NCBI RefSeq assembly: GCF_902806985.1 | Contig: NZ_CADCXY010000003.1 | Coordinates: forward strand, 62,001 to 126,000 | DNA length: 64,000 bases | Reading direction: 5' to 3' | Source: Pseudidiomarina piscicola | GTDB lineage: Bacteria; Pseudomonadota; Gammaproteobacteria; Enterobacterales; Alteromonadaceae | Shown here: in pieces, positions 1 through 64,000 of the stretch | Layout of the letters: every line of letters begins with the position of its first letter | Numbering within the stretch: the first letter of the stretch is position 1 | The notes under the pieces: generated by a model | What the model was told of the DNA's origin: nothing | Databases searched by the model: none | What the model saw: the letters and a program-made list of their open reading frames with translations, nothing else | Translations under genes and position numbers: made by a program

Positions 1-76
1 GCTGGGCAGGTGCGCTATCGCATCCCGTTAGCAGTACTATCAAACATGCGAGCCCTAAAGTTTGCCACTTAAACAT
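1..76 (-). CDS. Lipoprotein, N-terminus only (runs off the left edge)
   Basis: An ATG at 76 reading leftwards opens a frame with no stop to the window edge (25 codons). It encodes a short basic start, a hydrophobic stretch, and the lipobox LTGC (Cys19) followed by D-S-A-P-A-Q, which is a typical type II (lipoprotein) signal peptide. An AGGGG ribosome-binding site lies 5 nt before the ATG. The Asp after the Cys would favour inner-membrane retention under the usual Lol +2 rule. The gene is divergent from the LysR gene at 311, so it may be that regulator's target. The mature protein lies outside the window and its function cannot be named. Confidence 0.6.
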   Translation of the reverse strand, partial: MFKWQTLGLACLIVLLTGCDSAPAQ

Positions 77-185
77 CTCGACCCCTTGAATTGAACAACT
101 GAAATAGTGTGTAGCCTATTATTGTAAGAGTAAAATATATAAAGTAATACTGAATTAAAATGAAAAACAACATAAGTAAAGCTAA

Positions 186-300
186 TCGTTATTCGTGCGT
201 GCTGCGCACTTTTCGTACGCTGTGCTGTTCGTACGTGCTCCGCACTGCTCGAGCAGGAAGCAAAGCGACCGTACGAATAACGCGTAACGAACAACGAATT
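186..300. repeat. Intergenic palindromic repeat, CGTACG type
   Basis: The space between the divergent lipoprotein and LysR genes is filled by an imperfect inverted repeat of short words (TTATTCGT, TTCGTACGCT, TTCGTACG on the left; CGTACGAATAACG and GAACAACGAA on the right). The same words recur at 1613-1722 and 59618-59735. No coding pattern is convincing here. It lies right upstream of the LysR start, so it may affect that promoter or simply be a tolerated repeat. Confidence 0.6.
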
Positions 301-310
301 TGGCGTTAAT

Positions 311-1198
311 ATGAAACTAAATCAGTTGGAAATGCTCGTGCATCTTGCCGAGACAGGTTCCGTACAGGGCGTTGCCGAGCGTATGCACAGGACTCAGGCG
401 GCGGTGAGCATGGGCTTAAAGCAACTCGAAGAGAACACCGGATTTGAGCTGTTCGATCGTAGTGGCTATCGCTTAACGCTGTCGGCCCGTGGCCGTCAAT
501 TTTTGCGGCAGGCGCGTGAGGTGATTCGTCAACAGCAACGGCTGCAGTCGCTAGTACAGCAGCTACAGACCGGCGCTGAGCCACAGTTGCGGATTGCCTA
601 TGACTACACCTGCGCCCCCTCGGCGTTATTTCCGGCCATGCATGAGGTGCAACAGCAGTACCCAGCGACGGAGTTGTTGCTGAGCGGCGATTCGCAACTG
701 CGGGTGTTGCGCAAAGTAAGTAGCGGCGAAGCTGAATTGGCGCTCTCGCCCTGGTTACCGATATTCCGCCAGCACGGCGATTTCGAGACCATACGCGTGC
801 GACCGTTCGAACTGTTGGTGGTATGTGCCCCAGCATTACTGGCAGGGCGCAATTTAAAGCAGTTACAGCGGCATGACTTACTTGAGTTGCCTATGCTGAT
901 CCCACAAAATCAGGACGTCGGAATCGATCTGGACAGTATTATTCGAATGCCAAGTAAACAGCGTATCCGAGTGAATGACTCGATTACGCAGCGTGAGTTA
1001 TTGTTGGCTGGCATGGGCTGGGGCATTATCCCCAGTGATTTAGTCGGGGATGCTCTGCAACGCAAAGCGCTACAACGCATCGACATCCCCGGCTTCATCA
1101 ATAATGTGAACTTAGAGGTGCACTTGGTACGATCGGCTGAACGGATAGCTGGCCCGGCCGAAGAGTTGATCTGGCGCTCGTTCACTGCGACCAGCTGA
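311..1198 (+). CDS. LysR-family transcriptional regulator
   Basis: This is a 295-residue protein of standard LysR length. Residues 1-60 form the winged helix-turn-helix (LNQLEMLVHLAETGSV, then Q-A-A-V-S recognition-helix residues and LFDRSGYRLTL). The rest resembles the periplasmic-binding-like effector domain (about residues 90-290), with a conserved late segment MGWGIIP. It should bind DNA as a tetramer and respond to an unknown small ligand. It is divergent from the lipoprotein gene at the left edge, the usual arrangement for a LysR target. The ATG at 311 has only a weak ribosome-binding site. Its last 87 bp overlap the 3' end of the convergent gene at 1112-1498. Confidence 0.9.
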   Translation: MKLNQLEMLVHLAETGSVQGVAERMHRTQAAVSMGLKQLEENTGFELFDRSGYRLTLSARGRQFLRQAREVIRQQQRLQSLVQQLQTGAEPQLRIAYDYTCAPSALFPAMHEVQQQYPATELLLSGDSQLRVLRKVSSGEAELALSPWLPIFRQHGDFETIRVRPFELLVVCAPALLAGRNLKQLQRHDLLELPMLIPQNQDVGIDLDSIIRMPSKQRIRVNDSITQRELLLAGMGWGIIPSDLVGDALQRKALQRIDIPGFINNVNLEVHLVRSAERIAGPAEELIWRSFTATS

Positions 1199-1498
1199 AG
1201 TGGTTTGCGCGAATTGCGTTAAGCCACTCAGTTGGTTGGCACTCGTTGCCAGTGCTTGCTCTGCATTGCGCACATTTTCGGCACTCACGTTTGCCATGAG
1301 TGATTGCTGCATTAATTGCATTTCGTGCTCGATGCTACCGTTGAAGTTATCCGGTTGATAGGTGTAGCGGTAGACCTGCATCGCCTGCACCTTCGCCGTT
1401 GCCTCTGTTTCAACTTGCGCCGCTGCTGGCGCGCTGATGGCGGCTAAAACAATAACCGCCGATAGTGCTGTTACAGTTTTCAATGTTGCAGTTTTCAT
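1112..1498 (-). CDS. Small exported protein of unknown function
   Basis: This encodes 128 residues. A clear Sec signal peptide (residues 1-27, AAISAPAAA then Q) is followed by a short mature region rich in Gln, Met and Ala that is probably helical. A G-rich ribosome-binding site (GGGGGG, 7-8 nt before ATG) supports the start. No family is recognised. The last 29 codons overlap the 3' end of the LysR gene on the other strand, so a frame-extending mutation that lengthened one gene into the other is possible. The mature protein is probably periplasmic. Confidence 0.65.
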   Translation of the reverse strand: MKTATLKTVTALSAVIVLAAISAPAAAQVETEATAKVQAMQVYRYTYQPDNFNGSIEHEMQLMQQSLMANVSAENVRNAEQALATSANQLSGLTQFAQTTSAGRSERAPDQLFGRASYPFSRSYQVHL

Positions 1499-1612
1499 AA
1501 TAAGGCCCCCCAGTTGGCCTATCTATTAAGATAGAAGCTAGGTGTAAAAGGTTTATTGCTGGCAGGTGTTTTTAAGCAACCAAGTGTAACCAGATGTGAA
1601 TGACAGAGGGCC

Positions 1613-1722
1613 GTTGTTCGTTATTCGCTGTTCGTACGCTCACTTCGTTCGCTGTTGGTAACGACGAAAAACGAGAAACGAACAGCGAGGCAACGCCGAG
1701 CGTACGAATAACGAATCTGTAT
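1613..1722. repeat. Intergenic palindromic repeat, CGTACG type
   Basis: The 340-bp gene-free stretch 1499-1838 contains this element plus the acnB promoter. The left arm reads TTCGTTATTCG, then TTCGTACGCT and TTCGCTGTTGG. The right arm carries AACAGCGA, then AGCGTACGAATAACGAA, so the two ends are inverted copies of the same words. It shares these words with the loci at 186-300 and 59618-59735, and TTCGCTGTTGG with 49609-49803. Confidence 0.65.
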
Positions 1723-1790
1723 TCACCGGATTTATGCTAAAGATTACCTTTTATGCGGTCAGATGAATTTTAATTAGCACCTAAACCCCC

Positions 1791-1796
1791 TATAAT
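1791..1796 (+). promoter_or_regulatory. Probable acnB promoter (-10 hexamer)
   Basis: A perfect TATAAT lies 43 bp before the acnB start. The matching -35 region around 1768-1773 is a poor T/A-rich hexamer, so activator dependence is possible. It is the best promoter-like element in the 1499-1838 gap. Confidence 0.5.
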
Positions 1797-1838
1797 TGCG
1801 CCACATTTTTCACCCGTATAGCAAAGTAGAGGTAATCT

Positions 1839-4427
1839 GTGCTGCAAGACTATCGTAAGCATGTTGAAGAACGCGCTGCTGAAGGCATTCCACCTAAACC
1901 ACTCACCGCAGATCAAGTTGCTGATCTTGTCGAGTTACTGAAAAACCCGCCCGCCGGAGAAGAAGACTTCTTGGTCGAGCTACTAACTGAACGTGTACCT
2001 CCAGGTGTCGACGAAGCGGCTTACGTTAAAGCTGGCTTTTTATCAGCGATCGTCAAAGGCGAAGTTGCCTGCCCTGTGATCAGTAAAGATGCGGCTGTGG
2101 CGTTGCTTGGCAACATGCACGGCGGTTACAACATCGTTACCTTGGTCGAGTTGTTAGACGACGCTGAGTTGGGTGAGCTTGCCGCTGAAGAACTGAAACA
2201 CACGCTGTTGATGTTCGATGCCTTCCACGACGTCGAAGAAAAAATGAAAGCTGGCAACGCGCTGGCGAAAGAAGTTGTTGAGTCTTGGGCCGATGCAGAA
2301 TGGTTCACTAGCCGTAACGAAATGCCTGAGCAAATTAAAGCGACGGTCTTCAAAGTAACTGGCGAAACCAACACCGATGACTTGTCACCAGCACCAGATG
2401 CTTGGTCACGCCCTGACATTCCATTGCATGCCAAAGCCATGTATAAAATGCCGCGTGAAGGCGTTACTGATGCAGCCAAGCAAATCGAAGAACTGAAAGA
2501 AAAGGGCCATCCGGTCGCCTTTGTTGGCGACGTTGTGGGTACCGGTTCTTCACGCAAATCAGCCACCAACTCAGTATTGTGGTTCATCGGTGAAGACATG
2601 CCAGGCACGCCAAACAAACGTGCTGGCGGTATCTGTATTGGTGGCAAAGTAGCACCGATTTTCTTCAACACCATGAAAGATGCTGGCGCTTTGGTATTTG
2701 AAGCCGATGTCGAAAAAATGGACATGGGTGATGTAATCACTATCTACCCGTATGCCGGTAAAATCGAAAATGAAGCGGGTGACGTGTTAGCACAGTACGA
2801 CTACGCTTCACGCGTGATCCTTGATGAAGTACGCGCCGGTGGCCGTATTAACTTGATCATCGGTCGTGGCTTAACAGAAAAAGCCCGTGAATCACTAGGT
2901 ATGGGCCCGTCAGACCTGTTCTTGACCCCAGAGCAACCGAGCGATAGCGGTAAAGGCTTTACCTTAGCGCAAAAAATGGTGGGTAAAGCCTGTGGCATCG
3001 ACGGCGTTCGCCCCGGTACCTATTGCGAGCCGAAAATGACCACCGTAGGTTCACAAGACACCACCGGACCGATGACGCGTGACGAACTGAAAGACCTTGC
3101 TTGCCTTGGCTTCACCGCCGATTTAACCATGCAGTCGTTCTGTCACACTGCGGCGTATCCAAAGCCGGTCGACATCGACACTCAGCACACCCTGCCGGAC
3201 TTCATTATGAACCGTGGCGGTGTGTCGTTGCGTCCAGGCGACGGCATCATTCACAGCTGGTTGAACCGTATGTTGTTACCAGACACAGTTGGTACCGGCG
3301 GTGACTCGCACACGCGTTTCCCATTAGGCATCTCATTCCCAGCGGGTTCAGGCTTAGTTGCTTTCGCTGCTGCCACAGGCGTCATGCCGTTGGATATGCC
3401 GGAATCAGTCTTGGTGCGTTTCAAAGGTGAAATGCAGCCGGGTATCACCTTGCGCGACCTAGTACACGCGATTCCAGCCTTTGCCATCAAAGAAGGCCTG
3501 TTGACCGTTGAGAAGCGTGGTAAGAAAAACGCCTTCTCTGGCCGTATCTTAGAAATCGAAGGTCTTGATCACCTTACCGTTGAGCAAGCATTTGAGCTTT
3601 CTGATGCTTCAGCCGAGCGTTCAGCTGCCGGTTGTACCATCAACTTGTCGGAAGACTCAGTCGGCGAATACCTACGTTCGAACATCACCATGTTGCGTTG
3701 GATGATCAACGAAGGCTATGGCGACGTGCGTACCCTTGAGCGTCGTGCTCAGAAAATGGAAGAGTGGTTGGCCAACCCATCGTTGATGCGTGCCGATGCT
3801 GACGCCGAATACGCCGAAGTGATCGAAATCGACCTGAACGATATTAAAGAGCCAATCGTTTGTTGCCCGAACGACCCAGACGACGCCAAGTTCTTGAGCG
3901 AAGTCGCCGGCGATAAAGTCGACGAAGTATTCATCGGCTCGTGCATGACCAACATCGGCCACTTCCGTGCCGCAGGTAAGTTGCTCGAGAAAAACACCGA
4001 CGAGCTCAACACCCGCTTGTGGATTGCACCACCGACCAAAATGGACGAAGCGCAATTACGTGAAGAAGGGTACTACAACATCTACGCCAACAGCGGTGTG
4101 CGTACTGAAATGCCAGGTTGTTCACTGTGCATGGGTAACCAAGCCCGCGTTGAGCCAGGTGCAACAGTACTGTCGACCTCAACCCGTAACTTCCCGAACC
4201 GCCTTGGTGACGGCGCCAACGTCTACCTCACCTCAGCGGAACTTGCTGCGGTAGGTGCGATTTTAGGTAAGTTACCAACGCCAGCAGAGTACCTTGACTA
4301 CGCCGCCGACATTAACGCAATGGCCGGCGAAGTGTACAAGTACCTCAACTTCGACCAGATCGACGCTTTCCGCGACGCAGAAAAAGCCGCCAAAGCAAAC
4401 ATCATCCCGAGCATCGAAGTGGCCTAA
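1839..4427 (+). CDS. acnB: Aconitate hydratase B / 2-methylisocitrate dehydratase
   Basis: AcnB interconverts citrate and isocitrate in the TCA cycle using a 4Fe-4S cluster, and also acts on 2-methylisocitrate. At 862 residues it is the usual AcnB length. It begins like AcnB ([20 protein letters not shown]) with the HEAT-like domain first, the swivel domain next and the catalytic domains last, the order that separates AcnB from AcnA. Cluster ligands are Cys702 (GSCMTN), Cys761 and Cys764 (PGCSLCMG), with the spacing of the E. coli enzyme. The start is a GTG preceded by AGAGGTAA. It is a single-gene unit with its own -10 and a terminator. Confidence 0.97.
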
Positions 4428-4464
4428 TATATCTATTCCAATATAGATATATCACTTTAAATAT

Positions 4465-4491
4465 AAAGCGCGACCCAGTCGCGCTTTTTTT
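4465..4491 (+). terminator. Rho-independent terminator of acnB
   Basis: A stem of AAAGCGCGAC pairing with GTCGCGCTTT is followed by a run of T, 38 bp after the acnB stop. Just before it, an A/T-only hairpin (4427-4436 with 4443-4452, loop TCCAAT) touches the stop codon and may add to 3'-end structure. Confidence 0.85.
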
Positions 4492-4504
4492 ATATCCCCA
4501 CCCA

Positions 4505-4603
4505 CCAGAGGGGGCAGCCCTTACAATGTAAAGACCCTTTTCGCAGAGGGGGCAGCCCCCCTGTTAGAAATCATCTTTACATTGTAAGGGCTGCCCCCTC
4601 TGG
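4505..4603. repeat. GC-rich palindromic element at the flhC 3' end
   Basis: Two exact 30-bp arms in inverted orientation (4505-4534 and 4574-4603) enclose a second short GC hairpin (GGGGG-CAG-CCCCC around 4546-4559). Each arm joins AGAGGGGGCAGCCC to TTACAATGTAAAGA, itself a small palindrome. A related copy is at 43444-43501. The element abuts the flhC stop codon (4604-4606). It looks like a small non-coding mobile or REP-like unit; no transposase is nearby. Confidence 0.75.
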
Positions 4604-5167
4604 TTATGGGGTGGTGGCGAGTGTGGGGGTGGCGGCGGTGGGGCGTTTTAGTGGTACGCCGGCGCGTGATGGTGGTGCGCAAAGGCCGCAAACGAATTGG
4701 TCGTTGAGGGAGTAGCTGAGTACCACAAAGGGTAACTGGCAGTTCGAACAAGTACAGAGTTCTAGCTGCTTGGACTCGATAAAGCGGGTTAGCATCCAGG
4801 CTCGGGTAAACGACAACACAACGCCGTCGTCTTCGTCTTCGATCATCAGTACCTGTTCGCTGTAAAGCTTGTAAGCTGAGGCCAAGGCACGTGAGTAGGT
4901 GATGTCTGGCAGGTTTTTAATTCGGTTAAAGAACGATAAAAACAAGGTGGAATGATAGTTGGGTTTCCACGTTGCGTACCAATCGGTCGAGTAGGGCAGC
5001 TGCCCTTTGGCGGGTGCTTCACCACGTACTTCTTTGTACAAACGCACCAATCGGCAACGATTAATTTCCGTGACATCTTCCAGGGTTTGCACACGGGCGC
5101 CAAGCTCGATGAGTTCAATCGCGGTTTGTACTTGCTGATATTCACTTAATAAATCAAGGCGAGACAT
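4604..5167 (-). CDS. flhC: Flagellar master regulator subunit FlhC
   Basis: FlhC joins FlhD in the D4C2 complex that activates early and middle flagellar promoters with sigma-70 polymerase. The 187 residues align with the enterobacterial protein throughout: ELGARVQTLE, RLYKEVRGEAP, LPYSTDW, TRAWMLTRF. The zinc ligands are complete: Cys140, Cys143, Cys160 and Cys163 (C-x2-C-x16-C-x2-C). The ATG at 5167 is 3 bp after the flhD stop, with GAGG inside flhD, so the two are cotranscribed. The last 20 residues are low-complexity (P/T/A) and end where the palindromic element at 4505-4603 begins. Confidence 0.93.
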   Translation of the reverse strand: MSRLDLLSEYQQVQTAIELIELGARVQTLEDVTEINRCRLVRLYKEVRGEAPAKGQLPYSTDWYATWKPNYHSTLFLSFFNRIKNLPDITYSRALASAYKLYSEQVLMIEDEDDGVVLSFTRAWMLTRFIESKQLELCTCSNCQLPFVVLSYSLNDQFVCGLCAPPSRAGVPLKRPTAATPTLATTP

Positions 5168-5170
5168 GAG

Positions 5171-5476
5171 TTAAACAGCCTCTTTATTCAAGAGTGCAAT
5201 CGAAAGATGCGCGGCTTTAGTCATTGAGTTACTGCCACGCCCGGTCGATAGCGAACGCTCAACTTCGTCGCCGGAAAGCTCGAAGGAAAACAAAAATTGG
5301 TTGCGTTTCGACAGTGCAATGATGTCTGAGGCTGACAATTTCTCGATGACGTTACATTGCTCATCGGTGATATTCATTTTCGCAATGGCGGCAAAACGAT
5401 CATCAGCGATGAGGCGTTGGGCAAGCATGAGAAATGTCATGTTTAACTCTTGGACTTCCTCAAGTAGGGACTTCAA
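5171..5476 (-). CDS. flhD: Flagellar master regulator subunit FlhD
   Basis: FlhD is the partner of FlhC. The recognisable core is LNMTFLMLAQRLI near the N-terminus, followed by helices with the family pattern (ALSKRNQFLFSFEL). The frame is open to a TTG at 5509. I prefer the TTG at 5476, which has GGAG 7 nt upstream and gives an N-terminus of nearly E. coli length (101 residues). It sits 171 bp beyond the flgN stop with an A/T-rich upstream region (5510-5647) likely holding its promoter. No Cys-box check is possible because FlhD has no metal site. Confidence 0.9.
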   Translation of the reverse strand: MKSLLEEVQELNMTFLMLAQRLIADDRFAAIAKMNITDEQCNVIEKLSASDIIALSKRNQFLFSFELSGDEVERSLSTGRGSNSMTKAAHLSIALLNKEAV

Positions 5477-5647
5477 CTGCTTTCTCCAATGACTAATTTT
5501 GTCTAACAAATGCTATTGTTATACAGATCTTAACATTGAAAAGCAAAGTAAAGATATGACATGTCTCATATATTAATAGTTATTAACAAATGGGTAGAAA
5601 GAAGGGGTTTTAAGCTGACAACAGGTTGAATTTCACTCTAAAAAACA

Positions 5648-6127
5648 CTAAGCACTGGAGTTTAATCGCCGCACTTGTGCGGTTTGATCGCCTTTCTCTG
5701 AATAGGTGGGCGCGAACTTCGCAGAACTTTCGCGCAGCATATTAAGCATTTGCTGATTGTGACGCAAGCGATGATTGATAAGCTCGCCATTTAATTCGTT
5801 AAGTTGCTTCACTCGTTGCGCAAGACTGCGCATTTGTAACCAAGCGTTAAGGCAACCTTGCTGCTGTGCAATGCGTTGCATGGTTTGTGGTGAGTCGGTT
5901 AGCTGTTGCGCCGTTAGGCTAGCTATTCGCTGGTTTTCAAGCGCTTCAATTTGTTGGTAAATAGGCAATTTGGCTTGGGCATGTGCTTGTAACTGCTCAC
6001 CGTCGATTTGGCCTTGGCTAAGAGCGCCTTGCTCACGTTTGAGCACCTCGAGTAATTGCGCTAACAAATCAGTTTCTTGCTGCACTATTGACTGCACTGG
6101 TTGCTGCACGGTTCCCCCTAAGGTCAT
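5648..6127 (-). CDS. flgN: Flagellar export chaperone FlgN
   Basis: FlgN is the cytoplasmic chaperone for the hook-filament junction proteins FlgK and FlgL. The 159 residues are almost all predicted helix, rich in Gln and Leu, with the FlgN-like early segment ETDLLAQLLEVLKREQGALSQG and a central LNELNGELINHRLRHNQQML. The start codon overlaps the flgM stop region by 1 bp, so translation is probably coupled. The identity rests on both the sequence pattern and the flgM-flgN gene order. Confidence 0.88.
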   Translation of the reverse strand: MTLGGTVQQPVQSIVQQETDLLAQLLEVLKREQGALSQGQIDGEQLQAHAQAKLPIYQQIEALENQRIASLTAQQLTDSPQTMQRIAQQQGCLNAWLQMRSLAQRVKQLNELNGELINHRLRHNQQMLNMLRESSAKFAPTYSEKGDQTAQVRRLNSSA

Positions 6128-6399
6128 TAGAGTTCGCCCTCATCGGTCATTTCACTCAGCAGCGCATCGGCAATTTTATCGGCACGCACAGCCAACTTTC
6201 CTTCGCGAATCGCTTCGCGCAGTTCGTCGACGCGAACTTGATTAATATCCATGCTGTCGTTGGTCGGCATCGCCTCAAGATGAGTCACCACCTCGGCACT
6301 CGTCGACGCCTTTGTGTCAGCCGCTTTACTCGGCTGCGCATCGCGCTTTTGGTCAACCTGGTTGAGGTTGTTAGGAGTGTTCAAACCGTTAATTTTCAC
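6127..6399 (-). CDS. flgM: Anti-sigma-28 factor FlgM
   Basis: FlgM binds FliA and is exported through the completed hook-basal body, releasing late gene expression. The protein has 90 residues. It starts MKINGLN and its C-terminal half holds the sigma-binding helices (VRVDELREAIREGKLAVRADKIADALL). The start is GTG at 6399 with AAGG upstream. It has its own sigma-28 promoter (6435-6461), so it should be under FliA feedback, and is separated by 72 bp from flgA. Confidence 0.93.
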   Translation of the reverse strand: MKINGLNTPNNLNQVDQKRDAQPSKAADTKASTSAEVVTHLEAMPTNDSMDINQVRVDELREAIREGKLAVRADKIADALLSEMTDEGEL

Positions 6400-6434
6400 A
6401 GCAGTTACCTTTTAAATCTGGCGTTCATAGTGTT

Positions 6435-6461
6435 TTATCGGCCGCAGCTCAATTATCTTTA
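6435..6461 (-). promoter_or_regulatory. Sigma-28 promoter of flgMN
   Basis: Read on the minus strand: TAAAGATA, exactly 11 nt, then GCCGATAA, 36 bp before the flgM GTG. This is a near-perfect FliA promoter and implies FliA-dependent expression of its own antagonist. Confidence 0.88.
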
Positions 6462-6471
6462 GTACGAAAAG

Positions 6472-7179
6472 CTATTTTATAACTTCCGCGATGCCATGCC
6501 CAACTATTTTCACTTCAACGCGATGTCGATTCTGCATTTGTACTGTCAGCGTATCGCCGATATAGCCGCGGCCCAGTGCTGCCCCTATTTGCTCAACCTG
6601 AAAGCCATTGCCCTGATAGAGCACCCGCACTTCGTCACCGTGTTGCACCGCATAAGCCCGTCGCAAGGCATGCTCGGGTACCGGCGTGTTGGCGGTCAGC
6701 GAGCGTGTCACCACTGCATCGGTAAGTATGGCTTCGCGCTGTTGTGATGGGTTCAGTAGGAGCGTTTGTCGCGGCAATTCCGATAACTTGGCGGTGCGCA
6801 CCTTAAAGTCAGCAGTGGCGACCGCCGTGCCGGGCAATAGGTCGCGGGTTGCAGTTAAATAGCGCACTGTGGCGTCAACCTCTACCTGCACAAACAGCGG
6901 CCGCTGCCGTGTCGCCAAACAGTTAGCTCGCACCACCACTCGACCAGTAAGCCGGCGCGAACTCTGCGGTACGGTAAATTGATAGTCCGAACAGCCTTGC
7001 AGCCATTTTTCCACCGCTGCTGGGTTCAGGTAGTGGGTTTCGATGGCGCTATAAGTTGCCGCTGTTTGCGTTGCGATCAGGTCATCAACTTTGCCTTGCC
7101 AAGTGGCCGCAAAAGCATTGTTCGAGGCAAGCACCATCAGGCTTGCAAGCAAGATCATTACGCTACTAGCTGGGTTCAT
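6472..7179 (-). CDS. flgA: P-ring assembly chaperone FlgA
   Basis: FlgA is a periplasmic protein required for polymerisation of FlgI into the P ring. It has 235 residues: a signal peptide (residues 1-24, ending NNAFA then A), then the SAF-type C-terminal domain with TRDLLPGTAVATADF and VTRSLTANTPVPEHAL, and a final VEVKIVGHGIAEVI. A Cys pair in the N-terminal half (GCSDYQF and RANCLATRQRP) could form a disulphide. It is divergent from flgB across a 161-bp shared control region. Confidence 0.92.
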   Translation of the reverse strand: MNPASSVMILLASLMVLASNNAFAATWQGKVDDLIATQTAATYSAIETHYLNPAAVEKWLQGCSDYQFTVPQSSRRLTGRVVVRANCLATRQRPLFVQVEVDATVRYLTATRDLLPGTAVATADFKVRTAKLSELPRQTLLLNPSQQREAILTDAVVTRSLTANTPVPEHALRRAYAVQHGDEVRVLYQGNGFQVEQIGAALGRGYIGDTLTVQMQNRHRVEVKIVGHGIAEVIK

Positions 7180-7340
7180 AACCTGAGTTCATAAGCCGAC
7201 CACTCCATTTTTGCATTGCGGATTATGCGTTAATCCAAGGTCAATGAAACCCATGAAATACCGAAAAAAAATAGCCCTATTCTTAGCTTTGTCTTTCGTT
7301 GAATGCGATTACTCTCCATTGTGTGATGGAGGGTTTATTG
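7180..7340. promoter_or_regulatory. Divergent flgA / flgB control region
   Basis: This gap should contain the FlhDC-dependent promoters for flgA and the flgB operon. Candidate half-site words are present (CATGAAATACCG and AAAAAATAGCCC around 7252-7277), resembling the AAATA(A/G)CG half of FlhDC boxes. A full inverted pair at the expected spacing was not clear by eye. No sigma-28 promoter is seen. Confidence 0.4.
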
Positions 7341-7748
7341 ATGATTGATAAATTAAGTAGTGCGTTGCAGTTCCAACAACAAGTGATTTCGCTTCGCGAG
7401 CAACGCCAACAGGTACTGACCAATAATATCGCAAATGCGGATACGCCGAACTATCGCGCCAAAGACATCGACTTTAGCGCTCAACTGCAGCAAGCCAGTA
7501 TGCAAATGAGTGCTCCGCTGGGTGTTGCCCAAACTCATCAAGGGCATCAATCACTGCCGGGCTCGGCGGCGCAAAACGCGCCAGTTCAGTACCGTGTTGC
7601 AAGCCAAAATTCGTTGGATGGCAACACCGTTGATATGGACCTCGAGCGCGCTGAGTTTTTAAAGAACTCGCTGCGCTATCAAGCTGATATTCAATTCATC
7701 GATGACAAAATTAGTGGCTTACGCAAAGCCATGCAACCGGAACAATAG
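7341..7748 (+). CDS. flgB: Flagellar proximal rod protein FlgB
   Basis: FlgB is a rod subunit exported by the flagellar type III apparatus. With the ATG at 7341 (GGAGG 8 nt upstream) it has 135 residues, the normal size; a longer frame from 7299 has no good ribosome-binding site. The N-terminal rod/hook motif is present (QRQQVLTNNIANADTPNYRAKDIDF) and the C-terminal helix ends DKISGLRKAM. It is the first gene of flgBCDEFGHIJ, with 9 bp to flgC. Confidence 0.95.
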   Translation: MIDKLSSALQFQQQVISLREQRQQVLTNNIANADTPNYRAKDIDFSAQLQQASMQMSAPLGVAQTHQGHQSLPGSAAQNAPVQYRVASQNSLDGNTVDMDLERAEFLKNSLRYQADIQFIDDKISGLRKAMQPEQ

Positions 7749-7757
7749 GACTAACCT

Positions 7758-8156
7758 ATGGCTGACTTTTCGCTCCTTGATATTTCCGCTTCCGCACTTC
7801 GTGCCCAGTCACAGCGCATGAATGCAAGTGCCAGTAACCTAGCGAACGCAAATAGCGTGGCTGGGCCAGACGGTGAACCATACAAAGCAAAGCAGGTCAT
7901 TTTTGAACAACAGCTCGCCAGTGGCGGTGTGCGTGTCAAAGAAGTGGTTGAGTCGCAAGCCGAGGCACGAATGGAATACAACCCCGGACACCCGCTGGCA
8001 AACGCCGAAGGTTATGTCGCCAAGCCGAACGTTGACCCCGTTGCCGAAATGGTCGATATGATTGCCGCGAGTCGTTCGTATCAAGCCAACATTGAGGTCA
8101 TGAACACCAGCAAAGACCTGCTGCAACGTACTTTAAGCATTGGTAAAGGATCGTAA
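7758..8156 (+). CDS. flgC: Flagellar proximal rod protein FlgC
   Basis: This is a 132-residue rod protein. The N-terminus carries the family motif (LDISASALRAQSQRMNASASNLANANS) followed by G-P-D-G-E-P-Y, and the C-terminal helix contains MIAASRSYQANIEVMNTSKDLL, the shared axial-protein signature. It is located between flgB and flgD with short spacers (9 and 5 bp), consistent with one transcript. Confidence 0.96.
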   Translation: MADFSLLDISASALRAQSQRMNASASNLANANSVAGPDGEPYKAKQVIFEQQLASGGVRVKEVVESQAEARMEYNPGHPLANAEGYVAKPNVDPVAEMVDMIAASRSYQANIEVMNTSKDLLQRTLSIGKGS

Positions 8157-8161
8157 CCGCT

Positions 8162-8842
8162 ATGGCTAACGCAATAAGTCCAAATGTACTCAATCAGCTC
8201 AATCAGACGTCAGCCGCAGCGCAACCGGCTTCAAATAGTGAAGAAATGCGCAACAACTTCATGACGCTGTTGGTGACGCAGTTGCAAAATCAAGACCCGT
8301 TAAATCCGATGGAAAATAACGAGATGACGTCGCAGCTGGCACAGATTAACACCGTCAGCGGCATTGAGTCACTCAATGACACCATGCAGAACATCAATGG
8401 CCAAATTGAAGCGAATAAGGCTATGCAGGCGTCTAACATGATCGGCCGTGCGGTATTAGTACCGGGCCAACGTATTTTGGTGGGCGGTGAAGGTACTGAG
8501 ATCACGCCTTATGGCTTCTCGCTCGATCAACCTGCTGACGATGTCAAAGTGAACGTGTTCAATGCCAGCGGCATGCTGGTGCGCCAAATTGATCTAGGTA
8601 GTGTTGGTACGGGAACCCAAACCTTCACATGGGACGGCCAAATGCTTGACGGCAACGCCGCGCCCGAAGGTATGTACACCTTCGCCGTAGAAGCCAAACA
8701 AGGTGACCAAGCGGTGACCTCAGAAACATTTAATTACGCGCAAGTTATCGCCGTCAGCACCAGTGCTGAAAACGGCGTACGTCTCGACTTGGGCGGCATT
8801 TTTGAACCTGTGCGTCTTGAAGACGTGCGGCAAATTATTTAA
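8162..8842 (+). CDS. flgD: Hook cap / hook assembly scaffold FlgD
   Basis: FlgD caps the growing hook and is not kept in the finished structure. The protein has 226 residues. The N-terminal export/cap segment contains the diagnostic FMTLLVTQLQNQDPLNPMEN. The C-terminal half has the FlgD Ig-like/tudor pattern (LVRQIDLGSVGTGTQTFTWDG, then AAPEGMYTFAV). It is close behind flgC and 11 bp ahead of flgE. Confidence 0.95.
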   Translation: MANAISPNVLNQLNQTSAAAQPASNSEEMRNNFMTLLVTQLQNQDPLNPMENNEMTSQLAQINTVSGIESLNDTMQNINGQIEANKAMQASNMIGRAVLVPGQRILVGGEGTEITPYGFSLDQPADDVKVNVFNASGMLVRQIDLGSVGTGTQTFTWDGQMLDGNAAPEGMYTFAVEAKQGDQAVTSETFNYAQVIAVSTSAENGVRLDLGGIFEPVRLEDVRQII

Positions 8843-8853
8843 GGAGTTTTACC

Positions 8854-10032
8854 ATGGGATTTTCTCAAGCATTATCAGGGTTACGCGCTGCGGCCACCAA
8901 TTTAGATGTTGTGAGCAATAACATTGCTAACTCTCAAGTGGCCGGTTTTAAATCTGCACGCGCACAATTTGCCGATGTCTACGCCAGTGCCGAAGTTGGC
9001 TTAGGAACGCGTGTTGCCGGTATTTTTCAAGACTTCAGCGAAGGCAACCTTGAATCAACTGGGCGCAACATGGACCTGGCCATTTCCGGCAAAGGTTTCT
9101 TTCGTTTTGAACAACAAGACCAGATCACTTACTCGCGGAACGGCCAACTGACCATTGATAAAAACGGTTATATCGTCAATTCCAGCGGTGCGCGTTTAAC
9201 AGGCTATGACGGTAATGCCGAACTTGGCGGTCAGCCACAAGTGCTGCAAGTACCTTCAACTGCGATGGCGGCGAACGCCACCACTGGCGTCGAAGGTATC
9301 TATAATCTCGATGCCAATACGCCAATTCTTCCAGCGGGTGGGTTCGATAGAACGAACCCAGATACCTATTCGTATGCCAACTCCATCACCATGTATGACT
9401 CGCTTGGCAACCCGCACCCGAGCACGATGTACTTTACCAAAACTGCAGATAATGCTTGGGAAGTGCGCGTCGCACGTGGCGACGATGTAGCGCCTGAAGT
9501 GGGCACCCTCGAGTTTGATACAAATGGTCTGTTAGTGAATCAAACCGCGATGGATAGCTTCACGTTAACGCCAGGAGCGGGCGCTGCGCCAATGGACATC
9601 GGCCTTGACCTAAGTGGTACAACGCAATTTGCAAGTGCCTTTGAGCAAACCCAAATTGCTCAAGACGGCTACGTTTCTGGCTCACTAATGCAAGTCAGTG
9701 TTGATGAAAATGGCGGAGTTATCGGTACCTATTCGAACGAGCAAAAAGTAACGCTTGGTACCATCGCACTTGCGAATTTCAATAGCCTTGAAGGGCTGAA
9801 GCCTGCCGGCGGCAATGGTTGGGCTGAAACCCAGGAATCAGGTATTGCGATTCTATCGCGCCCTGGTGAAGGACAGTTCGGTTCATTGATGTCCGGTACC
9901 ATTGAGTCGTCAAACGTCGACTTAACTCAAGAACTGGTGTCGATGATCATTGCGCAGCGTAACTATCAAGCCAATGCACAAAGCATTAAGTCACAAGACG
10001 AAGCGCTACAGACAACCATGCAGTTGAAGTAG
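8854..10032 (+). CDS. flgE: Flagellar hook protein FlgE
   Basis: This is the 392-residue hook subunit. The N-terminus reads GFSQALSGLRAAATNLDVVSNNIANSQVAGFKSARAQ-like (axial motif SNNIANSQVAGFK). There is a central hook-specific region with IYNLDANTPILP and YDSLGNPHPSTMYF, and a C-terminal MIIAQRNYQANAQSIKSQDE. AAGGAG 7 nt before the ATG gives strong translation, as expected for an abundant subunit. Confidence 0.96.
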   Translation: MGFSQALSGLRAAATNLDVVSNNIANSQVAGFKSARAQFADVYASAEVGLGTRVAGIFQDFSEGNLESTGRNMDLAISGKGFFRFEQQDQITYSRNGQLTIDKNGYIVNSSGARLTGYDGNAELGGQPQVLQVPSTAMAANATTGVEGIYNLDANTPILPAGGFDRTNPDTYSYANSITMYDSLGNPHPSTMYFTKTADNAWEVRVARGDDVAPEVGTLEFDTNGLLVNQTAMDSFTLTPGAGAAPMDIGLDLSGTTQFASAFEQTQIAQDGYVSGSLMQVSVDENGGVIGTYSNEQKVTLGTIALANFNSLEGLKPAGGNGWAETQESGIAILSRPGEGQFGSLMSGTIESSNVDLTQELVSMIIAQRNYQANAQSIKSQDEALQTTMQLK

Positions 10033-10051
10033 GCTTTAGGGAGCTAGAGCA

Positions 10052-10795
10052 ATGGACTCAATGATCTATACCGCACTCAATGGCGCCCGCCAGACGCTAG
10101 ATGAGCAAACGGTGGTCACCCATAACTTGAGCAATGTATCGACCACGGGCTTTCGCGCACAGTTTGCCGCGGCACGTGCGGTGCCGGTCAATGGCCCGGC
10201 CGAGAACGCCACCAATGTGGCAACTGTTGCTGTTGCTGGGGCATTTGATAATGCCTCTGGCGCCTTACAAACCACCGGCCGCACCCTTGACGTTGCCCTT
10301 GGGCAGCAAAACTGGCTTGCGGTGCAAACTCCAGCAGGCGAAGCCTATACCAAACGCGGCGACTTACAGGTTGATGCCAATGGGCAGGTAACGGTAAATG
10401 GTATGCCGGTGCTTGGTGAAGGCGGGCCTTTAGTGGTTCCTATGGGCTCTGAACTCAGCATTGGTGACGATGGCACCATTAGCGGTATTAATTTAGGAAG
10501 CTCATCCAACGAGTTAGTCCCGTTAGACCGAATGAAACTGGTACGGGTTGAGCAGCCAACGGAGTTGGTACGCCGTGATGATGGGCTGTTCGAGGCCGCC
10601 AATGGAGGCGCCTTGGCCCAAGACGAAAACGCAAGTTTACGTTCCGGTGTCCTTGAAGGCAGTAACGTGAATGCCGTGGATGCGATGGTGGCAATGATTG
10701 ATACCCAGCGCCGTTACGAACTCAATATGAGCGTGATTAAAAAAGCAGACGAATCTGCACAGCGAGCCAATAGCTTGCTGTCTATGAAAGGATAA
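10052..10795 (+). CDS. flgF: Flagellar rod protein FlgF
   Basis: This is a 247-residue rod protein. It starts [19 protein letters not shown] with [20 protein letters not shown] and ends with [20 protein letters not shown], the axial-family termini. Length and position before flgG distinguish it from FlgG. Confidence 0.95.
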
Positions 10796-10803
10796 TTAGC
10801 ACC

Positions 10804-11586
10804 ATGATTAAGTCTTTATGGACCGCGAAAACGGGCTTAACCGCCCAACAGCAACAACTCGATGTGATCACCAACAACTTGTCGAACGTCAATACCTCTG
10901 GCTTTAAGCGTTCGCGGGCGGTGTTTGAAGACCTGCTGTATCAAAACATGCGTCAGCCTGGGGCCATGAACAATGCCCAAGACACGCTACCTTCTGGGCT
11001 GCAGGTTGGCTCGGGTGTACGGGCTGTGGCCACCGAGCGTTTACATACCCAAGGCGCTTTAAATAATACCGGCAACTCACGTGACCTTGCGATTAACGGT
11101 AAAGGCTATTTTCAAGTGTTACAGGCCGATGGCTCACGCGCTTATACCCGCGACGGTAGTTTTCAGGTGAATCAAGACGGACAAATGGTCACGGCCAATG
11201 GGTTACCCCTCGAACCGGCTATTTTCCTGCCGGCCAATGCCTTGAGCGTGACTATCGGTGAAGACGGTATTGTTACTGTGACCCAGCCTGGCAACACTCA
11301 GGGCAACCAAGTGGGACAAATCACCCTGTCTACCTTTATGAATGACGCTGGTTTAGAGTCACGCGGCGGTAATTTATACGTTGAGACTCAAGCTTCTGGG
11401 TCACCCGTTGAAGCTCTGCCTGGCAATAACGGTGCCGGCACTTTATATCAGGGGTATGTTGAGGCCTCCAACGTGAATGTGGTTGAAGAAATGGTCAATA
11501 TGATTCAGACCCAGCGCGCTTACGAAATTAACAGCCGTGCAATTTCAACCAGCGACGAAATGCTGGCGCGTCTTGGCCAACTATAA
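10804..11586 (+). CDS. flgG: Flagellar distal rod protein FlgG
   Basis: This is the 260-residue distal rod subunit. The N-terminus reads [20 protein letters not shown] and then [21 protein letters not shown]. The C-terminus reads [18 protein letters not shown] and then S-T-S-D-E-M-L. Conserved FlgG words [16 protein letters not shown] and YTRDGSFQ are present. It lies 8 bp after flgF and 17 bp before flgH. Confidence 0.97.
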
Positions 11587-11603
11587 TATTTAAGGTTGTT
11601 AAA

Positions 11604-12269
11604 ATGCTTCGCGTCGCTCTTCTAGCTATCAGTATCGGCCTTTTTCTCAGCGGGTGTGCAGGTGCGCCTGCGCCAATTGTGGTTGAGCCTTATACACCAA
11701 TTGAAGTGCCACAACGGCCTGAAGGCCAAGCCAATGGTGCTATTTTTCAGGCGCAGCAAGGCTATATTCCGTTGTTTGAAGACCAGCGTCCGCGCCTAGT
11801 TGGCGATGTGATCACCATAGTGCTAGATGAACAGGTTAATGCCACCAAATCGTCGTCGTCGAATGCAAGCCGTATCAGCAACGTCGGTGTCGACCTCGAG
11901 GGCTTACCCGATGCGCTCGATGAACTTGCCAAATATGGTTTCTCGGTTGGTAGCGCCAACGACTTTAACGGCTCTGGAGGCTCCAGTGCATCGAATCAGT
12001 TTTCGGGCATCATCACGGTGCAGGTGACGCAGGTGCTACCCAACGGCAACTTGCGAGTGCGCGGCGAAAAGCAAATGGCGATTAACCAAGGAACGGAATT
12101 CATTCGCTTCTCGGGCATTGTCAATTCACGCATGATTAGCGGACAAAATACCGTGCTCTCCACTCACGTAGCAGAAGCACGGCTCGAGTACATCGGCGAT
12201 GGTTACATCGCTGGCACGCAACGCATGGGTTGGTTGCAGCGCTTTTTTAACTACATTTCACCACTTTAA
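11604..12269 (+). CDS. flgH: Flagellar L-ring lipoprotein FlgH
   Basis: FlgH forms the outer-membrane L ring. It has 221 residues with a lipoprotein signal peptide (lipobox LSGC, Cys18). The family block RPRLVGDVITIVLDEQVNATKSS is followed by a glycine-rich loop, the LPNGNLRVRGEKQMAINQG segment, and a late IVNSRMISGQNTVLSTHVAEAR. It is in order with flgI. Confidence 0.96.
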   Translation: MLRVALLAISIGLFLSGCAGAPAPIVVEPYTPIEVPQRPEGQANGAIFQAQQGYIPLFEDQRPRLVGDVITIVLDEQVNATKSSSSNASRISNVGVDLEGLPDALDELAKYGFSVGSANDFNGSGGSSASNQFSGIITVQVTQVLPNGNLRVRGEKQMAINQGTEFIRFSGIVNSRMISGQNTVLSTHVAEARLEYIGDGYIAGTQRMGWLQRFFNYISPL

Positions 12270-12280
12270 CGGAAGCTAGC

Positions 12281-13381
12281 ATGCAGCGTTTTCTGACTCA
12301 TTTGGTTTTTATCAGCGCACTGCTCTTCGGTTCGAGCACTGCAGAGCCCATTAAGCAGCTCGCTGACTTCGCCGGCGTGCGCGATAATAGTTTGGTGGGC
12401 TACGGCTTAGTGGTCGGCCTCGATGGCTCGGGTGACCAAACCATGCAAGCCCCCTTTACCGGACAGAGCATGGTCAACATGTTGTCACAGCTGGGTGTCA
12501 GCATACCGCCGGGCACCAATATGCAATTGCGAAACGTGGCCGCGGTGGTGGTCACCACTGATCTACCCGCGTTCGCTCGCCCCGGACAACGTCTTGACGT
12601 GGTGGTGTCATCGATTGGTAACGCCAGAAGCCTGCGCGGTGGAACCTTGCTCATGACGCCACTTAAAGGCGCCGATGGCAACGTTTATGCGTTGGCCCAA
12701 GGCAACCTGCTGATCAATGGCGTAAGTGCCGAATCACAAGGCTCATCGGCCAGTATTAACCAACAGGCTGGCGGACGTATTAGCGGCGGTGCCACGGTTG
12801 AACGTTCTGTTGGGCTAGAGTTAGGCCGCGATAACGGCATGCTGCAATTGAATTTGCGTCAGCCCGACTTTGCCACCGCGCAAAATGTTACCGACGCCAT
12901 CAACCTTGAGTTTGGCTTGCAAACCGCCGAAGCACTCGACGGCGGTACCATCGCCATTCGCGGCCCAGAAGAGGCGCGCGACAGAGTTCGTTTCATGGCA
13001 CAAATTCAACAACTTGAGGTGACGCCTGCAACTGCATCGCCGCGCGTGGTGCTTAACTCGCGTAGTGGCTCTGTGGTGATAAGCGGACCGGTTACCTTGC
13101 AACCGGCGGCAGTGGCCCACGGTAATCTTTCAGTTACGATCAGTAGTCGCCCCTTTGTCAGTCAGCCTGGGCCGCTAAGCGACGGTGACACCGTGGCCGG
13201 ACAAACAGCCGATATTTCCATAGAGCAACAGCAGGGCACGTTGCGCACCGTGCAGGGTGTTGATCTACTCGATGTGGTAGATGCGCTCAATAGTCTCGGC
13301 GCTACCCCCAACGACTTAATGGCAATTTTGCAGGCGCTACATTCATCCGGTGCGTTACGCGCCGAGCTGGAGATCATTTAA
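12281..13381 (+). CDS. flgI: Flagellar P-ring protein FlgI
   Basis: FlgI builds the periplasmic P ring with the help of FlgA. It has 366 residues with a Sec signal peptide (cleavage near residue 21, GSSTA then E). Family motifs are the early VRDNSLVGYGLVVGLDGSGD, AAVVVTTDLPAFARPGQ and the late LLDVVDALNSLGATPNDLM. The stop overlaps the flgJ start by 1 bp (TAATG). Confidence 0.97.
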   Translation: MQRFLTHLVFISALLFGSSTAEPIKQLADFAGVRDNSLVGYGLVVGLDGSGDQTMQAPFTGQSMVNMLSQLGVSIPPGTNMQLRNVAAVVVTTDLPAFARPGQRLDVVVSSIGNARSLRGGTLLMTPLKGADGNVYALAQGNLLINGVSAESQGSSASINQQAGGRISGGATVERSVGLELGRDNGMLQLNLRQPDFATAQNVTDAINLEFGLQTAEALDGGTIAIRGPEEARDRVRFMAQIQQLEVTPATASPRVVLNSRSGSVVISGPVTLQPAAVAHGNLSVTISSRPFVSQPGPLSDGDTVAGQTADISIEQQQGTLRTVQGVDLLDVVDALNSLGATPNDLMAILQALHSSGALRAELEII

Positions 13382-13686
13382 TGAGTGATTTACCGCCCTT
13401 ACAAGGCGTGGCGATGGACGGTCGCCACCTGAGCCAACTAAAAAACTTAGAGCGTGAAGCGCCCGATCAAGCTGCCGCTGAAGCGGCCAAACAGTTTGAA
13501 GCCTTGTTTATTCAACAGATGATGAAAACCATGCGAGAAGCCGGCGGCAGCTCAGAGTTTTTTGATAGTAACGCCATGCGCACCTATACCGAGATGCTCG
13601 ATCAGCAATTCTCAAGTGACCTAGCGCAGCGTGGTATCGGGCTTGCCGAGCAACTGCTTGGCGAATTGCAGTATGGTGCGAAATAA
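13381..13686 (+). CDS. flgJ: Rod-assembly protein FlgJ, short form without muramidase
   Basis: The protein has 101 residues and corresponds only to the N-terminal rod-capping domain of FlgJ (AAKQFEALFIQQMMKTMREA, then MRTYTEMLDQQFSSDLAQRG, then IGLAEQL). The usual beta/gammaproteobacterial FlgJ is about 300 residues with a C-terminal peptidoglycan hydrolase; that part is absent and there is no frameshifted remnant before the sigma-28 promoter at 13690. A separate lytic enzyme must open the cell wall for the rod. Confidence 0.92.
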   Translation: MSDLPPLQGVAMDGRHLSQLKNLEREAPDQAAAEAAKQFEALFIQQMMKTMREAGGSSEFFDSNAMRTYTEMLDQQFSSDLAQRGIGLAEQLLGELQYGAK

Positions 13687-13689
13687 CCT

Positions 13690-13716
13690 TCAAGTTTTCT
13701 TACTTGCAGCCGATAG
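13690..13716 (+). promoter_or_regulatory. Sigma-28 promoter of flgKL
   Basis: TCAAGTTT, exactly 11 nt, then GCCGATAG, 28 bp before the flgK ATG. This separates the late flgKL genes from the early flgB-J genes. Confidence 0.85.
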
Positions 13717-13743
13717 TAAAGCCAGCTGCAGAGGAATTTAACA

Positions 13744-15348
13744 ATGAGCATATTTTCAATTGGGTTGAGCGGAATACGAGCTGCGCAAGCCGGACTTTAT
13801 ACCACGAGTAACAACATTAGTAATGTCGGTACCCCAGGGTATAACCGCGAAATTCTTCAACTATCTGAAAATAAAGCGCAAGGTGTGCAAGTTGATGGTA
13901 TGCAACGGCAGTTTAATCAACTGGTTGCCAACCGTCTCAATGCCGCCAGCGGCAGCCTTGAGTCCCTCGATACCTATTTCACGCAGTTGCAGCAAATCGA
14001 TAATGTGCTTGCCGATGAGCGCTCCGGCTTAAACGTTGTGATGGAGAAGTTTTTCGCCTCGTTAAGCCAAGTGGCCGGCAACCCAGCTGATTCCGCCGCA
14101 CGTGAAGGCGCAATGGGCTCTGCCAAGGTTCTCACCGCACAGTTTCGCTCGTTTGATAGCTACCTAAGCGACATCGGCGCTAGCGTTGATCGTCAATTAG
14201 CCTTTGAAGTAAACAGCGTGAATACCTTGACGGAACAAGTAGCAGCCTTAAATAAAGAAATTTTAATGGCGAAAGCAACCGTCGATGGCGCCCCCAACAG
14301 CCTGCTTAATCAGCGCGACCAACTGGTGCATGAGCTGAGCCAAAAAGTCGATATCCGTGTGAATCAGCAAGACTCAGGATCCTACAGCATCGCCCTAAGT
14401 GATGGCTCACAACTTGTGGCGGGTGATCTTGCTTCGCAGTTAAAGGTGGTGACCGACAAAGCCGATCCGTCGCAGGTGAGCATTGTACATACCGACATTA
14501 CTGGCGCCGAGAAGCCGTTGGCCGAATCGGTCTTTAATCGTGGTGCGGTAGCAGGGCTACTGGAGTTTCGCAGTGATAGTTTAAGTAAACTAGAGAACCA
14601 AGTAGGGCAAATGGTGGTGGCCTTCACCGCCGCCTTCAATGAGTTGCATAGCACGGGCGTTGACCTCAATCGTCAGCCGGGACAAGCAATGTTCTCAGCG
14701 GGCCAGACGGTAACCTATCCCCACGCCGACAACCAAAGCGCAACCACTGCAACCACCACCATCAGCGATGCGAGTGCCGTGTTAGCGACCGATTATCAAG
14801 TTCGCCAAACCGCAAGTGGCTTGCAAGTAACCCGGCTCGATACGGGTAAAGTGGTTGCCGCGAATTATGATGCCGCTACCTCGACACTTGCCTTTAACGG
14901 GTTAGAAGTCACCTTTGACGGCGCTCTAGCCGAGGGCGATAGCTTCAAGTTAAAGCCTCTTGCAGAACAAGCGGCAAATTTTGAATTGCTGCTGTCTGAT
15001 GGCGACCAAATTGCAGCTTCAGAATCAGGCGCCAGTGGCGATAACCGAATTGCGTTGGCGTTGACCCAATTACAGAGCGAACCTTTGGTGCAAGGCAACC
15101 GCAGTTTGAGCCAAGCCTACGGTGCCATTATCAATGGGGTTGGTAATCAAATGAACATTGTGCAGGCAAATAAGGCCGCGCAACAGGGGCTCACCGAGCA
15201 GTTGCAAGGGCTGCAGCAATCAGAGTCGGGGGTTAACCTAGACGAAGAAGCAGCAAACCTTATTCGCTATCAACAGTATTACCAAGCAAATGCCAAGGTC
15301 ATTGAAACCGGCACCACCTTGCTTGATACCATTCTTTCACTAAGGTAG
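13744..15348 (+). CDS. flgK: Hook-filament junction protein FlgK (HAP1)
   Basis: FlgK is the first junction protein between hook and filament. It has 534 residues. The N-terminus reads IFSIGLSGIRAAQAGLYTTS and then NNISNVGTPGYNRE. The C-terminus holds NLDEEAANLIRYQQYYQANA, the axial signature. GAGG lies 8 nt before the ATG. It is cotranscribed with flgL (10 bp apart) and served by the chaperone FlgN. Confidence 0.96.
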   Translation: MSIFSIGLSGIRAAQAGLYTTSNNISNVGTPGYNREILQLSENKAQGVQVDGMQRQFNQLVANRLNAASGSLESLDTYFTQLQQIDNVLADERSGLNVVMEKFFASLSQVAGNPADSAAREGAMGSAKVLTAQFRSFDSYLSDIGASVDRQLAFEVNSVNTLTEQVAALNKEILMAKATVDGAPNSLLNQRDQLVHELSQKVDIRVNQQDSGSYSIALSDGSQLVAGDLASQLKVVTDKADPSQVSIVHTDITGAEKPLAESVFNRGAVAGLLEFRSDSLSKLENQVGQMVVAFTAAFNELHSTGVDLNRQPGQAMFSAGQTVTYPHADNQSATTATTTISDASAVLATDYQVRQTASGLQVTRLDTGKVVAANYDAATSTLAFNGLEVTFDGALAEGDSFKLKPLAEQAANFELLLSDGDQIAASESGASGDNRIALALTQLQSEPLVQGNRSLSQAYGAIINGVGNQMNIVQANKAAQQGLTEQLQGLQQSESGVNLDEEAANLIRYQQYYQANAKVIETGTTLLDTILSLR

Positions 15349-15358
15349 GGGCTGACGC

Positions 15359-16555
15359 ATGCGTATTAGCACTATGAGTATGTACAATCAGAGCGTTGCA
15401 TCGATGAACCGTCAACAATCTGATTTCGCCGATATCAGCCAAAAGATCGCCAGCGGTAAACGCGTGGTATCCATTGCCGATGATCCGCAGGCAATGACTA
15501 AAGCCATTGATGTGCGTCAATCACAGGCGCTCAACGAACAGTTTTCCGCAGCGCGTGTCGGTGTACGCAATAATCTGTCGCAAGAAGAAAGCCTGTTGAA
15601 CTCTGTGACGGATACCTATAGCCGCGCCAAAACCTTATTAGTGCAAGCGGCCAGTGATTCGTTGTCTGATCTTGACCGTGCCTCGGTCGCCAGTGAATTG
15701 AAAGGGTTGTATCAATCCCTTGAGGGGCTGGCAAATACTCGTGATGCCAATGGTCAGTACCTATTCGCCGGCTATGCCGACGACACCGCACCTTTTGCCA
15801 AAGACGCCAACGGCTCGTTGAATTATATTGGCAGTACCGACGTGCGCGAGCAACAGGTCGATAGTGAGCGACGCATGGCGGTTGGCCATAGCGGTGACGA
15901 GATTTTTGCCGCGGTACACCCAAGCGCGAGTTATGGCTTTCAAGCCGCGCAAGATAATCAAGGTTCGCTGAAAGTTGGTAACCTAGCGATTATCGACCCA
16001 AACCATGTAAATTTCGGTCAAAAATATGATATTAGCTTTGAAACGAATGCCGGTCAGCTGCAGTACCGTGTCAATAATGGCCAAGCCCAAGACTATGCCT
16101 CACCTATGACGCTGGCGCTTGATGGCGTTGAAGTTGAACTTACCGGCACACCAACGGCGGGTGATAGCTTAAGTGTTGGCCGCGGAGCCGACTTACCCAC
16201 CAACATTTTCAAAACGATGGAAAATGTCATTGCAGTTCTCGACAAACCAGCAGCAGATGATGCCAGTAAAGCGCAGCGCGCGAACCAGATCCGTTCGGCC
16301 ATGCAGCAGTTTGATAATGGCCTCGATAATGTGTTGACCAAGCGCGCTGAATTAGGGGCGCGGTTAAACGAACTTGATAGCCTGGATGTGATCAGCGGCA
16401 ACCAAACCTTGGCGAATGCACAAACCACCTCTGATTTGACGGACCTTAACTATGTTGAGGCAAGTGCTGAATACAGTCTGCGCATTGTTGGTTTGCAAGC
16501 AGCACAACAGACCTTTGCCTCAATGAAAGATATGAGCTTATTCAAATTTCTCTAG
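15359..16555 (+). CDS. flgL: Hook-filament junction protein FlgL (HAP3)
   Basis: This is a 398-residue, flagellin-like junction protein. The N-terminus MRISTMSMYNQSVASMNRQQ and the segment ISQKIASGKRVVSIADDPQA are typical of FlgL. The C-terminal helix SDLTDLNYVEASAEYSLRIV closes the D0/D1 domain. Its stop is 3 bp from the convergent fliR stop, so no long intergenic terminator exists here. Confidence 0.95.
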   Translation: MRISTMSMYNQSVASMNRQQSDFADISQKIASGKRVVSIADDPQAMTKAIDVRQSQALNEQFSAARVGVRNNLSQEESLLNSVTDTYSRAKTLLVQAASDSLSDLDRASVASELKGLYQSLEGLANTRDANGQYLFAGYADDTAPFAKDANGSLNYIGSTDVREQQVDSERRMAVGHSGDEIFAAVHPSASYGFQAAQDNQGSLKVGNLAIIDPNHVNFGQKYDISFETNAGQLQYRVNNGQAQDYASPMTLALDGVEVELTGTPTAGDSLSVGRGADLPTNIFKTMENVIAVLDKPAADDASKAQRANQIRSAMQQFDNGLDNVLTKRAELGARLNELDSLDVISGNQTLANAQTTSDLTDLNYVEASAEYSLRIVGLQAAQQTFASMKDMSLFKFL

Positions 16556-16558
16556 GCG

Positions 16559-17338
16559 CTAGACTAAGAATAAACTATCAAGAAACTGAAAACCGAGCTG
16601 GAACAGGGCTTGTAAATAAGCCCCTAGCTCGGTCATTAACACCACCAACAACACCATTCCCAGCGTTAGTGACATCGGAAAACCGACCGAGAACACGGTT
16701 AGCTGCGGCGCTGAGCGATTCAGTATGCCTAAGGTTAAATTGACGATAAGCAGCGCGCCAAACACCGGCAACGCCAGCAATATACCTGAACTAAAGACCA
16801 CGCTACCAAAGCGTACGATGGCCATGAAAATATCACTGGGTAAACTTGCCACACTGGCAATCGGTAGCCACGCGAACGAGCGAACGAGGGTTTCAATGAG
16901 TAGTAAATGACCATCGATAGTGACAAACATTAAGCTCGAGAAGACAAAGAAAAAGCGCGATAAAATCATCGTGTTGGTGCCACTGTCGGGCGAGAAAAAG
17001 CTCGCAAAGGCAAGCCCCATCTGTAAGCCAATGTACTCACCAGCAGCTTGAATCGCAGCAAAAATAATCTGCATCACCACACCGATAGCAGCGCCTATCA
17101 CTAGTTGCTCAACGATAATGCCAAAGCTGGCCCATGAGAACAGCGGTACCTCGGGCATCGGTGGTAACAACGGGCCAACCAGAATGCTAAGAATAGCGAC
17201 CACCGCTAGTTTGACGCGATTAGGAATGCTGGAGTGGCTAAGAATGGGCGCACTGATAAAAAGTCCAGTAAAGCGACAGAAGGGCCAAAAAAATAGGCTT
17301 ATCCAGCTTTCAAGTTCGGCGAAAGTGACCGTTACCAT
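16559..17338 (-). CDS. fliR: Flagellar export gate protein FliR
   Basis: FliR is an inner-membrane component of the type III export gate, forming the helical FliP5Q4R1 complex. It has 259 residues with about six hydrophobic segments (for example FWPFCRFTGLFISAPIL near the N-terminus and LTLGMVLLVVLMTELGAYLQ near the C-terminus), matching the family. It is last in the fliF-to-fliR series, 8 bp after fliQ. Confidence 0.95.
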   Translation of the reverse strand: MVTVTFAELESWISLFFWPFCRFTGLFISAPILSHSSIPNRVKLAVVAILSILVGPLLPPMPEVPLFSWASFGIIVEQLVIGAAIGVVMQIIFAAIQAAGEYIGLQMGLAFASFFSPDSGTNTMILSRFFFVFSSLMFVTIDGHLLLIETLVRSFAWLPIASVASLPSDIFMAIVRFGSVVFSSGILLALPVFGALLIVNLTLGILNRSAPQLTVFSVGFPMSLTLGMVLLVVLMTELGAYLQALFQLGFQFLDSLFLV

Positions 17339-17346
17339 ACCCGCAC

Positions 17347-17616
17347 CTACTGAATCATATTAGGAATATTGGTAAATAAACGAGTGGTAAAGTCGATAAT
17401 AAGCTGCAACAGGTAGGGGCCAAGTATTACCAGAACCGTCAGTACGCCAAGAATTTTCGGAATAAAAGACAGGGTCATTTCGTTGATTTGCGTTGCCGCT
17501 TGAAACAAGCTTATCAGCAACCCCAGCCCCAACGCGGTAAGCAATAGCGGGCCGGCTAAATGCAATGAGACGAGCATGCCTTGATAAGCGATGGTCATTA
17601 CGGTTTCGGGCGTCAT
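17347..17616 (-). CDS. fliQ: Flagellar export gate protein FliQ
   Basis: This 89-residue protein has two membrane helices. It has the family start (MTPETVMTIAYQGMLVSLHL) and the mid motif LISLFQAATQINEMTLSFIP, which is diagnostic. It is placed between fliP and fliR as in most flagellar loci. Confidence 0.97.
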   Translation of the reverse strand: MTPETVMTIAYQGMLVSLHLAGPLLLTALGLGLLISLFQAATQINEMTLSFIPKILGVLTVLVILGPYLLQLIIDFTTRLFTNIPNMIQ

Positions 17617-17624
17617 AGGCGGCT

Positions 17625-18365
17625 CTAAAAGTAGAAACTGTTAGCAAGTGAACCGATCAGCAACTGCCAGCCATCGACCAACACGAATAACATGAGTTTA
17701 AAGGGTAGCGAAATAGTCGCTGGCGGTACCATCATCATACCTAGCGCCATCAGTACACTGGCGACCACTAAGTCGATAATTAGAAACGGAATAAAAATAG
17801 TGAAGCCGATTTGAAAGGCGGTTTTTAGCTCACTGGTGACAAACGAGGGCACCAGCACCTGAAAAGGCACATCTTCAGGGCCAGCAAGGGGCCCGACCGC
17901 CGCCAGTTCGGTAAACATGGCTAAATCAGATTCACGGGTTTGGGCCAACATGAACTCACGCAGTGGGCCGCCGGCTGTTTCCAGAAACTGTTGAAAGCCA
18001 ATGGTGTCTTGACTAAATGGCAGCCAAGCGAGCTCATAAATCTCAGTAAATACCGGGCCCATAATAAAGAACGTAAGAAACAGCGCTAACCCCAAAAGGA
18101 CTTGATTCGGCGGCGCCGATTGGGTGCCCATCGCGGTACGCAGCAGGCTAAAAACAATGACGATTCGAACAAAGCAGGTCATCATTAACAGCACTGCAGG
18201 CAGAAAGGTTAGGCTGGTTAAAAATAATAGGGTTTGCAGCGGTAACGACCATTGCTGTCCGTCGGCCGTTTGTTCGATGCTGGGGCCGGGAATACTTTGT
18301 GCCCATAATGTTTCAGGCATCAGCAACGCAAGTAACGCTAGCAGAATAATGACACTTCTAATCAC
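17625..18365 (-). CDS. fliP: Flagellar export gate protein FliP
   Basis: This is a 246-residue inner-membrane protein with a cleavable N-terminal signal sequence (ending near TLWAQ) and four further membrane segments. Conserved blocks: [40 protein letters not shown], and late [15 protein letters not shown]. The start is GTG at 18365. Confidence 0.97.
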
Positions 18366-18374
18366 CGCAAATCC

Positions 18375-18749
18375 TTACTTACTTGAGTTACTTAGTTGCT
18401 GTTTAAAGGCCGTTTGAAAGCGTTCCGCAAACGAGCCTGAGGGCTTAGCGGGGCGCTCTTGTGGCGCCATTTCATGTACTTTTGAAATACTCTGAGGGGT
18501 AACGCCAAGGACGATCCATTTATCGTCAATTTCCACCACCAACAAGCGCTCTTTCGCGCCAAGATGGGTGGTACTCACCACTTTCGCGACACGATGGGCA
18601 CCTTGCGGTGACAGCGCGAGCTTACGAAACAGCCAGCCGCAGATAAAAATCACCGCCACGATCAAAATTAATACGCCGGCCACTTGGCCAAACATGGCTA
18701 AGCCGCTGGAAAGTTCAAGCGCAGGGGCCTGTGTCGCGTTGGTGGTCAT
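18375..18749 (-). CDS. fliO: Flagellar export assembly protein FliO
   Basis: FliO stabilises FliP during export-gate assembly. It has 124 residues: one N-terminal membrane helix (about residues 22-43, VAGVLILIVAVIFICGWLF) and a cytoplasmic domain with the FliO pattern VVSTTHLGAKERLLVVEIDD and then WIVLGVTPQSI. Its ATG overlaps the fliN stop by 4 bp. Confidence 0.92.
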   Translation of the reverse strand: MTTNATQAPALELSSGLAMFGQVAGVLILIVAVIFICGWLFRKLALSPQGAHRVAKVVSTTHLGAKERLLVVEIDDKWIVLGVTPQSISKVHEMAPQERPAKPSGSFAERFQTAFKQQLSNSSK

Positions 18750-19096
18750 CGGTTTAGCTTCTGCACACGCTCTGCTGGAGTTACAATTTCGGTAATACGA
18801 ATGCCGTATTTGTCGTCCAGCACCACTACTTCGCCTTGGGCAATAAGGTAACCATTAATATGGATGTCCATTGGCTCACCGGCGAGTCCGTCTAATTCAA
18901 CCACTGAGCCTTGCGCAAGCTCAAGCAACTGTTTAATGGTCACCTGGGTGCGACCCAGCTCAACGCTCAGTTTTACCGGAATATCCATGATCATATCGAG
19001 ATCGTTGGCCGCTGCGTCGGTAGCCGAGCCTTGCTTGTCGTTGTCTTGCATTTCTTGCAACGCATCATCCCATGGGTTCTGGTTCTCATTACTCAT
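18746..19096 (-). CDS. fliN: Flagellar motor switch protein FliN
   Basis: FliN is part of the C ring and helps dock export substrates. It has 116 residues: a variable acidic N-terminus, then the SpoA-like domain (DIPVKLSVELGRTQVTIKQL, LAQGSVVELDGLAGEPMDIH, NGYLIAQGEVVVLDDKYGIR). It overlaps fliM by 8 bp, typical of coupled C-ring genes. Confidence 0.97.
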   Translation of the reverse strand: MSNENQNPWDDALQEMQDNDKQGSATDAAANDLDMIMDIPVKLSVELGRTQVTIKQLLELAQGSVVELDGLAGEPMDIHINGYLIAQGEVVVLDDKYGIRITEIVTPAERVQKLNR

Positions 19097-20156
19097 TATC
19101 TGATTCCTTCGCTTTTAGTGGGGAAAACCCAGATTGCGTTCTTGCTTGTAAAATAGCTTCGGGCACGCGATGGTTATTTAGTATGCGCTGTACCTTCAGT
19201 GCCCGTTTGTGTTCGGTATTACCAAATTCACACTCGAGCATCGGCAAATTGTTGACCGTGGCGACGACCTTTTCTGGTAAGTCAATCGGCACCACATCTC
19301 CGGGCTTGAGCGACATCACCTGCGGTATGCGTAAGTTGAGTTCGACAAAGTTCGCCACCAGCTCAACCTGTGACTGCTGGACTTCTTCTTTGATGCGGTT
19401 ATGCCAGATTTTATCGTTGCCACTACCACCTAGGTCGGCGCGCAAGTTGGAAAGCTTCTCGCGTAGCGGCTCTACCATCGCGTATGGCATACAAATGGTG
19501 AAATCGCTTTCAAGCTGGCCAATTTCAACATGAAAGCTGGTGGCAACCACGATCTCGCTCGGTGAGCTGGTTATGGTGGCAAATTTGGAATGCATTTCCG
19601 AGCGAATATAGCGGATCTCAATGGGGTGCACCGCACGCCAAGATTCTTGGTACGCGTCTATGGCAAGGTTGAGCACTCGATTGATAATGCGTTGCTCGGT
19701 GGCCGTGAATTCGCGCACTTCATGCCGTGTTACAAAGCGCCCGTCGCCGCCAAACAAGTTCTCAACGATCACCGAAACCAAGCTATGTGGAAAGGTGATA
19801 AGTGCCGTTCCACGCAAGGGCTTCATTGATACCATGTTGATGTTGGCCATCGCAGGGGCTTCTTTGGCAAACTCGCTATAGCGCTGATAGCGTACCGATT
19901 GCACACTAATATCTGCGTTGCGCCGCAACAAATTGAAAAGGTTCATGCGGAACTGACGCGCAAAGCGCTCGTTAATGACCTCGAGCGTATGCAAGCGATC
20001 GCGCACGATGCGTGCTTGCGTCGCCGGGTCAAAAAACTGACTGTCGCTGCCTTTCAGGCTCGTGCTTGAACCCTCATCGGCTTCAGTTGATTCCTCTGAA
20101 GCATCCGAGAGCAAGGCGTCGAGCTCTTCTTTTGAAAGTTCATTGCCGTCGCTCAT
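19089..20156 (-). CDS. fliM: Flagellar motor switch protein FliM
   Basis: FliM is the C-ring protein that contacts FliG and, via its N-terminal peptide, phospho-CheY. It has 355 residues. The N-terminus has ELSKEELDALLSD, close to the CheY-binding motif of FliM (normally LSQxEIDALL), so CheY control is implied even though no che gene is in the window. The middle domain carries MVSMKPLRGTALITFPHSLV and VENLFGGDGR. The C-terminal SpoA domain has VVPIDLPEKVVATVNNLPM. Confidence 0.96.
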   Translation of the reverse strand: MSDGNELSKEELDALLSDASEESTEADEGSSTSLKGSDSQFFDPATQARIVRDRLHTLEVINERFARQFRMNLFNLLRRNADISVQSVRYQRYSEFAKEAPAMANINMVSMKPLRGTALITFPHSLVSVIVENLFGGDGRFVTRHEVREFTATEQRIINRVLNLAIDAYQESWRAVHPIEIRYIRSEMHSKFATITSSPSEIVVATSFHVEIGQLESDFTICMPYAMVEPLREKLSNLRADLGGSGNDKIWHNRIKEEVQQSQVELVANFVELNLRIPQVMSLKPGDVVPIDLPEKVVATVNNLPMLECEFGNTEHKRALKVQRILNNHRVPEAILQARTQSGFSPLKAKESDNE

Positions 20157-20165
20157 GTTGCTACC

Positions 20166-20660
20166 TTACTGCACAATAAATTCGGTAAACAAAACTTTGT
20201 TAATTTCAATCGACTCGTCACCATTGTAAGGCTCGCTCAGGGTGTTAGCGATGCTCTGGGCCAGCAGCTGTTTACCTTCTGATTGCGCAATTTGTTCGGC
20301 ATTCTTACCCGACAGTAGCACTAACAAACGGTTACGTACCTGTGGCATGTTTTTATCAAGTAACGCCCGAACATCGTCATTGGGTAGTTCGAGGGTTAAA
20401 CCTGCATAAAGTAGACGTGGGCCAAATTGATCGTTTTCTAAATTAACCGTAAAGGGCTTAATGGTCAGGAACACCGGCTCATAAGGCTCTTTCTCCTCGA
20501 CTTCAGCCGTGCCTTCAGGGTTCGCTGTGACCGCCGTATTGGCGCGCGTGTCCCATAGCAGCCAAGTATTAATGGCTATCAAACCAAGCATGAGAAACAT
20601 CAATACATACATTAGCTTAGAGGTTGAAGCAGGTTTCTTTTCGTCGGCGTTCTTGGCCAT
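20166..20660 (-). CDS. fliL: Flagellar stator-associated protein FliL
   Basis: FliL is an inner-membrane protein that forms rings around the stator units. It has 164 residues: a short cytoplasmic N-terminus, a single membrane helix (about residues 16-34), and a periplasmic stomatin-like domain with the family pattern FLTIKPFTVNLENDQFGPRL, LDKNMPQVRNRLLVLLSGKN and a hydrophobic end. It is 9 bp before fliM and 30 bp after fliK. Confidence 0.93.
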   Translation of the reverse strand: MAKNADEKKPASTSKLMYVLMFLMLGLIAINTWLLWDTRANTAVTANPEGTAEVEEKEPYEPVFLTIKPFTVNLENDQFGPRLLYAGLTLELPNDDVRALLDKNMPQVRNRLLVLLSGKNAEQIAQSEGKQLLAQSIANTLSEPYNGDESIEINKVLFTEFIVQ

Positions 20661-20690
20661 TTATTGATTCCTTTATTGGTTGTCTTGACG

Positions 20691-21968
20691 CTAGGCGTAC
20701 AAATCGACTCTAGTATTTTGCGGCTGTGGTTCGCTAGGTGGTTGGTCTTGCACCGGTGTCTCGGCAAGCTCGTCAGTTCGGCGCTCTGTGCCTGAACCTT
20801 GTTCGCCACCCTTAGAGTGTTGAGATGTGCCTTGCTGAAATTCTTGTCGTGTTTCATTTTGCTGATGAAATTCGGCATCGGCAAGGGTTAGCCCTTGCGC
20901 ATTCATCGCTTCACGCAACTGTGGCAGTGCCGCCTCCAATGCCGCACGTACATGATGGCTATGGGTAAAAATGGCCAATTGTGTTTTGCCGTCGTCTTGA
21001 TTCATTTGAATCTGAATTGGACCAAGCTCGGCGGGCCGCACCTTAAGTACTAATTCATTTTGATTGCGTGTCACCATTTGGAACATGGCATCGTTCATTT
21101 GCTTCTGCCAGGCTTGTGAGCCCACGCTTGCGGGTAGCGTCATGCTAGGCGCTGAAGTTGCTACCGGTGCTGGCGTTGGCGCGGTGTTTAAAGGCCGAGC
21201 GCTATCCTGTATCGATTGTTGCAGTAGCGCATCTGCCGTGTGCCGCATAGGTTCAGCGTGCTCTATTGGTAAACCAGTAGTAAGTGACGTTCGCTTGGTC
21301 TGCCATACCGTTAACTGAACTTCTGGGGCCGCTTTTAACTGTACCTTCGGCTGCAACTGCACCGGTTGTGTCGCTACTGGCGGCGCCACTTGGCTGGCTT
21401 GCTTGCTCGCCTGTTTGCTGGCTTGTTGGCTGGCCTCAGTTATCACGGCCGTCAGCATCGGCTGCGCCGTCACCTGAGTTTTACTGTCAAGGTTGGTAAC
21501 TGGCTGCGGTGGGCGAGTTTTCGGTTGATTGTAGTGTTGAATGAGTTCATTGGCCGCCGGCTTGGTGGCTGCCGCAGTTGTTTGTAACGGTGGCTGCAGT
21601 GCCGCCATATTTAGGCCCAAAGTATTTGCAACCGTATCGGCCACAGTATCAACAACCGTATCGGCCACAGTATCAACAACCGTATCGGCCACAGTATCAA
21701 CAACCGTATCGGCCTCATCGTTTTTCCGAAAAACCGACGCAAGTTTGATTTCAGCCGTCTTGTCTGTGCTGTCATCAGCCGTTAATGCGTCATTTAAGGT
21801 CGTCGGCAACGCTGGGTTTGCGCCTTGCTTGATGTGGGAACTGGTCGCTGCAGTCAGGCGAGCAAACATCTCCGTGAACCCGCCGCCGATAGCATTAGGT
21901 GCAGATTGTTCATTGCTCGGCGTTGCCGCAAGAGCGGTCACAGCTTTAAAGTTCGCCACATTCATCAT
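20691..21968 (-). CDS. fliK: Flagellar hook-length control protein FliK
   Basis: FliK measures hook length and triggers the FlhB specificity switch. It has 425 residues: a long, low-complexity N-terminal ruler (T/A/Q/V rich) and a conserved C-terminal domain (about residues 295-370) with LVLKVRPAELGPIQIQMNQD, then AIFTHSHHVRAALEAALPQL-like and REAMNAQGL. The ruler contains the exact 24-bp DNA repeat at 21631-21714 (D-T-V-A-D-T-V-V octads) and Q-A-S-K repeats. Copy number changes in the octad would stay in frame. Confidence 0.93.
   Translation of the reverse strand: MMNVANFKAVTALAATPSNEQSAPNAIGGGFTEMFARLTAATSSHIKQGANPALPTTLNDALTADDSTDKTAEIKLASVFRKNDEADTVVDTVADTVVDTVADTVVDTVADTVANTLGLNMAALQPPLQTTAAATKPAANELIQHYNQPKTRPPQPVTNLDSKTQVTAQPMLTAVITEASQQASKQASKQASQVAPPVATQPVQLQPKVQLKAAPEVQLTVWQTKRTSLTTGLPIEHAEPMRHTADALLQQSIQDSARPLNTAPTPAPVATSAPSMTLPASVGSQAWQKQMNDAMFQMVTRNQNELVLKVRPAELGPIQIQMNQDDGKTQLAIFTHSHHVRAALEAALPQLREAMNAQGLTLADAEFHQQNETRQEFQQGTSQHSKGGEQGSGTERRTDELAETPVQDQPPSEPQPQNTRVDLYA
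21631..21714. repeat. 24-bp in-frame tandem repeat inside fliK
   Basis: A 24-bp unit beginning ACCGTATCGGCCACAG is repeated exactly three times and then half a time (84 bp). On the coding strand it gives a repeating eight-residue unit of D-T-V-A-D-T-V-V. Perfect identity between units suggests recent slippage. Confidence 0.95.
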
Positions 21969-21974
21969 CGCTGT

Positions 21975-22421
21975 TTAAGCCTTTTTTTGCTGACGTAAAT
22001 ACGACGCCATCGATAACTCGTCTGTTAGGTTTTGCTCGCGTCGTTCTGCGCGTTGCCGAATTTGTTGCTGCTGTCGTGTTTGCAATAAATCAAACGATTG
22101 CCAACGCTGTTGTTTGTCGCGCCATGTTTGCTGGCTCGATGACACTTTCTGCTGATGCTGAGCAAGGGTTTGTTGAGCTTGCAAAATCGCATTATCCAGA
22201 CTTACTAAAAAGCTTCGATAGGTGCTTAACATCGAAGGTTTCATGCCCGCCATGAGTTGCAACTGTAATTGCTGTGCATACTCGTTGCGGTAGTCTTTAA
22301 GCACCTTTAGCTGCTGTTCAATTTTTTGTGTATTGTTGCGATCGTCGGCCAGCACTTTGGCGGCCTGCGTGCGCGCCTGCTCTGCTTGTTCAGTTAAATG
22401 CGCTAAAGTACCATTGTTCAT
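21975..22421 (-). CDS. fliJ: Flagellar export chaperone FliJ
   Basis: FliJ is the coiled-coil stalk that links the FliI ATPase to FlhA. The 148 residues are almost wholly helical and Gln/Arg rich, with the pattern LKDYRNEYAQQLQLQLMAGM, then YRSFLVSLDNAI and repeated heptads. Location directly after fliI (11 bp) agrees. Primary sequence is poorly conserved in this family, so gene order carries weight. Confidence 0.92.
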   Translation of the reverse strand: MNNGTLAHLTEQAEQARTQAAKVLADDRNNTQKIEQQLKVLKDYRNEYAQQLQLQLMAGMKPSMLSTYRSFLVSLDNAILQAQQTLAQHQQKVSSSQQTWRDKQQRWQSFDLLQTRQQQQIRQRAERREQNLTDELSMASYLRQQKKA

Positions 22422-22432
22422 TATGCCAATCC

Positions 22433-23776
22433 TTATAGCGATCCTAAGCCTTCAATAGCGGCATCAAAATGGGCTTGTTCATCCATTTGCTGCTGCAAGA
22501 AGTGTTCAATTTTTGGGTACTTCTGTACCGCTTGATCAAGTAACGGGTCGTGCCCGGGGCTGTACGCACCCACGCTCACTAAGTCACGATTACGCTGATA
22601 CACCGAAAACAGTTTTTTCATGCGCCGCGCGGCTTGCAGTTGCTCGCTGCTAACTACCGATGACATGACGCGACTTATCGATGCTTCAACATCAATTGCG
22701 GGGTAATGCCCACTCTCTGCTAGCTCCCGCGAAAGCACGATATGTCCATCGAGAATGGCGCGCGCTGAATCGGCGATGGGATCTTGTTGATCGTCACCCT
22801 CGGTAAGTACTGTGTAGAACGCCGTGATAGCACCACCATTGCGTGGCCCATTGCCAGCCCGCTCAACCAAAGCGGGTATTTTCGCAAACACACTCGGCGG
22901 ATAACCTTTGGTCACCGGCGGCTCGCCAATGGCCAAGGCTATTTCTCGTTGCGCCATGGCGTAACGCGTTAGTGAGTCCATTAGTAGCAGTACATGCTTG
23001 CCTTCGTCGCGAAAGGACTCTGCTAGCCGGGTCGCGTACGAGGCACCCTGTAAACGCTCCAGCGGTGAAGCATCCGCCGGAGAGGCCACCACCACAGAGC
23101 GTTGACGGCCACTTTCACCGAGTATATTTTCAATAAATTCTTGCACTTCGCGTCCGCGTTCGCCGATTAAACCCACCACTATGACATCGGCTTTGGTGTA
23201 GCGGGCCATCATGCCCAGCAGTACCGACTTACCCACACCAGAGCCGGCAAATAAGCCGATGCGTTGCCCTCGACCTATGGTTAACAGGGCATTAATGGCG
23301 CGAATGCCGACATCAAGTGGCTGCTGGATAGGGGCCCGTGACAGCGGATTTAAAGCTTTGCTGGTGAGCTCACCATAGGGGGTGTCTTTACTGATTTTAC
23401 GACCATCGATAGGGTTACCAGCGCCATCGATAACGCGCCCAAGAAGTTGTTCGCCTAACGGGAAACGACGCTGTTGAGCTTGCCCTGCCAGAGGCATCAC
23501 TAGGGCCCCAGGGGCGAGATTACGTACTGAGTCGAGGGGCATGAGGTAGGTCACATTATCGGCAAAACCTACCACCTCAGCTTCTGTTTTGCTTGCGCCG
23601 TTGGCAATCAAGCAGGCACTGCCAACGGGCAATTGAATGCCTACCGCTTCGAGCACCATGCCGGTGGCGCGCACAAGTTTGCCGCACAGGGTCCATTTGG
23701 GTTGCTGTTGAACATCACCGTTCACGCGGTCAATGGCGGTTTGCCAGTTGGCTAGGTGGCTATTAGTTGCCTCCAT
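22433..23776 (-). CDS. fliI: Flagellum-specific ATPase FliI
   Basis: FliI is the type III export ATPase, a homologue of F1-beta. It has 447 residues: an N-terminal beta-barrel, then the nucleotide-binding domain with Walker A ([11 protein letters not shown]), [20 protein letters not shown], Walker [21 protein letters not shown], and the flagellar-type [18 protein letters not shown]. The start overlaps the fliH 3' end by 14 bp. Confidence 0.97.
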
Positions 23777-24497
23777 GTGAACCTCGCAGCTGTTCCGTGA
23801 TACGTTGCCAACGAGTTTCTAGGGTGGCATCAAGTTCACCATGCTCACTCACCAACCGACAGCCACCACGACCAACACGTTCGTCGTGACGAAGCTTCCA
23901 ACCGGCCTGTTGTAGTTCTGTGGCAAGGTGTTCTGCCACCAACGTATGATCGTCGGGGTGCAACAGCAGGGTCGGGCGATCTTTAATAAAGGGGTCTTCA
24001 TGTAAGATCTCGCGCACTAGGGTAAGAATCTGCTCCGGATGTACCTCTAACGCCTCACCGGCAAGTTGCTTGCCGACGGTTAAGGCCAGTTGTACTAGGC
24101 TTTCGGCAAACTGTTCGTCGAGTTTGGCAACCGCTTGGTTAAAGTGTTCGACCATGCTGCTCAGTGGTGTCAAAGTTTTGCTGCAGCGTTCTGTAAAGGC
24201 CTCTTCAGTGGCTTTTTGAGCTTGCTCTTGGCCGTCTTTGTAGCCTTCCGTAAAGCCTTGCTCTCGGCCTTGCTCGAGCCCTTGTTGAAACGCTTCCGCG
24301 CGGGCTTTTTCGCGTAGCTGCTTGAGCTCACTTTGCGGTTCAAAGGAGGCGCTCTCTTGCGCATTCGCAGCCTCATCGGTTGCCGCTGTTGAACGTTTTG
24401 GCAAACGCTGGAAGTCCCATGAGGTCCACTCCTGATCAGCGGTGGCTGCGGTCTCGTGGTTGTTTGCGTTTAGCTCAAAGGGTTTAAATGTAGGCAT
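23763..24497 (-). CDS. fliH: Flagellar export stator-like protein FliH
   Basis: FliH regulates FliI and tethers it to the C ring. It has 244 residues from the ATG at 24497 (a GTG three codons upstream is also possible). The middle has the glycine-repeat helix of the family ([20 protein letters not shown]), and the C-terminal domain resembles the V/F-ATPase E/delta fold ([20 protein letters not shown]). It overlaps fliG by 14 bp and fliI by 14 bp. Confidence 0.94.
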
Positions 24498-25503
24498 CTT
24501 CACCACTGCTTAAAACAATTTCGCCAGAGTCCGCTAATTTACGCACCACCTGTAGAATGGCTTTCTGCTCAGACTCAACCTGAGATACCCGCGTAGGGCC
24601 ACGTGTTTCCATATCATCACGCAACATTTGTGCGGCGCGTTGCGACATGTTTTTAAGAAACTTATCGACCAGTTCTGCTGGCGCACCTTTAAGGGCAACC
24701 ACCAATGAAGGCGTTTCAATTTGCCGCATGAGCACTTGTATGCTGCGGTCATCCAGATCAAGCAAGTTCTCGAATAAGAACATTTCATCGATAATCTTTT
24801 GTGCCAGCTCATCATTAAAGGCGCGAATGTTTTCCAGTGCCGTATCTTCATGGCCGGCACTGAGCAGGTTAAGAATTTCAGCGGCGGTACGTACACCACC
24901 CATTTTGCTGCGCTTCAACGACTGCCCGTCGAGCATGCCACCGAGAACTTCGGTAAGTTCCTGCAACGCAGCAGGTTGTACGCCAGAAAACGATGCGACT
25001 CGCAATACCACATCGTTACGCAAGCGCTCTTCGAATAACTCGAGCACACCGGCGGCTTGGGCGCGATCTAAGTGGATCAAAATAGTGGCAATAATTTGCG
25101 GATGCTCGTCTTTAATCATTTCTGCGACTTCTGACACTTCCATCAGGTTCAGTGCGTCCATACCAGCGCCGCCCACCTTGTGCTCTAGGATGTCTTCGAT
25201 CAGGGTATTGGCGCGGTCTTCGCCCAGAGCCTTGGTGAGCACCGAACGCACGTAGTCGTCGTTTTTGTCTAAGCTAGGGGTTTGGCTGAAGTCGTTATGA
25301 AAGTTGTTAAGTACTGATTCGATTTCCGCCTGGGTGATGCCATTTAACTTAGACATTTCTTTACTGATCTTTTGAATCATATTGGCGGGAAAATGCTTCA
25401 GCACCTCGGCCGCGGCCTCTTCTTCAAGCACCAAAAGAATGAGCGCGGCTTGTCTGATACCCGCGGCGTTTGCATGAGACATGGTGCCAGTATTATTGGT
25501 CAT
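24484..25503 (-). CDS. fliG: Flagellar motor switch protein FliG
   Basis: FliG is the rotor protein that meets MotA. It has 339 residues from the ATG at 25503, chosen because GAGGAA lies upstream and homologues begin near AAGIRQAALILLVL. Conserved features include the EHPQ-type motif DEHPQIIATILIHL in the middle domain and a C-terminal charged torque helix (KIIDEMFLFENLLDLDDRSI). It overlaps fliF by 11 bp, so translation is likely coupled. Confidence 0.96.
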   Translation of the reverse strand: MTNNTGTMSHANAAGIRQAALILLVLEEEAAAEVLKHFPANMIQKISKEMSKLNGITQAEIESVLNNFHNDFSQTPSLDKNDDYVRSVLTKALGEDRANTLIEDILEHKVGGAGMDALNLMEVSEVAEMIKDEHPQIIATILIHLDRAQAAGVLELFEERLRNDVVLRVASFSGVQPAALQELTEVLGGMLDGQSLKRSKMGGVRTAAEILNLLSAGHEDTALENIRAFNDELAQKIIDEMFLFENLLDLDDRSIQVLMRQIETPSLVVALKGAPAELVDKFLKNMSQRAAQMLRDDMETRGPTRVSQVESEQKAILQVVRKLADSGEIVLSSGEDAYI

Positions 25504-27250
25504 TGTGTTCCTCAGCGATCCAGTTCTGCAAAACTTGTGCAACTTGACGAGGGTGCTGCTGCGCGGCCGTTTTCGCTTTCGTTAAGGCGGCGTCATAATT
25601 GTTATGCGAAGGGCTTAAGTTGGCGGTACTGTTAGCCGCACTGTTGGCCACAGTAGTGGCCTCGGCAGAGGACGTGCCGTATGGCATGTTGTCGTCTTCG
25701 TCGCCGACAACTGCGCGCAATTGGCCTTTTGAGGTGCTAGGCTCTTGTCTCCCTTGGGTCGGAACAGCATCACGTCGGCGCTTCAGTAACGGGCGCAAAA
25801 TAAGCCAATAGAACATCAGTCCTACGATACCAACCACCGCATATTTCAGCAGCTGTGAAATTAGGTCAATGATATGTTGTTGCTCATACCAAGGGCTTTC
25901 AACCACTTCATGGGTCTCGGTAACAAAGGGCGCATTGACAATCTCAAGCTGATCGCCGCGCGCATCAGAATACCCCATCGCTTGTCGGACTAAGCGATTA
26001 ATATGATCAAGCTCTTCGGGGCTGCGCGGTTCAAGCTGTGGCTCACCGTTTGCATCGAGGGTCACGCGATGATTGACCACCACTGCCACCGACAAACGCT
26101 GCAGCACACCTTGTTGGTGCTGGATATGTTCGACGGTGCGGTCGACTTCATAGTTCACAACTTGGTCTTGCTGCATTTGCAGGTTTGCCGTGGGTTCGGT
26201 ATCGGCATCGTTGTTCGCAGGGTCAACAATCGGTGAGGCAGCGACCCCAGGTGGGGTGTTGCTAACGGCACCAGGAATTCCTTCGGCCGCTGCGCCATTA
26301 CCGTTAACATTCAGATTACGCTGAATGCTGCGCACCGCTGCAGTATCACTGGTTTGGTTTGGGGTATAGCGTTCGGCCGTGGCTTCTCGAATGGCGAAGT
26401 CGACGTCGGCAACCACTTGTGCTTGAACGTTCTCGGGCCCTAAAAAGGGCGTTAAAATCGATTTGATACGTTTTTCGTAGGTGCTTTCAACTTGCTTTAC
26501 GTAGTCAAGTTTACTGCCGTTGAGTGACTCATTGTCAGACTGGCTTGAAAGTAGGCTGCCGTGTTGGTCAACCACGGTCACGTTGTCAGGGCTGAGGTTG
26601 GCAACACTACTTGAAATCATATGTACCACCGACTGCACCTGACCTTCGGTAAGCGTGCGGCCGGGGTGTAAGGTGGCAACGACCGATGCTTTGGCTGGCT
26701 GCCGGTCACGCACAAATACTGAGTCTTTGGCCATGGCTAAATGAATACGGGCCTTTTGCACCGGCCCTAAGGCTTCAATCGAGCTTGCCAACTCACCTTC
26801 AAGGGCGCGCTGGAAGTTGACTTTTTCGGTGAACTGGCTAATACCAAAGGCTTGGTTGTCTAACAGTGAGAAACCGACATTGCCCGCGTTGGGCAAGCCT
26901 TGCTCGGCCATTTGCAAACGAAGCCGATGTACCTGATCGCTAGGCACCGAAATAGCACCGCTAGCGCTCAGTTGATAAGGAATTTGGCGAGCGTCCAGCT
27001 CGGCAATAATTTCGCCACCGTCGGCTTCAGACAAATTGCTGTAAAGTACGCGATAATCGGGGGTCGACGCCCACAACGCGAGCGCAATCATCAAACCGAT
27101 GAAAGCCGCGCCGCCCAGTAGCAAGGGTACGAGACCATTTTCTTTTACCGACACCAGCCAGCTAATAACGCCACTCTGGTTAGTGGCGTTTGCGCTGTTT
27201 TGTTTCGTTGCGTGCCCAGCGTTCGTCGCTGGTGCTTGGGATGCTGCCAT
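25493..27250 (-). CDS. fliF: Flagellar MS-ring protein FliF
   Basis: FliF forms the membrane ring that templates the basal body. It has 585 residues from the ATG at 27250 (a TTG four codons upstream is the alternative). Membrane helices are near residues 35-60 and 455-475. The periplasmic ring-building part carries YRVLYSNLSEADGGEIIAEL, VNFQRALEGELASSIEALGP, ARIHLAMAKDSVFVRDRQPA. The C-terminal tail that binds FliG is NWIAEEHND-like. It is first in the leftward fli operon and divergent from fliE. Confidence 0.96.
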   Translation of the reverse strand: MAASQAPATNAGHATKQNSANATNQSGVISWLVSVKENGLVPLLLGGAAFIGLMIALALWASTPDYRVLYSNLSEADGGEIIAELDARQIPYQLSASGAISVPSDQVHRLRLQMAEQGLPNAGNVGFSLLDNQAFGISQFTEKVNFQRALEGELASSIEALGPVQKARIHLAMAKDSVFVRDRQPAKASVVATLHPGRTLTEGQVQSVVHMISSSVANLSPDNVTVVDQHGSLLSSQSDNESLNGSKLDYVKQVESTYEKRIKSILTPFLGPENVQAQVVADVDFAIREATAERYTPNQTSDTAAVRSIQRNLNVNGNGAAAEGIPGAVSNTPPGVAASPIVDPANNDADTEPTANLQMQQDQVVNYEVDRTVEHIQHQQGVLQRLSVAVVVNHRVTLDANGEPQLEPRSPEELDHINRLVRQAMGYSDARGDQLEIVNAPFVTETHEVVESPWYEQQHIIDLISQLLKYAVVGIVGLMFYWLILRPLLKRRRDAVPTQGRQEPSTSKGQLRAVVGDEDDNMPYGTSSAEATTVANSAANSTANLSPSHNNYDAALTKAKTAAQQHPRQVAQVLQNWIAEEHNDQ

Positions 27251-27426
27251 GTCGCGAATCAACTCTTAGGTTTAGACGGAATTTTCTAGAGCACATTATG
27301 CAAACAACCAGGCAAGCGGAAACCGAAGAAAAGAGCAGTTTTTTATCCCTTAATAAGTCTTTCGACGTTCGTGCACAGTGATACCTTATGTCGTAACCAT
27401 GTTTTCGGCTGTAAAAGGAAAGAAAA

Positions 27427-27747
27427 ATGAGCGTGCCAGCCATTCAAACTGCATTAAACAAGATGCAGGCGATGCAAGAACAGGTGCAAACGAATAGCGT
27501 CAATGCGAGCCAAGCGCCGCAGAATCAAGGTTTCGCTGCTGAGCTCAAGCAGTCCGTCGAAAAAATCAATGAACTGCAACAGACCTCAGGTGCCAAAACC
27601 ACCGCGTTTCAACTGGGCGATCCTAATGTTTCGCTGAGCGAGGTGATGGTGGCAAAACAAAAAGCCGGTCTTGCGTTTGATATGGGAGTGCAGATGCGGA
27701 ATAAGTTGGTCGGTGCTTATAAAGAAATTATGAGTATGCAGGTTTAA
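27427..27747 (+). CDS. fliE: MS-ring/rod adaptor FliE
   Basis: FliE joins the MS ring to the proximal rod. It has 106 residues with the family C-terminal pattern FQLGDPNVSLSEVMVAKQKA and then GLAFDMGVQMRNKLVGAYKEI. Its start has AAAGGA upstream. The 164-bp gap to fliF should hold divergent FlhDC-dependent promoters; no sigma-28 site was found there. Confidence 0.95.
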   Translation: MSVPAIQTALNKMQAMQEQVQTNSVNASQAPQNQGFAAELKQSVEKINELQQTSGAKTTAFQLGDPNVSLSEVMVAKQKAGLAFDMGVQMRNKLVGAYKEIMSMQV

Positions 27748-27750
27748 CGC

Positions 27751-28101
27751 TTACATAGATAAATTGAAGTGCGCGGCGATTTTGTCCACTTTTTGATAGA
27801 GTCGCCAAGCGGCGTCTATGGCGATGGCCTCGTCGGCCGTCAACGCTAATTCAGTTTCATCGGTCTCAATTCTTTGCAGATCATACTGGCCCTGCGTTCG
27901 TTCGAGTAAGTGACGGATGTTACTTTTTATCATCACCAGCTCTAGCTCGAACTCACTTTTTAGTTCAAGAATACGCTCGCGTTGTGCGGGTGCTTTCCAG
28001 ACCAAGTCGTCAACCTTGTCGATAATCACGCGCTCAATAATTTGTAACTTGGGCAGCAGCTCAGTTATCAACTCGTTTGCTTTAATGCTTTTGCTTGCCA
28101 T
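27751..28101 (-). CDS. Unknown small helical protein in the flagellar locus
   Basis: I do not recognise this family. The 116 residues contain no signal peptide or membrane helix, and look entirely helical with many charged residues (KANELITELLPKLQIIERVI, LELKSEFELELVMIKSNIRH). It is tucked between fliE (convergent, 3 bp away) and fliC (upstream on the same strand). GGCGGG lies before the ATG. A flagellar chaperone-like or regulatory role is possible from place and composition, but is only a guess. It may be expressed by read-through past the fliC terminator. Confidence 0.7.
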   Translation of the reverse strand: MASKSIKANELITELLPKLQIIERVIIDKVDDLVWKAPAQRERILELKSEFELELVMIKSNIRHLLERTQGQYDLQRIETDETELALTADEAIAIDAAWRLYQKVDKIAAHFNLSM

Positions 28102-28123
28102 AGTACCCGCCGATAGAAATAGT

Positions 28124-28146
28124 AGAGGCGCCCACGAGGCGCCTCT
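28124..28146 (-). terminator. Hairpin after fliC
   Basis: A perfect 9-bp stem (AGAGGCGCC with GGCGCCTCT) with a 5-nt loop lies 24 bp after the fliC stop. The tail on the minus strand (ACTATTTCT) is only moderately U-rich, so termination may be partial and could let the gene at 27751-28101 be read. Confidence 0.7.
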
Positions 28147-28169
28147 GCTTTAACGCTTGTCAGGTGTTA

Positions 28170-29276
28170 TTAACCTAGTAGCGATAACACTGATTGTGGC
28201 AGCTGGTTCGCTTGCGCTAACACAGATGTACCTGCTTGTTGCAAGATCTGTGAACGCGTCATGCTCGCAACTTCAACCGCATAGTCAGCATCTTCGATGC
28301 GTGAACGTGCTGCTGCCAGGTTGGTTTCGTTGGTTTGCAAGTTAGTAATTGCAGACTCGAAACGGTTTTGGATAGCACCTAAGTCTGAACGCAAGGTATC
28401 AACGTCGCTTAATGCTGAGTCGATTGCCGCTAATGGAGAGGCTGAACGCTCAGAAAGAATTGTTGCTGTGTCAGAGTTAAAGTTCACCGTTAGGGTACCG
28501 TCGTCGGTGCCTGCGCCTGCAGTACCGTCACCGATGGTAAAGGTAGAAGAGTCTACAGCGATAAAGGCATTGTTACCATCTGCATCAGTACCAGAGACAT
28601 ACCATTGGCCGCTGTCGTCTTGTGATAATCCTGCAGCAGTGAATGATGAGCCGGCGTCAGTCAGCGTTAAGTTACCTGCTGGAACGTCGTCACCGTCGCC
28701 GTCGACAAAGTCGCCAGTTTGTAAAGCAGTCAAGCCGCTTGATTCAAGACCATTGACGTTGAATGTATCCATATTCAGGGTGGTAGAATTCATTTCTTTC
28801 AAGTTAACGTCGATCTTCTCGCCGTCATTTGCACCAACTTGAATTGAAAGCGCTTGGTCAGCGGCAAGTACTTTAGTGCCGTTGAAGCTGGTTTCAGAAG
28901 AGATACGGTCGATTTCGCTTAAACGCTGAGTGATTTCAGCTTGAATCGAGTTCAAGTCGTCTTGTGAGTTGGTGCCGTTTTGCGCTTGTACACTCAATTC
29001 ACGAATACGCTGCAAGTTATCGTTAACTTGGTTTAATGCGCCTTCTGCTGTTTGTGCAACAGAGATACCATCGTTCGCGTTACGTTGTGCTTGCGAAAGA
29101 CCGGTGATCTGTGAAGACATACGGTTGGCAATTGCTTGACCAGCAGCGTCGTCTTTAGCGCTGTTGATACGCAGGCCAGATGAAAGACGCTCCATTGAAG
29201 TTTGCAATGCAGATTGCGACTTCATCAGGTTTTGCTGACCAATCATCGAAGTAATGTTGGTATTAATTACTGACAT
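28170..29276 (-). CDS. fliC: Flagellin FliC
   Basis: This is the filament subunit, 368 residues. The N-terminal D0/D1 region is classic: INTNITSMIGQQNLMKSQSA, SMERLSSGLRINSAKDDAAG, and NRMSSQITGLSQAQRNANDG. The central part (about 170-270) is short, acidic and variable. The C-terminus reads FESAITNLQTNETNLAAARS and ends in QSVLSLLG. Only one flagellin gene is present in the window. It is read from a sigma-28 promoter and has a hairpin downstream. FliS is its expected chaperone. Confidence 0.97.
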   Translation of the reverse strand: MSVINTNITSMIGQQNLMKSQSALQTSMERLSSGLRINSAKDDAAGQAIANRMSSQITGLSQAQRNANDGISVAQTAEGALNQVNDNLQRIRELSVQAQNGTNSQDDLNSIQAEITQRLSEIDRISSETSFNGTKVLAADQALSIQVGANDGEKIDVNLKEMNSTTLNMDTFNVNGLESSGLTALQTGDFVDGDGDDVPAGNLTLTDAGSSFTAAGLSQDDSGQWYVSGTDADGNNAFIAVDSSTFTIGDGTAGAGTDDGTLTVNFNSDTATILSERSASPLAAIDSALSDVDTLRSDLGAIQNRFESAITNLQTNETNLAAARSRIEDADYAVEVASMTRSQILQQAGTSVLAQANQLPQSVLSLLG

Positions 29277-29335
29277 AGTCCTATTCCTTATTTGATTTCA
29301 AATTGGGCCGCCGATTTGGCCTGCCGTCAACCTAG

Positions 29336-29362
29336 TTATCGGTCACGTTTCTGAAATCTTTA
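29336..29362 (-). promoter_or_regulatory. Sigma-28 promoter of fliC
   Basis: On the minus strand: TAAAGATT, exactly 11 nt, then ACCGATAA, 60 bp before the fliC ATG. It leaves a 5' untranslated leader of roughly 50 nt. Confidence 0.88.
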
Positions 29363-29411
29363 GCACTTTTTATTTTTTATTTGTAAGGCGTAAATCTCGT
29401 GCATTAATAAC

Positions 29412-29438
29412 TAAAGAATTACCCGCAGTGGCCGATAC
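29412..29438 (+). promoter_or_regulatory. Sigma-28 promoter of the PilZ/HD-GYP gene
   Basis: TAAAGAAT, exactly 11 nt, then GCCGATAC, 30 bp before the TTG start at 29468. It is back to back with the fliC promoter, making the c-di-GMP protein a late flagellar gene. Confidence 0.85.
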
Positions 29439-29467
29439 TGACGCAAAGGATCTGTGAGGACGTTGAA

Positions 29468-31165
29468 TTGGCCAAGCAAGAAGACAGTCAGGATGAGCTG
29501 CAATCGGTGACGAACACCCCGCAAATTGCTGCCTATTTAGAGAAGCTCGCGCAACGCGGTACGGCTTCCGTTTGTCTTAAAAACGGCAGCAATGAAGAGT
29601 ACCCAGCGCTGTTTCACGAGATAACGCCAGAAGAAGAGATCATCTTAGACTTCACCGGTATTCGTGACTTTGTACCTCCACTTCGTGGCGGCGCGAATTT
29701 TCTTATTTACGGTTACACCCCAACGGGTTTTGTGAGAACCGCACCGGTAAAAGTCGAGCGCTTTGAAAACCTCGATGGTCGTTTGCTGGGCAAAGTTACT
29801 TGGCCTAACCGCGTTGAAGTACGGCAACGTCGTGCAAGTTTTCGGGCAACATTGCGCGTTGGCATGGAAGCCTTAGTGACCCTCAAAAGTTCAAGTTTAG
29901 ACTCTGGTGAAACCATTAGTCTGGTAGGCGATTTGCGGGACCTGTCGGCCGATGGCTGTTTAGCTGAATTTAGTATTTATTCAAGCGCATCGAAACTCCT
30001 ACCTGACTTTGTTGCCATGTGCGAATTAACCTTCCCCAATGGTACGCAACTGGAGCTTATGGCGGATATTCGCCACATACAAACCGACTACGATCGTAAA
30101 GTGATTGCCGCCGGTGTTAGGTTTCAGAATGTCGAACAGGAACGGCAAATATGGAACCTGGTGCAAGAAATCGAGCGAGAGGCCAGCCGCAACGCGCATG
30201 AGGGAAGTCATAGATCGCCGACGGATCTATTTACCTATAAAGATGGTGGTCAGGCGCTATTGGGGCGCCGACAGTCGCGTAATCACCCCACCCCCATGGC
30301 TAATTTGCTGGCGAATCTTGCCGGATACCTTGATAGTCAAATGCTATTACTACAACAGGAAGGGCGATTCGATAGCTATCAGCTGTCGAAGCAAACAGAC
30401 CATCTATTGCAGTTGCTCAAAGAAGACCGTGAAGCCGTTCTATTTGCCACCCAGTGCCTGCATCATGAGTCGCTATGGGTGCAACACTGCATCGCGGTAG
30501 CAAGCCGTTTAGGTGACCTACTGCTCGCCCTTAAAACCCCGCAAGATGTGTTGAAGTCAGCGACGGCAGCCGCGTTAATTCATGATCTTGGCAAGGTTCT
30601 AATCAACCCTACGCTTTGGCGCTCGACCTCGCTGAGTCACTTGGGGTATCAACAAATTCAAGAACACGCCAAGAAAACCTACCATGCAGCACTTGGCATC
30701 AAGTGGATTCCACCAGCGATTTCTGAAAACGTCGTGCTACAGGTAAATGAGCGGTTAGATGGTAAAGGGTACCCTAACCGTCTGTCTGGCGACGCCATTG
30801 GTCAACTAGCCCGGGCCGCTATGGTCATTGATGTGATGGACGCTTTACAGCGCCCACGGCCTGATCGAAACCCACTGAATAGCGCAACAGCATGGCAGTT
30901 AATCAACGGGGTACATGGGGTTTTTGATGACCGCTGGAAAGCGCGCTATCTGGAGCGCTTTGGTAAAATTGCAGTAGGGAGTTTAATTCGATTCGACTCG
31001 GGGCAATTAGCATGGGTGACCGGGCTTGATGCTGACAACAAGATCCGCGAAGTACGGCTGACACCCCATGCCAACCCACCGGATCATGAGCTTGGTGAAA
31101 CACTACAAGACTCGAAGCTACGGGTACTCGGTGGCATACGAGAAATTGTTGCGGTGCAAAACTAA
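29468..31165 (+). CDS. PilZ-HD-GYP fusion protein (YcgR-like N-terminus)
   Basis: This 565-residue protein probably senses c-di-GMP. Residues about 20-115 resemble the YcgR N-terminal domain (PilZN). The PilZ domain (about 118-235) keeps both binding motifs: R122-xxx-R126 and D158-x-S160-xx-G163. Residues about 320-500 are an HD-GYP domain: H372-D373, K376, H400 and G434-Y-P436. However, the HHExxDGxGYP motif has V426-N427-E428 in place of H-H-E, so two metal-ligand histidines are missing. The start is TTG with GAGGA 7 nt upstream. Expected role: linking c-di-GMP to the motor, as YcgR does, possibly without phosphodiesterase activity. Confidence 0.85.
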   Translation: MAKQEDSQDELQSVTNTPQIAAYLEKLAQRGTASVCLKNGSNEEYPALFHEITPEEEIILDFTGIRDFVPPLRGGANFLIYGYTPTGFVRTAPVKVERFENLDGRLLGKVTWPNRVEVRQRRASFRATLRVGMEALVTLKSSSLDSGETISLVGDLRDLSADGCLAEFSIYSSASKLLPDFVAMCELTFPNGTQLELMADIRHIQTDYDRKVIAAGVRFQNVEQERQIWNLVQEIEREASRNAHEGSHRSPTDLFTYKDGGQALLGRRQSRNHPTPMANLLANLAGYLDSQMLLLQQEGRFDSYQLSKQTDHLLQLLKEDREAVLFATQCLHHESLWVQHCIAVASRLGDLLLALKTPQDVLKSATAAALIHDLGKVLINPTLWRSTSLSHLGYQQIQEHAKKTYHAALGIKWIPPAISENVVLQVNERLDGKGYPNRLSGDAIGQLARAAMVIDVMDALQRPRPDRNPLNSATAWQLINGVHGVFDDRWKARYLERFGKIAVGSLIRFDSGQLAWVTGLDADNKIREVRLTPHANPPDHELGETLQDSKLRVLGGIREIVAVQN

Positions 31166-31189
31166 AGTTTATGGCAGTTATGACGATAA
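31163..31189 (+). promoter_or_regulatory. Sigma-28 promoter of fliDST
   Basis: TAAAGTTT, exactly 11 nt, then GACGATAA, about 92 bp before the fliD ATG. The TAA of its -35 is also the stop codon of the upstream PilZ/HD-GYP gene. Confidence 0.85.
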
Positions 31190-31281
31190 TGTAATAAGCG
31201 TCGCTTTTTAGGCTTTATTAAAAGGTTTAAAAGTCGATAAATAAGGCACACTGGCCGGGGTTTCAGACGAGGTTTAAAGTT

Positions 31282-32640
31282 ATGGCATCAATTGCGTCAC
31301 TAGGTGTCGGTTCAGGACTCGACTTAAATGGATTACTAAATCAATTAGAGTCGGCAGAGCGTCAACGCCTGCAACCGCTAGCTGTGCAAAAAGCGAGTTT
31401 TCAGTCACAAATTTCGGCGTACGGTAAGCTTGAGGGCACACTGTCGCAATTTCAAAATTCATTGGCGCAACTGGGCAAAGCAGAAACCTTTGCTGCGGTT
31501 AAAAGCAACGTTTTTGGTGACGCCTTCTCGGCGGCAGCAAATTCTGAAGCGGTACCAGGGCGCTATTCGATTGCGGTGGAAGCCTTAGCTAAATCCTATA
31601 GCAGCGCCACCATCGGGCTCGACGATAAAGCCCGAGAATTAGGCGCAGGCGATATCGATATCACTCTTGCCAACGGTGATACACACACGATTAGTATTGC
31701 CGCTGACGCATCGTCGCTCGATCAAGTTCGTGACGGTATTAATGCCGCCCAAAACGACGTGGTTGCAAGTGTCATCAATGACGGTGATGCAACTTCGCCT
31801 TATCGGCTGGTTATTCATTCGGCAAAAACCGGTGAACAAGCGAGTGTCTCGAATCTCAGTTTTAATGGATTTGGTGGTGAATTAACGAGTGACTCAGCGA
31901 CCGTGCAAGCAGGCACTAACGCCCGCTTTACAGTCAATGGACTCACCGTTGAAAGCGCATCGAACCAAGTAGAAGAAGCGATTCAAGGGGTCACACTTAA
32001 CTTGAGCAAAGCCGGTGAAACGTCGGAACTGGCGATTACACGCGATAGCAATGCGATTGAGAAGTCAGTGAAAGACTTTATTAAGTCGTATAACAGCCTG
32101 AACTCGACGGTTCGAGATCTCGGTTCTTACAACGCGGAAACGCAAAGTGGCGGGCGCCTACTCGGCGATAGCAGCCTGCGCATGGTGCAGTCTGAATTGC
32201 GTTCTATTTTCTCGGAAACGGTCGTGGAAAGCTCTAGTTTCACCTTCTTGTCTGAGTTAGGAATTGCCCGAGAATTGGACGGCTCACTTACCGTCGACGA
32301 TGAAAAACTGGCGACGGTTACCAACGAGCAACTGGGCGATTTAACCACCTTTTTCACCGGCCAAAACGAACAGCCCGGCTTTAGTAGCCAAGCAAAAACA
32401 GTTATTGACCGTTTACTGGATGAAAATGGTGTTATTTCAACCAGTACCGAGGGTATGAAGAGTGCGATCACCCGTATTGATGAACGCATCGCCCGTGAAG
32501 AAATCTCTATTGGCCAAACGGTGGAACGCTATCGCACTCAGTTTGCCCAACTCGATAGCATGATCGCCAATATGAACTCGACCAGTTCTTATTTGACACA
32601 GCAATTTGATTCACTCAACGCCCAGTTAGGCCGGAAATAA
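31282..32640 (+). CDS. fliD: Filament cap protein FliD (HAP2)
   Basis: FliD caps the filament and folds incoming flagellin. It has 452 residues. The N-terminus reads SLGVGSGLDLNGLLNQLESA and RQRLQPLAVQKASFQSQISA. The C-terminus has a coiled coil with RIDERIAREEISIGQTVERY and then FAQLDSMIANMNSTSSYLTQ. It is followed 12 bp later by fliS. Confidence 0.96.
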   Translation: MASIASLGVGSGLDLNGLLNQLESAERQRLQPLAVQKASFQSQISAYGKLEGTLSQFQNSLAQLGKAETFAAVKSNVFGDAFSAAANSEAVPGRYSIAVEALAKSYSSATIGLDDKARELGAGDIDITLANGDTHTISIAADASSLDQVRDGINAAQNDVVASVINDGDATSPYRLVIHSAKTGEQASVSNLSFNGFGGELTSDSATVQAGTNARFTVNGLTVESASNQVEEAIQGVTLNLSKAGETSELAITRDSNAIEKSVKDFIKSYNSLNSTVRDLGSYNAETQSGGRLLGDSSLRMVQSELRSIFSETVVESSSFTFLSELGIARELDGSLTVDDEKLATVTNEQLGDLTTFFTGQNEQPGFSSQAKTVIDRLLDENGVISTSTEGMKSAITRIDERIAREEISIGQTVERYRTQFAQLDSMIANMNSTSSYLTQQFDSLNAQLGRK

Positions 32641-32652
32641 AGGACAGTCGCT

Positions 32653-33051
32653 ATGTATGGAATGAAGGGAGCCGCGGCCTACGGTCGTGTTGATGTTGAA
32701 ACCGAGGTACTGAGTGCTAGTAGTCACAAACTTATTGCCTTGCTTTTTGCCAAGTGTTTAAGCCACCTCAAGGCGGCAAAAATCCATTTAGATGCCGGCA
32801 ACACCGCCCTTAAAGGCGAAGCCATTGGTAAAGCCTTGCGCATTGTTACCGAAGGGCTGCAGGTCTCGTTAGATCAAGAGCAGGGCGGCGCCATTGCCGC
32901 ACAGCTCGATGCGCTCTATGACTATGCCGCGAATGAATTAATTCAGGCGAATTTACACAATGATCGGCAACGGCTCGTTGCGGTCGAAAAAGTGCTAACT
33001 GAGCTTGCCGAAGCTTGGAATGGAATTGCAAAAGAAACAGTAGGCGGATAG
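32653..33051 (+). CDS. fliS: Flagellin export chaperone FliS
   Basis: FliS binds the flagellin C-terminus and prevents early polymerisation. It has 132 residues with the family pattern: a Tyr near the start (AAAYGRVDVETEVLSASSHK), LIALLFAKCLSHLKAAKIHL, GKALRIVTEGLQVSLDQEQG, and LYDYAANELIQANLHND. It sits between fliD and fliT. Confidence 0.96.
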   Translation: MYGMKGAAAYGRVDVETEVLSASSHKLIALLFAKCLSHLKAAKIHLDAGNTALKGEAIGKALRIVTEGLQVSLDQEQGGAIAAQLDALYDYAANELIQANLHNDRQRLVAVEKVLTELAEAWNGIAKETVGG

Positions 33052-33116
33052 CTATCGTGAGTTATTCGCCTAAACTTAAAGATACTAAGCCAGCAATGAC
33101 TGCGAAAGAGGTGATA

Positions 33117-33419
33117 ATGTCTTACCAAACTCTTCTGGAACACTCGAATAAAATGCTTGCCAGCGTCCGTCAAGGCGACTGGAATAGTTTGATTGAATAT
33201 GAACTTGATTATATTTGTGAAGTTGAGCGTTTACAGAGTATGGAACACGAGGCTCCACTAGATGCTGCGGAGCAAGAGCAAAAGCGGTCATTGCTTGAAG
33301 TGATTATCGACCAAGATCACGAGATCAAAAACCACTTGCTGAATTATCGCAAGTCACTTGAGAAGACCATTCTCAGTATGCATAACAAGCAAACCCTAGA
33401 GAGTAGTTATCGCAATTGA
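33117..33419 (+). CDS. fliT: Flagellar chaperone FliT-like
   Basis: FliT is the chaperone for FliD and, in enterics, an FlhDC antagonist. The ATG at 33117 (AGAGG 5 nt upstream) gives 100 residues, close to enteric FliT; in-frame starts further upstream would overlap fliS. The sequence is helical with the short-chaperone pattern YQTLLEHSNKMLASVRQGDW and a charged C-terminal helix. The call rests on length, composition and fliDST order. Because FlhDC is present here, FliT feedback on FlhDC is plausible. Confidence 0.8.
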   Translation: MSYQTLLEHSNKMLASVRQGDWNSLIEYELDYICEVERLQSMEHEAPLDAAEQEQKRSLLEVIIDQDHEIKNHLLNYRKSLEKTILSMHNKQTLESSYRN

Positions 33420-34210
33420 GTAGTATAACCCCGCTTCTTGATACCTTAGTGCATCAGGTCGCTGCGCAGAAAGGCACCGTGCCTTTAAACTCTCGCGGCG
33501 CAGCACCGGTGGCGCCTATTCAAGCAGCGGGGTCAGCAACACAGTTTAGCCAAGCAGGTCAACAGCTTGCTCGGCTGGTGCAATTGGTCACAAGCTTCCA
33601 AGCTGAATTAAGTTCGCAAAGCGCGGCGCCGCGCCCCGGTGGCGTACGTGAAGCGCCGTTTTTTAGCCAGCGCGAGAGCATCCAAATTGACGCTTTAATT
33701 AAGCACCTGCACGGTAAAACTCAGCTCTCGGGCCTGTTTTACGAACATGCGCTAAAGCGTTGGACAGAATTACAGTTACCTTTCAGTAGAATTCAACAGC
33801 AGCCGCAAAATAGTGCTAGCCACCTGCGCAATGTGTTGGCCAAGCAACAACTAGAAATGGTCAGCTCTGGGTTGTTTCGCTTCGAATTTAATGTGTCCCC
33901 AGAACTGCAGTTGTTTGGTGTCGTGCAGCCCGATATTCACCCTTTAGTTCGGCGCTGGCGCGACCAACGTTCACCCAGTGGTGAGCATGAATTTGACGAC
34001 GGTTGGACCAGCGAAATAGAACTTAAAATGCAAACCTTGGGGCGCTTGCGTGCTCGTATTCGTATGCAATCGGAACGTTTGCATTTAGAGCTGCAAACCC
34101 AGGACCAGTGGCACGCCTTGCTCGAGGCAGCGGCGCCAAAGTTGCGCGAGGGTCTGTTCCAGCGGCATCAAATCACCCTTGAGTCGCTCGTGGTTCGAGG
34201 TGGATTATGA
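33416..34210 (+). CDS. FliK-like protein paired with an FlhB C-domain protein
   Basis: The protein has 264 residues and starts at a TTG that overlaps the fliT stop (TTGA). It has a low-complexity N-terminal part (Q/A/S rich), a central helical region, and a C-terminal part (about 195-260) with ELKMQTLGRLRARIRMQSER and LHLELQTQDQWHALLEAAAP, which resembles the FliK C-terminal (Flg_hook) domain. It overlaps the next gene by 4 bp. A YlqG/YlqH-like FliK-plus-FlhB-C pair is known from other bacteria. Its substrate is unknown. Confidence 0.65.
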   Translation: MSSITPLLDTLVHQVAAQKGTVPLNSRGAAPVAPIQAAGSATQFSQAGQQLARLVQLVTSFQAELSSQSAAPRPGGVREAPFFSQRESIQIDALIKHLHGKTQLSGLFYEHALKRWTELQLPFSRIQQQPQNSASHLRNVLAKQQLEMVSSGLFRFEFNVSPELQLFGVVQPDIHPLVRRWRDQRSPSGEHEFDDGWTSEIELKMQTLGRLRARIRMQSERLHLELQTQDQWHALLEAAAPKLREGLFQRHQITLESLVVRGGL

Positions 34211-34482
34211 GTGACTCAGGACCGCTTAACAAAAAAGCCGTGGCACTCAAGTATCAAGCGTTTGACCCCGCCCCCAAAGTGGTAGCGAAAGGTGACCATG
34301 AACTTGCCCAACGTATTATTGAAAAAGCCCGCGCCCATGGTGTTTTTGTGCACGAGTCAGAAGACCTAGTAATGTTGCTTGCGAAGCTTGAAGTGGGGGA
34401 CTTTGTTCCGGCCCAGTTGTGGGAAATTGTAGCGGAATTATTGGTTTGGTTGCAGTCGGTGGAAGCGACTCAAAAAGAATGA
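34207..34482 (+). CDS. FlhB C-terminal domain homologue (FhlB/YlqH-like)
   Basis: The 91 residues match only the cytoplasmic C-terminal domain of FlhB (KKAVALKYQAFDPAPKVVAK, then GVFVHESEDLVMLLAKLEVG, then LWEIVAELLVWLQ). There is no membrane part, and the autocleaving N-P-T/S-H motif is absent. Such stand-alone copies can partly substitute for the FlhB C-domain in other species. It overlaps the FliK-like gene, so the two probably act together; the full FlhB is at 36467-37609. Confidence 0.85.
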   Translation: MSDSGPLNKKAVALKYQAFDPAPKVVAKGDHELAQRIIEKARAHGVFVHESEDLVMLLAKLEVGDFVPAQLWEIVAELLVWLQSVEATQKE

Positions 34483-34525
34483 CCTGAACTGGCCCTAAAT
34501 CACCTCGAAGTATTGGAACTTTTAC

Positions 34526-34552
34526 TCAAGTTTTCTCCCCCTCAGCCGATAT
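34526..34552 (+). promoter_or_regulatory. Sigma-28 promoter of motAB
   Basis: TCAAGTTT, exactly 11 nt, then GCCGATAT, 33 bp before the motA GTG. Stator genes are a standard FliA target. Confidence 0.85.
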
Positions 34553-34585
34553 ATCCTTAACTGATGCGACAAAAAGGGCCGTGTA

Positions 34586-35452
34586 GTGCTTATTCTAATT
34601 GGTTTCGTAGTTGTTATTGTCTGTGTGTTCGGCGGCTATGCCTTAGCTGGCGGTGCGCTAGGTCCCTTATTTCAGCCACTTGAGTTTTTGATTATCGGTG
34701 GTGCCGCGATAGGCGCTTTTATCTCTGCGAACAACGGCAAAGCCATCAAAGCGACCTTTAGTATTACCAAAAAACTGAAAGCGTCGACGCGTCACGACGA
34801 AGAAACCTACTTGTCGTTATTGGCGGTGATTTACGAGTTACTGAACAAAATGCGTCGTGAAGGTATGCTTGCCGCCGAAGCAGATGTCGAGAACCCCAAC
34901 GAAAGTCCGATATTTGCCGCGCACCCGCGCGTGATGGAAGACCCTATGTTGGTTGATTTTATCACTGACTATATGCGTTTGATGATCAGTGGCAACATGA
35001 ATCCCCATGAGCTTGATGAATTGATGCTGCACGAAATAGAGGTGTTTGAGCAAGAGGGTGAAATTCCAGCAGATGCACTCACCAAAGTAGGTGATGCCAT
35101 GCCGGCTTTTGGTATCGTTGCAGCAGTATTAGGAGTGGTACGGGCGTTAAGCACTGCAGATGTGCCACCCGATGTGATGGGGAACATGATCGCCCACGCA
35201 CTCGTGGGAACTTTTTTAGGTATTTTGCTGGGCTATGGCTTTATTAACCCGCTTGCTAGTCGCGTTGAACGGCAGGTAGCGGAAGTGGTGAAAAGCTTGC
35301 AAGTGATTCGAGTCACGTTATTGGCGAGTATGCATGGCTACGCGCCGCAATTAGCTGTCGAGTTCGGTCGTAAAGCGCTACACACTCGCGAGCGGCCCTC
35401 GTTCTCAACCCTTGAAAACCATGTGCGTGGTACTGGAACGGAATCGTCGTAA
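34586..35452 (+). CDS. motA: Flagellar stator protein MotA
   Basis: MotA is the proton-channel stator subunit that pushes on FliG. It has 288 residues and resembles E. coli MotA along its length: LGPLFQPLEFLIIGGAAIGA, the cytoplasmic loop with NKMRREGMLAAEADVENPNE, and the transmembrane TM3/TM4 part VGDAMPAFGIVAAVLGVVRA and GTFLGILLGYGFINPLASRV. The start is GTG with AGGG upstream. It overlaps motB by 1 bp (TAATG). Confidence 0.95.
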   Translation: MLILIGFVVVIVCVFGGYALAGGALGPLFQPLEFLIIGGAAIGAFISANNGKAIKATFSITKKLKASTRHDEETYLSLLAVIYELLNKMRREGMLAAEADVENPNESPIFAAHPRVMEDPMLVDFITDYMRLMISGNMNPHELDELMLHEIEVFEQEGEIPADALTKVGDAMPAFGIVAAVLGVVRALSTADVPPDVMGNMIAHALVGTFLGILLGYGFINPLASRVERQVAEVVKSLQVIRVTLLASMHGYAPQLAVEFGRKALHTRERPSFSTLENHVRGTGTESS

Positions 35453-36351
35453 TGGATGAGCAACGCCAGCCGATTATCATTCGCCGGCGCAAAGGCAAAA
35501 AGCATAAGCATCATGGTGGCAGTTGGAAAATAGCCTTGGCAGATTTCATGACCGCCCTGATGGCACTATTTTTGGTGATGTGGATTCTGTCGATGTCGAG
35601 CGAAGAGCAGCGGCAAAGTATCTCCGAGTACTTTAAAACTCCGCTTGCAGTAGCCCTGGCCGGGGGCGATAAAAACTCAGCCAGTACCAGCCCGGTTAAG
35701 GGTGGTGGCGACGACCCTGTGCATCAAAAAGGTGAGCAGGCTCGCATCGATATGCGGCAACATACGCGGCCGTCAGACGTGCGGCGTCATTTTGCTGATT
35801 TGCAGCAACGCATCCAGCAGGCAGTCCAGGCCGATCCGTTATTGAAAGATCTGCAGTCGCAATTGCGCTTTGATATTACCCGTGAAGGTTTGCGGATCAT
35901 GATGCTAGATACGGAAAGCCGACCGATGTTTGAGCTCGGTAGTGACGTGATCGCTTCTTATATGGAACGACTATTGAAAACCATGGCACCGCTACTGAAT
36001 GATATTCCGAATCAAATAACTATTAGCGGCCATACCGACTCACTACCTTATGCCGGGGGCGAGTCGGGCTATAGTAATTGGGAGCTTTCAACGGATCGCG
36101 CCCATGCTTCTCGTAAAGCTTTATTAGAGGGTGGTTTCAGCTCAGACCAGCTACTTCTGGTAATGGGGGCTGCCGATCGCATACCGCTCGAAAACGCGGC
36201 ACCGGATGACCCGCGCAATCGTCGAATTACACTGGTGGTGCATACCTTTGAGTCGGCGAGTTTTATCCGAGAACAGGGCTTCTTCCCCCGCGAGTATTCG
36301 GAAAGTGAGTTAAACCTACTGCCCGAAGCACTCTCAACTTTGACCCAATAA
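35452..36351 (+). CDS. motB: Flagellar stator protein MotB
   Basis: MotB anchors the stator to peptidoglycan. It has 299 residues: a basic N-terminus, one membrane helix with the proton-carrying Asp31 (A-D-F-M-T-A-L-M-A-L-F-L-V-M-W), a plug region, and an OmpA-like domain (TISGHTDSLPYAGGESGYSN, then ELSTDRAHASRKALLEGG). The helix resembles E. coli MotB rather than the sodium-type PomB, and no MotX/MotY is seen, so a proton motor is likely. Confidence 0.95.
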   Translation: MDEQRQPIIIRRRKGKKHKHHGGSWKIALADFMTALMALFLVMWILSMSSEEQRQSISEYFKTPLAVALAGGDKNSASTSPVKGGGDDPVHQKGEQARIDMRQHTRPSDVRRHFADLQQRIQQAVQADPLLKDLQSQLRFDITREGLRIMMLDTESRPMFELGSDVIASYMERLLKTMAPLLNDIPNQITISGHTDSLPYAGGESGYSNWELSTDRAHASRKALLEGGFSSDQLLLVMGAADRIPLENAAPDDPRNRRITLVVHTFESASFIREQGFFPREYSESELNLLPEALSTLTQ

Positions 36352-36433
36352 TTTCAATTAACGGATATTTTTCACCGTTTTTCATGCCTTCGAAATGCCG
36401 CGAAGTTTGCATAATGATGCTATCGATAGTCTC

Positions 36434-36449
36434 ACCGAAAATTTTCGGT
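36434..36449. promoter_or_regulatory. Perfect 16-bp palindrome before flhB
   Basis: ACCGAAAATTTTCGGT is an exact palindrome ending 17 bp before the flhB ATG. It could be an operator or a weak hairpin over the start region. It is not a terminator of motB, since no T-run follows. Confidence 0.4.
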
Positions 36450-36466
36450 AACGAATCATATGGGTC

Positions 36467-37609
36467 ATGGCCGAAGATAGCTCGAGCGATCAGGAAAAAA
36501 CCGAAGACCCCACGGCGCGACGAATACAAAAATCGCGCGATGAGGGGCAAGTTGCACGCTCTCGAGAACTGACAACCTTTGTCATGCTTCTTGGGGGTGT
36601 GGCTTTGCTGTGGCTGATGAGTTCACCTTTGTTTTATAGCTTAGGTTCGATCATGGAACAATCGTTTGTGTTCGATCGGCAACGGGTGACCGACACGGGA
36701 CCCATGTTACAAGCGGTATTGAGTTTGGGCGAGCGAGCCTTGTGGGCGATACTGCCGATGTTTGCGGTGCTACTGGTGTTGGCACTCGTGGCGCCGGCGT
36801 TGTTAGGCGGCTGGGTGATGTCGGCGAAGTCGTTACAGCCGAAATTCGAAAAACTGAACCCTATCAAAGGCGTAAAACGTATTTTTTCCACCCAGGCACT
36901 GGCGGAACTTGGCAAAGCGATTGCCAAGACGGTCTTGGTCGGTGGGGTGCTGTGCTTGTTTTTGTGGGCCGAGCGCTTTTCGTTTATGGAACTACTACGA
37001 CAGCCAGTACGTGAAGCCTTAATGGGAGCGCTGGAGCTTGCGGCGACGGCCTGCTTACTGATGGCGCTGACCTTAATAGTGGTGGCCTTATTCGACGTTC
37101 CCTTCCAATTGATGACCCACACCAAAAAACTTCGAATGACCAAAGATGAGGTCAAACGCGAGAACAAAGAAACCGACGGTGACCCACAAATCAAAGCGAA
37201 AATTCGCCAACAGCAACAAGCAATGGCCAAGCAACGCATGATGAACGATGTACCTACGGCAGACGTGATTGTCACCAACCCAAGCCATTATGCTGTGGCG
37301 CTCAAATATGACGATAGCAACATGGGCGCACCGCGGGTGGTGGCAAAAGGGGTCGAGCTGATCGCTGAAAAAATTAAGTCACTCGGCAGTGAGCACCGGG
37401 TACCCCAGCTGGAGGCGCCGCCCCTAGCTCGAGCTCTCAATAAACATGTTGATATTGGTCATGAAATTCCGGTTGAGCTTTACAGCGCCGTTGCCGAAGT
37501 TTTGGCATGGGCGTTCCAAGTCAAAAAGTTTTCCGCTGGTGAAGCGCCGCAACCGCCGCAACCAACGACGATAGACATTCCGCAAGATTATGAGGTAGCG
37601 CCGTCGTGA
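36467..37609 (+). CDS. flhB: Flagellar export switch protein FlhB
   Basis: FlhB controls the switch from hook to filament export. It has 380 residues: an acidic N-terminus (EDPTARRIQKSRDEGQVARS), four membrane helices, and a C-terminal cytoplasmic domain with the autocleavage site N271-P272-S273-H274; E. coli and most others have N-P-T-H. It heads the flhB-A-F-G'-fliA operon and overlaps flhA by 4 bp. Confidence 0.96.
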   Translation: MAEDSSSDQEKTEDPTARRIQKSRDEGQVARSRELTTFVMLLGGVALLWLMSSPLFYSLGSIMEQSFVFDRQRVTDTGPMLQAVLSLGERALWAILPMFAVLLVLALVAPALLGGWVMSAKSLQPKFEKLNPIKGVKRIFSTQALAELGKAIAKTVLVGGVLCLFLWAERFSFMELLRQPVREALMGALELAATACLLMALTLIVVALFDVPFQLMTHTKKLRMTKDEVKRENKETDGDPQIKAKIRQQQQAMAKQRMMNDVPTADVIVTNPSHYAVALKYDDSNMGAPRVVAKGVELIAEKIKSLGSEHRVPQLEAPPLARALNKHVDIGHEIPVELYSAVAEVLAWAFQVKKFSAGEAPQPPQPTTIDIPQDYEVAPS

Positions 37610-39693
37610 GTGTGGCAATGAAAGACGTAATGAATGGCATCAAACTTGACCGCATGCAGGTATTTGTCGGGCCAGTCTTGATCTTAATGATTTTGGCGAT
37701 GATGGTATTGCCGTTACCGCCGTTTATTCTCGACTTCTTATTTACCTTTAATATCGCGCTGTCGTTAATGGTGTTATTGGTCAGCATGTTTTCTCAAAAG
37801 CCGTTAGAGTTCGCAGCCTTTCCAGCGGTATTGCTGTTCTCAACCTTATTGCGCTTGTCACTCAACGTGGCGAGCACCCGCGTGGTGCTGATGGAAGGCC
37901 ACCAAGGGGGCGATGCGGCGGGGAAAGTCATCGAGGCTTTTGGTCAGTTTCTCGTTGGTGGTAACTTTGCGGTTGGCTTAGTGGTGTTTGCCATTCTCGT
38001 TATTATCAATTTCATGGTGATCACCAAGGGCGCTGGGCGAATCGCAGAAGTTGGTGCGCGCTTTACCCTTGATGCCATGCCAGGTAAACAGATGGCCATC
38101 GATGCCGACTTGAATGCCGGCTTGATTGGCGAGGAAGAAGCTCGCCTGCGGCGCCAGGAAGTAGCTCAAGAGGCCGAGTTTTATGGCTCGATGGACGGCG
38201 CCAGTAAGTTTGTACGTGGCGATGCAGTCGCGGGCATGGTGATCATGGTGGTCAATATTATTGGCGGCTTAATGATTGGCGTTATGCAACACGATATGAG
38301 TATGAGTAATGCGGCCCATACCTATGTGTTGTTAACCATCGGCGATGGCTTGGTTGCACAAATTCCGGCACTAATAATCTCCACAGCGGCAGGTGTTACG
38401 GTGTCTCGGGTGAATACCGAGCAGGACGTTGGGCAGCAGTTAATCAAGCAACTGTTTGTGAATCCGAAAGTGTTAATGCTGGCCGGTGGTGTGATTGGTC
38501 TTCTGGGCTTAGTGCCGGGCATGCCTAATTTCATCTTTTTACTTTTTACAGCCATTCTTGGTGGTTTAGCTTGGTTCCTGCAAAAGCGTCAAAAAGAGCA
38601 AGCCGCAAGCGCAGCCCAGGCGGCCGCAACCAGTGAACCTATTGAAGCTTACAGTGCCCCGGAAGCCAGTTGGCAAGACGTCAACCTAGTCGACACCTTA
38701 GGTATGGAAGTCGGCCATCGGCTGATTCCGTTGGTGGATAATAATCAACAAGGCGAGCTTCTAACCCGTATCAAAAGTGTGCGCAAGAAGTTTGCCCAAG
38801 AAGTCGGTTTCTTGCCGCCGGTGGTACATATACGCGACAACTTGGAGTTGACCCCACAGACCTATATTTTTACGCTCAAAGGCAGTGAAATAGGGCGCTC
38901 GGAAATTTACCCCGAGCAATGGCTAGCGATTAACCCAGGCGAAGTTACTAACGAAGTAGAAGGGGTGGCAACGTCGGACCCAGCCTTTGGCTTACCGGCG
39001 ATTTGGATCGCTGCGGACCAACGCGAACATGCGCAAATTTATGGCTATACCGTGGTTGACGCAAGCACTGTGGTCGCCACCCACCTAAATCACTTATTGC
39101 AACAACATTCGTCTGAGCTGTTAGGCCGTGAAGAAGTGCAAAAACTGGTCGACAAACTGGCAGAAGAAAATAAACTACTGGTCGACGATGTGGTACCGAA
39201 ATGTATTAGCTTGACCAACCTGCAGCGTATTTTGCAAAAGCTCCTCGAAGAAGACGTTTCGATTCGCGATTTACGCACCATTTTCGATAAACTTGCCGAG
39301 TTTGAAGGGCAGCAGGCCGATGTGCAGCAAATGCTAGCCGATGTGCGCGTGGCGCTGGGCCGAATGATTACCCAAAAATGGTTTGGCAGTGCCACTGAAC
39401 TCGAAGTGATAGGGCTCGATGCCAGCTTAGAGCAAATGCTGATGCAAGCACTGCAACAAAATAGCGCGATCGAACCTGGTATGGCAGCAACCATGCAGCA
39501 GCAAGCGCAAACTGCGGTACAAAATGCGATGACCATGGGGCAGCCACCGGTATTGGTTGTTCCCCATGCACTACGTGACTTAATGACGCATTTCTTGCGT
39601 CGACAAATTAATGACCTAGTGGTGATGTCGCAAGCGGAAATTCCCCATGATCGAACAATTAAAGTCGTACAAATTATTGGAGAACGTTCATGA
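37606..39693 (+). CDS. flhA: Flagellar export gate protein FlhA
   Basis: FlhA is the largest export-gate subunit, forming the nonameric ring that receives substrate-chaperone complexes. It has 695 residues: eight membrane helices, the FHIPEP-type loop (FAAFPAVLLFSTLLRLSLNV, GRIAEVGARFTLDAMPGKQM, then AIDADLNAGLI), and a soluble C-terminal domain. The start is GTG inside the flhB stop (GTGA). Its stop overlaps the flhF ATG (ATGA). Confidence 0.97.
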   Translation: MSVAMKDVMNGIKLDRMQVFVGPVLILMILAMMVLPLPPFILDFLFTFNIALSLMVLLVSMFSQKPLEFAAFPAVLLFSTLLRLSLNVASTRVVLMEGHQGGDAAGKVIEAFGQFLVGGNFAVGLVVFAILVIINFMVITKGAGRIAEVGARFTLDAMPGKQMAIDADLNAGLIGEEEARLRRQEVAQEAEFYGSMDGASKFVRGDAVAGMVIMVVNIIGGLMIGVMQHDMSMSNAAHTYVLLTIGDGLVAQIPALIISTAAGVTVSRVNTEQDVGQQLIKQLFVNPKVLMLAGGVIGLLGLVPGMPNFIFLLFTAILGGLAWFLQKRQKEQAASAAQAAATSEPIEAYSAPEASWQDVNLVDTLGMEVGHRLIPLVDNNQQGELLTRIKSVRKKFAQEVGFLPPVVHIRDNLELTPQTYIFTLKGSEIGRSEIYPEQWLAINPGEVTNEVEGVATSDPAFGLPAIWIAADQREHAQIYGYTVVDASTVVATHLNHLLQQHSSELLGREEVQKLVDKLAEENKLLVDDVVPKCISLTNLQRILQKLLEEDVSIRDLRTIFDKLAEFEGQQADVQQMLADVRVALGRMITQKWFGSATELEVIGLDASLEQMLMQALQQNSAIEPGMAATMQQQAQTAVQNAMTMGQPPVLVVPHALRDLMTHFLRRQINDLVVMSQAEIPHDRTIKVVQIIGERS

Positions 39694-41783
39694 GCTTAAA
39701 GCGGTTTCAAGCTCGTAGCCACAAAGATGCGATGCGGCAAGTTCGCGAAGCACTAGGTGCTGACGCGATCATTGTGATGTCGCGCAATAATGATGCAGGC
39801 AACGAAATTTTTGCGGTACGCGAAGAAGAACTGGATAGCCTGGCCGCACCGTCAACGGTCACCTCGCAGCCGGACGATCTTACCCGGCAATTATTGCATG
39901 ACGTGCAAGAAATGCGCCTGTTGTTACAGCAGCAGGTGGCGACCAGCGAGCCTCTTGATCAGCGCAAGTGGTGCTATCTTAAACTGCGTTCAGCGGGCTA
40001 TTCAGATACCTTAGCGCGCGAGTTGGTAGCACTACTACCGGCCCATTTAAATGCGGCAAAAGCAACCCAAGAAGAACTTCAAGCGTGGTTAACCGAGCAG
40101 CTACAAATGCGCTTAAAGGGGGCCCAGCGAGACTGGGAGTTGTTGCATCATGAAGGGGTGGTGGCGCTGGTAGGGCCAACGGGCGTTGGCAAAACCACCA
40201 CAACGGCGAAACTTGCCGCGCACTACGTGATGCAAATGGGCGCTGAGAGCCTATTGCTAGTGACCACCGATAGTTTCCGGATTGGTGCGCAACAGCAACT
40301 GGCGACCTATGCCGAGCTGCTTAATGTCGATATCTTTGCGCTGCACGATGACGCCGATTTAGCTGAACTACAAGGGAAAATGCAGAACAAGCGGTTAGTG
40401 TTGGTCGATACCGTGGGTATGAGTCAACGAGATCATCGGCTGACCCAACGTGTGGCCGCACTGGCCACACCAGAGCTAGGCGCACAGCCGCGCTTAGCGT
40501 TGTTACTCAATACCGCGGCGCAGCAAGCGACATTAAACGAAGTGGCGAGCATTTATCATGGCATCGCCAAGCAACTTAACATGCCACTTAACGATTGTAT
40601 TCTCACGAAAGTCGACGAAGCGTCTTGTGTGGGAGGCGCACTGGATACTGCCATTCGCCATCACCTGAGTGTGCAGGCGGTCTCAAGTGGTCAGCAAGTA
40701 CCAGAAGATATTTTAGCTCCCGACTTTCAAGCCTTGGTCAGTAGCTCAATGGCAGTGAGTGACGCCGCGAAAGATGCCTATGAAGACACCGATATCGACC
40801 TGCCGGAAAGCCTTTCAGCGCGCTCACAAACGGCGATTCAGCATGCTCATATGCTACGCGATTGCGTTGAAGGTTTAGCCGCAGCCTTACCAGATTTCGC
40901 GGCGGTACAACAGCAACTGCTCAACGTCAGCCGAGTCGACACGGCCGTTGCAACCTTGCCTGCGACGACCGCCTTTGCGCGTTGGGCAACGGCTAAGCCG
41001 GCCGCTAATTTTCATCATTCAACGCCGCATTTTGGTTTTTCCCAAGCCGGTCAGCTTGAATTGCAACCGCTGCTACAACAGCACGCAGCCCCTTGGTATG
41101 AGCAGACGCACTTGCGTGGCCATTTGTTTGACTTTTTACCTACGGGCGAAGAGCTGGATGCACTGAACGAACAGTCGTTGGCCTGGCTGGCGCGGGTGAA
41201 TCGTCAGCATCGCTTTTACCACCAAGGGAAAAAAGCGTCAGCGGCAGATATCCTGCGCCGTCATGGCATTAAACTAGATTCCTATAGTCGGACCTATCGC
41301 GCCGAAGTGCACCGTCTGAGCATAAGCCTTGCCGCAGTTGCCCGCGCTGAAGGTAGCGAAGAGTACCTGCAATTGGCCTGCGTGAAGCTACAGCCGAGCA
41401 GCTCAAAAAAACGTGCTGTAGAGCGCTATTTTCTGGTTTATCCGGGCTGTACTGCTGAGCAGCTCTATGACTTTATTGGCATGATGCTAAGCACCGATGA
41501 GCTTGATCGTTTAACGCGCAGCGCATGGCCGTTGGTCGAACAACACGTCGATAATGCCGATGCCAGCAGCTTGTTGTACTTAAGTGCTTTACTTGCCAGT
41601 AGTGCCGCAAGTTTGGCGCACTCAGCAGCGCCAACGGCGGCTACCCTTAGGGCGCAACTGATGGCGCTAACTCAGCGTACGGGTAAAGCCGATGCGCATA
41701 AACTTTTGCCGGCGGTGTGGCAGTGTGTGTTGGCTTATGATGCCTTTCATTTGGGGGCACGAGCACATGAGGCGCCGGCATGA
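39690..41783 (+). CDS. flhF: FlhF GTPase with a long C-terminal extension
   Basis: FlhF is an SRP-family GTPase that sets flagellum number and site in polar flagellates. It is unusually long at 697 residues (commonly about 380-500). The N-terminal B region starts SLKRFQARSHKDAMRQVREA. The NG domain covers about 150-350 with G1 at G162-T170 (GPTGVGKTT), TTDSFRIGA (192-200), DTVG (240-243) and TKVDE (306-310), all intact. Residues 351-697 are an extension with no motif I recognise. It overlaps flhA and the reduced flhG by 4 bp each. Confidence 0.93.
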   Translation: MSLKRFQARSHKDAMRQVREALGADAIIVMSRNNDAGNEIFAVREEELDSLAAPSTVTSQPDDLTRQLLHDVQEMRLLLQQQVATSEPLDQRKWCYLKLRSAGYSDTLARELVALLPAHLNAAKATQEELQAWLTEQLQMRLKGAQRDWELLHHEGVVALVGPTGVGKTTTTAKLAAHYVMQMGAESLLLVTTDSFRIGAQQQLATYAELLNVDIFALHDDADLAELQGKMQNKRLVLVDTVGMSQRDHRLTQRVAALATPELGAQPRLALLLNTAAQQATLNEVASIYHGIAKQLNMPLNDCILTKVDEASCVGGALDTAIRHHLSVQAVSSGQQVPEDILAPDFQALVSSSMAVSDAAKDAYEDTDIDLPESLSARSQTAIQHAHMLRDCVEGLAAALPDFAAVQQQLLNVSRVDTAVATLPATTAFARWATAKPAANFHHSTPHFGFSQAGQLELQPLLQQHAAPWYEQTHLRGHLFDFLPTGEELDALNEQSLAWLARVNRQHRFYHQGKKASAADILRRHGIKLDSYSRTYRAEVHRLSISLAAVARAEGSEEYLQLACVKLQPSSSKKRAVERYFLVYPGCTAEQLYDFIGMMLSTDELDRLTRSAWPLVEQHVDNADASSLLYLSALLASSAASLAHSAAPTAATLRAQLMALTQRTGKADAHKLLPAVWQCVLAYDAFHLGARAHEAPA

Positions 41784-42256
41784 GCGATCAAGCGGCAAGC
41801 TTACGCGCTTGGGCGGCATCGCAAGAGCGCGATAAGGCACCCGAAGCAGCGCCGACAGCGCCCTCGTGCAAGCAGCAACTGGTGGTGATCGGCTTGCCGT
41901 CACCCACCTATGACGAGTGCCAACGGTTATGTGCACCGGTGTTGCAACGCTGGCAAGCCAATGGCCGGCGTTGGGTTGGTGATGCTGCGGAATGGGGCTT
42001 CATTGCGGCGAGCCTAGAAGGCCATGATTGGTCTGAACTCGCCAGTGAGCATGCGCGATGGGCGCTGTGGATAGACAACGATATGCAAAGTTTTCGTCGT
42101 GCCTATAGCCATCTTAAGCATCTGGCTAAAACTCAGAAAGTTCAGCAGATCATTGCGCTGCACCCACCGATGCAGTCGCGCCGTGGGCTGTTGAGTAATT
42201 TGCAAAGTGCAGCGAAACAGTTTTTGGGTATTCAATTGTTGGTCTTTGCGGAGTAA
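41780..42256 (+). CDS. Reduced FlhG-like protein lacking the ATPase core
   Basis: The protein has 158 residues in the flhG slot between flhF and fliA. Residues 3-9 are DQAASLR, the DQAxxLR helix by which FlhG proteins stimulate the FlhF GTPase. The C-terminal part (RAYSHLKHLAKTQKVQQIIA, then an S-R-R-G-L-L segment and AAKQFLGIQLLVF) follows the pattern of the end of FlhG. There is no KGGxGKT Walker A or other MinD motif. Usual FlhG is about 270-300 residues. It looks like a remodelled FlhG kept as an FlhF regulator. The frame is intact, so it is not an obvious pseudogene. Confidence 0.7.
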   Translation: MSDQAASLRAWAASQERDKAPEAAPTAPSCKQQLVVIGLPSPTYDECQRLCAPVLQRWQANGRRWVGDAAEWGFIAASLEGHDWSELASEHARWALWIDNDMQSFRRAYSHLKHLAKTQKVQQIIALHPPMQSRRGLLSNLQSAAKQFLGIQLLVFAE

Positions 42257-42261
42257 CTGCT

Positions 42262-42960
42262 ATGTACACTGCAGATGGAAGAATTTCTAAACAACAACTG
42301 GTTGAGCAGTATTATCCGTTGGTGCGAAAGACCGCGCTTAAGTTAAAGGTTCGTGTTCCTGAAAGCATAGAGCTAGACGACTTGATACAGTCTGGAATGA
42401 TTGGCCTGTTGAGCAGTTTTGAGCGCTATGATGCCTCAGCCGGCGTCGCATTTTCGAGTTTTGCCCACGCGCGGATTCAAGGTGCGATGATCGATGAGCT
42501 GCGCACGCGCGATTGGTTGCCACGACGTGTGCGTCGCTCCAGTCGTGAACTTGAGGCGTGCATTAGAGACTTAGAACAAAAGCTTGGGCGCGCGCCCGAG
42601 GATCAAGAAATAGCCACGGCGATGGACCTTGATCTAGAAACCTATCGAAAATTACTGGGTGATACCAATGCCGGTTTAGTGCTGTCGCTGGATGAGGTCG
42701 CCAGCGATATCGATAGTATTTCGGAAACCCTACAAGGAGCTTTTGAGACCCCCGCCGAAGCCTTTGATCAAACCCAGCTACGTGAGAACTTAGTCGCGGC
42801 CATTCAAAGCCTGCCTGAACGCGAGATGCTGGCACTTACGCTGTATTACCAAGAGGGCCTGAACCTTAAGGAAATCGCCAAAGTGCTTGAGGTTTCCGAG
42901 TCGCGCGTTTCGCAACTTCATAGCCAGGCAATTAAGCGTATTCAAAGTAAAGTACGATAA
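42262..42960 (+). CDS. fliA: Flagellar sigma factor FliA (sigma-28)
   Basis: FliA directs polymerase to late flagellar promoters. It has 232 residues: region 2 (DDLIQSGMIGLLSSFERYDA, then FSSFAHARIQGAMIDELRTR and DWLPRR), region 3, and region 4 (LPEREMLALTLYYQEGLNLK, then EIAKVLEVSESRVSQLHSQA). GGAG lies 8-9 nt before the ATG. Six matching promoters are found in this window. It is the last gene of the flh operon. Confidence 0.97.
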   Translation: MYTADGRISKQQLVEQYYPLVRKTALKLKVRVPESIELDDLIQSGMIGLLSSFERYDASAGVAFSSFAHARIQGAMIDELRTRDWLPRRVRRSSRELEACIRDLEQKLGRAPEDQEIATAMDLDLETYRKLLGDTNAGLVLSLDEVASDIDSISETLQGAFETPAEAFDQTQLRENLVAAIQSLPEREMLALTLYYQEGLNLKEIAKVLEVSESRVSQLHSQAIKRIQSKVR

Positions 42961-42988
42961 CGGCAACGAGGCTTTTAGCTGTTTGATG

Positions 42989-43016
42989 TTGACAACTTGT
43001 GACAATGCCGTAATTC
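42989..43016 (+). promoter_or_regulatory. Possible sigma-70 promoter before the DUF4870 gene
   Basis: A perfect TTGACA (42989-42994) is followed after 16 nt by TAATTC, a weak -10. It lies about 39 bp before the gene at 43055. Confidence 0.35.
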
Positions 43017-43054
43017 TAATGGGCGGATAACTCAAACAAAAAAGGAATAAAAGA

Positions 43055-43432
43055 ATGGAACCTGTTCAGGAAACCACAGTTATTAGCGGTCCAAGTAAAG
43101 AAGATCGTACCTACGCGATGCTGCTCCACTTGTCACAATTTGCGGGTTACCTTATCCCCTTTGCCGGCCTTATTGTGCCGTTGGTGATGTGGTTGCTGAA
43201 AAAAGATGAAAACCCATACATCGACGCCCAAGGTAAAGTCGTATTCAACTGGATCATCTCAGCGTTCATTTGGGGCGTGATCTGCGTCATCCTCAGCTTT
43301 ATTGTGATTGGTATCTTCCTGCTGATCGCGCTCGGCATCTGTCATGTGGTGTTTGCTATTATCGGTGCGATACGCGCCAACGACGGCGTCATCCAAGACT
43401 ACCCGCTCACCATCAAATTCTTCAAAGTCTAA
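43055..43432 (+). CDS. DUF4870-type membrane protein
   Basis: A small inner-membrane protein of 125 residues. The cytoplasmic start KEDRTYAMLLHLSQFAGYLI leads into three hydrophobic segments (about 32-52, 65-90 and 95-115), with the family words NPYIDAQGKVVFNWIISAFI and GICHVVFAIIGAIRANDG. This is the DUF4870 pattern; no function is known to me. AAAGGAA lies upstream of the ATG. It is a single-gene unit after fliA with its own probable promoter. Confidence 0.85.
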   Translation: MEPVQETTVISGPSKEDRTYAMLLHLSQFAGYLIPFAGLIVPLVMWLLKKDENPYIDAQGKVVFNWIISAFIWGVICVILSFIVIGIFLLIALGICHVVFAIIGAIRANDGVIQDYPLTIKFFKV

Positions 43433-43443
43433 TACAAATGTTA

Positions 43444-43501
43444 AGGGGGGGCAGCCCCCCCTTAAAAAAACGTCTTTACAATGTAAGGGCTGCCCCCTCT
43501 T
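43444..43501. repeat. GC-rich palindromic element at the DUF885 gene 3' end
   Basis: This copy contains a hairpin of seven G, CAG, seven C flanked by TTAA on both sides, a run of A, then the arm CTTTACAATGTAAGGGCTGC and CCCCTCT. The arm matches 4574-4601 except at the centre of the small TTACA-TGTAA palindrome. As at flhC, the element ends exactly at the stop codon of a minus-strand gene (43500-43502), in the same orientation. Confidence 0.75.
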
Positions 43502-45287
43502 ATACTTGCGAGTCGATCCAGTTGCGGATTTCGGTTTCCAGTACGTCAAGGGGGATGCTGCCGTTCTTGAGTACTTGGTGGTGGAATTCGCGTAGGTCGA
43601 ACTCGGCGCCTAGGGTTTCTTCTGCTTCGATGCGTAGCGAGCGAATCAACATTTCGCCAAGTTTGTACGACAAGGCTTGGCCTGGCCACGTGATGTAGCG
43701 GTCAATTTCGGTGCGCACGTTATGCAAGCTAAGCGCGGTGTTCGAGGCCATAAAGTCCATGGCTTTTTCGCGGCTCCAACCCATGGAGTGCATTCCTGTA
43801 TCAACCACCAAGCGTGCTGCGCGCCACATTTCATAGCTCAAGCGGCCGAAGTTACTGTAAGGGTCTTGATAAAAACCTGCTTCCAAACCAAGCCACTCTG
43901 AATACAAGCCCCAGCCTTCACCAAAGGCTGAAATATAAGTGTGCTGACGATAGGAGGGCACGCCTTCCATTTCGCGGGCTAAGGCGCCCTGTAAATGGTG
44001 ACCGGGTACGGCTTCATGTAAGGTTAAGGCTTCCAACTGATACAGCGGTCGGCGATCTAGCGCGTAGGTATTGACCCAATAGAAACTGGCGCGGTCGTCA
44101 CGAGAGGTGCCGGCATAGCGTCCGGTGGTGTACTTTGGTGCGATTTCCGCCGGCACTGGGGCAACACCGTAGGGCTGGCGCGGTAAGTGCTTAAAGAACT
44201 TGGGTAGCTCGCCGTCCATACGTTTCGCAATGTAGGCAGCTTCTTTCAGTAGTTCTTCGGCAGAGGTCGGGTAAAACTGTGGGTCTGAGCGCAAGAATTC
44301 AACGAACTCGTCGAAGCTTCCGGTAAAACCTGTCTGCGCGATAACACGATCCATTTCATTGCGAATGCGGGCCACTTCGGCCAAGCCGCGCTGATGAATT
44401 TCTTCCGGGCTTAAGGCCAACGTAGTGAAGTGCTCGATGCGATTTTGATAATAAGCGTCGCCGTTGGGTAGGTTCGAAGCGCCGATGCTCTTGCGGCTGT
44501 TTGGTAAATATTCCATCACCATGAAATCAAAATAGGCTTGATAGGCAGGGATCACCTGCGCGTCGATGATGCGTGCCGCTTCTGCTTGTAGCTCGGCCCA
44601 CTGTGAGTCGGTCACGAAGTTAGGCTGTTGTTGCAGCGGTGCATAGAACACGCTGTTTTGTGGCGATTGCACAATAAAAGCAGCAATGCTGTCTTCAAAA
44701 CCGACCATCGAGGCTTGGGGTTGGGTGTAGCCTTCAGCCATGCCACGCTGCAACCATTGCGTTTGTTCTTTCATGTAACGTGGAACGGTGGCCAATTTCG
44801 CAACGTAGTTTTGGTAGTCTTCATAGCTACGCAACGACGTGTTACGCACCATAAACGACAGTGAACTGTGGAAACCGCCTTCGGCATTAAGCGGCATATA
44901 GTGTTCTTTGAAATCAAATGCATCAACGTTATTTTGCAAGCGGTAGGTCAGCATACGCCAGTTAATGTATTCTTGGCGCGACAAAGCGTCGGTATTGATG
45001 GCCATCAATTGATTGAGCCAGTTGCGTTGCTGCTCAGCGCGTGCCGCGACCGCTTCGGGCGTCATGCTTGGCAAGGCGGAGTCAGAATTTTCACTGCCGA
45101 CGGGATTTTGCATTCCTTGCCAAACCTGCTCGGCTAAGTCAGTGAAACGTTGGTCTTCGGTTGCCGCTACCTTGGTTACCGCTGTCGAGTCGGCCGCCGG
45201 AGAGCTCGTAGTCGTACTGCAACCGCCTAACACCATGGCAAGTGATGCTGCCACTAAAGTTGTGGTAAAACGCTGTGAAAGTCCCAT
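43500..45287 (-). CDS. DUF885-family lipoprotein (predicted metallopeptidase-like)
   Basis: It has 595 residues from the ATG at 45287, chosen for GGAG upstream and because it yields a lipoprotein signal peptide (LGGC, Cys22) followed by a Ser/Thr linker. The body is the DUF885 fold: LNQLMAINTDALSRQEYINW, the zinc-peptidase-like helix LTLHEAVPGHHLQGALAREM (HExxxGH) and SAFGEGWGLYSEWLGLEAGF (a downstream Glu). A zinc-dependent carboxypeptidase-like activity has been suggested for the family but is not established for this protein. Likely periplasmic, membrane-anchored. Confidence 0.88.
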   Translation of the reverse strand: MGLSQRFTTTLVAASLAMVLGGCSTTTSSPAADSTAVTKVAATEDQRFTDLAEQVWQGMQNPVGSENSDSALPSMTPEAVAARAEQQRNWLNQLMAINTDALSRQEYINWRMLTYRLQNNVDAFDFKEHYMPLNAEGGFHSSLSFMVRNTSLRSYEDYQNYVAKLATVPRYMKEQTQWLQRGMAEGYTQPQASMVGFEDSIAAFIVQSPQNSVFYAPLQQQPNFVTDSQWAELQAEAARIIDAQVIPAYQAYFDFMVMEYLPNSRKSIGASNLPNGDAYYQNRIEHFTTLALSPEEIHQRGLAEVARIRNEMDRVIAQTGFTGSFDEFVEFLRSDPQFYPTSAEELLKEAAYIAKRMDGELPKFFKHLPRQPYGVAPVPAEIAPKYTTGRYAGTSRDDRASFYWVNTYALDRRPLYQLEALTLHEAVPGHHLQGALAREMEGVPSYRQHTYISAFGEGWGLYSEWLGLEAGFYQDPYSNFGRLSYEMWRAARLVVDTGMHSMGWSREKAMDFMASNTALSLHNVRTEIDRYITWPGQALSYKLGEMLIRSLRIEAEETLGAEFDLREFHHQVLKNGSIPLDVLETEIRNWIDSQV

Positions 45288-45442
45288 AATAACTCCGCTT
45301 AAAGTCTCATTTTTTTGAATAGTTTTGCTAAACTGACAAGCATTGTATGTGAGTGGGGCGTTAGCGCAAGTTTGATGCGACCAAGTTGCACAGATTTTCG
45401 AGCAAGTAACGCAACCCAAGTAAAAGCACCAGTGAGGAACGC

Positions 45443-46357
45443 ATGGCCAAAGCTCAAAAAGGTATTTATGCCGAGCCTAATTTGCATGGCTTAACATTAT
45501 CGTTGAATGTTATGACCGACGATGTGGAAAGTGTACGCCGTAAATTGGCACGCGTTCCGGCGATGCTGGACGAACTCGACGAACGCTTCTCGGAAGCCTT
45601 GCTCAGCGGTTACATCGCCGTCGGCAGCGATTACTGGGACATTCTTTACCCGCAACAGCGGCCCTCGCAGCTTGGCAACTTCCCCGATCTACGTGACGGC
45701 GACAGGCAAGCGCCGCGCGAACCGGTTGATCTGTTATTAACGGTGCGCTCCGATCGCTTCGACGTGAACTATCACTGTGCTCGGGCCTTACTTGAATGGT
45801 TAGGGCATGACGTGGAAATGATTGAACAAGTGCCCACTTTTCGGTTTATGGATGGTCGAGATTTGACCGGTTTTATCGACGCCCCGGAAAACCCGCGCGG
45901 TTTGCGCCGCCGTCAGTTGGCACTCATTCACGCTGATGACGACCCGGTATTTGCCGGCGGAAGCTATTTGTTCGTGCAAAAATTCCGCCATGATTTACGG
46001 CGCTGGGAGCAGTTAAGCCAAGAGCTGCAAGAGTTTGTGGTGGGTCGCAAAAAACTCACCGGCGAGCGCATCAGCGAAGCAATACTGCAAATGGTATCGC
46101 ACACCCAAAAAGCCAAGCTGCAAGACGACAACGAACAGCCCATTAATATGTTGCGGCAGAATATGCCGTGGGGCGATATGCGCGAGCAAGGGTTGCTCGC
46201 CATGTATTTCAGCGGTCAATCGCGCGATGTACTCACCTGGCTAAAACAGCGTTATATCGCAGATGAGAACGACGACTATGACCCTCTACTGGACTACACC
46301 GAAGCAGTCCACAACGCGGCGTTTTTTGTACCTTCCGTCGACTTTATGAACCGCTAA
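45443..46357 (+). CDS. DyP-type haem peroxidase (YfeX-like)
   Basis: It has 304 residues with no signal peptide, so it is cytoplasmic. The DyP fold is shown by GRDLTGFIDAPENP (normally GFVDGTENP), with the catalytic Asp kept but the next Gly changed to Ala. A distal/proximal haem region contains MVSHTQKAK and NMLRQNMPWG (conserved Arg), and the end AAFFVPSVDFM. DyP enzymes oxidise dyes or porphyrinogens with peroxide; the natural substrate is unknown. It is divergent from the DUF885 lipoprotein. Confidence 0.85.
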   Translation: MAKAQKGIYAEPNLHGLTLSLNVMTDDVESVRRKLARVPAMLDELDERFSEALLSGYIAVGSDYWDILYPQQRPSQLGNFPDLRDGDRQAPREPVDLLLTVRSDRFDVNYHCARALLEWLGHDVEMIEQVPTFRFMDGRDLTGFIDAPENPRGLRRRQLALIHADDDPVFAGGSYLFVQKFRHDLRRWEQLSQELQEFVVGRKKLTGERISEAILQMVSHTQKAKLQDDNEQPINMLRQNMPWGDMREQGLLAMYFSGQSRDVLTWLKQRYIADENDDYDPLLDYTEAVHNAAFFVPSVDFMNR

Positions 46358-46377
46358 ACCAGCGAAACGCCACCACG

Positions 46378-46845
46378 TTAGCTGGCGTTTTCAAATAATT
46401 CTGTGACTTTCTGTAGCGTGAAATCGATATCAGCGACTTTCACTGGCGCAATAAAAATAGTGTCATCGCCGGCAATGGTGCCGAGTACACCTTCCTTTTT
46501 ACCAACCGAGTCGAGTAGCCGTGCAATCAACTGTGCCGCGCCCGGAGAGGTGTTAATAATCACCATCACATCGTTATGTTGAATATCCAAAACTAACTGC
46601 GACAAAGGAGCTCGGGTAGAGGGGATACCAAGTTCCGCCGGCAAACAATACACCATCTCTTGACGGGCATTGCGGGTACGTACCGCGCCATATTTGCTCA
46701 GCAAACGCGATACTTTCGACTGGCTAATATTGTCAAAGCCAAGTGCTTTCATGGCATCAACAATCTCACTCTGCGAGCCGTAACGCTCTTCTTTAAGGAG
46801 CCCTTTAAAAGTGTCGATCATTACTTCCGGTTTCGCTTGCGTCAT
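46378..46845 (-). CDS. argR: Arginine repressor ArgR
   Basis: ArgR represses arginine synthesis genes with L-arginine as co-repressor. From the ATG at 46845 it has 155 residues, the E. coli length; a longer frame from 46899 is unlikely. The N-terminal winged helix has [20 protein letters not shown]. The C-terminal trimer/arginine domain has [17 protein letters not shown] and [13 protein letters not shown]. Divergence from mdh is the typical gammaproteobacterial arrangement. Confidence 0.95.
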
Positions 46846-47028
46846 AGTGCAAAGTCGCCTCTTCAATAGGTGTCTAGGGGGCTGGTAGATGACAGTCAAC
46901 CCACTGAGCGGTCAGTCTATCGTAAAAGCTGTAAAACGCCTAGCCAGCCGCCTTTCGGTTGTAATTTGGACGCTTTTGGAGTAGTCTTTCGGCACGAAAA
47001 TTTCCCCAACAAATGGATGGAGTCTGAG

Positions 47029-47961
47029 ATGAAAGTTGCAGTTTTAGGTGCAGCTGGCGGTATCGGCCAAGCACTATCATTACTTTTGAAAACCCAATTA
47101 CCTGCTGGTTCTAAACTAGCATTGTATGATGTTGCGCCAGTTGTTCCAGGCGTTGCTGTTGATCTCAGCCACATCCCAACTGCGGTCGAGGTAAAAGGCT
47201 ACGGTAAAGAAGACTTAGCCTCAGCGCTGGTCGGTGCTGATATCGTATTGATTCCAGCGGGCGTGCCACGTAAGCCGGGCATGGACCGTTCAGATCTATT
47301 CAATATTAATGCAGGTATCGTCGCCAACTTGATTGAAGCGGTTGCGGACAACTGTCCTGATGCATGTGTGGGCGTGATCACCAACCCAGTGAACACCACC
47401 GTTGCGATTGCTAAGCGCGTACTTGAGAAAAAAGGCGTTTACAACAAAAACAAATTGTTCGGTGTGACCACGCTTGACGTGATCCGTGCTGAAACCTTCG
47501 TCGCTGAAATTCACGGTATGAACCCATCAGAAGTTCAAGTACCAGTGATTGGTGGCCACAGCGGCACAACTATTTTACCACTGTTGTCGCAAACCGGTCT
47601 TACCTTTAGCGATGAGCAAATTGAACAACTAACCCACCGCATTCAAAATGCCGGTACTGAAGTTGTTGAAGCGAAAGCCGGCGGTGGCTCAGCAACACTT
47701 TCGATGGGCCAAGCGGCAGCACGCTTCTGCTTGTCGCTAGTGAAAGCCTTACAGGGCGACGACAGTGTGGTTGAATGCACTTACGTTGAAACTGATGGCC
47801 AAGACGCATTGTTCTTTGCTCACCCGGTTCGCCTGGGGCCAAAAGGTGTTGAAGAAATCTTGTCGTACGGCGAGCTAAGCGCGTTTGAAGAAAAAGCAAA
47901 AGCGTCCATGCTTGACGGCCTTAAAGGCGATATCCAGTCAGGGTTAGACTTCGTTAAGTAA
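47029..47961 (+). CDS. mdh: Malate dehydrogenase
   Basis: Mdh interconverts malate and oxaloacetate with NAD in the TCA cycle. From the ATG at 47029 (GGAG upstream) it has 310 residues, as in E. coli; the frame runs open further upstream but without a plausible start. The NAD-binding motif is [11 protein letters not shown]. The active-site segments are [37 protein letters not shown] and the His motif [19 protein letters not shown] strong terminator follows. Confidence 0.97.
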
Positions 47962-47988
47962 GCCTTTTAATGGCGCATTGAACCAGCA

Positions 47989-48026
47989 AACGCCGGGTAT
48001 GCTACGTGCAGCACCCGGCGTTTTTT
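47989..48026 (+). terminator. Rho-independent terminator of mdh
   Basis: AACGCCGGGT pairs with ACCCGGCGTT around a loop of about 14 nt and is followed by a T-run, 27 bp after the mdh stop. Confidence 0.88.
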
Positions 48027-48040
48027 AGTTGAGAACCACT

Positions 48041-48622
48041 ATGGAAAAGCTTGGCCTGAAAATTCCGACGTCGGGTGATGCATTGCTACCCACGCTGAGC
48101 CTTATCGGTGTATTGGTCGCATTCATGTGCTTACCGCACAGCTGGCAAGATGCACTCAAGCTCAATAGTCATGCCGTACGTGAAGGGCAACACATCTGGC
48201 AGTTGTTCAGTGCTCAGCTGATTCACCACAATTGGTTGCACTTGACGATGAACGTATTGGGCATCGTGGTCTGTTGGATGTTATTTATTGATCATCAGCA
48301 AGGCTGGCGGCGTTGGGCTTGGCTACCGGTTATCATGCTGACGAGCAGTTTGGCGCAGATCTACTTTGATCCTGAGGTACGCTTTTACGCCGGTTTTTCG
48401 GGTACTTTGTACGGCATTTTTGCCTACTGCGCCCTCAGCGACGTGCTCAACAGGCGTTGGCTAGGGGGCCTGATACTCATTGGTTTACTAGGCAAGGTCG
48501 GCTACGACTTACTTTACTTGCCGGAATTAAGCGGCCTCGCATTTGCCGCTCACACGGGCGGAGTTGTTGCTGGACTTGTGCTAGCATTTCTTTGTAAAAT
48601 CTTAACCTTAAATCATAGCTAG
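48041..48622 (+). CDS. Rhombosortase-like intramembrane serine protease
   Basis: This is a rhomboid-family membrane protein, 193 residues from the ATG at 48041. It has about six hydrophobic segments. Motifs fit the rhombosortase (rrtA) branch: IWQLFSAQLIHHNWLHLTMN, the catalytic Ser in AGFSGTLYGIF, and the His in FAAHTGGVVAGL. Rhombosortases process GlyGly-CTERM surface proteins, none of which is visible in this window. It may be cotranscribed with ispB, 9 bp downstream. Confidence 0.75.
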   Translation: MEKLGLKIPTSGDALLPTLSLIGVLVAFMCLPHSWQDALKLNSHAVREGQHIWQLFSAQLIHHNWLHLTMNVLGIVVCWMLFIDHQQGWRRWAWLPVIMLTSSLAQIYFDPEVRFYAGFSGTLYGIFAYCALSDVLNRRWLGGLILIGLLGKVGYDLLYLPELSGLAFAAHTGGVVAGLVLAFLCKILTLNHS

Positions 48623-48631
48623 CGTTGCAGA

Positions 48632-49603
48632 ATGAAGTTATCTGAAATAAATACGTTAATGGCTGCAGATATGCAGGGTGTCAATCAACTTATTGGCGCC
48701 GAACTACAATCAGATGTCGCCCTGATTAATCAGCTTGGTCTGTATATCGTCAATAGCGGTGGCAAGCGGTTACGTCCGTTGTTGGCTGTTACTGCGGCGC
48801 GTGCTGCGGGCTATCAAGGCCAGGGCCACTTGACGTTGGCGACGATCATCGAATTTATTCATACAGCGACCCTGTTGCATGACGATGTGGTTGACGCCTC
48901 TGAACTGCGCCGCGGTAAAGAAACCGCCAATGCCGTATTCGGCAATGAAGCAAGTGTCTTGGTTGGTGACTTTCTTTACACTCGGGCCTTCCAATTGATG
49001 GTGACGCTAGAGTCGATGCCGGTGATGAAAATATTGGCCGACGCAACCAACATTATTTCTGAAGGTGAAGTCTTGCAGTTGATGAACTGCAACGACCCAG
49101 ACACCACCGAAGCCAGCTATTTTGAAGTGATTTACGGCAAAACCGGTAAGCTGTTCGAAGCTGCCACCCAACTTGGCGCAGTGTTAGCCGATCAACCTGC
49201 AGCCGTGGCAGATGCTTTAGCCGCCTATGGCCGACATCTTGGCACCGCGTTTCAGTTAGTCGATGACTTACTTGATTACACCGCCGATAGTGAAGTGATG
49301 GGCAAACAAGCCGGCGACGACCTTGCTGAGGGCAAACCGACGCTACCGTTGCTGTATGCTATGTGGCACGGCAATGATATCGAATCGAGCTTGATTCGCC
49401 GTGCGATTGAGCAAGGTGATGGCCGTGATCATTTACAAACCATACTGCAAGCGATGAAGCGCACCGGCGCACTGGATTACACCCGTGATCGGGCACTGGC
49501 TGAAGCGGAGCTGGCGAAGCAACAGTTGGCGGTATTGCCGCAGTCACAGCATCGTGAGGCGCTGGATGCGCTAGCGGACATAGCCGTAGACCGGATAGCC
49601 TAA
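48632..49603 (+). CDS. ispB: Octaprenyl diphosphate synthase
   Basis: IspB makes the polyprenyl side chain of ubiquinone by adding isopentenyl units to farnesyl diphosphate. It has 323 residues, the usual size. The first Asp-rich motif is D84-D-V-V-D88 (LLHDDVVDASELRRG) and the second is in FQLVDDLLDYT, with KxxxDD-like GKQAGDDLAEGKPTLPLLYA. It lies next to rplU-rpmA-obgE, with the repeat 49609-49803 between. Confidence 0.94.
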   Translation: MKLSEINTLMAADMQGVNQLIGAELQSDVALINQLGLYIVNSGGKRLRPLLAVTAARAAGYQGQGHLTLATIIEFIHTATLLHDDVVDASELRRGKETANAVFGNEASVLVGDFLYTRAFQLMVTLESMPVMKILADATNIISEGEVLQLMNCNDPDTTEASYFEVIYGKTGKLFEAATQLGAVLADQPAAVADALAAYGRHLGTAFQLVDDLLDYTADSEVMGKQAGDDLAEGKPTLPLLYAMWHGNDIESSLIRRAIEQGDGRDHLQTILQAMKRTGALDYTRDRALAEAELAKQQLAVLPQSQHREALDALADIAVDRIA

Positions 49604-49608
49604 ACCCA

Positions 49609-49803
49609 ACAACAAAAGCGATGTTTGATGTTCGCTGTTTGCTGTTGGTTTAAATGATTAATAACAAAAGCGATGTTTGCTGTTCGCTGTTGGTTTAAAC
49701 ATCTAACATCAAACAGCGAACATCTAACAACGAATTTGATCTTTGCTGTTGGTTTAAACATCTAACATCAAACAGCGAACATCTAACATCGAATTTGATC
49801 TTT
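49609..49803. repeat. Tandem palindromic repeat between ispB and rplU
   Basis: This stretch consists of repeated words. AACAAAAGCGATGTTTG-type units start at 49612 and 49663. A 59-bp unit then occurs twice in tandem (49686-49744 and 49745-49803) with one mismatch. Each unit contains GCTGTTGGTTTAAAC followed by the inverse word AACAGCGAACATC. TTCGCTGTTGGTTTAAAC (49683-49700) is found inverted at 59671-59688. No ORF of interest is present. Confidence 0.85.
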
Positions 49804-49829
49804 ACTCCCTAGGGTGGTTTGTATATAAT
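49801..49829 (+). promoter_or_regulatory. Probable promoter of rplU-rpmA
   Basis: TTTACT, 17 nt, then a perfect TATAAT, 52 bp before the rplU ATG. The -35 begins inside the last 3 bp of the repeat at 49609-49803. Confidence 0.65.
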
Positions 49830-49881
49830 TCGCGCCCTGATTTAAATCTAACGTGCCCATAAGGGCGAATCGGAGAAAACT

Positions 49882-50193
49882 ATGTACGCAGTATTCCAAA
49901 GTGGCGGTAAGCAGCACCGTGTGACTGAAGGCCAAATCGTCCGCCTGGAAAAGCTGGAAGCAGCCACCGGTGAAGTGGTTGAGTTCGACGAAGTATTAAT
50001 GATGTCGAACGGCGATGACGTGAAAATCGGCGCGCCTTTTGTTTCTGGTGGATCCGTTAAAGCGGAAGTCGTCAACCATGGTCGTGCTGACAAAGTGAAC
50101 ATTATTAAGTTCCGCCGTCGTAAGCACCACATGAAACGTCAAGGTCATCGTCAGTGGTTCACTGAAGTGAAGATCACTGGTATTAACGGTTAA
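49882..50193 (+). CDS. rplU: 50S ribosomal protein L21
   Basis: L21 is a large-subunit protein binding 23S rRNA. It has 103 residues: [20 protein letters not shown] at the start and the C-terminal basic block [19 protein letters not shown], followed by TEVKITGI. The family length is exact. It is first in the rplU-rpmA unit. Confidence 0.98.
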
Positions 50194-50210
50194 TTAAGGA
50201 GTAACGACAC

Positions 50211-50468
50211 ATGGCACACAAAAAAGCTGGTGGTTCAACCAAAAACGGTCGTGACTCAGAAAGTAAACGTCTGGGTGTAAAGCGCTTCGGTGGTGAGTCA
50301 GTATTGGCTGGCAGCATCATCGTTCGTCAACGTGGTACTCGTTTCCACGCTGGTGATAACGTCGGTATCGGTCGTGACCACACTTTGTTCGCCCTGAGCG
50401 ACGGTAAAGTTTCTTTTGCGGAGAAAGGTCCAAAGAACCGCAAATACGTTAGCATCGTAACTGACTAA
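50211..50468 (+). CDS. rpmA: 50S ribosomal protein L27
   Basis: L27 is near the peptidyl transferase centre. It has 85 residues, beginning [20 protein letters not shown] and containing ILVRQRGT-like [13 protein letters not shown] and [19 protein letters not shown] precedes the ATG. The order L21-L27-Obg is conserved in bacteria. Confidence 0.98.
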
Positions 50469-50495
50469 TTTCAGGCGAGTTAACGGAAGACATAG

Positions 50496-50525
50496 AAACC
50501 CCGTCCTGTGTGGCGGGGTTTTTTT
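50496..50525 (+). terminator. Terminator after rpmA
   Basis: AACCCCG pairs with CGGGGTT around a TCCTGTGTGG loop and is followed by T7, 28 bp after the rpmA stop and 20 bp before obgE. It should lower obgE relative to the ribosomal genes. Confidence 0.88.
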
Positions 50526-50529
50526 ATAG

Positions 50530-51708
<1,179 letters not shown>

Positions 51709-51712
51709 AAGG

Positions 51713-51779
51713 CGATGTTCGCTATTAGCTGTTTGATGTTTGTTCAAACATCGAACATCGAACATCAAACATCGCACTT
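51713..51779. repeat. Intergenic palindromic repeat, GATGTTTG type
   Basis: A short inverted repeat between obgE and folA: GCGATGTTCGC..., TGTTTGATGTTTG on the left and AAACATCGAACATCGAACATC, AAACATCGC on the right, with a TTCAAA centre. It uses the same GATGTT/CATCAAAC words as 49609-49803. It might act as a bidirectional stem but has no T-run. Confidence 0.75.
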
Positions 51780-51806
51780 TTGGTTACGAACAACGAGGTG
51801 GTTTTT

Positions 51807-52313
51807 ATGCGAATTGCTTTGATTGCGGCGATGGCCCATGACCGCGTAATTGGGAAAGACGGCGACATGCCGTGGCACCTGCCCGCTGAGCTACAACATT
51901 TCAAACGCATTACCCTAGGCAAACCCATAGTGATGGGGCGAACCACCTACGAAACCATTGGTCGCCCTTTGCCGGGGCGTACCAACATTGTCATGAGCCG
52001 CAAGTATCAACAGCCGTACACCGACGAGCAGGGCGTGATCTGGGTCAGCGATACCGAGCAAGCGGTCGCAGCCGCCGGTGAGTGCGAAGAACTAATGGTG
52101 ATTGGTGGCGGGCAGTTGTATCGAGAGTTTTTACCTCATGCTGTACGTTTGTACTTAACCCAAATCGATGTTGTCGTTGCCGGAGATACGTGGTTCCCTG
52201 ATTTTCAAGCTGTCGCTGACTGGCAGTTACGAGAGCAGGTGGAGCACACGGCGGACGAAAAAAATCCACACAACTTCAAAACACAGGTTTTTGAACGGGT
52301 AAATAATTTGTAA
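51807..52313 (+). CDS. folA: Dihydrofolate reductase
   Basis: FolA reduces dihydrofolate with NADPH, the trimethoprim target. From the ATG at 51807 (GAGGTGG upstream) it has 168 residues. Motifs: IAAMAHDRVIGKDGDMPWHL, PIVMGRTTYETIGRPLPGRT, and LMVIGGGQLYREFLPHA. The acidic catalytic residue is Glu28 (PAELQHFKR) where E. coli and many Gram-negatives have Asp27; Glu is usual in other lineages and should be functional. Confidence 0.96.
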   Translation: MRIALIAAMAHDRVIGKDGDMPWHLPAELQHFKRITLGKPIVMGRTTYETIGRPLPGRTNIVMSRKYQQPYTDEQGVIWVSDTEQAVAAAGECEELMVIGGGQLYREFLPHAVRLYLTQIDVVVAGDTWFPDFQAVADWQLREQVEHTADEKNPHNFKTQVFERVNNL

Positions 52314-52404
52314 AGGCGCTTGCCCTGTTAACATTTTAATCCGTTGTAAGCCCTATTGGAGCAAGGTAGGATAAGTTTCAGTTGAAGCATTTGGGACTTA
52401 CGTA

Positions 52405-52800
52405 ATGTTGAAAACGGTGACCACATGGCTTGCTATTATAGCAACTGCCACTGTCTTCCTGCCGCTTTTGCAGCCTGCCAAAGCGCAGTCGATTTTTGAG
52501 TCTGACGAGGTTGCTTTGGTGTTCTGTGCCTATGTGCGCGACAATCAAACCCAACGTCTTCAACGAAAGCTCCGCGATCTACGCATTCGCCTTCGCGATA
52601 TCTATAGTCATATTCGTTGTAACAACGCCACGTTAATTCAATTTGCCGTGAAAAACCGAGCTAATGATATCGGTCGATTCATTGCGCGCAGTGTTAATCT
52701 GAACGACCTTAAAGAGGTTGGCGATTATCAATGGATGCATGAACAAAACCTACTCGATTCCCCCATTGGCGAAACCATCAGCGCGCGCTTTAATCCTTAA
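52405..52800 (+). CDS. Exported DUF3718-like protein
   Basis: The protein has 131 residues with a Sec signal peptide (residues 1-27, ending PAKA then Q). The mature part has two Cys residues (VFCAYVRDN and IRCNNATLIQFA) that may form a disulphide. The pattern LxxFA after C-N-N-A-T fits DUF3718, a family of small proteins in marine gammaproteobacteria with no known role. It stands between folA and the hydrolase with about 100-bp gaps on both sides. Confidence 0.75.
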   Translation: MLKTVTTWLAIIATATVFLPLLQPAKAQSIFESDEVALVFCAYVRDNQTQRLQRKLRDLRIRLRDIYSHIRCNNATLIQFAVKNRANDIGRFIARSVNLNDLKEVGDYQWMHEQNLLDSPIGETISARFNP

Positions 52801-52906
52801 TTAGTTCCACCTTTGCGTTTGCCACATTTCTTTACAGTTTTCCCTCTTTCAGAAGCGAATCTGAAGGGGTAGACTGTTAGCATTCGTTACAATTGGATAA
52901 CAATGC

Positions 52907-54367
52907 ATGAAAATCGTCATTGCGCCTCTGGTTCTGGCTCTTAGTTTGGTGAGCGGTTTCGCTTACGGACAAGAGCCATCGTCAAGCGGATCAGAGCTTG
53001 AGCTTGAATCTTGCTATTTGAAGGGGATTTCCGAACAGCTTCGTTGTGGAACCCTCGATGTTCCAGAAAATTATCAGCAGCCCGATGGCAAAACCATCGG
53101 TATTCACTTTGCCGTTCTGCCAGCGATACGCGAGAGCAAACAGAATGACCCGTTATTGATTTTGGCCGGCGGGCCAGGGCAAGCAGCGACTGAGCTAGCT
53201 AATATGATCGACCGCATGTTCCAAAGTGTGCGGCAGCAGCGCGATATTGTGTTGATTGACCAACGCGGTACCGGTAAGTCGAACCCATTAAGCTGTGCTA
53301 TGAGCCACGTGGAAGAGCTGGTGAAAACCGATGACGCCATTGATTTAGCTGAAGTTGCCAAACAGTGTCTGGCCAAATTTGAGGACACAGATCTCACCCA
53401 ATATCACAGTGTGAATGCCATACGTGACTTCGAAGCGGTACGTGAAGCCCTCGGCTACGAACAGTTCAATTTGTATGGTGGCTCGTATGGTTCAAGAGCA
53501 GGGCTTGTCTATTTACGTGAGGCACCGGAATCGGTCCGCGCCGCGGTGCTCGACGCGGTTGCTCCGGTGCAAGTTGTGGTCGGTCCCTTTGGTCGTCACG
53601 GCGCTGCATCATTTGCGCTAATGCTAGAGCGTTGTGCTGATTCTGCGGCTTGTAATGACGCTTTTCCTGACTTAGATACCACTTACAGTCAGTTGATGGC
53701 CGATCTGGAAACCGACCCAGTTCCGTTAACGGTACGCGACCCGTTAACCAACGAGCCGATTGATATTCTCGTAACTGCTGGGCGCTTTAGCTCAGTGATG
53801 CGGGTCGGGCTGTACCATCCGACCACTCGGCAAATGTTGCCGTATGTGATTCAGCAAACGGCGCAGGGCGACTACACCCCGTTAACCGGTCTATTCGGCA
53901 GTACCATGGCACAGTCAGAGCTTTATATGGGCTTAACTTTAAGTGTTTTGTGTAGCGAAGACCTGTTAAGAGCTACCCCAGAGCTGCTTCGTGAAGATGG
54001 CAACAATACCTTTATTGGTAGCCGTACCGGTGATGCCTTTGTGGATATGTGTTCGGTATGGCCGCAACAACAGCGACCAGAAGCGTGGTTTGAGCCGGTT
54101 GAAAGCGCAACTCCAACCTTGCTGTTGTCGGGCCAGCTTGACCCAGTTACACCGCCAAGTTGGGGTGAGATGGCGGCAGCAACCCTCAGCCAAAGCCGCC
54201 ACTTGATCGCCCCTCAGGGCGCACACACGATAGTCGGCCATACCTGTGCCAATAAGCTGGCGGCGCAGTTCATTGACGATTTGGACCTTGAAGCATTGGA
54301 TGCCAGCTGTTTGGCTGAACAACGTCCACAACCTTTTATTTTAAACAGTAACGGCAAAGGATTATAA
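52907..54367 (+). CDS. Secreted alpha/beta hydrolase (peptidase S33 / TAP-like)
   Basis: It has 486 residues with a signal peptide (cleavage near residue 21, FAYG then Q). Motifs of S33 tripeptidyl-type hydrolases are present: LILAGGPGQAATELA (oxyanion), DIVLIDQRGTGKSNPLSC, the nucleophile elbow YGGSYGSRAGLVYLRE, the Asp in LLLSGQLDPVTPPSWGE and the His in PQGAHTIVGH. It is probably periplasmic and removes small peptides. It is 10 bp before the ABC transporter genes, so likely one operon. Confidence 0.88.
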   Translation: MKIVIAPLVLALSLVSGFAYGQEPSSSGSELELESCYLKGISEQLRCGTLDVPENYQQPDGKTIGIHFAVLPAIRESKQNDPLLILAGGPGQAATELANMIDRMFQSVRQQRDIVLIDQRGTGKSNPLSCAMSHVEELVKTDDAIDLAEVAKQCLAKFEDTDLTQYHSVNAIRDFEAVREALGYEQFNLYGGSYGSRAGLVYLREAPESVRAAVLDAVAPVQVVVGPFGRHGAASFALMLERCADSAACNDAFPDLDTTYSQLMADLETDPVPLTVRDPLTNEPIDILVTAGRFSSVMRVGLYHPTTRQMLPYVIQQTAQGDYTPLTGLFGSTMAQSELYMGLTLSVLCSEDLLRATPELLREDGNNTFIGSRTGDAFVDMCSVWPQQQRPEAWFEPVESATPTLLLSGQLDPVTPPSWGEMAAATLSQSRHLIAPQGAHTIVGHTCANKLAAQFIDDLDLEALDASCLAEQRPQPFILNSNGKGL

Positions 54368-54377
54368 GAGAGCCCCC

Positions 54378-55112
54378 ATGATCGAAGTAAAATCATTAAA
54401 AAAATCCTTCGGTAAAGTGACGGCTCTAAATGGTCTTACATTTAGTGCGCCAGAAGGGCAGATAACCGGACTGCTAGGTCCGAACGGTGCAGGTAAAACG
54501 ACCTGCTTACGAACTATCTATGGATTATTGAAAGCCGACACCGGTGAAGCGCTGATCGATGGCGTCGATGCGAACGTCGACCCACTTGAAGTGCGCCGTA
54601 AAATAGGTATTTTCCCGGACAAGTTTGGTCTTTATGAGCGCCTGACGGCGCGCGAACAAATTGCTTACTTTGCGACCTTACATGGGCTTGATGGCGAATC
54701 AGGCGACGCGGCGGTGCAACAGGTGATTTCGCGTTTAGACATGGGTGCGATTGCCGATCGACGTGCCACTGGCTTCTCGCAGGGTCAGCGCATGAAAGTT
54801 GCATTGGCGCAAGCCATTGTGCACCGGCCGAAACACCTGATACTTGATGAACCCAGCCGCGGCCTCGATGTAATGAGTACGCGTATTTTGCGCGACTTAC
54901 TGCGCGAGTTGCGTGACCAAGGTACCAGTATTTTATTTTCTAGCCATGTGATGCAAGAAGTGGCCGCACTATGCGATCAAGTCGTGGTGGTGGCTGCCGG
55001 GAAAGTTGCGGCGCAGGGCACGCCGACGGAACTTTGTCAGCAAACCGGTGAAGAAGCATTAGAGGAAGCCTTCGTGAAAATCATTGGTACTGATGAGGGA
55101 ATTGCCGCATGA
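54378..55112 (+). CDS. ABC transporter ATPase (NatA-like)
   Basis: The ATPase has 244 residues: Walker A LLGPNGAGKTTCLRTI, signature SQGQ (FSQGQRMKVALAQAIVH), Walker B HLILDEPSRGLDVMS, and the switch His in LFSSHVMQEVAAL. It resembles the NatA sodium-extrusion branch of export ATPases. It overlaps the permease gene by 4 bp. The substrate is not certain; sodium or a drug-like export are both possible. Confidence 0.92.
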   Translation: MIEVKSLKKSFGKVTALNGLTFSAPEGQITGLLGPNGAGKTTCLRTIYGLLKADTGEALIDGVDANVDPLEVRRKIGIFPDKFGLYERLTAREQIAYFATLHGLDGESGDAAVQQVISRLDMGAIADRRATGFSQGQRMKVALAQAIVHRPKHLILDEPSRGLDVMSTRILRDLLRELRDQGTSILFSSHVMQEVAALCDQVVVVAAGKVAAQGTPTELCQQTGEEALEEAFVKIIGTDEGIAA

Positions 55113-56257
55113 AGTCTCCAATAAAAATTGTTTTCGGTAAAGAATTAAAAGATGCCTTGCGTGATAAACGCTCGGTAATGGCGGCAATGTCTTATGCCTT
55201 TTTTGGCCCCTTGTTGATGGCGGTCGCGTTTTACGTATTGATCAGCCAACTGACCGATACCAGTGATGTAAAGATCAACATTGAAGGCGCGGAACATGCA
55301 CCGGCATTTGTTGCGCACCTTAACACCCAAGGTGTGGTTCAACGTGAGGAAGACTGGCCGGCAGGTCAGCAGCCGATCACCTTAGCCATCAGTCCAGAAT
55401 GGGCGGAAAATGTCGCCACTGCGCAGCCAGCACGCGTCACTTTGACCGCAGACTTTTCGTCGCAAAAACAACGCACCGACCTCCGCCGAGTGGAACGTGC
55501 TGTGGAAACCTACACCGCGCAACTGAGTTATATTCGTCTGCAGATGCGTGGGATTGATCCTAAGATCACCCAAGGGGTGAATTTGGTCAAACATGATACC
55601 GCCACTAAAGGTTCAAAAGCCGCGATATTGTTAGGAAGCGTGCTGATATTTATTCTTTTATCGGTGTTCTTCTCGGGCATGAATGTGGCCATTGATATTA
55701 GTGCGGGCGAACGTGAGCGCAACTCACTTGAGTTGTTATTGTCGCAGCCATTAACCACTCACCAACTGGTTTGGGGTAAGGCTCTGGCGGCATCGGCTTT
55801 TGCCATGTTCGGTGGTGTTTTAAGTGCGGTATTGATTCCGTTTATCTTTAAGTTGTTACCGCTGCACGAAATAGGTATCAGTATTGCGTTAGCTTGGCCT
55901 ATGATCTTGCTAATTATGGCATTACTGATCCCCTTGGCATTGCTGGCAACGGCCTTACAACTTTTTGTTTCGTTTCGCGCGAAAAGCTTTAAAGAAGCCC
56001 AAACCTATATTTCATTGCTGCTCATGGCGCCGATGTTAGTGGTGTTTGGCGTTGAGTTCGCACGAGTGAAAAACCAAATTCTCTATTACCTGCCTTTAAC
56101 CGGCCAGCATCAAGCGTTGCTCGATATTATCAAAGGTGAGTCATTGCAATGGGGAGCTATGGCGGTCAGTGCAGTCGCCACAGTGGTACTTTCAATGCTG
56201 TTGCTGCGGTTAATAAGCCGTATGTTAAGTAGTGAAAAAGTGGTGTTCGGGCTGTAA
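55109..56257 (+). CDS. ABC transporter permease (NatB-like)
   Basis: It has 382 residues: one N-terminal membrane helix, a large extracytoplasmic domain (about 50-170), then five or more helices. The conserved segment AGERERNSLELLLSQPLTTH, followed by QLVWGK, is typical of ABC-2 permeases. NatB-like architecture pairs with the NatA-like ATPase. Convergent with the FAD oxidase gene, 10 bp apart. Confidence 0.9.
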   Translation: MKSPIKIVFGKELKDALRDKRSVMAAMSYAFFGPLLMAVAFYVLISQLTDTSDVKINIEGAEHAPAFVAHLNTQGVVQREEDWPAGQQPITLAISPEWAENVATAQPARVTLTADFSSQKQRTDLRRVERAVETYTAQLSYIRLQMRGIDPKITQGVNLVKHDTATKGSKAAILLGSVLIFILLSVFFSGMNVAIDISAGERERNSLELLLSQPLTTHQLVWGKALAASAFAMFGGVLSAVLIPFIFKLLPLHEIGISIALAWPMILLIMALLIPLALLATALQLFVSFRAKSFKEAQTYISLLLMAPMLVVFGVEFARVKNQILYYLPLTGQHQALLDIIKGESLQWGAMAVSAVATVVLSMLLLRLISRMLSSEKVVFGL

Positions 56258-56267
56258 TACAAAGGTC

Positions 56268-57599
56268 TTACATGCTTCGCCAACGGGCTAATTGATAAAA
56301 CGCCCATTGGCCGAAGCGACGAAAATGGGGCAGAGGAAATTTGGGCAGCGGTGATTGATAAAACGGAAGTGGTGGTAACTCTTCTCCCATCGCCAATTCC
56401 GCCAGTCGTTGCCCAGCTATTTGAGTGAAGGTCACACCAGCACCGCAATACCCCATACTGGTGTAGACCCCTTGCTCGGGGCTATAAATACGAGGGTAGT
56501 CGTCTAACGCGACACTTACCCAACCACTCCAGTAATAATCAACCGGTTCATGCGTCAAGCGCTCTAGCGCAGGGAAACTGCTGCGCACGGCTTCCAGTAA
56601 ATGCTTCGCATAACGCGGATGCTGAGCGTCTTTGCCGCGAATGGCACCACGCCCACCGAATAATAAACGGCCATCAGGCAGCAAGCGATAGTAGTATTTT
56701 AAGGTGCGAGTATCCATCACTAGCTCTGTGCTATTGATGCCAATAGCGAGCCGCTCAGCCGTTGTTAGGGGTCGCGTTACAATGACACTCGACAGCACCG
56801 GTAACGAACGACCATGAATGCTGGGGTGTAAATGGTTCGGTGTGTAGCCATTGGTGGCAATAATTACTTTTCGAGCTGAGATTTGGCCTTTACTCGTGTG
56901 CAGTCGATGCTGATCGCCGACCTTTTCCCAATGCTGTACTGGCGCATCTTCAATCAGTGTGACACCAGCGTTCGTCGCTTGGCGTGCCAGGCTCGCAGTC
57001 AATAGCAGCGGGTTTAAACCAAAGCTTTGTGGGTAGTGAATCGCGGCATGTGCTTGGGGGCTATGCACGCGCTTCGAAATCGCTTCGGCGTCGAGCCACT
57101 GGGTATCTGGCTCAAATTGCTTAAGGTTTTCATAGTTTGCCCGCAGGCCCGCTACTGCATTCGGTTGGTGGGCGATTTTTAAGTAGCCCCCGCGCTGTAC
57201 TTGAAGCTGCTGTGGGCAGTGTTGCAGGTGTTGCTCGAGGCGTGCAAAGGCACGTTGGTATTCGGTTCGAATGGCGAAGGCGGTTTCAGTGCCTAAGCGC
57301 TTTTGCCAATCGGCATAGCCTCTACGACCCGTACCTGGCATGGCAAAGCCCGCATTGCGGGTTGAGCAACCCCAGCCGATGCTATTGGCCTCCACCACGA
57401 CCACCTGCTGCTGATAGCGTTCGGCCAGCTCCAAAGCCGCATTAAGTCCGGTGTAGCCGGCCCCGATCACAATACAGTCGGCACGCTCAGGCAGAGCCGT
57501 TGCGCTACTTGGCAAGTCGGTGTCGGTATGGGCTTGCCAGTAACTGCGTGCATGGGGCCGCTGAGGGCCAGGATAACTATCAACTAGCGGATCGTACAT
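56268..57599 (-). CDS. FAD-dependent amine oxidase (PuuB/OrdL-like)
   Basis: It has 443 residues. The start MYDPLVDSYPGPQRPHARSY is typical of gamma-glutamylputrescine oxidase relatives. The FAD Rossmann motif is CIVIGAGYTGLNAALELAER, with the second motif VVVVEANSIGWGCSTRNAGF; the C-terminal flavin segment reads YTSMGYCGAGVTFTQIAGQR. It likely oxidises a polyamine derivative or amino acid. No puu genes are nearby, so substrate and pathway are open. Confidence 0.87.
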   Translation of the reverse strand: MYDPLVDSYPGPQRPHARSYWQAHTDTDLPSSATALPERADCIVIGAGYTGLNAALELAERYQQQVVVVEANSIGWGCSTRNAGFAMPGTGRRGYADWQKRLGTETAFAIRTEYQRAFARLEQHLQHCPQQLQVQRGGYLKIAHQPNAVAGLRANYENLKQFEPDTQWLDAEAISKRVHSPQAHAAIHYPQSFGLNPLLLTASLARQATNAGVTLIEDAPVQHWEKVGDQHRLHTSKGQISARKVIIATNGYTPNHLHPSIHGRSLPVLSSVIVTRPLTTAERLAIGINSTELVMDTRTLKYYYRLLPDGRLLFGGRGAIRGKDAQHPRYAKHLLEAVRSSFPALERLTHEPVDYYWSGWVSVALDDYPRIYSPEQGVYTSMGYCGAGVTFTQIAGQRLAELAMGEELPPLPFYQSPLPKFPLPHFRRFGQWAFYQLARWRSM

Positions 57600-57613
57600 A
57601 AATGTGCCCGTCG

Positions 57614-58198
57614 CTATTTGCGATCAAAGCGCAATACCATTTCTCCAGCTGTGCAATGACACACACCGTCGCACACGGGGCAATGGTAGCCACCATGAAT
57701 CGAGAGTTCGTACCAACGGCCAGGATGTTCTTGAATCATCTCTCCACCGCAGCGAGTAAAATACGAGTAAGCGCTATTATTGGGGCTTTGCATCCAAATG
57801 TGTGCCAACCCAGCCTTACAACCTAGGCGCTGAGCTGCTGCCGATGAGCGTTCAAGCAAGCCCCGGCCAATACCTAGCCCGCGACTTATTTCTGCAACCG
57901 CAGAACACTTAAAATAGCACATTTGTGCCTGGTCCACCGGCCATTGGTCGGGAGTGCAATAGTCGTCGAGCGGCCACTGGCCTGGCGCAAAAGTCAATCG
58001 AATACCGGCAAGTTCATCATCGACAAAGGCCAACCAATTCAGGTTAACGCCGTCTTGATTCCCTCGCTGAACGTAGTCAGCGAGGCTTGCTTCGGTCAAA
58101 TAATTGTCACCGTGAACGCGGTTACCTAATTCGATAACGGCTGCATGATCGGCAGCCGTTAGTTCGCGGTAGGTTACTTTCGGTGTTGTTTGGCCCAT
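57614..58198 (-). CDS. GNAT acetyltransferase with a Cys-rich tail
   Basis: It has 194 residues from the ATG at 58198 (AAGG upstream). The GNAT core is seen at LNWLAFVDDELAGIRLTF and, for acetyl-CoA, at RGLGIGRGLLERSSAAAQRL. The C-terminus adds HCPVCDGVCHC, with four Cys and two His, which could bind zinc or iron; this is not usual in GNAT proteins. It is 15 bp from the amine oxidase gene on the same strand and may be cotranscribed. Substrate unknown. Confidence 0.82.
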   Translation of the reverse strand: MGQTTPKVTYRELTAADHAAVIELGNRVHGDNYLTEASLADYVQRGNQDGVNLNWLAFVDDELAGIRLTFAPGQWPLDDYCTPDQWPVDQAQMCYFKCSAVAEISRGLGIGRGLLERSSAAAQRLGCKAGLAHIWMQSPNNSAYSYFTRCGGEMIQEHPGRWYELSIHGGYHCPVCDGVCHCTAGEMVLRFDRK

Positions 58199-58223
58199 AG
58201 CTACAACCTTTTTTTGGTAGCAA

Positions 58224-59588
58224 TTAGTAACGGTAATCGTCGGTCTTAAACGGCCCATTTACATCAACGTGAATGTAATCGGCTTGCTGTTCCGTTAATT
58301 GTGTCACGACGCCACCAAAACCTTGCACCATGTAACGAGCGACTTCTTCATCGAGTTGCTTAGGTAGCACTTCAACGCGCAGGTTAGAGGCTTTTTCAGC
58401 CGCTGGCAAGTCACCAAACTTGGCGTCAAATAAGTGTAACTGAGCGAGTACTTGGTTGGCGAACGAGCCATCCATGATACGGCTTGGGTGACCCGTGGCA
58501 TTGCCAAGGTTCACTAAGCGCCCCTCAGATAGTAACAGCAGGTAGTCGTTGTCGTCATCACTACGGAAAATTTGATGTACCTGAGGTTTAATTTCGTCCC
58601 AGCGCCAGTTTTCACGCATAAAGGCGGTATCGATTTCGTTATCGAAGTGACCGATGTTGCACACCACCGCAGTTGATTTCAACGCGGCAAGCATATGCCG
58701 ATCACAGACATTCACGTTACCAGTGGTGGTAACAATCAGGTCGGTGGTTTGCAATAACTCGCGATTGACGCCTTCGGCAGTGCCAGTGTTAACGCCGTTG
58801 AGGTAAGGAGAAACCACTTCGTAGCCGTCCATGCATGCTTGCATGGCGCAAATAGGGTCAATTTCTGCGATACGTACAATCATGCCTTCTTGGCGTAGAC
58901 TCGCAGCAGAGCCTTTACCGACATCACCATAGCCGATGACGAGAGCTTTCTTACCGGACAGTAGATGATCCGTTGCACGCTTAATGGCATCATTGAGCGA
59001 GTGGCGACAGCCATATTTGTTATCGTTCTTCGACTTGGTGACCGAGTCGTTGACATTAATGGCAGGCACTTTCAGAGTTCCATGCTTCAACATTTCAAGC
59101 AGACGATGAACACCGGTTGTAGTTTCTTCAGTGATCCCGTGAACCTTATCAAGCATCTGTGGATACTTCTCATGAATAAGCAGGGTTAAGTCGCCACCGT
59201 CATCAAGGATCATGTTGGCATCCCAAAGCTCGCCATCTTGGTGACAGGTTTGCTCTAAGCACCACTCATATTCTTCCTCGGTTTCACCTTTCCAGGCAAA
59301 AATCGGAACGCCGGCAGCGGCCATCGCGGCTGCCGCATGGTCTTGTGTTGAGAAGATATTACACGAGGACCAACGTACTTCAGCACCTAGCTCGATGAGG
59401 GTCTCAATTAATACGGCGGTTTGAATGGTCATATGGATACAACCAATAATACGCGCGCCTTTGAGTGGCTTTTGTGCGGCGTATTTGCGGCGAATGGTCA
59501 TTAATGCCGGCATTTCAGATTCGGCAATGGAAATTTCTTTGCGGCCCCAATCGGCCAAGCTGATATCCGCAACTTTGTAGTCTGACAT
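58224..59588 (-). CDS. ahcY: Adenosylhomocysteinase
   Basis: AhcY splits S-adenosylhomocysteine into adenosine and homocysteine, removing the product of methylation. It has 454 residues from the ATG at 59588 (GGAG upstream). Motifs: [20 protein letters not shown], the NAD-binding segment [31 protein letters not shown]-like, and a final [13 protein letters not shown]. Just upstream in transcription order lies adenosine kinase, giving a SAH-to-AMP recycling pair. Confidence 0.97.
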
Positions 59589-59617
59589 AAAAGAACTCCG
59601 TGGTTCATGCACTAAAA

Positions 59618-59735
59618 ACGATTCGTGCGCTTCGCTGATCGTACGCTTTGCTGTTCGTTGTTCGTTGTTTGTTTAAACCAACAGCGAAGCGTACGAAAAA
59701 CGAATAGAGAGCGAAGCGAACGTACGGTCAACGCC
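59618..59735. repeat. Intergenic palindromic repeat, CGTACG/GTTTAAAC type
   Basis: It fills the ahcY-adenosine kinase gap: words TTCGTGCGCTTCGC, CGTACGCTTTGC, TTCGTTGTTCGTTG on the left, a GTTTAAAC centre, then CCAACAGCGAAGCGTACGA and GCGAAGCGAACGTACG on the right. GTTTAAACCAACAGCGAA (59671-59688) is an exact inverted match to 49683-49700, linking the two repeat subtypes. It takes the place where a SAH riboswitch might have been. Confidence 0.8.
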
Positions 59736-59747
59736 GTTTATATTCGT

Positions 59748-60761
59748 TTAGTTAAATTCTGGTTCGTGTTGTAGCTTGATGAGCAGTTGCTGCTGCTGAT
59801 CAAGACTCAATCGTGGCCCGAAACTCGCCACCACAGCCGCCGCCGCGTGGCTTGCTAATAACCCACAGGCCGCCAATGAATACTTCCGCGTTAAGCCGAA
59901 CATCATGGCGCCCGCGAACATATCACCGGCGCCGTTGGTATCAATCGCTTTGACCGGAATACCTGGTACCGCTACTTGGCGCTTGCCATCACCAATCAGT
60001 GCGCCGTCTTTACCTTGGGTAATGGCGACAAGTTTGGCGTGTCGTTGCAATTGCTGCAAGGCGGCTTGCACATCTTCAGTGCCTGCCAGGTAACCAGCTT
60101 CCTCTTGGTTACAGAATAATACATCGACGCCTCCCGAAAGGATCTCGTCGATGCCTTCACGGAAGTACTTAACCATTGCTGGGTCAGAGCAAGTAACAGC
60201 GATTTTAGTGTCGTTGGCGCGCGCAATTTCTTTGGCTTTGGCTATCGCCTCACGTGCCACAGGAGAGGTCACTAGGTAGCCTTCAATGTACAGGTATTCG
60301 GCGCGCGCAATCGCTTCTTCATCTAGCTCTGCGCAGCTTAAATCGGCAGTAATACCAAGATAGGTACGCATGGTTCGCTCAGCATCAGGCGTCACCATGA
60401 CCAAACAACGACCGGTTTTGCCTTTATGTTTTTGCTTACCGGTATTGGTGGTAATGCCAATACGCTCCATGTCTTCACAGTAAAATTCACCAGCGTGGTC
60501 GTCGGCGACTTTGCAACAGTAAAAGGCGTTACCGCCAAACTGGCTGAAGCCGACTAACGAGTTTGCTGCAGAGCCTCCGCCTGACTGTTTTTTCAACTCG
60601 CCACGTTTTGCCAATTCAGCGATCAGTTTTTCTTGCTCACTGTCTTCGATCAAGGTCATCATGCCTTTCTCGATATTATGCTGCTGTAAAAATTGGTCCG
60701 TGACTTCAAACTCTTGGTCAACAAGGGCGTTACCGATGCCGACGATATCTAGTGAATCCAT
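59748..60761 (-). CDS. Adenosine kinase (PfkB/ribokinase family)
   Basis: It has 337 residues of the PfkB fold: start DIVGIGNALVDQEFEV, glycine pair motif KKQSGGGSAANSLVGFSQFG, and the C-terminal signature AIDTNGAGDMFAGAMMFGLT with the catalytic Asp (G-A-G-D). Sequence and its place before ahcY favour adenosine kinase, which converts adenosine released by AhcY to AMP. The window shows no Pfs or LuxS, consistent with the AhcY route. Confidence 0.88.
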   Translation of the reverse strand: MDSLDIVGIGNALVDQEFEVTDQFLQQHNIEKGMMTLIEDSEQEKLIAELAKRGELKKQSGGGSAANSLVGFSQFGGNAFYCCKVADDHAGEFYCEDMERIGITTNTGKQKHKGKTGRCLVMVTPDAERTMRTYLGITADLSCAELDEEAIARAEYLYIEGYLVTSPVAREAIAKAKEIARANDTKIAVTCSDPAMVKYFREGIDEILSGGVDVLFCNQEEAGYLAGTEDVQAALQQLQRHAKLVAITQGKDGALIGDGKRQVAVPGIPVKAIDTNGAGDMFAGAMMFGLTRKYSLAACGLLASHAAAAVVASFGPRLSLDQQQQLLIKLQHEPEFN

Positions 60762-60840
60762 GCGTTACTCAGGTATAAGGTCTAAAAACAAAAAAATCCG
60801 GCCGCTAAGTATACAGCAGCCGGATCTTGAGGTCGACAAG

Positions 60841-61791
60841 TTAGGCTTTAAAGCCGCCAGGCACCCCTTTGGTGGTAATACTGACAGCATCATGGGCATG
60901 TAGTGATTCGTAATGATTCACTCTAACCCAGAAGTCTGAAAAGGCGGGCTGGTGGTTCAGCGCATGCTGCAAACGACGCGCTGCGTCTTCGCAGAACATC
61001 AGATTCTGACCATTTAACCGTGCAAACTCTTGCTCGTCTTCGCGTTTCACAGCCGCCTGCACAGGGGTCTGTAACGCGTCTTCGATGGAATCAATCAGAT
61101 CAATGATTGGCAGCTCATCAATTTGCTCGCCCATCACCACTTTCACTTCAGCGATGGAGCGCTGGCTGTGAGGGGTCGCAACAATACCTTGTGTGGTACC
61201 TAGCCAGCGGTGAATCATTTCGGCATCAACATCTGCATCGGTACCGAACTGATCGGCGAAGGCATCTTGAATCAACTGGCGAGCCAAGGCTGCTGAGCAC
61301 GGGCAAGTTGACGAGTAAGGCACCTCTACTGCAAGCTGCAAATACAGTTTGCCATGATCATAGCGACCAATTACAGTAACAGGGTAGGCTTTCCAGCCTG
61401 GCTTCTTACTAATCAATGCCTTGCGGCGTAAGTGATAGTCAAAGCTAAACTTTACGTAGGCTTGATCTGACAACCCTTCATGACTATCAATAAAGTCATG
61501 CAGTAACTTGCTCAATGACTGGTGTGATAACACATTGTTGTTCGATAAGTCTTCTAACAACAAGTACAGCCGAGACATGTGGATGCCTTTGGCTTCCGGG
61601 TCTTTGAGATTCACAAAGGCGTCGACCAATGCGCTGACTGGACGCTCGGGTTCATTGGCTGCACCAACAACCAATGGCATTTCGATGTTGCTCATGCCGA
61701 CCCAATCAAGAGCGCCTTCAGTTTGCGCTTTTGTTTGATTGGCGATATCTGGCATCATTGTCGGTGTAGCTGTTGGTGTAGGTATGCTCAT
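60841..61791 (-). CDS. folE2: GTP cyclohydrolase IB (FolE2)
   Basis: FolE2 makes dihydroneopterin triphosphate from GTP, the first step of folate synthesis, without the zinc requirement of FolE. It has 316 residues from the ATG at 61791 (GGAG upstream). Family motifs: [49 protein letters not shown] (metal-binding Cys), and [20 protein letters not shown] longer frame upstream lacks a good start. FolE2 is often induced by zinc starvation; no Zur site was identified. Confidence 0.95.
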
Positions 61792-61945
61792 ACTGCTCCA
61801 AACGTTACAAAGTTTCAGAAGTACCCAAAATTGGGGCGATAGTATACAAGATTTAACCTGATTACGGTAGTTTGCCATAATGGGTTCATTTAAAAAGCAA
61901 AGTTTTCCGATTGCGGCAAACGACTTAACACAAGGAACGTTGGTA

Positions 61946-62287
61946 ATGTTAGACAAACAGCTATTGGAGCAATATGCCGAACTTATGGGCGACGATGGCG
62001 TACAAGATATGTACGCGGCGTTTGCCGATAATATCGGTGGGTACTTGAATCACTTGCAGTGGTTAGTAAAGCAACGTCAAGAACAGGAACTACGCAATCA
62101 GGCGCACAAAATTAAAGGTGCATGTCGTTCAGTAGGGTTAAGGCAACTGGCACAGACGATGGAGAAATTAGAACGTGCTGAGTGGCAATGGCAAGACGTT
62201 GAACACGAGCTGGCGAAATGGGAAGCAGAACTCCCCATTCACCAACATCAAATCGAGGCTTGGTTAAAGGCTCGGCGAATTGAGTGA
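61946..62287 (+). CDS. Hpt phosphotransfer-domain protein
   Basis: From the ATG at 61946 (AAGGA about 10 nt upstream) the protein has 113 residues and is a single histidine phosphotransfer domain. The phospho-accepting His54 lies in [16 protein letters not shown]. The four-helix pattern is clear and no other domain is present. Its 3' end overlaps the arcA 3' end by 24 bp on the opposite strand. A stand-alone Hpt could relay phosphate to ArcA or another regulator. Confidence 0.85.
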
Positions 62288-63019
62288 CGGTTGGTCGAGG
62301 TGACGAACCTGTACTTCGCCGACAAACCGATAGCCTTCACCGTGAATCGTGGTAATCAAATTCGGTGACTGACTATCTGCTTCAAAATGACGACGAATAC
62401 GACGAATCGCAACATCAACGGTGCGGTCATTCGGGCGTAGGTCACGGTCGAGCATTTTTTTCACTAAGGTTTCGCGATCGAGGATCTTACCTGGATTAGT
62501 TAAGAACAATTCCATTGCACGATATTCACTTTTCGGTAAGCGGAACATCTTACCATCAGGTGAAAACAGGCAACGGCTGTCACTTTCAAGGCGCCAGTCG
62601 TTAAATTCATAAACGATACTGTCGTGGCCAATCGCTTTCTGTTGATTCTTAATCGCTTCAATGCGGCGATAAAGGTTGCGCACACGCATCAACAGCTCTT
62701 TCGGGTTGTAAGGCTTAATGATGTAATCGTCCGCACCTAGTTCAAGCGCTAACAGGCGATCATCTTCAGCATCACGACCGGTTAGAAAGACTAAGCCCAC
62801 ATTTTCGTTTTCACGAAAGTTCTCGGCCAGTTCAATACCGCTTTTGCCCGGCAGGTTCACATCCATAATCACCAAGTCGACTTGTTGACGTGCCATGATG
62901 CGTTGCATTTGCATACCATCGGCAGCATCGTAGACATCGTAACCCTCTTCTTGAAATAACCGAGTCAGGGTATTTCGAGTGACGACTTCATCTTCTACGA
63001 TTAATAATCTTGCGCTCAT
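62264..63019 (-). CDS. arcA: ArcA-type response regulator
   Basis: It has 251 residues with a receiver domain (phospho-Asp53, VIMDVNLPGKSG; also E9-D10 and K104-like in IIKPYNPKEL) and an OmpR-type winged helix (DRTVDVAIRRIRRHFE, IHGEGYRFVGEV). The resemblance to ArcA extends through VEDEVVTRNTLTRLFQEEGY and LTGRDAEDDRLLALELGADD. ArcA controls respiratory and TCA genes under low oxygen. The start at 63019 is chosen because homologues begin at the receiver beta-1 strand. Confidence 0.9.
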   Translation of the reverse strand: MSARLLIVEDEVVTRNTLTRLFQEEGYDVYDAADGMQMQRIMARQQVDLVIMDVNLPGKSGIELAENFRENENVGLVFLTGRDAEDDRLLALELGADDYIIKPYNPKELLMRVRNLYRRIEAIKNQQKAIGHDSIVYEFNDWRLESDSRCLFSPDGKMFRLPKSEYRAMELFLTNPGKILDRETLVKKMLDRDLRPNDRTVDVAIRRIRRHFEADSQSPNLITTIHGEGYRFVGEVQVRHLDQPSLNSPSL

Positions 63020-63134
63020 ATTGATAGATCCGTTCATCGTTAACATTTGTTGAAATCTGGTGTAGTTGCAATTGTAGCACGAGATTCTAATTAGTGCGTA
63101 GGTTTCCTGCAACAGTTCTATACAGCTTTTTACA

Positions 63135-64000
63135 TTAGGCGACGATGGTGATCACAAACTCGGTGTAACGACCTGCTTTTGAGTTCACTTCGATGCTGCC
63201 GCTAAGTGCTTGAGTGACTAGGTTATAGACCAAGTGTAGCCCAAGCCCGGTAGAGCCCTGTCGGCGTCGCTGTGTTACAAAAGGCTCGAAAACACGCCGG
63301 CCAAGCTCTTCTGGGATACCGCTGCCATTGTCTCGATAAATAAGTTTGACGTGATGGGTATCAATTCGTTCCACGGTCAGTGTAATTTGACCGCGGGCAC
63401 GTTCGACAAAACCATGTTCGATTGAATTCTGTAATAGCTGTGATAACACATGTTGCAGCGGCCCTGATCGGCAACTTATGTGTAAATCGTGCGGACACTC
63501 AAGACGAATATCGATAGCCGCCAGTTCCGGCATTTTGGCGGTGACAGTGTCGATAGCTGTTTGACAGAAGTCGTAGATGCGGATATCGCGCGGGTCTTCC
63601 GCAAACTGGTCCATGGCTAACTGACGAAATTGATTAATCAACTCAGCAGTGCGCTCGATATTACGCTGGATCAGACCTAAATTATCGCTACTTGCTTCCA
63701 TGAAACGCTCAAAGTCAGACCGACTCATGGTGTTGTTATCGAATTTCTGCTGCATGAATTCAAGCTTGTCTTGCAGAATCGATGTAGACGTCAGAACGAG
63801 CCCTACGGGCGTGTTAATTTCATGTGCCACCCCAGCAATCAAGTCACCTAATGAGGACATTTTTTCGGTTTCTATCATTTGTCGCTGAAATTGATGCAGT
63901 TTTTCGAGGGTATTCATCAATTCAGCGTTGGCCTCGCGCAGGGCATTCGTGCGCTGCTGTACTTGGCGCTCAAGTTCAGCGTTCAAATCGTTGGCTTGGC
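63135..64000 (-). CDS. Sensor histidine kinase, C-terminal part (cut by right edge)
   Basis: The frame is open to the window end, so the N-terminus is outside. About 289 residues are visible: a coiled coil (ERQVQQRTNALREANAELMN), the HisKA-like phospho-His in LIAGVAHEINTPVGLVLTST, and the HATPase domain with N box LLQNSIEHGF, G1 DNGSGIPEEL and G2 STGLGLHLVYNL. No receiver or Hpt follows. It is 115 bp upstream of arcA on the same strand, so it may signal to ArcA or to an outside regulator. Confidence 0.9.
   Translation of the reverse strand, partial: QANDLNAELERQVQQRTNALREANAELMNTLEKLHQFQRQMIETEKMSSLGDLIAGVAHEINTPVGLVLTSTSILQDKLEFMQQKFDNNTMSRSDFERFMEASSDNLGLIQRNIERTAELINQFRQLAMDQFAEDPRDIRIYDFCQTAIDTVTAKMPELAAIDIRLECPHDLHISCRSGPLQHVLSQLLQNSIEHGFVERARGQITLTVERIDTHHVKLIYRDNGSGIPEELGRRVFEPFVTQRRRQGSTGLGLHLVYNLVTQALSGSIEVNSKAGRYTEFVITIVA

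Follow-up and report, generated by a model that had tools for sequence, protein, structure and literature searches.

The flhF-fliA interval

Near 40 kb of the window (the whole stretch of 64,000 nucleotides of Pseudidiomarina piscicola DNA analyzed here), and within a large flagellar cluster, lie four genes in the order flhA-flhF-mini-flhG-fliA:

37606..39693, + strand: flhA, the marker for flagellar lineage
39690..41783, + strand: flhF, 697 aa, NG part with GTPase motifs and a long C-terminal extension (TIGR03499)
41780..42256, + strand: mini-FlhG, FlhG-derived pseudo-ATPase, 158 aa (open reading frame, profile, model, dN/dS)
41786..41806, + strand: DQAASLR, residues 3-9, motif of the FlhF-activating (enhancer) helix (sequence; role according to the accessible part of PMC12826062)
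41873..41908, + strand: residues 32-43, β1 and loop in the place of the P-loop, Walker A lost (model; placed by eye)
42059..42244, + strand: residues 94-155, probable remnant of the MinD fold, C-terminal part (hhalign to the FlhG family)
42262..42960, + strand: fliA (σ28)

FlhF and FlhG together form a switch for flagellum number and place, in which FlhG is normally ATP-driven. The gene expected between flhF and fliA is flhG, and the FlhG-derived open reading frame found there does adjoin both genes; its ATG shares 4 nt (ATGA) with the flhF stop codon. The original prediction of a 158-residue product that carries DQAASLR at residues 3-9 and has no P-loop was confirmed on this frame. Its further claim, that the ATPase core is missing, holds for Walker A but not for the core as a whole: the model and the profile comparison described below both point to a MinD core that is reduced and eroded. 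Searches of Pfam, NCBIfam and the PDB sequences with the single 158 aa protein gave no match; a PDB sequence search with the profile of its family alignment (A3, described below) gave nothing credible (best E 0.19), and Pfam scans of the 63 A3 rows gave scattered weak matches only. No confident unrelated family emerged from the profile search.

Nor did the rest of the genome (G000; 2.51 Mb, 99.96% complete) yield a full-length FlhG: none appears among the ParA/MinD-type matches listed, and a canonical FlhG query gave no match at E≤1e-20. The matches listed include a 354 aa Mrp-type frame, a 742 aa frame that we take to be kinase-like, an FtsY-like frame and, named by eye, Soj/ParA beside gidB and parB and a BcsQ-like open reading frame. 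No ParA-type match among those listed looked like MinD, and the genome may be without MinD. In the same taxonomic family, canonical FlhG is matched at E≤1e-20 in 105 of 118 genomes, at 69-83% identity; one of the genomes (G105) has an extra weak match (29%).

Conservation and distribution

Of the 26 genomes searched in the genus, 16 exceed the cut-off for both flhF and fliA and are counted as flagellated. The short gene is present in 15 of these, the window's own genome included (the other 14 at 44-49% identity), and is flanked at all 15 loci by an flhF frame of 678-725 aa and by fliA; the sixteenth flagellated congener (G129) combines a canonical FlhG with an FlhF frame of 456 aa. The ten genomes without flhF and fliA over the cut-off (7 of them at least 90% complete) have apparently lost their flagella. 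An order-level sample of 394 genomes yielded two matches, the window's own genome and a member of a second genus (G010). A profile-guided scan extended the set to 69 named loci in marine and halophilic bacteria of the Idiomarinaceae, Halomonadaceae, Alcanivoracaceae, Halieaceae and Pseudomonadaceae: beyond Pseudidiomarina these comprise Aliidiomarina, a strain labelled Idiomarina loihiensis, Halomonas, Billgrantia, Vreelandella, Franzmannia, Litchfieldella, Alloalcanivorax, Mangrovimicrobium, four Pseudomonas, and Salinicola peritrichatus, the last by a weak match (27% identity, E 1e-3). A long FlhF accompanies the short gene at 68 of the 69 named loci (L165 lies at a contig end), and fliA falls within the locus in 67, with the gap between short gene and fliA widening to 0.5-1.1 kb in some relatives.

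Alignment A3 combines the window protein with 62 of the 69 loci (7 near-duplicates were left out by eye), its rows being 28-46% identical to the window protein. DQAxxLR is kept in 63/63 rows, which rules out a chance motif, and in 69/69 locus frames; the Walker A pattern GxxxxGK[ST] occurs in 0/63 rows. Product lengths, with the starts chosen, are 131-219 residues, and six tryptophans outside the enhancer motif (W11, W58, W65, W72, W94 and W97) vary little or not at all. NG86 dN/dS values of 0.034-0.180 in five close pairs indicate purifying selection. The proposal of a stripped-down FlhG under selection is accordingly supported by the frame, the synteny, the breadth of distribution, purifying selection, and the retention of every enhancer motif alongside the loss of every P-loop; the argument from the intact frame against simple decay gains from the selection in five pairs and from the wide conservation. 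Comparison of the flhF-fliA interval across relatives establishes that the reduction is not local and is common to a distinct, FlhDC-linked flagellar lineage. Mini-FlhG is a conserved FlhG-derived pseudo-ATPase and not a local oddity.

A transposase-like domain in FlhF

The FlhF encoded immediately upstream scores 204.3 bits with TIGR03499 (cut-off, 174.15) and has its G1, G3 and G4 GTPase motifs as GPTGVGKT, DTVG and TKVD; across loci, G1 is found in 65/68 and G3 in 68/68. Its extension is the following:

40713..41780, + strand: FlhF residues 342-697, C-terminal part with a Tn5/IS4 transposase fold (structure match, hhalign)

In the loci of the extension alignment (A4) among L132-L200, the part with this fold spans roughly 280-400 residues. 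Profile comparison with a set of transposases (A5) by hhalign gave E 9e-6 (1.3e-4 and 1.9e-4 with other column choices), and the best of 30 column-shuffled controls gave E 0.30; because the A5 transposases were gathered via a query found by the A4 profile, this comparison is not fully independent, whereas the structure match is. Pfam scans of A4 members gave scattered weak matches, none of them credible, and a PDB sequence search with the A4 profile gave nothing credible (best E 0.73). Between domain residues 67 and 261, none of the well-filled columns reaches 70% acidic residues, and hhalign did not place the two Asp columns; at the Glu column, 49/54 have an acidic residue. To judge from the sequence, the DDE triad is not kept and the domain is apparently catalytically dead; partner binding or localizing is a more likely role for it than DNA cleavage.

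In a 369-genome sample of the class, the FlhF domain occurs in three genomes (G000, G863 and G771), all with a short DQAxxLR gene 3' of flhF. G863, which was found by way of the FlhF domain, has the short FlhG. The gene of G771, which was missed by tblastn and found by reading the DNA 3' of flhF, is divergent (DQASGLR), lies right after flhF, and has no P-loop; fliA is not directly next to it. Short FlhG and long FlhF thus occur together wherever both are readable: at 68/68 named loci, at the 15 genus loci, and in G010, G863 and G771. In Cupriavidus, a long FlhF stands beside a full-length, P-loop-less FlhG.

This pairing, together with the near-invariant tryptophans, which fit a conserved interaction face, makes it possible, if on balance doubtful, that mini-FlhG is chiefly the partner of the Tn5-like FlhF domain: a co-evolved pair would then replace the ATP-driven FlhG cycle (by dimerization, localization or DNA contact), with GTPase stimulation secondary. 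The Cupriavidus arrangement goes against this, since the domain evidently needs no short form.

Descent from FlhG

AF2 models the short protein as an α/β unit (pLDDT 86) with β1-loop-α1 in the place of the P-loop. Six of the top 14 Foldseek rows are FleN/FlhG chains, with E values from 5e-3 upwards and with unrelated folds ahead of and among them; in a second structural look, FleN/FlhG was tied with Ras-like folds and not above other Rossmann-like folds. Residues 94-154 align by hhalign, on trimmed columns, with positions 151-214 of an FlhG profile built from 31 canonical FlhGs and 2 from betaproteobacteria, at P 8e-4; among 40 shuffled controls, the best value was 0.058. An untrimmed comparison of A3 with FlhG, at about 1e-22, was an artefact, the shuffled controls giving the same value, and was discarded. 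The short protein ends at about position 217 of the 281 positions of the FlhG profile, ~64 residues short, and no helix follows E152-155 in the model: the C-terminal membrane-targeting helix is missing (the accessible part of PMC12826062 places the membrane-targeting sequence of FlhG at its C-terminus).

Replacement of FlhG by a protein of non-MinD origin that gained a DQAxxLR helix is very improbable: the failure of single sequences to match a family, the weak and scattered Pfam matches and the structural tie with other Rossmann-like folds would suit such an origin, but the profile match, the FleN/FlhG chains among the first Foldseek rows, the location at the FlhG locus, and the damaged P-loops in other FlhGs of the lineage argue for descent from FlhG.

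The master regulator

The flagellar master regulator genes of the window are flhDC:

4604..5167, - strand: flhC, flagellar master regulator subunit (PF05280, 207 bits)
5171..5509, - strand: flhD, flagellar master regulator subunit (PF05247, 66 bits)

The association of the short FlhG with this regulator was examined in 33 genomes (16 with short FlhG, 10 with canonical FlhG, and 7 flagella-less congeners). FlhC is present at E≤4e-61 in 16/16 short-FlhG genomes, with strong FleQ in 0/16 (best 27.5 bits, in G118, and 20.7, in G126); FleQ is present at 65 bits or more in 10/10 tested canonical-FlhG genomes, with strong FlhC in 0/10 (G059 has a 56-bit orphan and G055 a sub-cut-off match). Both are missing in 7/7 tested flagella-less congeners. 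In G863, the stretch has an FlhC match at its edge, some 19 kb upstream; in G771, no FlhC was found within the about 35 kb searched.

Some further features of these genes deserve mention. The window's flhDC is ~35 kb from flhF and on the opposite strand, while flhC is ~5 kb upstream of flhF in the congeners checked by coordinates, and the window FlhC scores lower than those of congeners (207 vs 254-270 bits). The orphan FlhC-like gene (202 aa frame, 56 bits), common to L231 (G059) and L233 (G122), lies far from the flagellar cluster; in G122 it is a second copy. A 91-residue open reading frame at window positions 34207-34482 presumably resembles the C-terminal domain of FlhB.

That such systems go with peritrichous flagella only is ruled out by published descriptions of polar flagella. 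In the accessible parts of the sources, members of the genus are said to be non-motile or to bear either peritrichous flagella or one polar flagellum (PMC6193092), the description of P. piscicola itself gives a polar flagellum (PMC8055624), and in P. fluorescens F113 the second flagellum, which is driven by FlhDC, forms a polar tuft (PMC5031763; the accessible part holds no mention of flhF, flhG or fleN).

Flagellar lineage and erosion of FlhG

The window FlhA is 67-87% identical to the FlhAs of short-FlhG clusters, those of Halomonas and Pseudomonas included, and 50-54% identical to those of 13 canonical clusters of its own family. In an FlhA tree of 67 rows, with supports from a quick method (SH-aLRT without bootstrap), the 17 short-FlhG rows form one clade (support 100) that stands next to E. 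coli (SH-aLRT 97) and then to Cupriavidus and Burkholderia (99), the 42 canonical rows standing apart from this side of the tree. An FlhB tree agrees on the larger grouping (87/97) and does not fix the position of E. coli. Both trees place the short-FlhG systems with betaproteobacterial and enteric flagella. The Cupriavidus loci L295 and L296 fall with the other Cupriavidus in the FlhA tree. Besides its normal FlhF and FlhG, the congener G129 (L086) has FleQ, and its FlhA belongs to the canonical clade; the flagellar cluster has therefore probably been exchanged within the genus.

FlhG is found in several states on the short-FlhG side of the FlhA tree. L286 has an intact GKGGVGKT and L267 a deviant GSAKGVGKT with the lysine kept; the P-loop lysine is lost in the full-length FlhG of three Cupriavidus and B. 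glumae. L283 (G608) has a 250-residue FlhG with DQAAGLR and no P-loop beside a 525 aa FlhF frame, and its FlhA forms a long branch that does not belong to the beta-short group; the P-loop may therefore have been lost here separately. Across the class, GKGG[VI]GK[ST] is kept in 37/39 readable FlhGs of 40 survey loci, which were picked among the FlhF matches listed, down to E about 2e-67, and are not a random sample, since low-scoring (perhaps long) FlhFs fall outside the matches listed. The P-loop reading covered 44 loci (these 40 and 4 betaproteobacterial plasmids): FlhG was located in 28 by motif search, and the other 16 were re-read, 15 having GKGGVGK[ST] and one (L293) running off the fetched stretch. 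At L271, L272, L280-L282, L284, L285, L287-L289 and L294, the P-loop is kept and DQAxxLR is, by eye, lost or altered; the two halves of FlhG seem, therefore, to be separable both ways.

No flhF or flhG is listed in the 30 kb around E. coli flhA, and the accessible part of PMC12826062 has E. coli without both genes, which either were not transferred to enterics or were lost soon after. The short-FlhG systems look like an intermediate towards this enteric loss. A fuller history, to which we assign somewhat less than an even chance, would have flagellum-number control moving off the FlhG ATPase in the beta/enteric-type lineage, FlhG being cut from ATPase via pseudo-ATPase to an FlhF-activating stub, and FlhF capturing a dead Tn5-type transposase as a regulatory domain; flhF and flhG would have travelled with the operon and then been lost, the Idiomarinaceae and Halomonadaceae keeping the step before enteric loss. 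A reading in which FlhG is a slowly decaying remnant, held for a time by operon structure ahead of a loss like that in enterics, is very unlikely and already largely refuted: the grouping by FlhA with E. coli, itself without flhF and flhG (PMC12826062, accessible part), and the earlier erosion of betaproteobacterial FlhGs fit it, but the low dN/dS values, the invariance of DQAxxLR in rows so divergent, and open frames across five bacterial families go against it.

Probable functional consequences

In the accessible part of PMC12826062, FlhG couples ATP-dependent dimerization and membrane binding to two outputs: stimulation of GTP hydrolysis by FlhF, via the Gln of DQAxxLR, and restraint of FlrA/FleQ. 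Our preferred reading, with a probability of about 0.75, is that mini-FlhG is an FlhG turned ATP-independent cofactor of FlhF. Its enhancer helix would still provide the glutamine by which the FlhF homodimer is stimulated to hydrolyze GTP; relieved of ATP-gated dimerization and membrane cycling, this stimulation would be constitutive, and mini-FlhG an unregulated, stoichiometric FlhF activator. The FleQ/FlrA-restraining job of the MinD body would be without a target, the master regulator being FlhDC, and the ATPase could be lost for that reason. What remains of MinD probably persists because it serves as a scaffold or as a surface for binding a partner, which may be the new FlhF domain.

Among the open-access papers listed in our searches, we saw none that describes a short FlhG or a transposase-like domain in FlhF, and the accessible part of a 2025 review (PMC12826062) does not decide if FlhG also acts together with any master regulator besides FleQ/FlrA. 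The short-FlhG lineage makes this testable, as it does the choice between non-transfer and loss of flhF and flhG in enterics, the two genes still being present in the nearest sampled FlhA relatives of E. coli. Activation of FlhF would in this lineage be uncoupled from the ATPase, whose presence is linked to FleQ/FlrA. The capture of a transposase-like domain by an SRP-type GTPase would, for flagellar control, also be domain capture of a new kind.

Comparison with known systems

Mini-FlhG shares with FlhG/FleN/YlxH (PDB 4rz2, 4rz3, 5jvf, 5j1j) its place 3' of flhF, the DQAxxLR helix and a probable remnant of the fold; it differs in its length (158 aa vs about 280-300), in having neither Walker A nor the C-terminal membrane-targeting helix, and in going with FlhDC in place of FleQ/FlrA. 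The betaproteobacterial FlhGs (three Cupriavidus, and Burkholderia glumae pBGF2) have in common with it the DQA helix (theirs DQAEGLR or DQAESLR), the lost P-loop lysine and the FlhA lineage, but remain close to full length, with 264-268 residues counted from the DQA motif. On the FlhF side, the C-terminal part of PRK14723 (NF011312, a 768-position model) matches the window FlhF extension at E 1e-5, and the model matches 26 of 54 FlhF-extension rows (best E 9.7e-12); the window FlhF scores 328 bits with it, below the cut-off of 951, and the model entry is silent on a transposase fold. From the Tn5/IS4 transposases themselves, the FlhF domain differs in being without the conserved triad aspartates and in being joined to an SRP-type GTPase.
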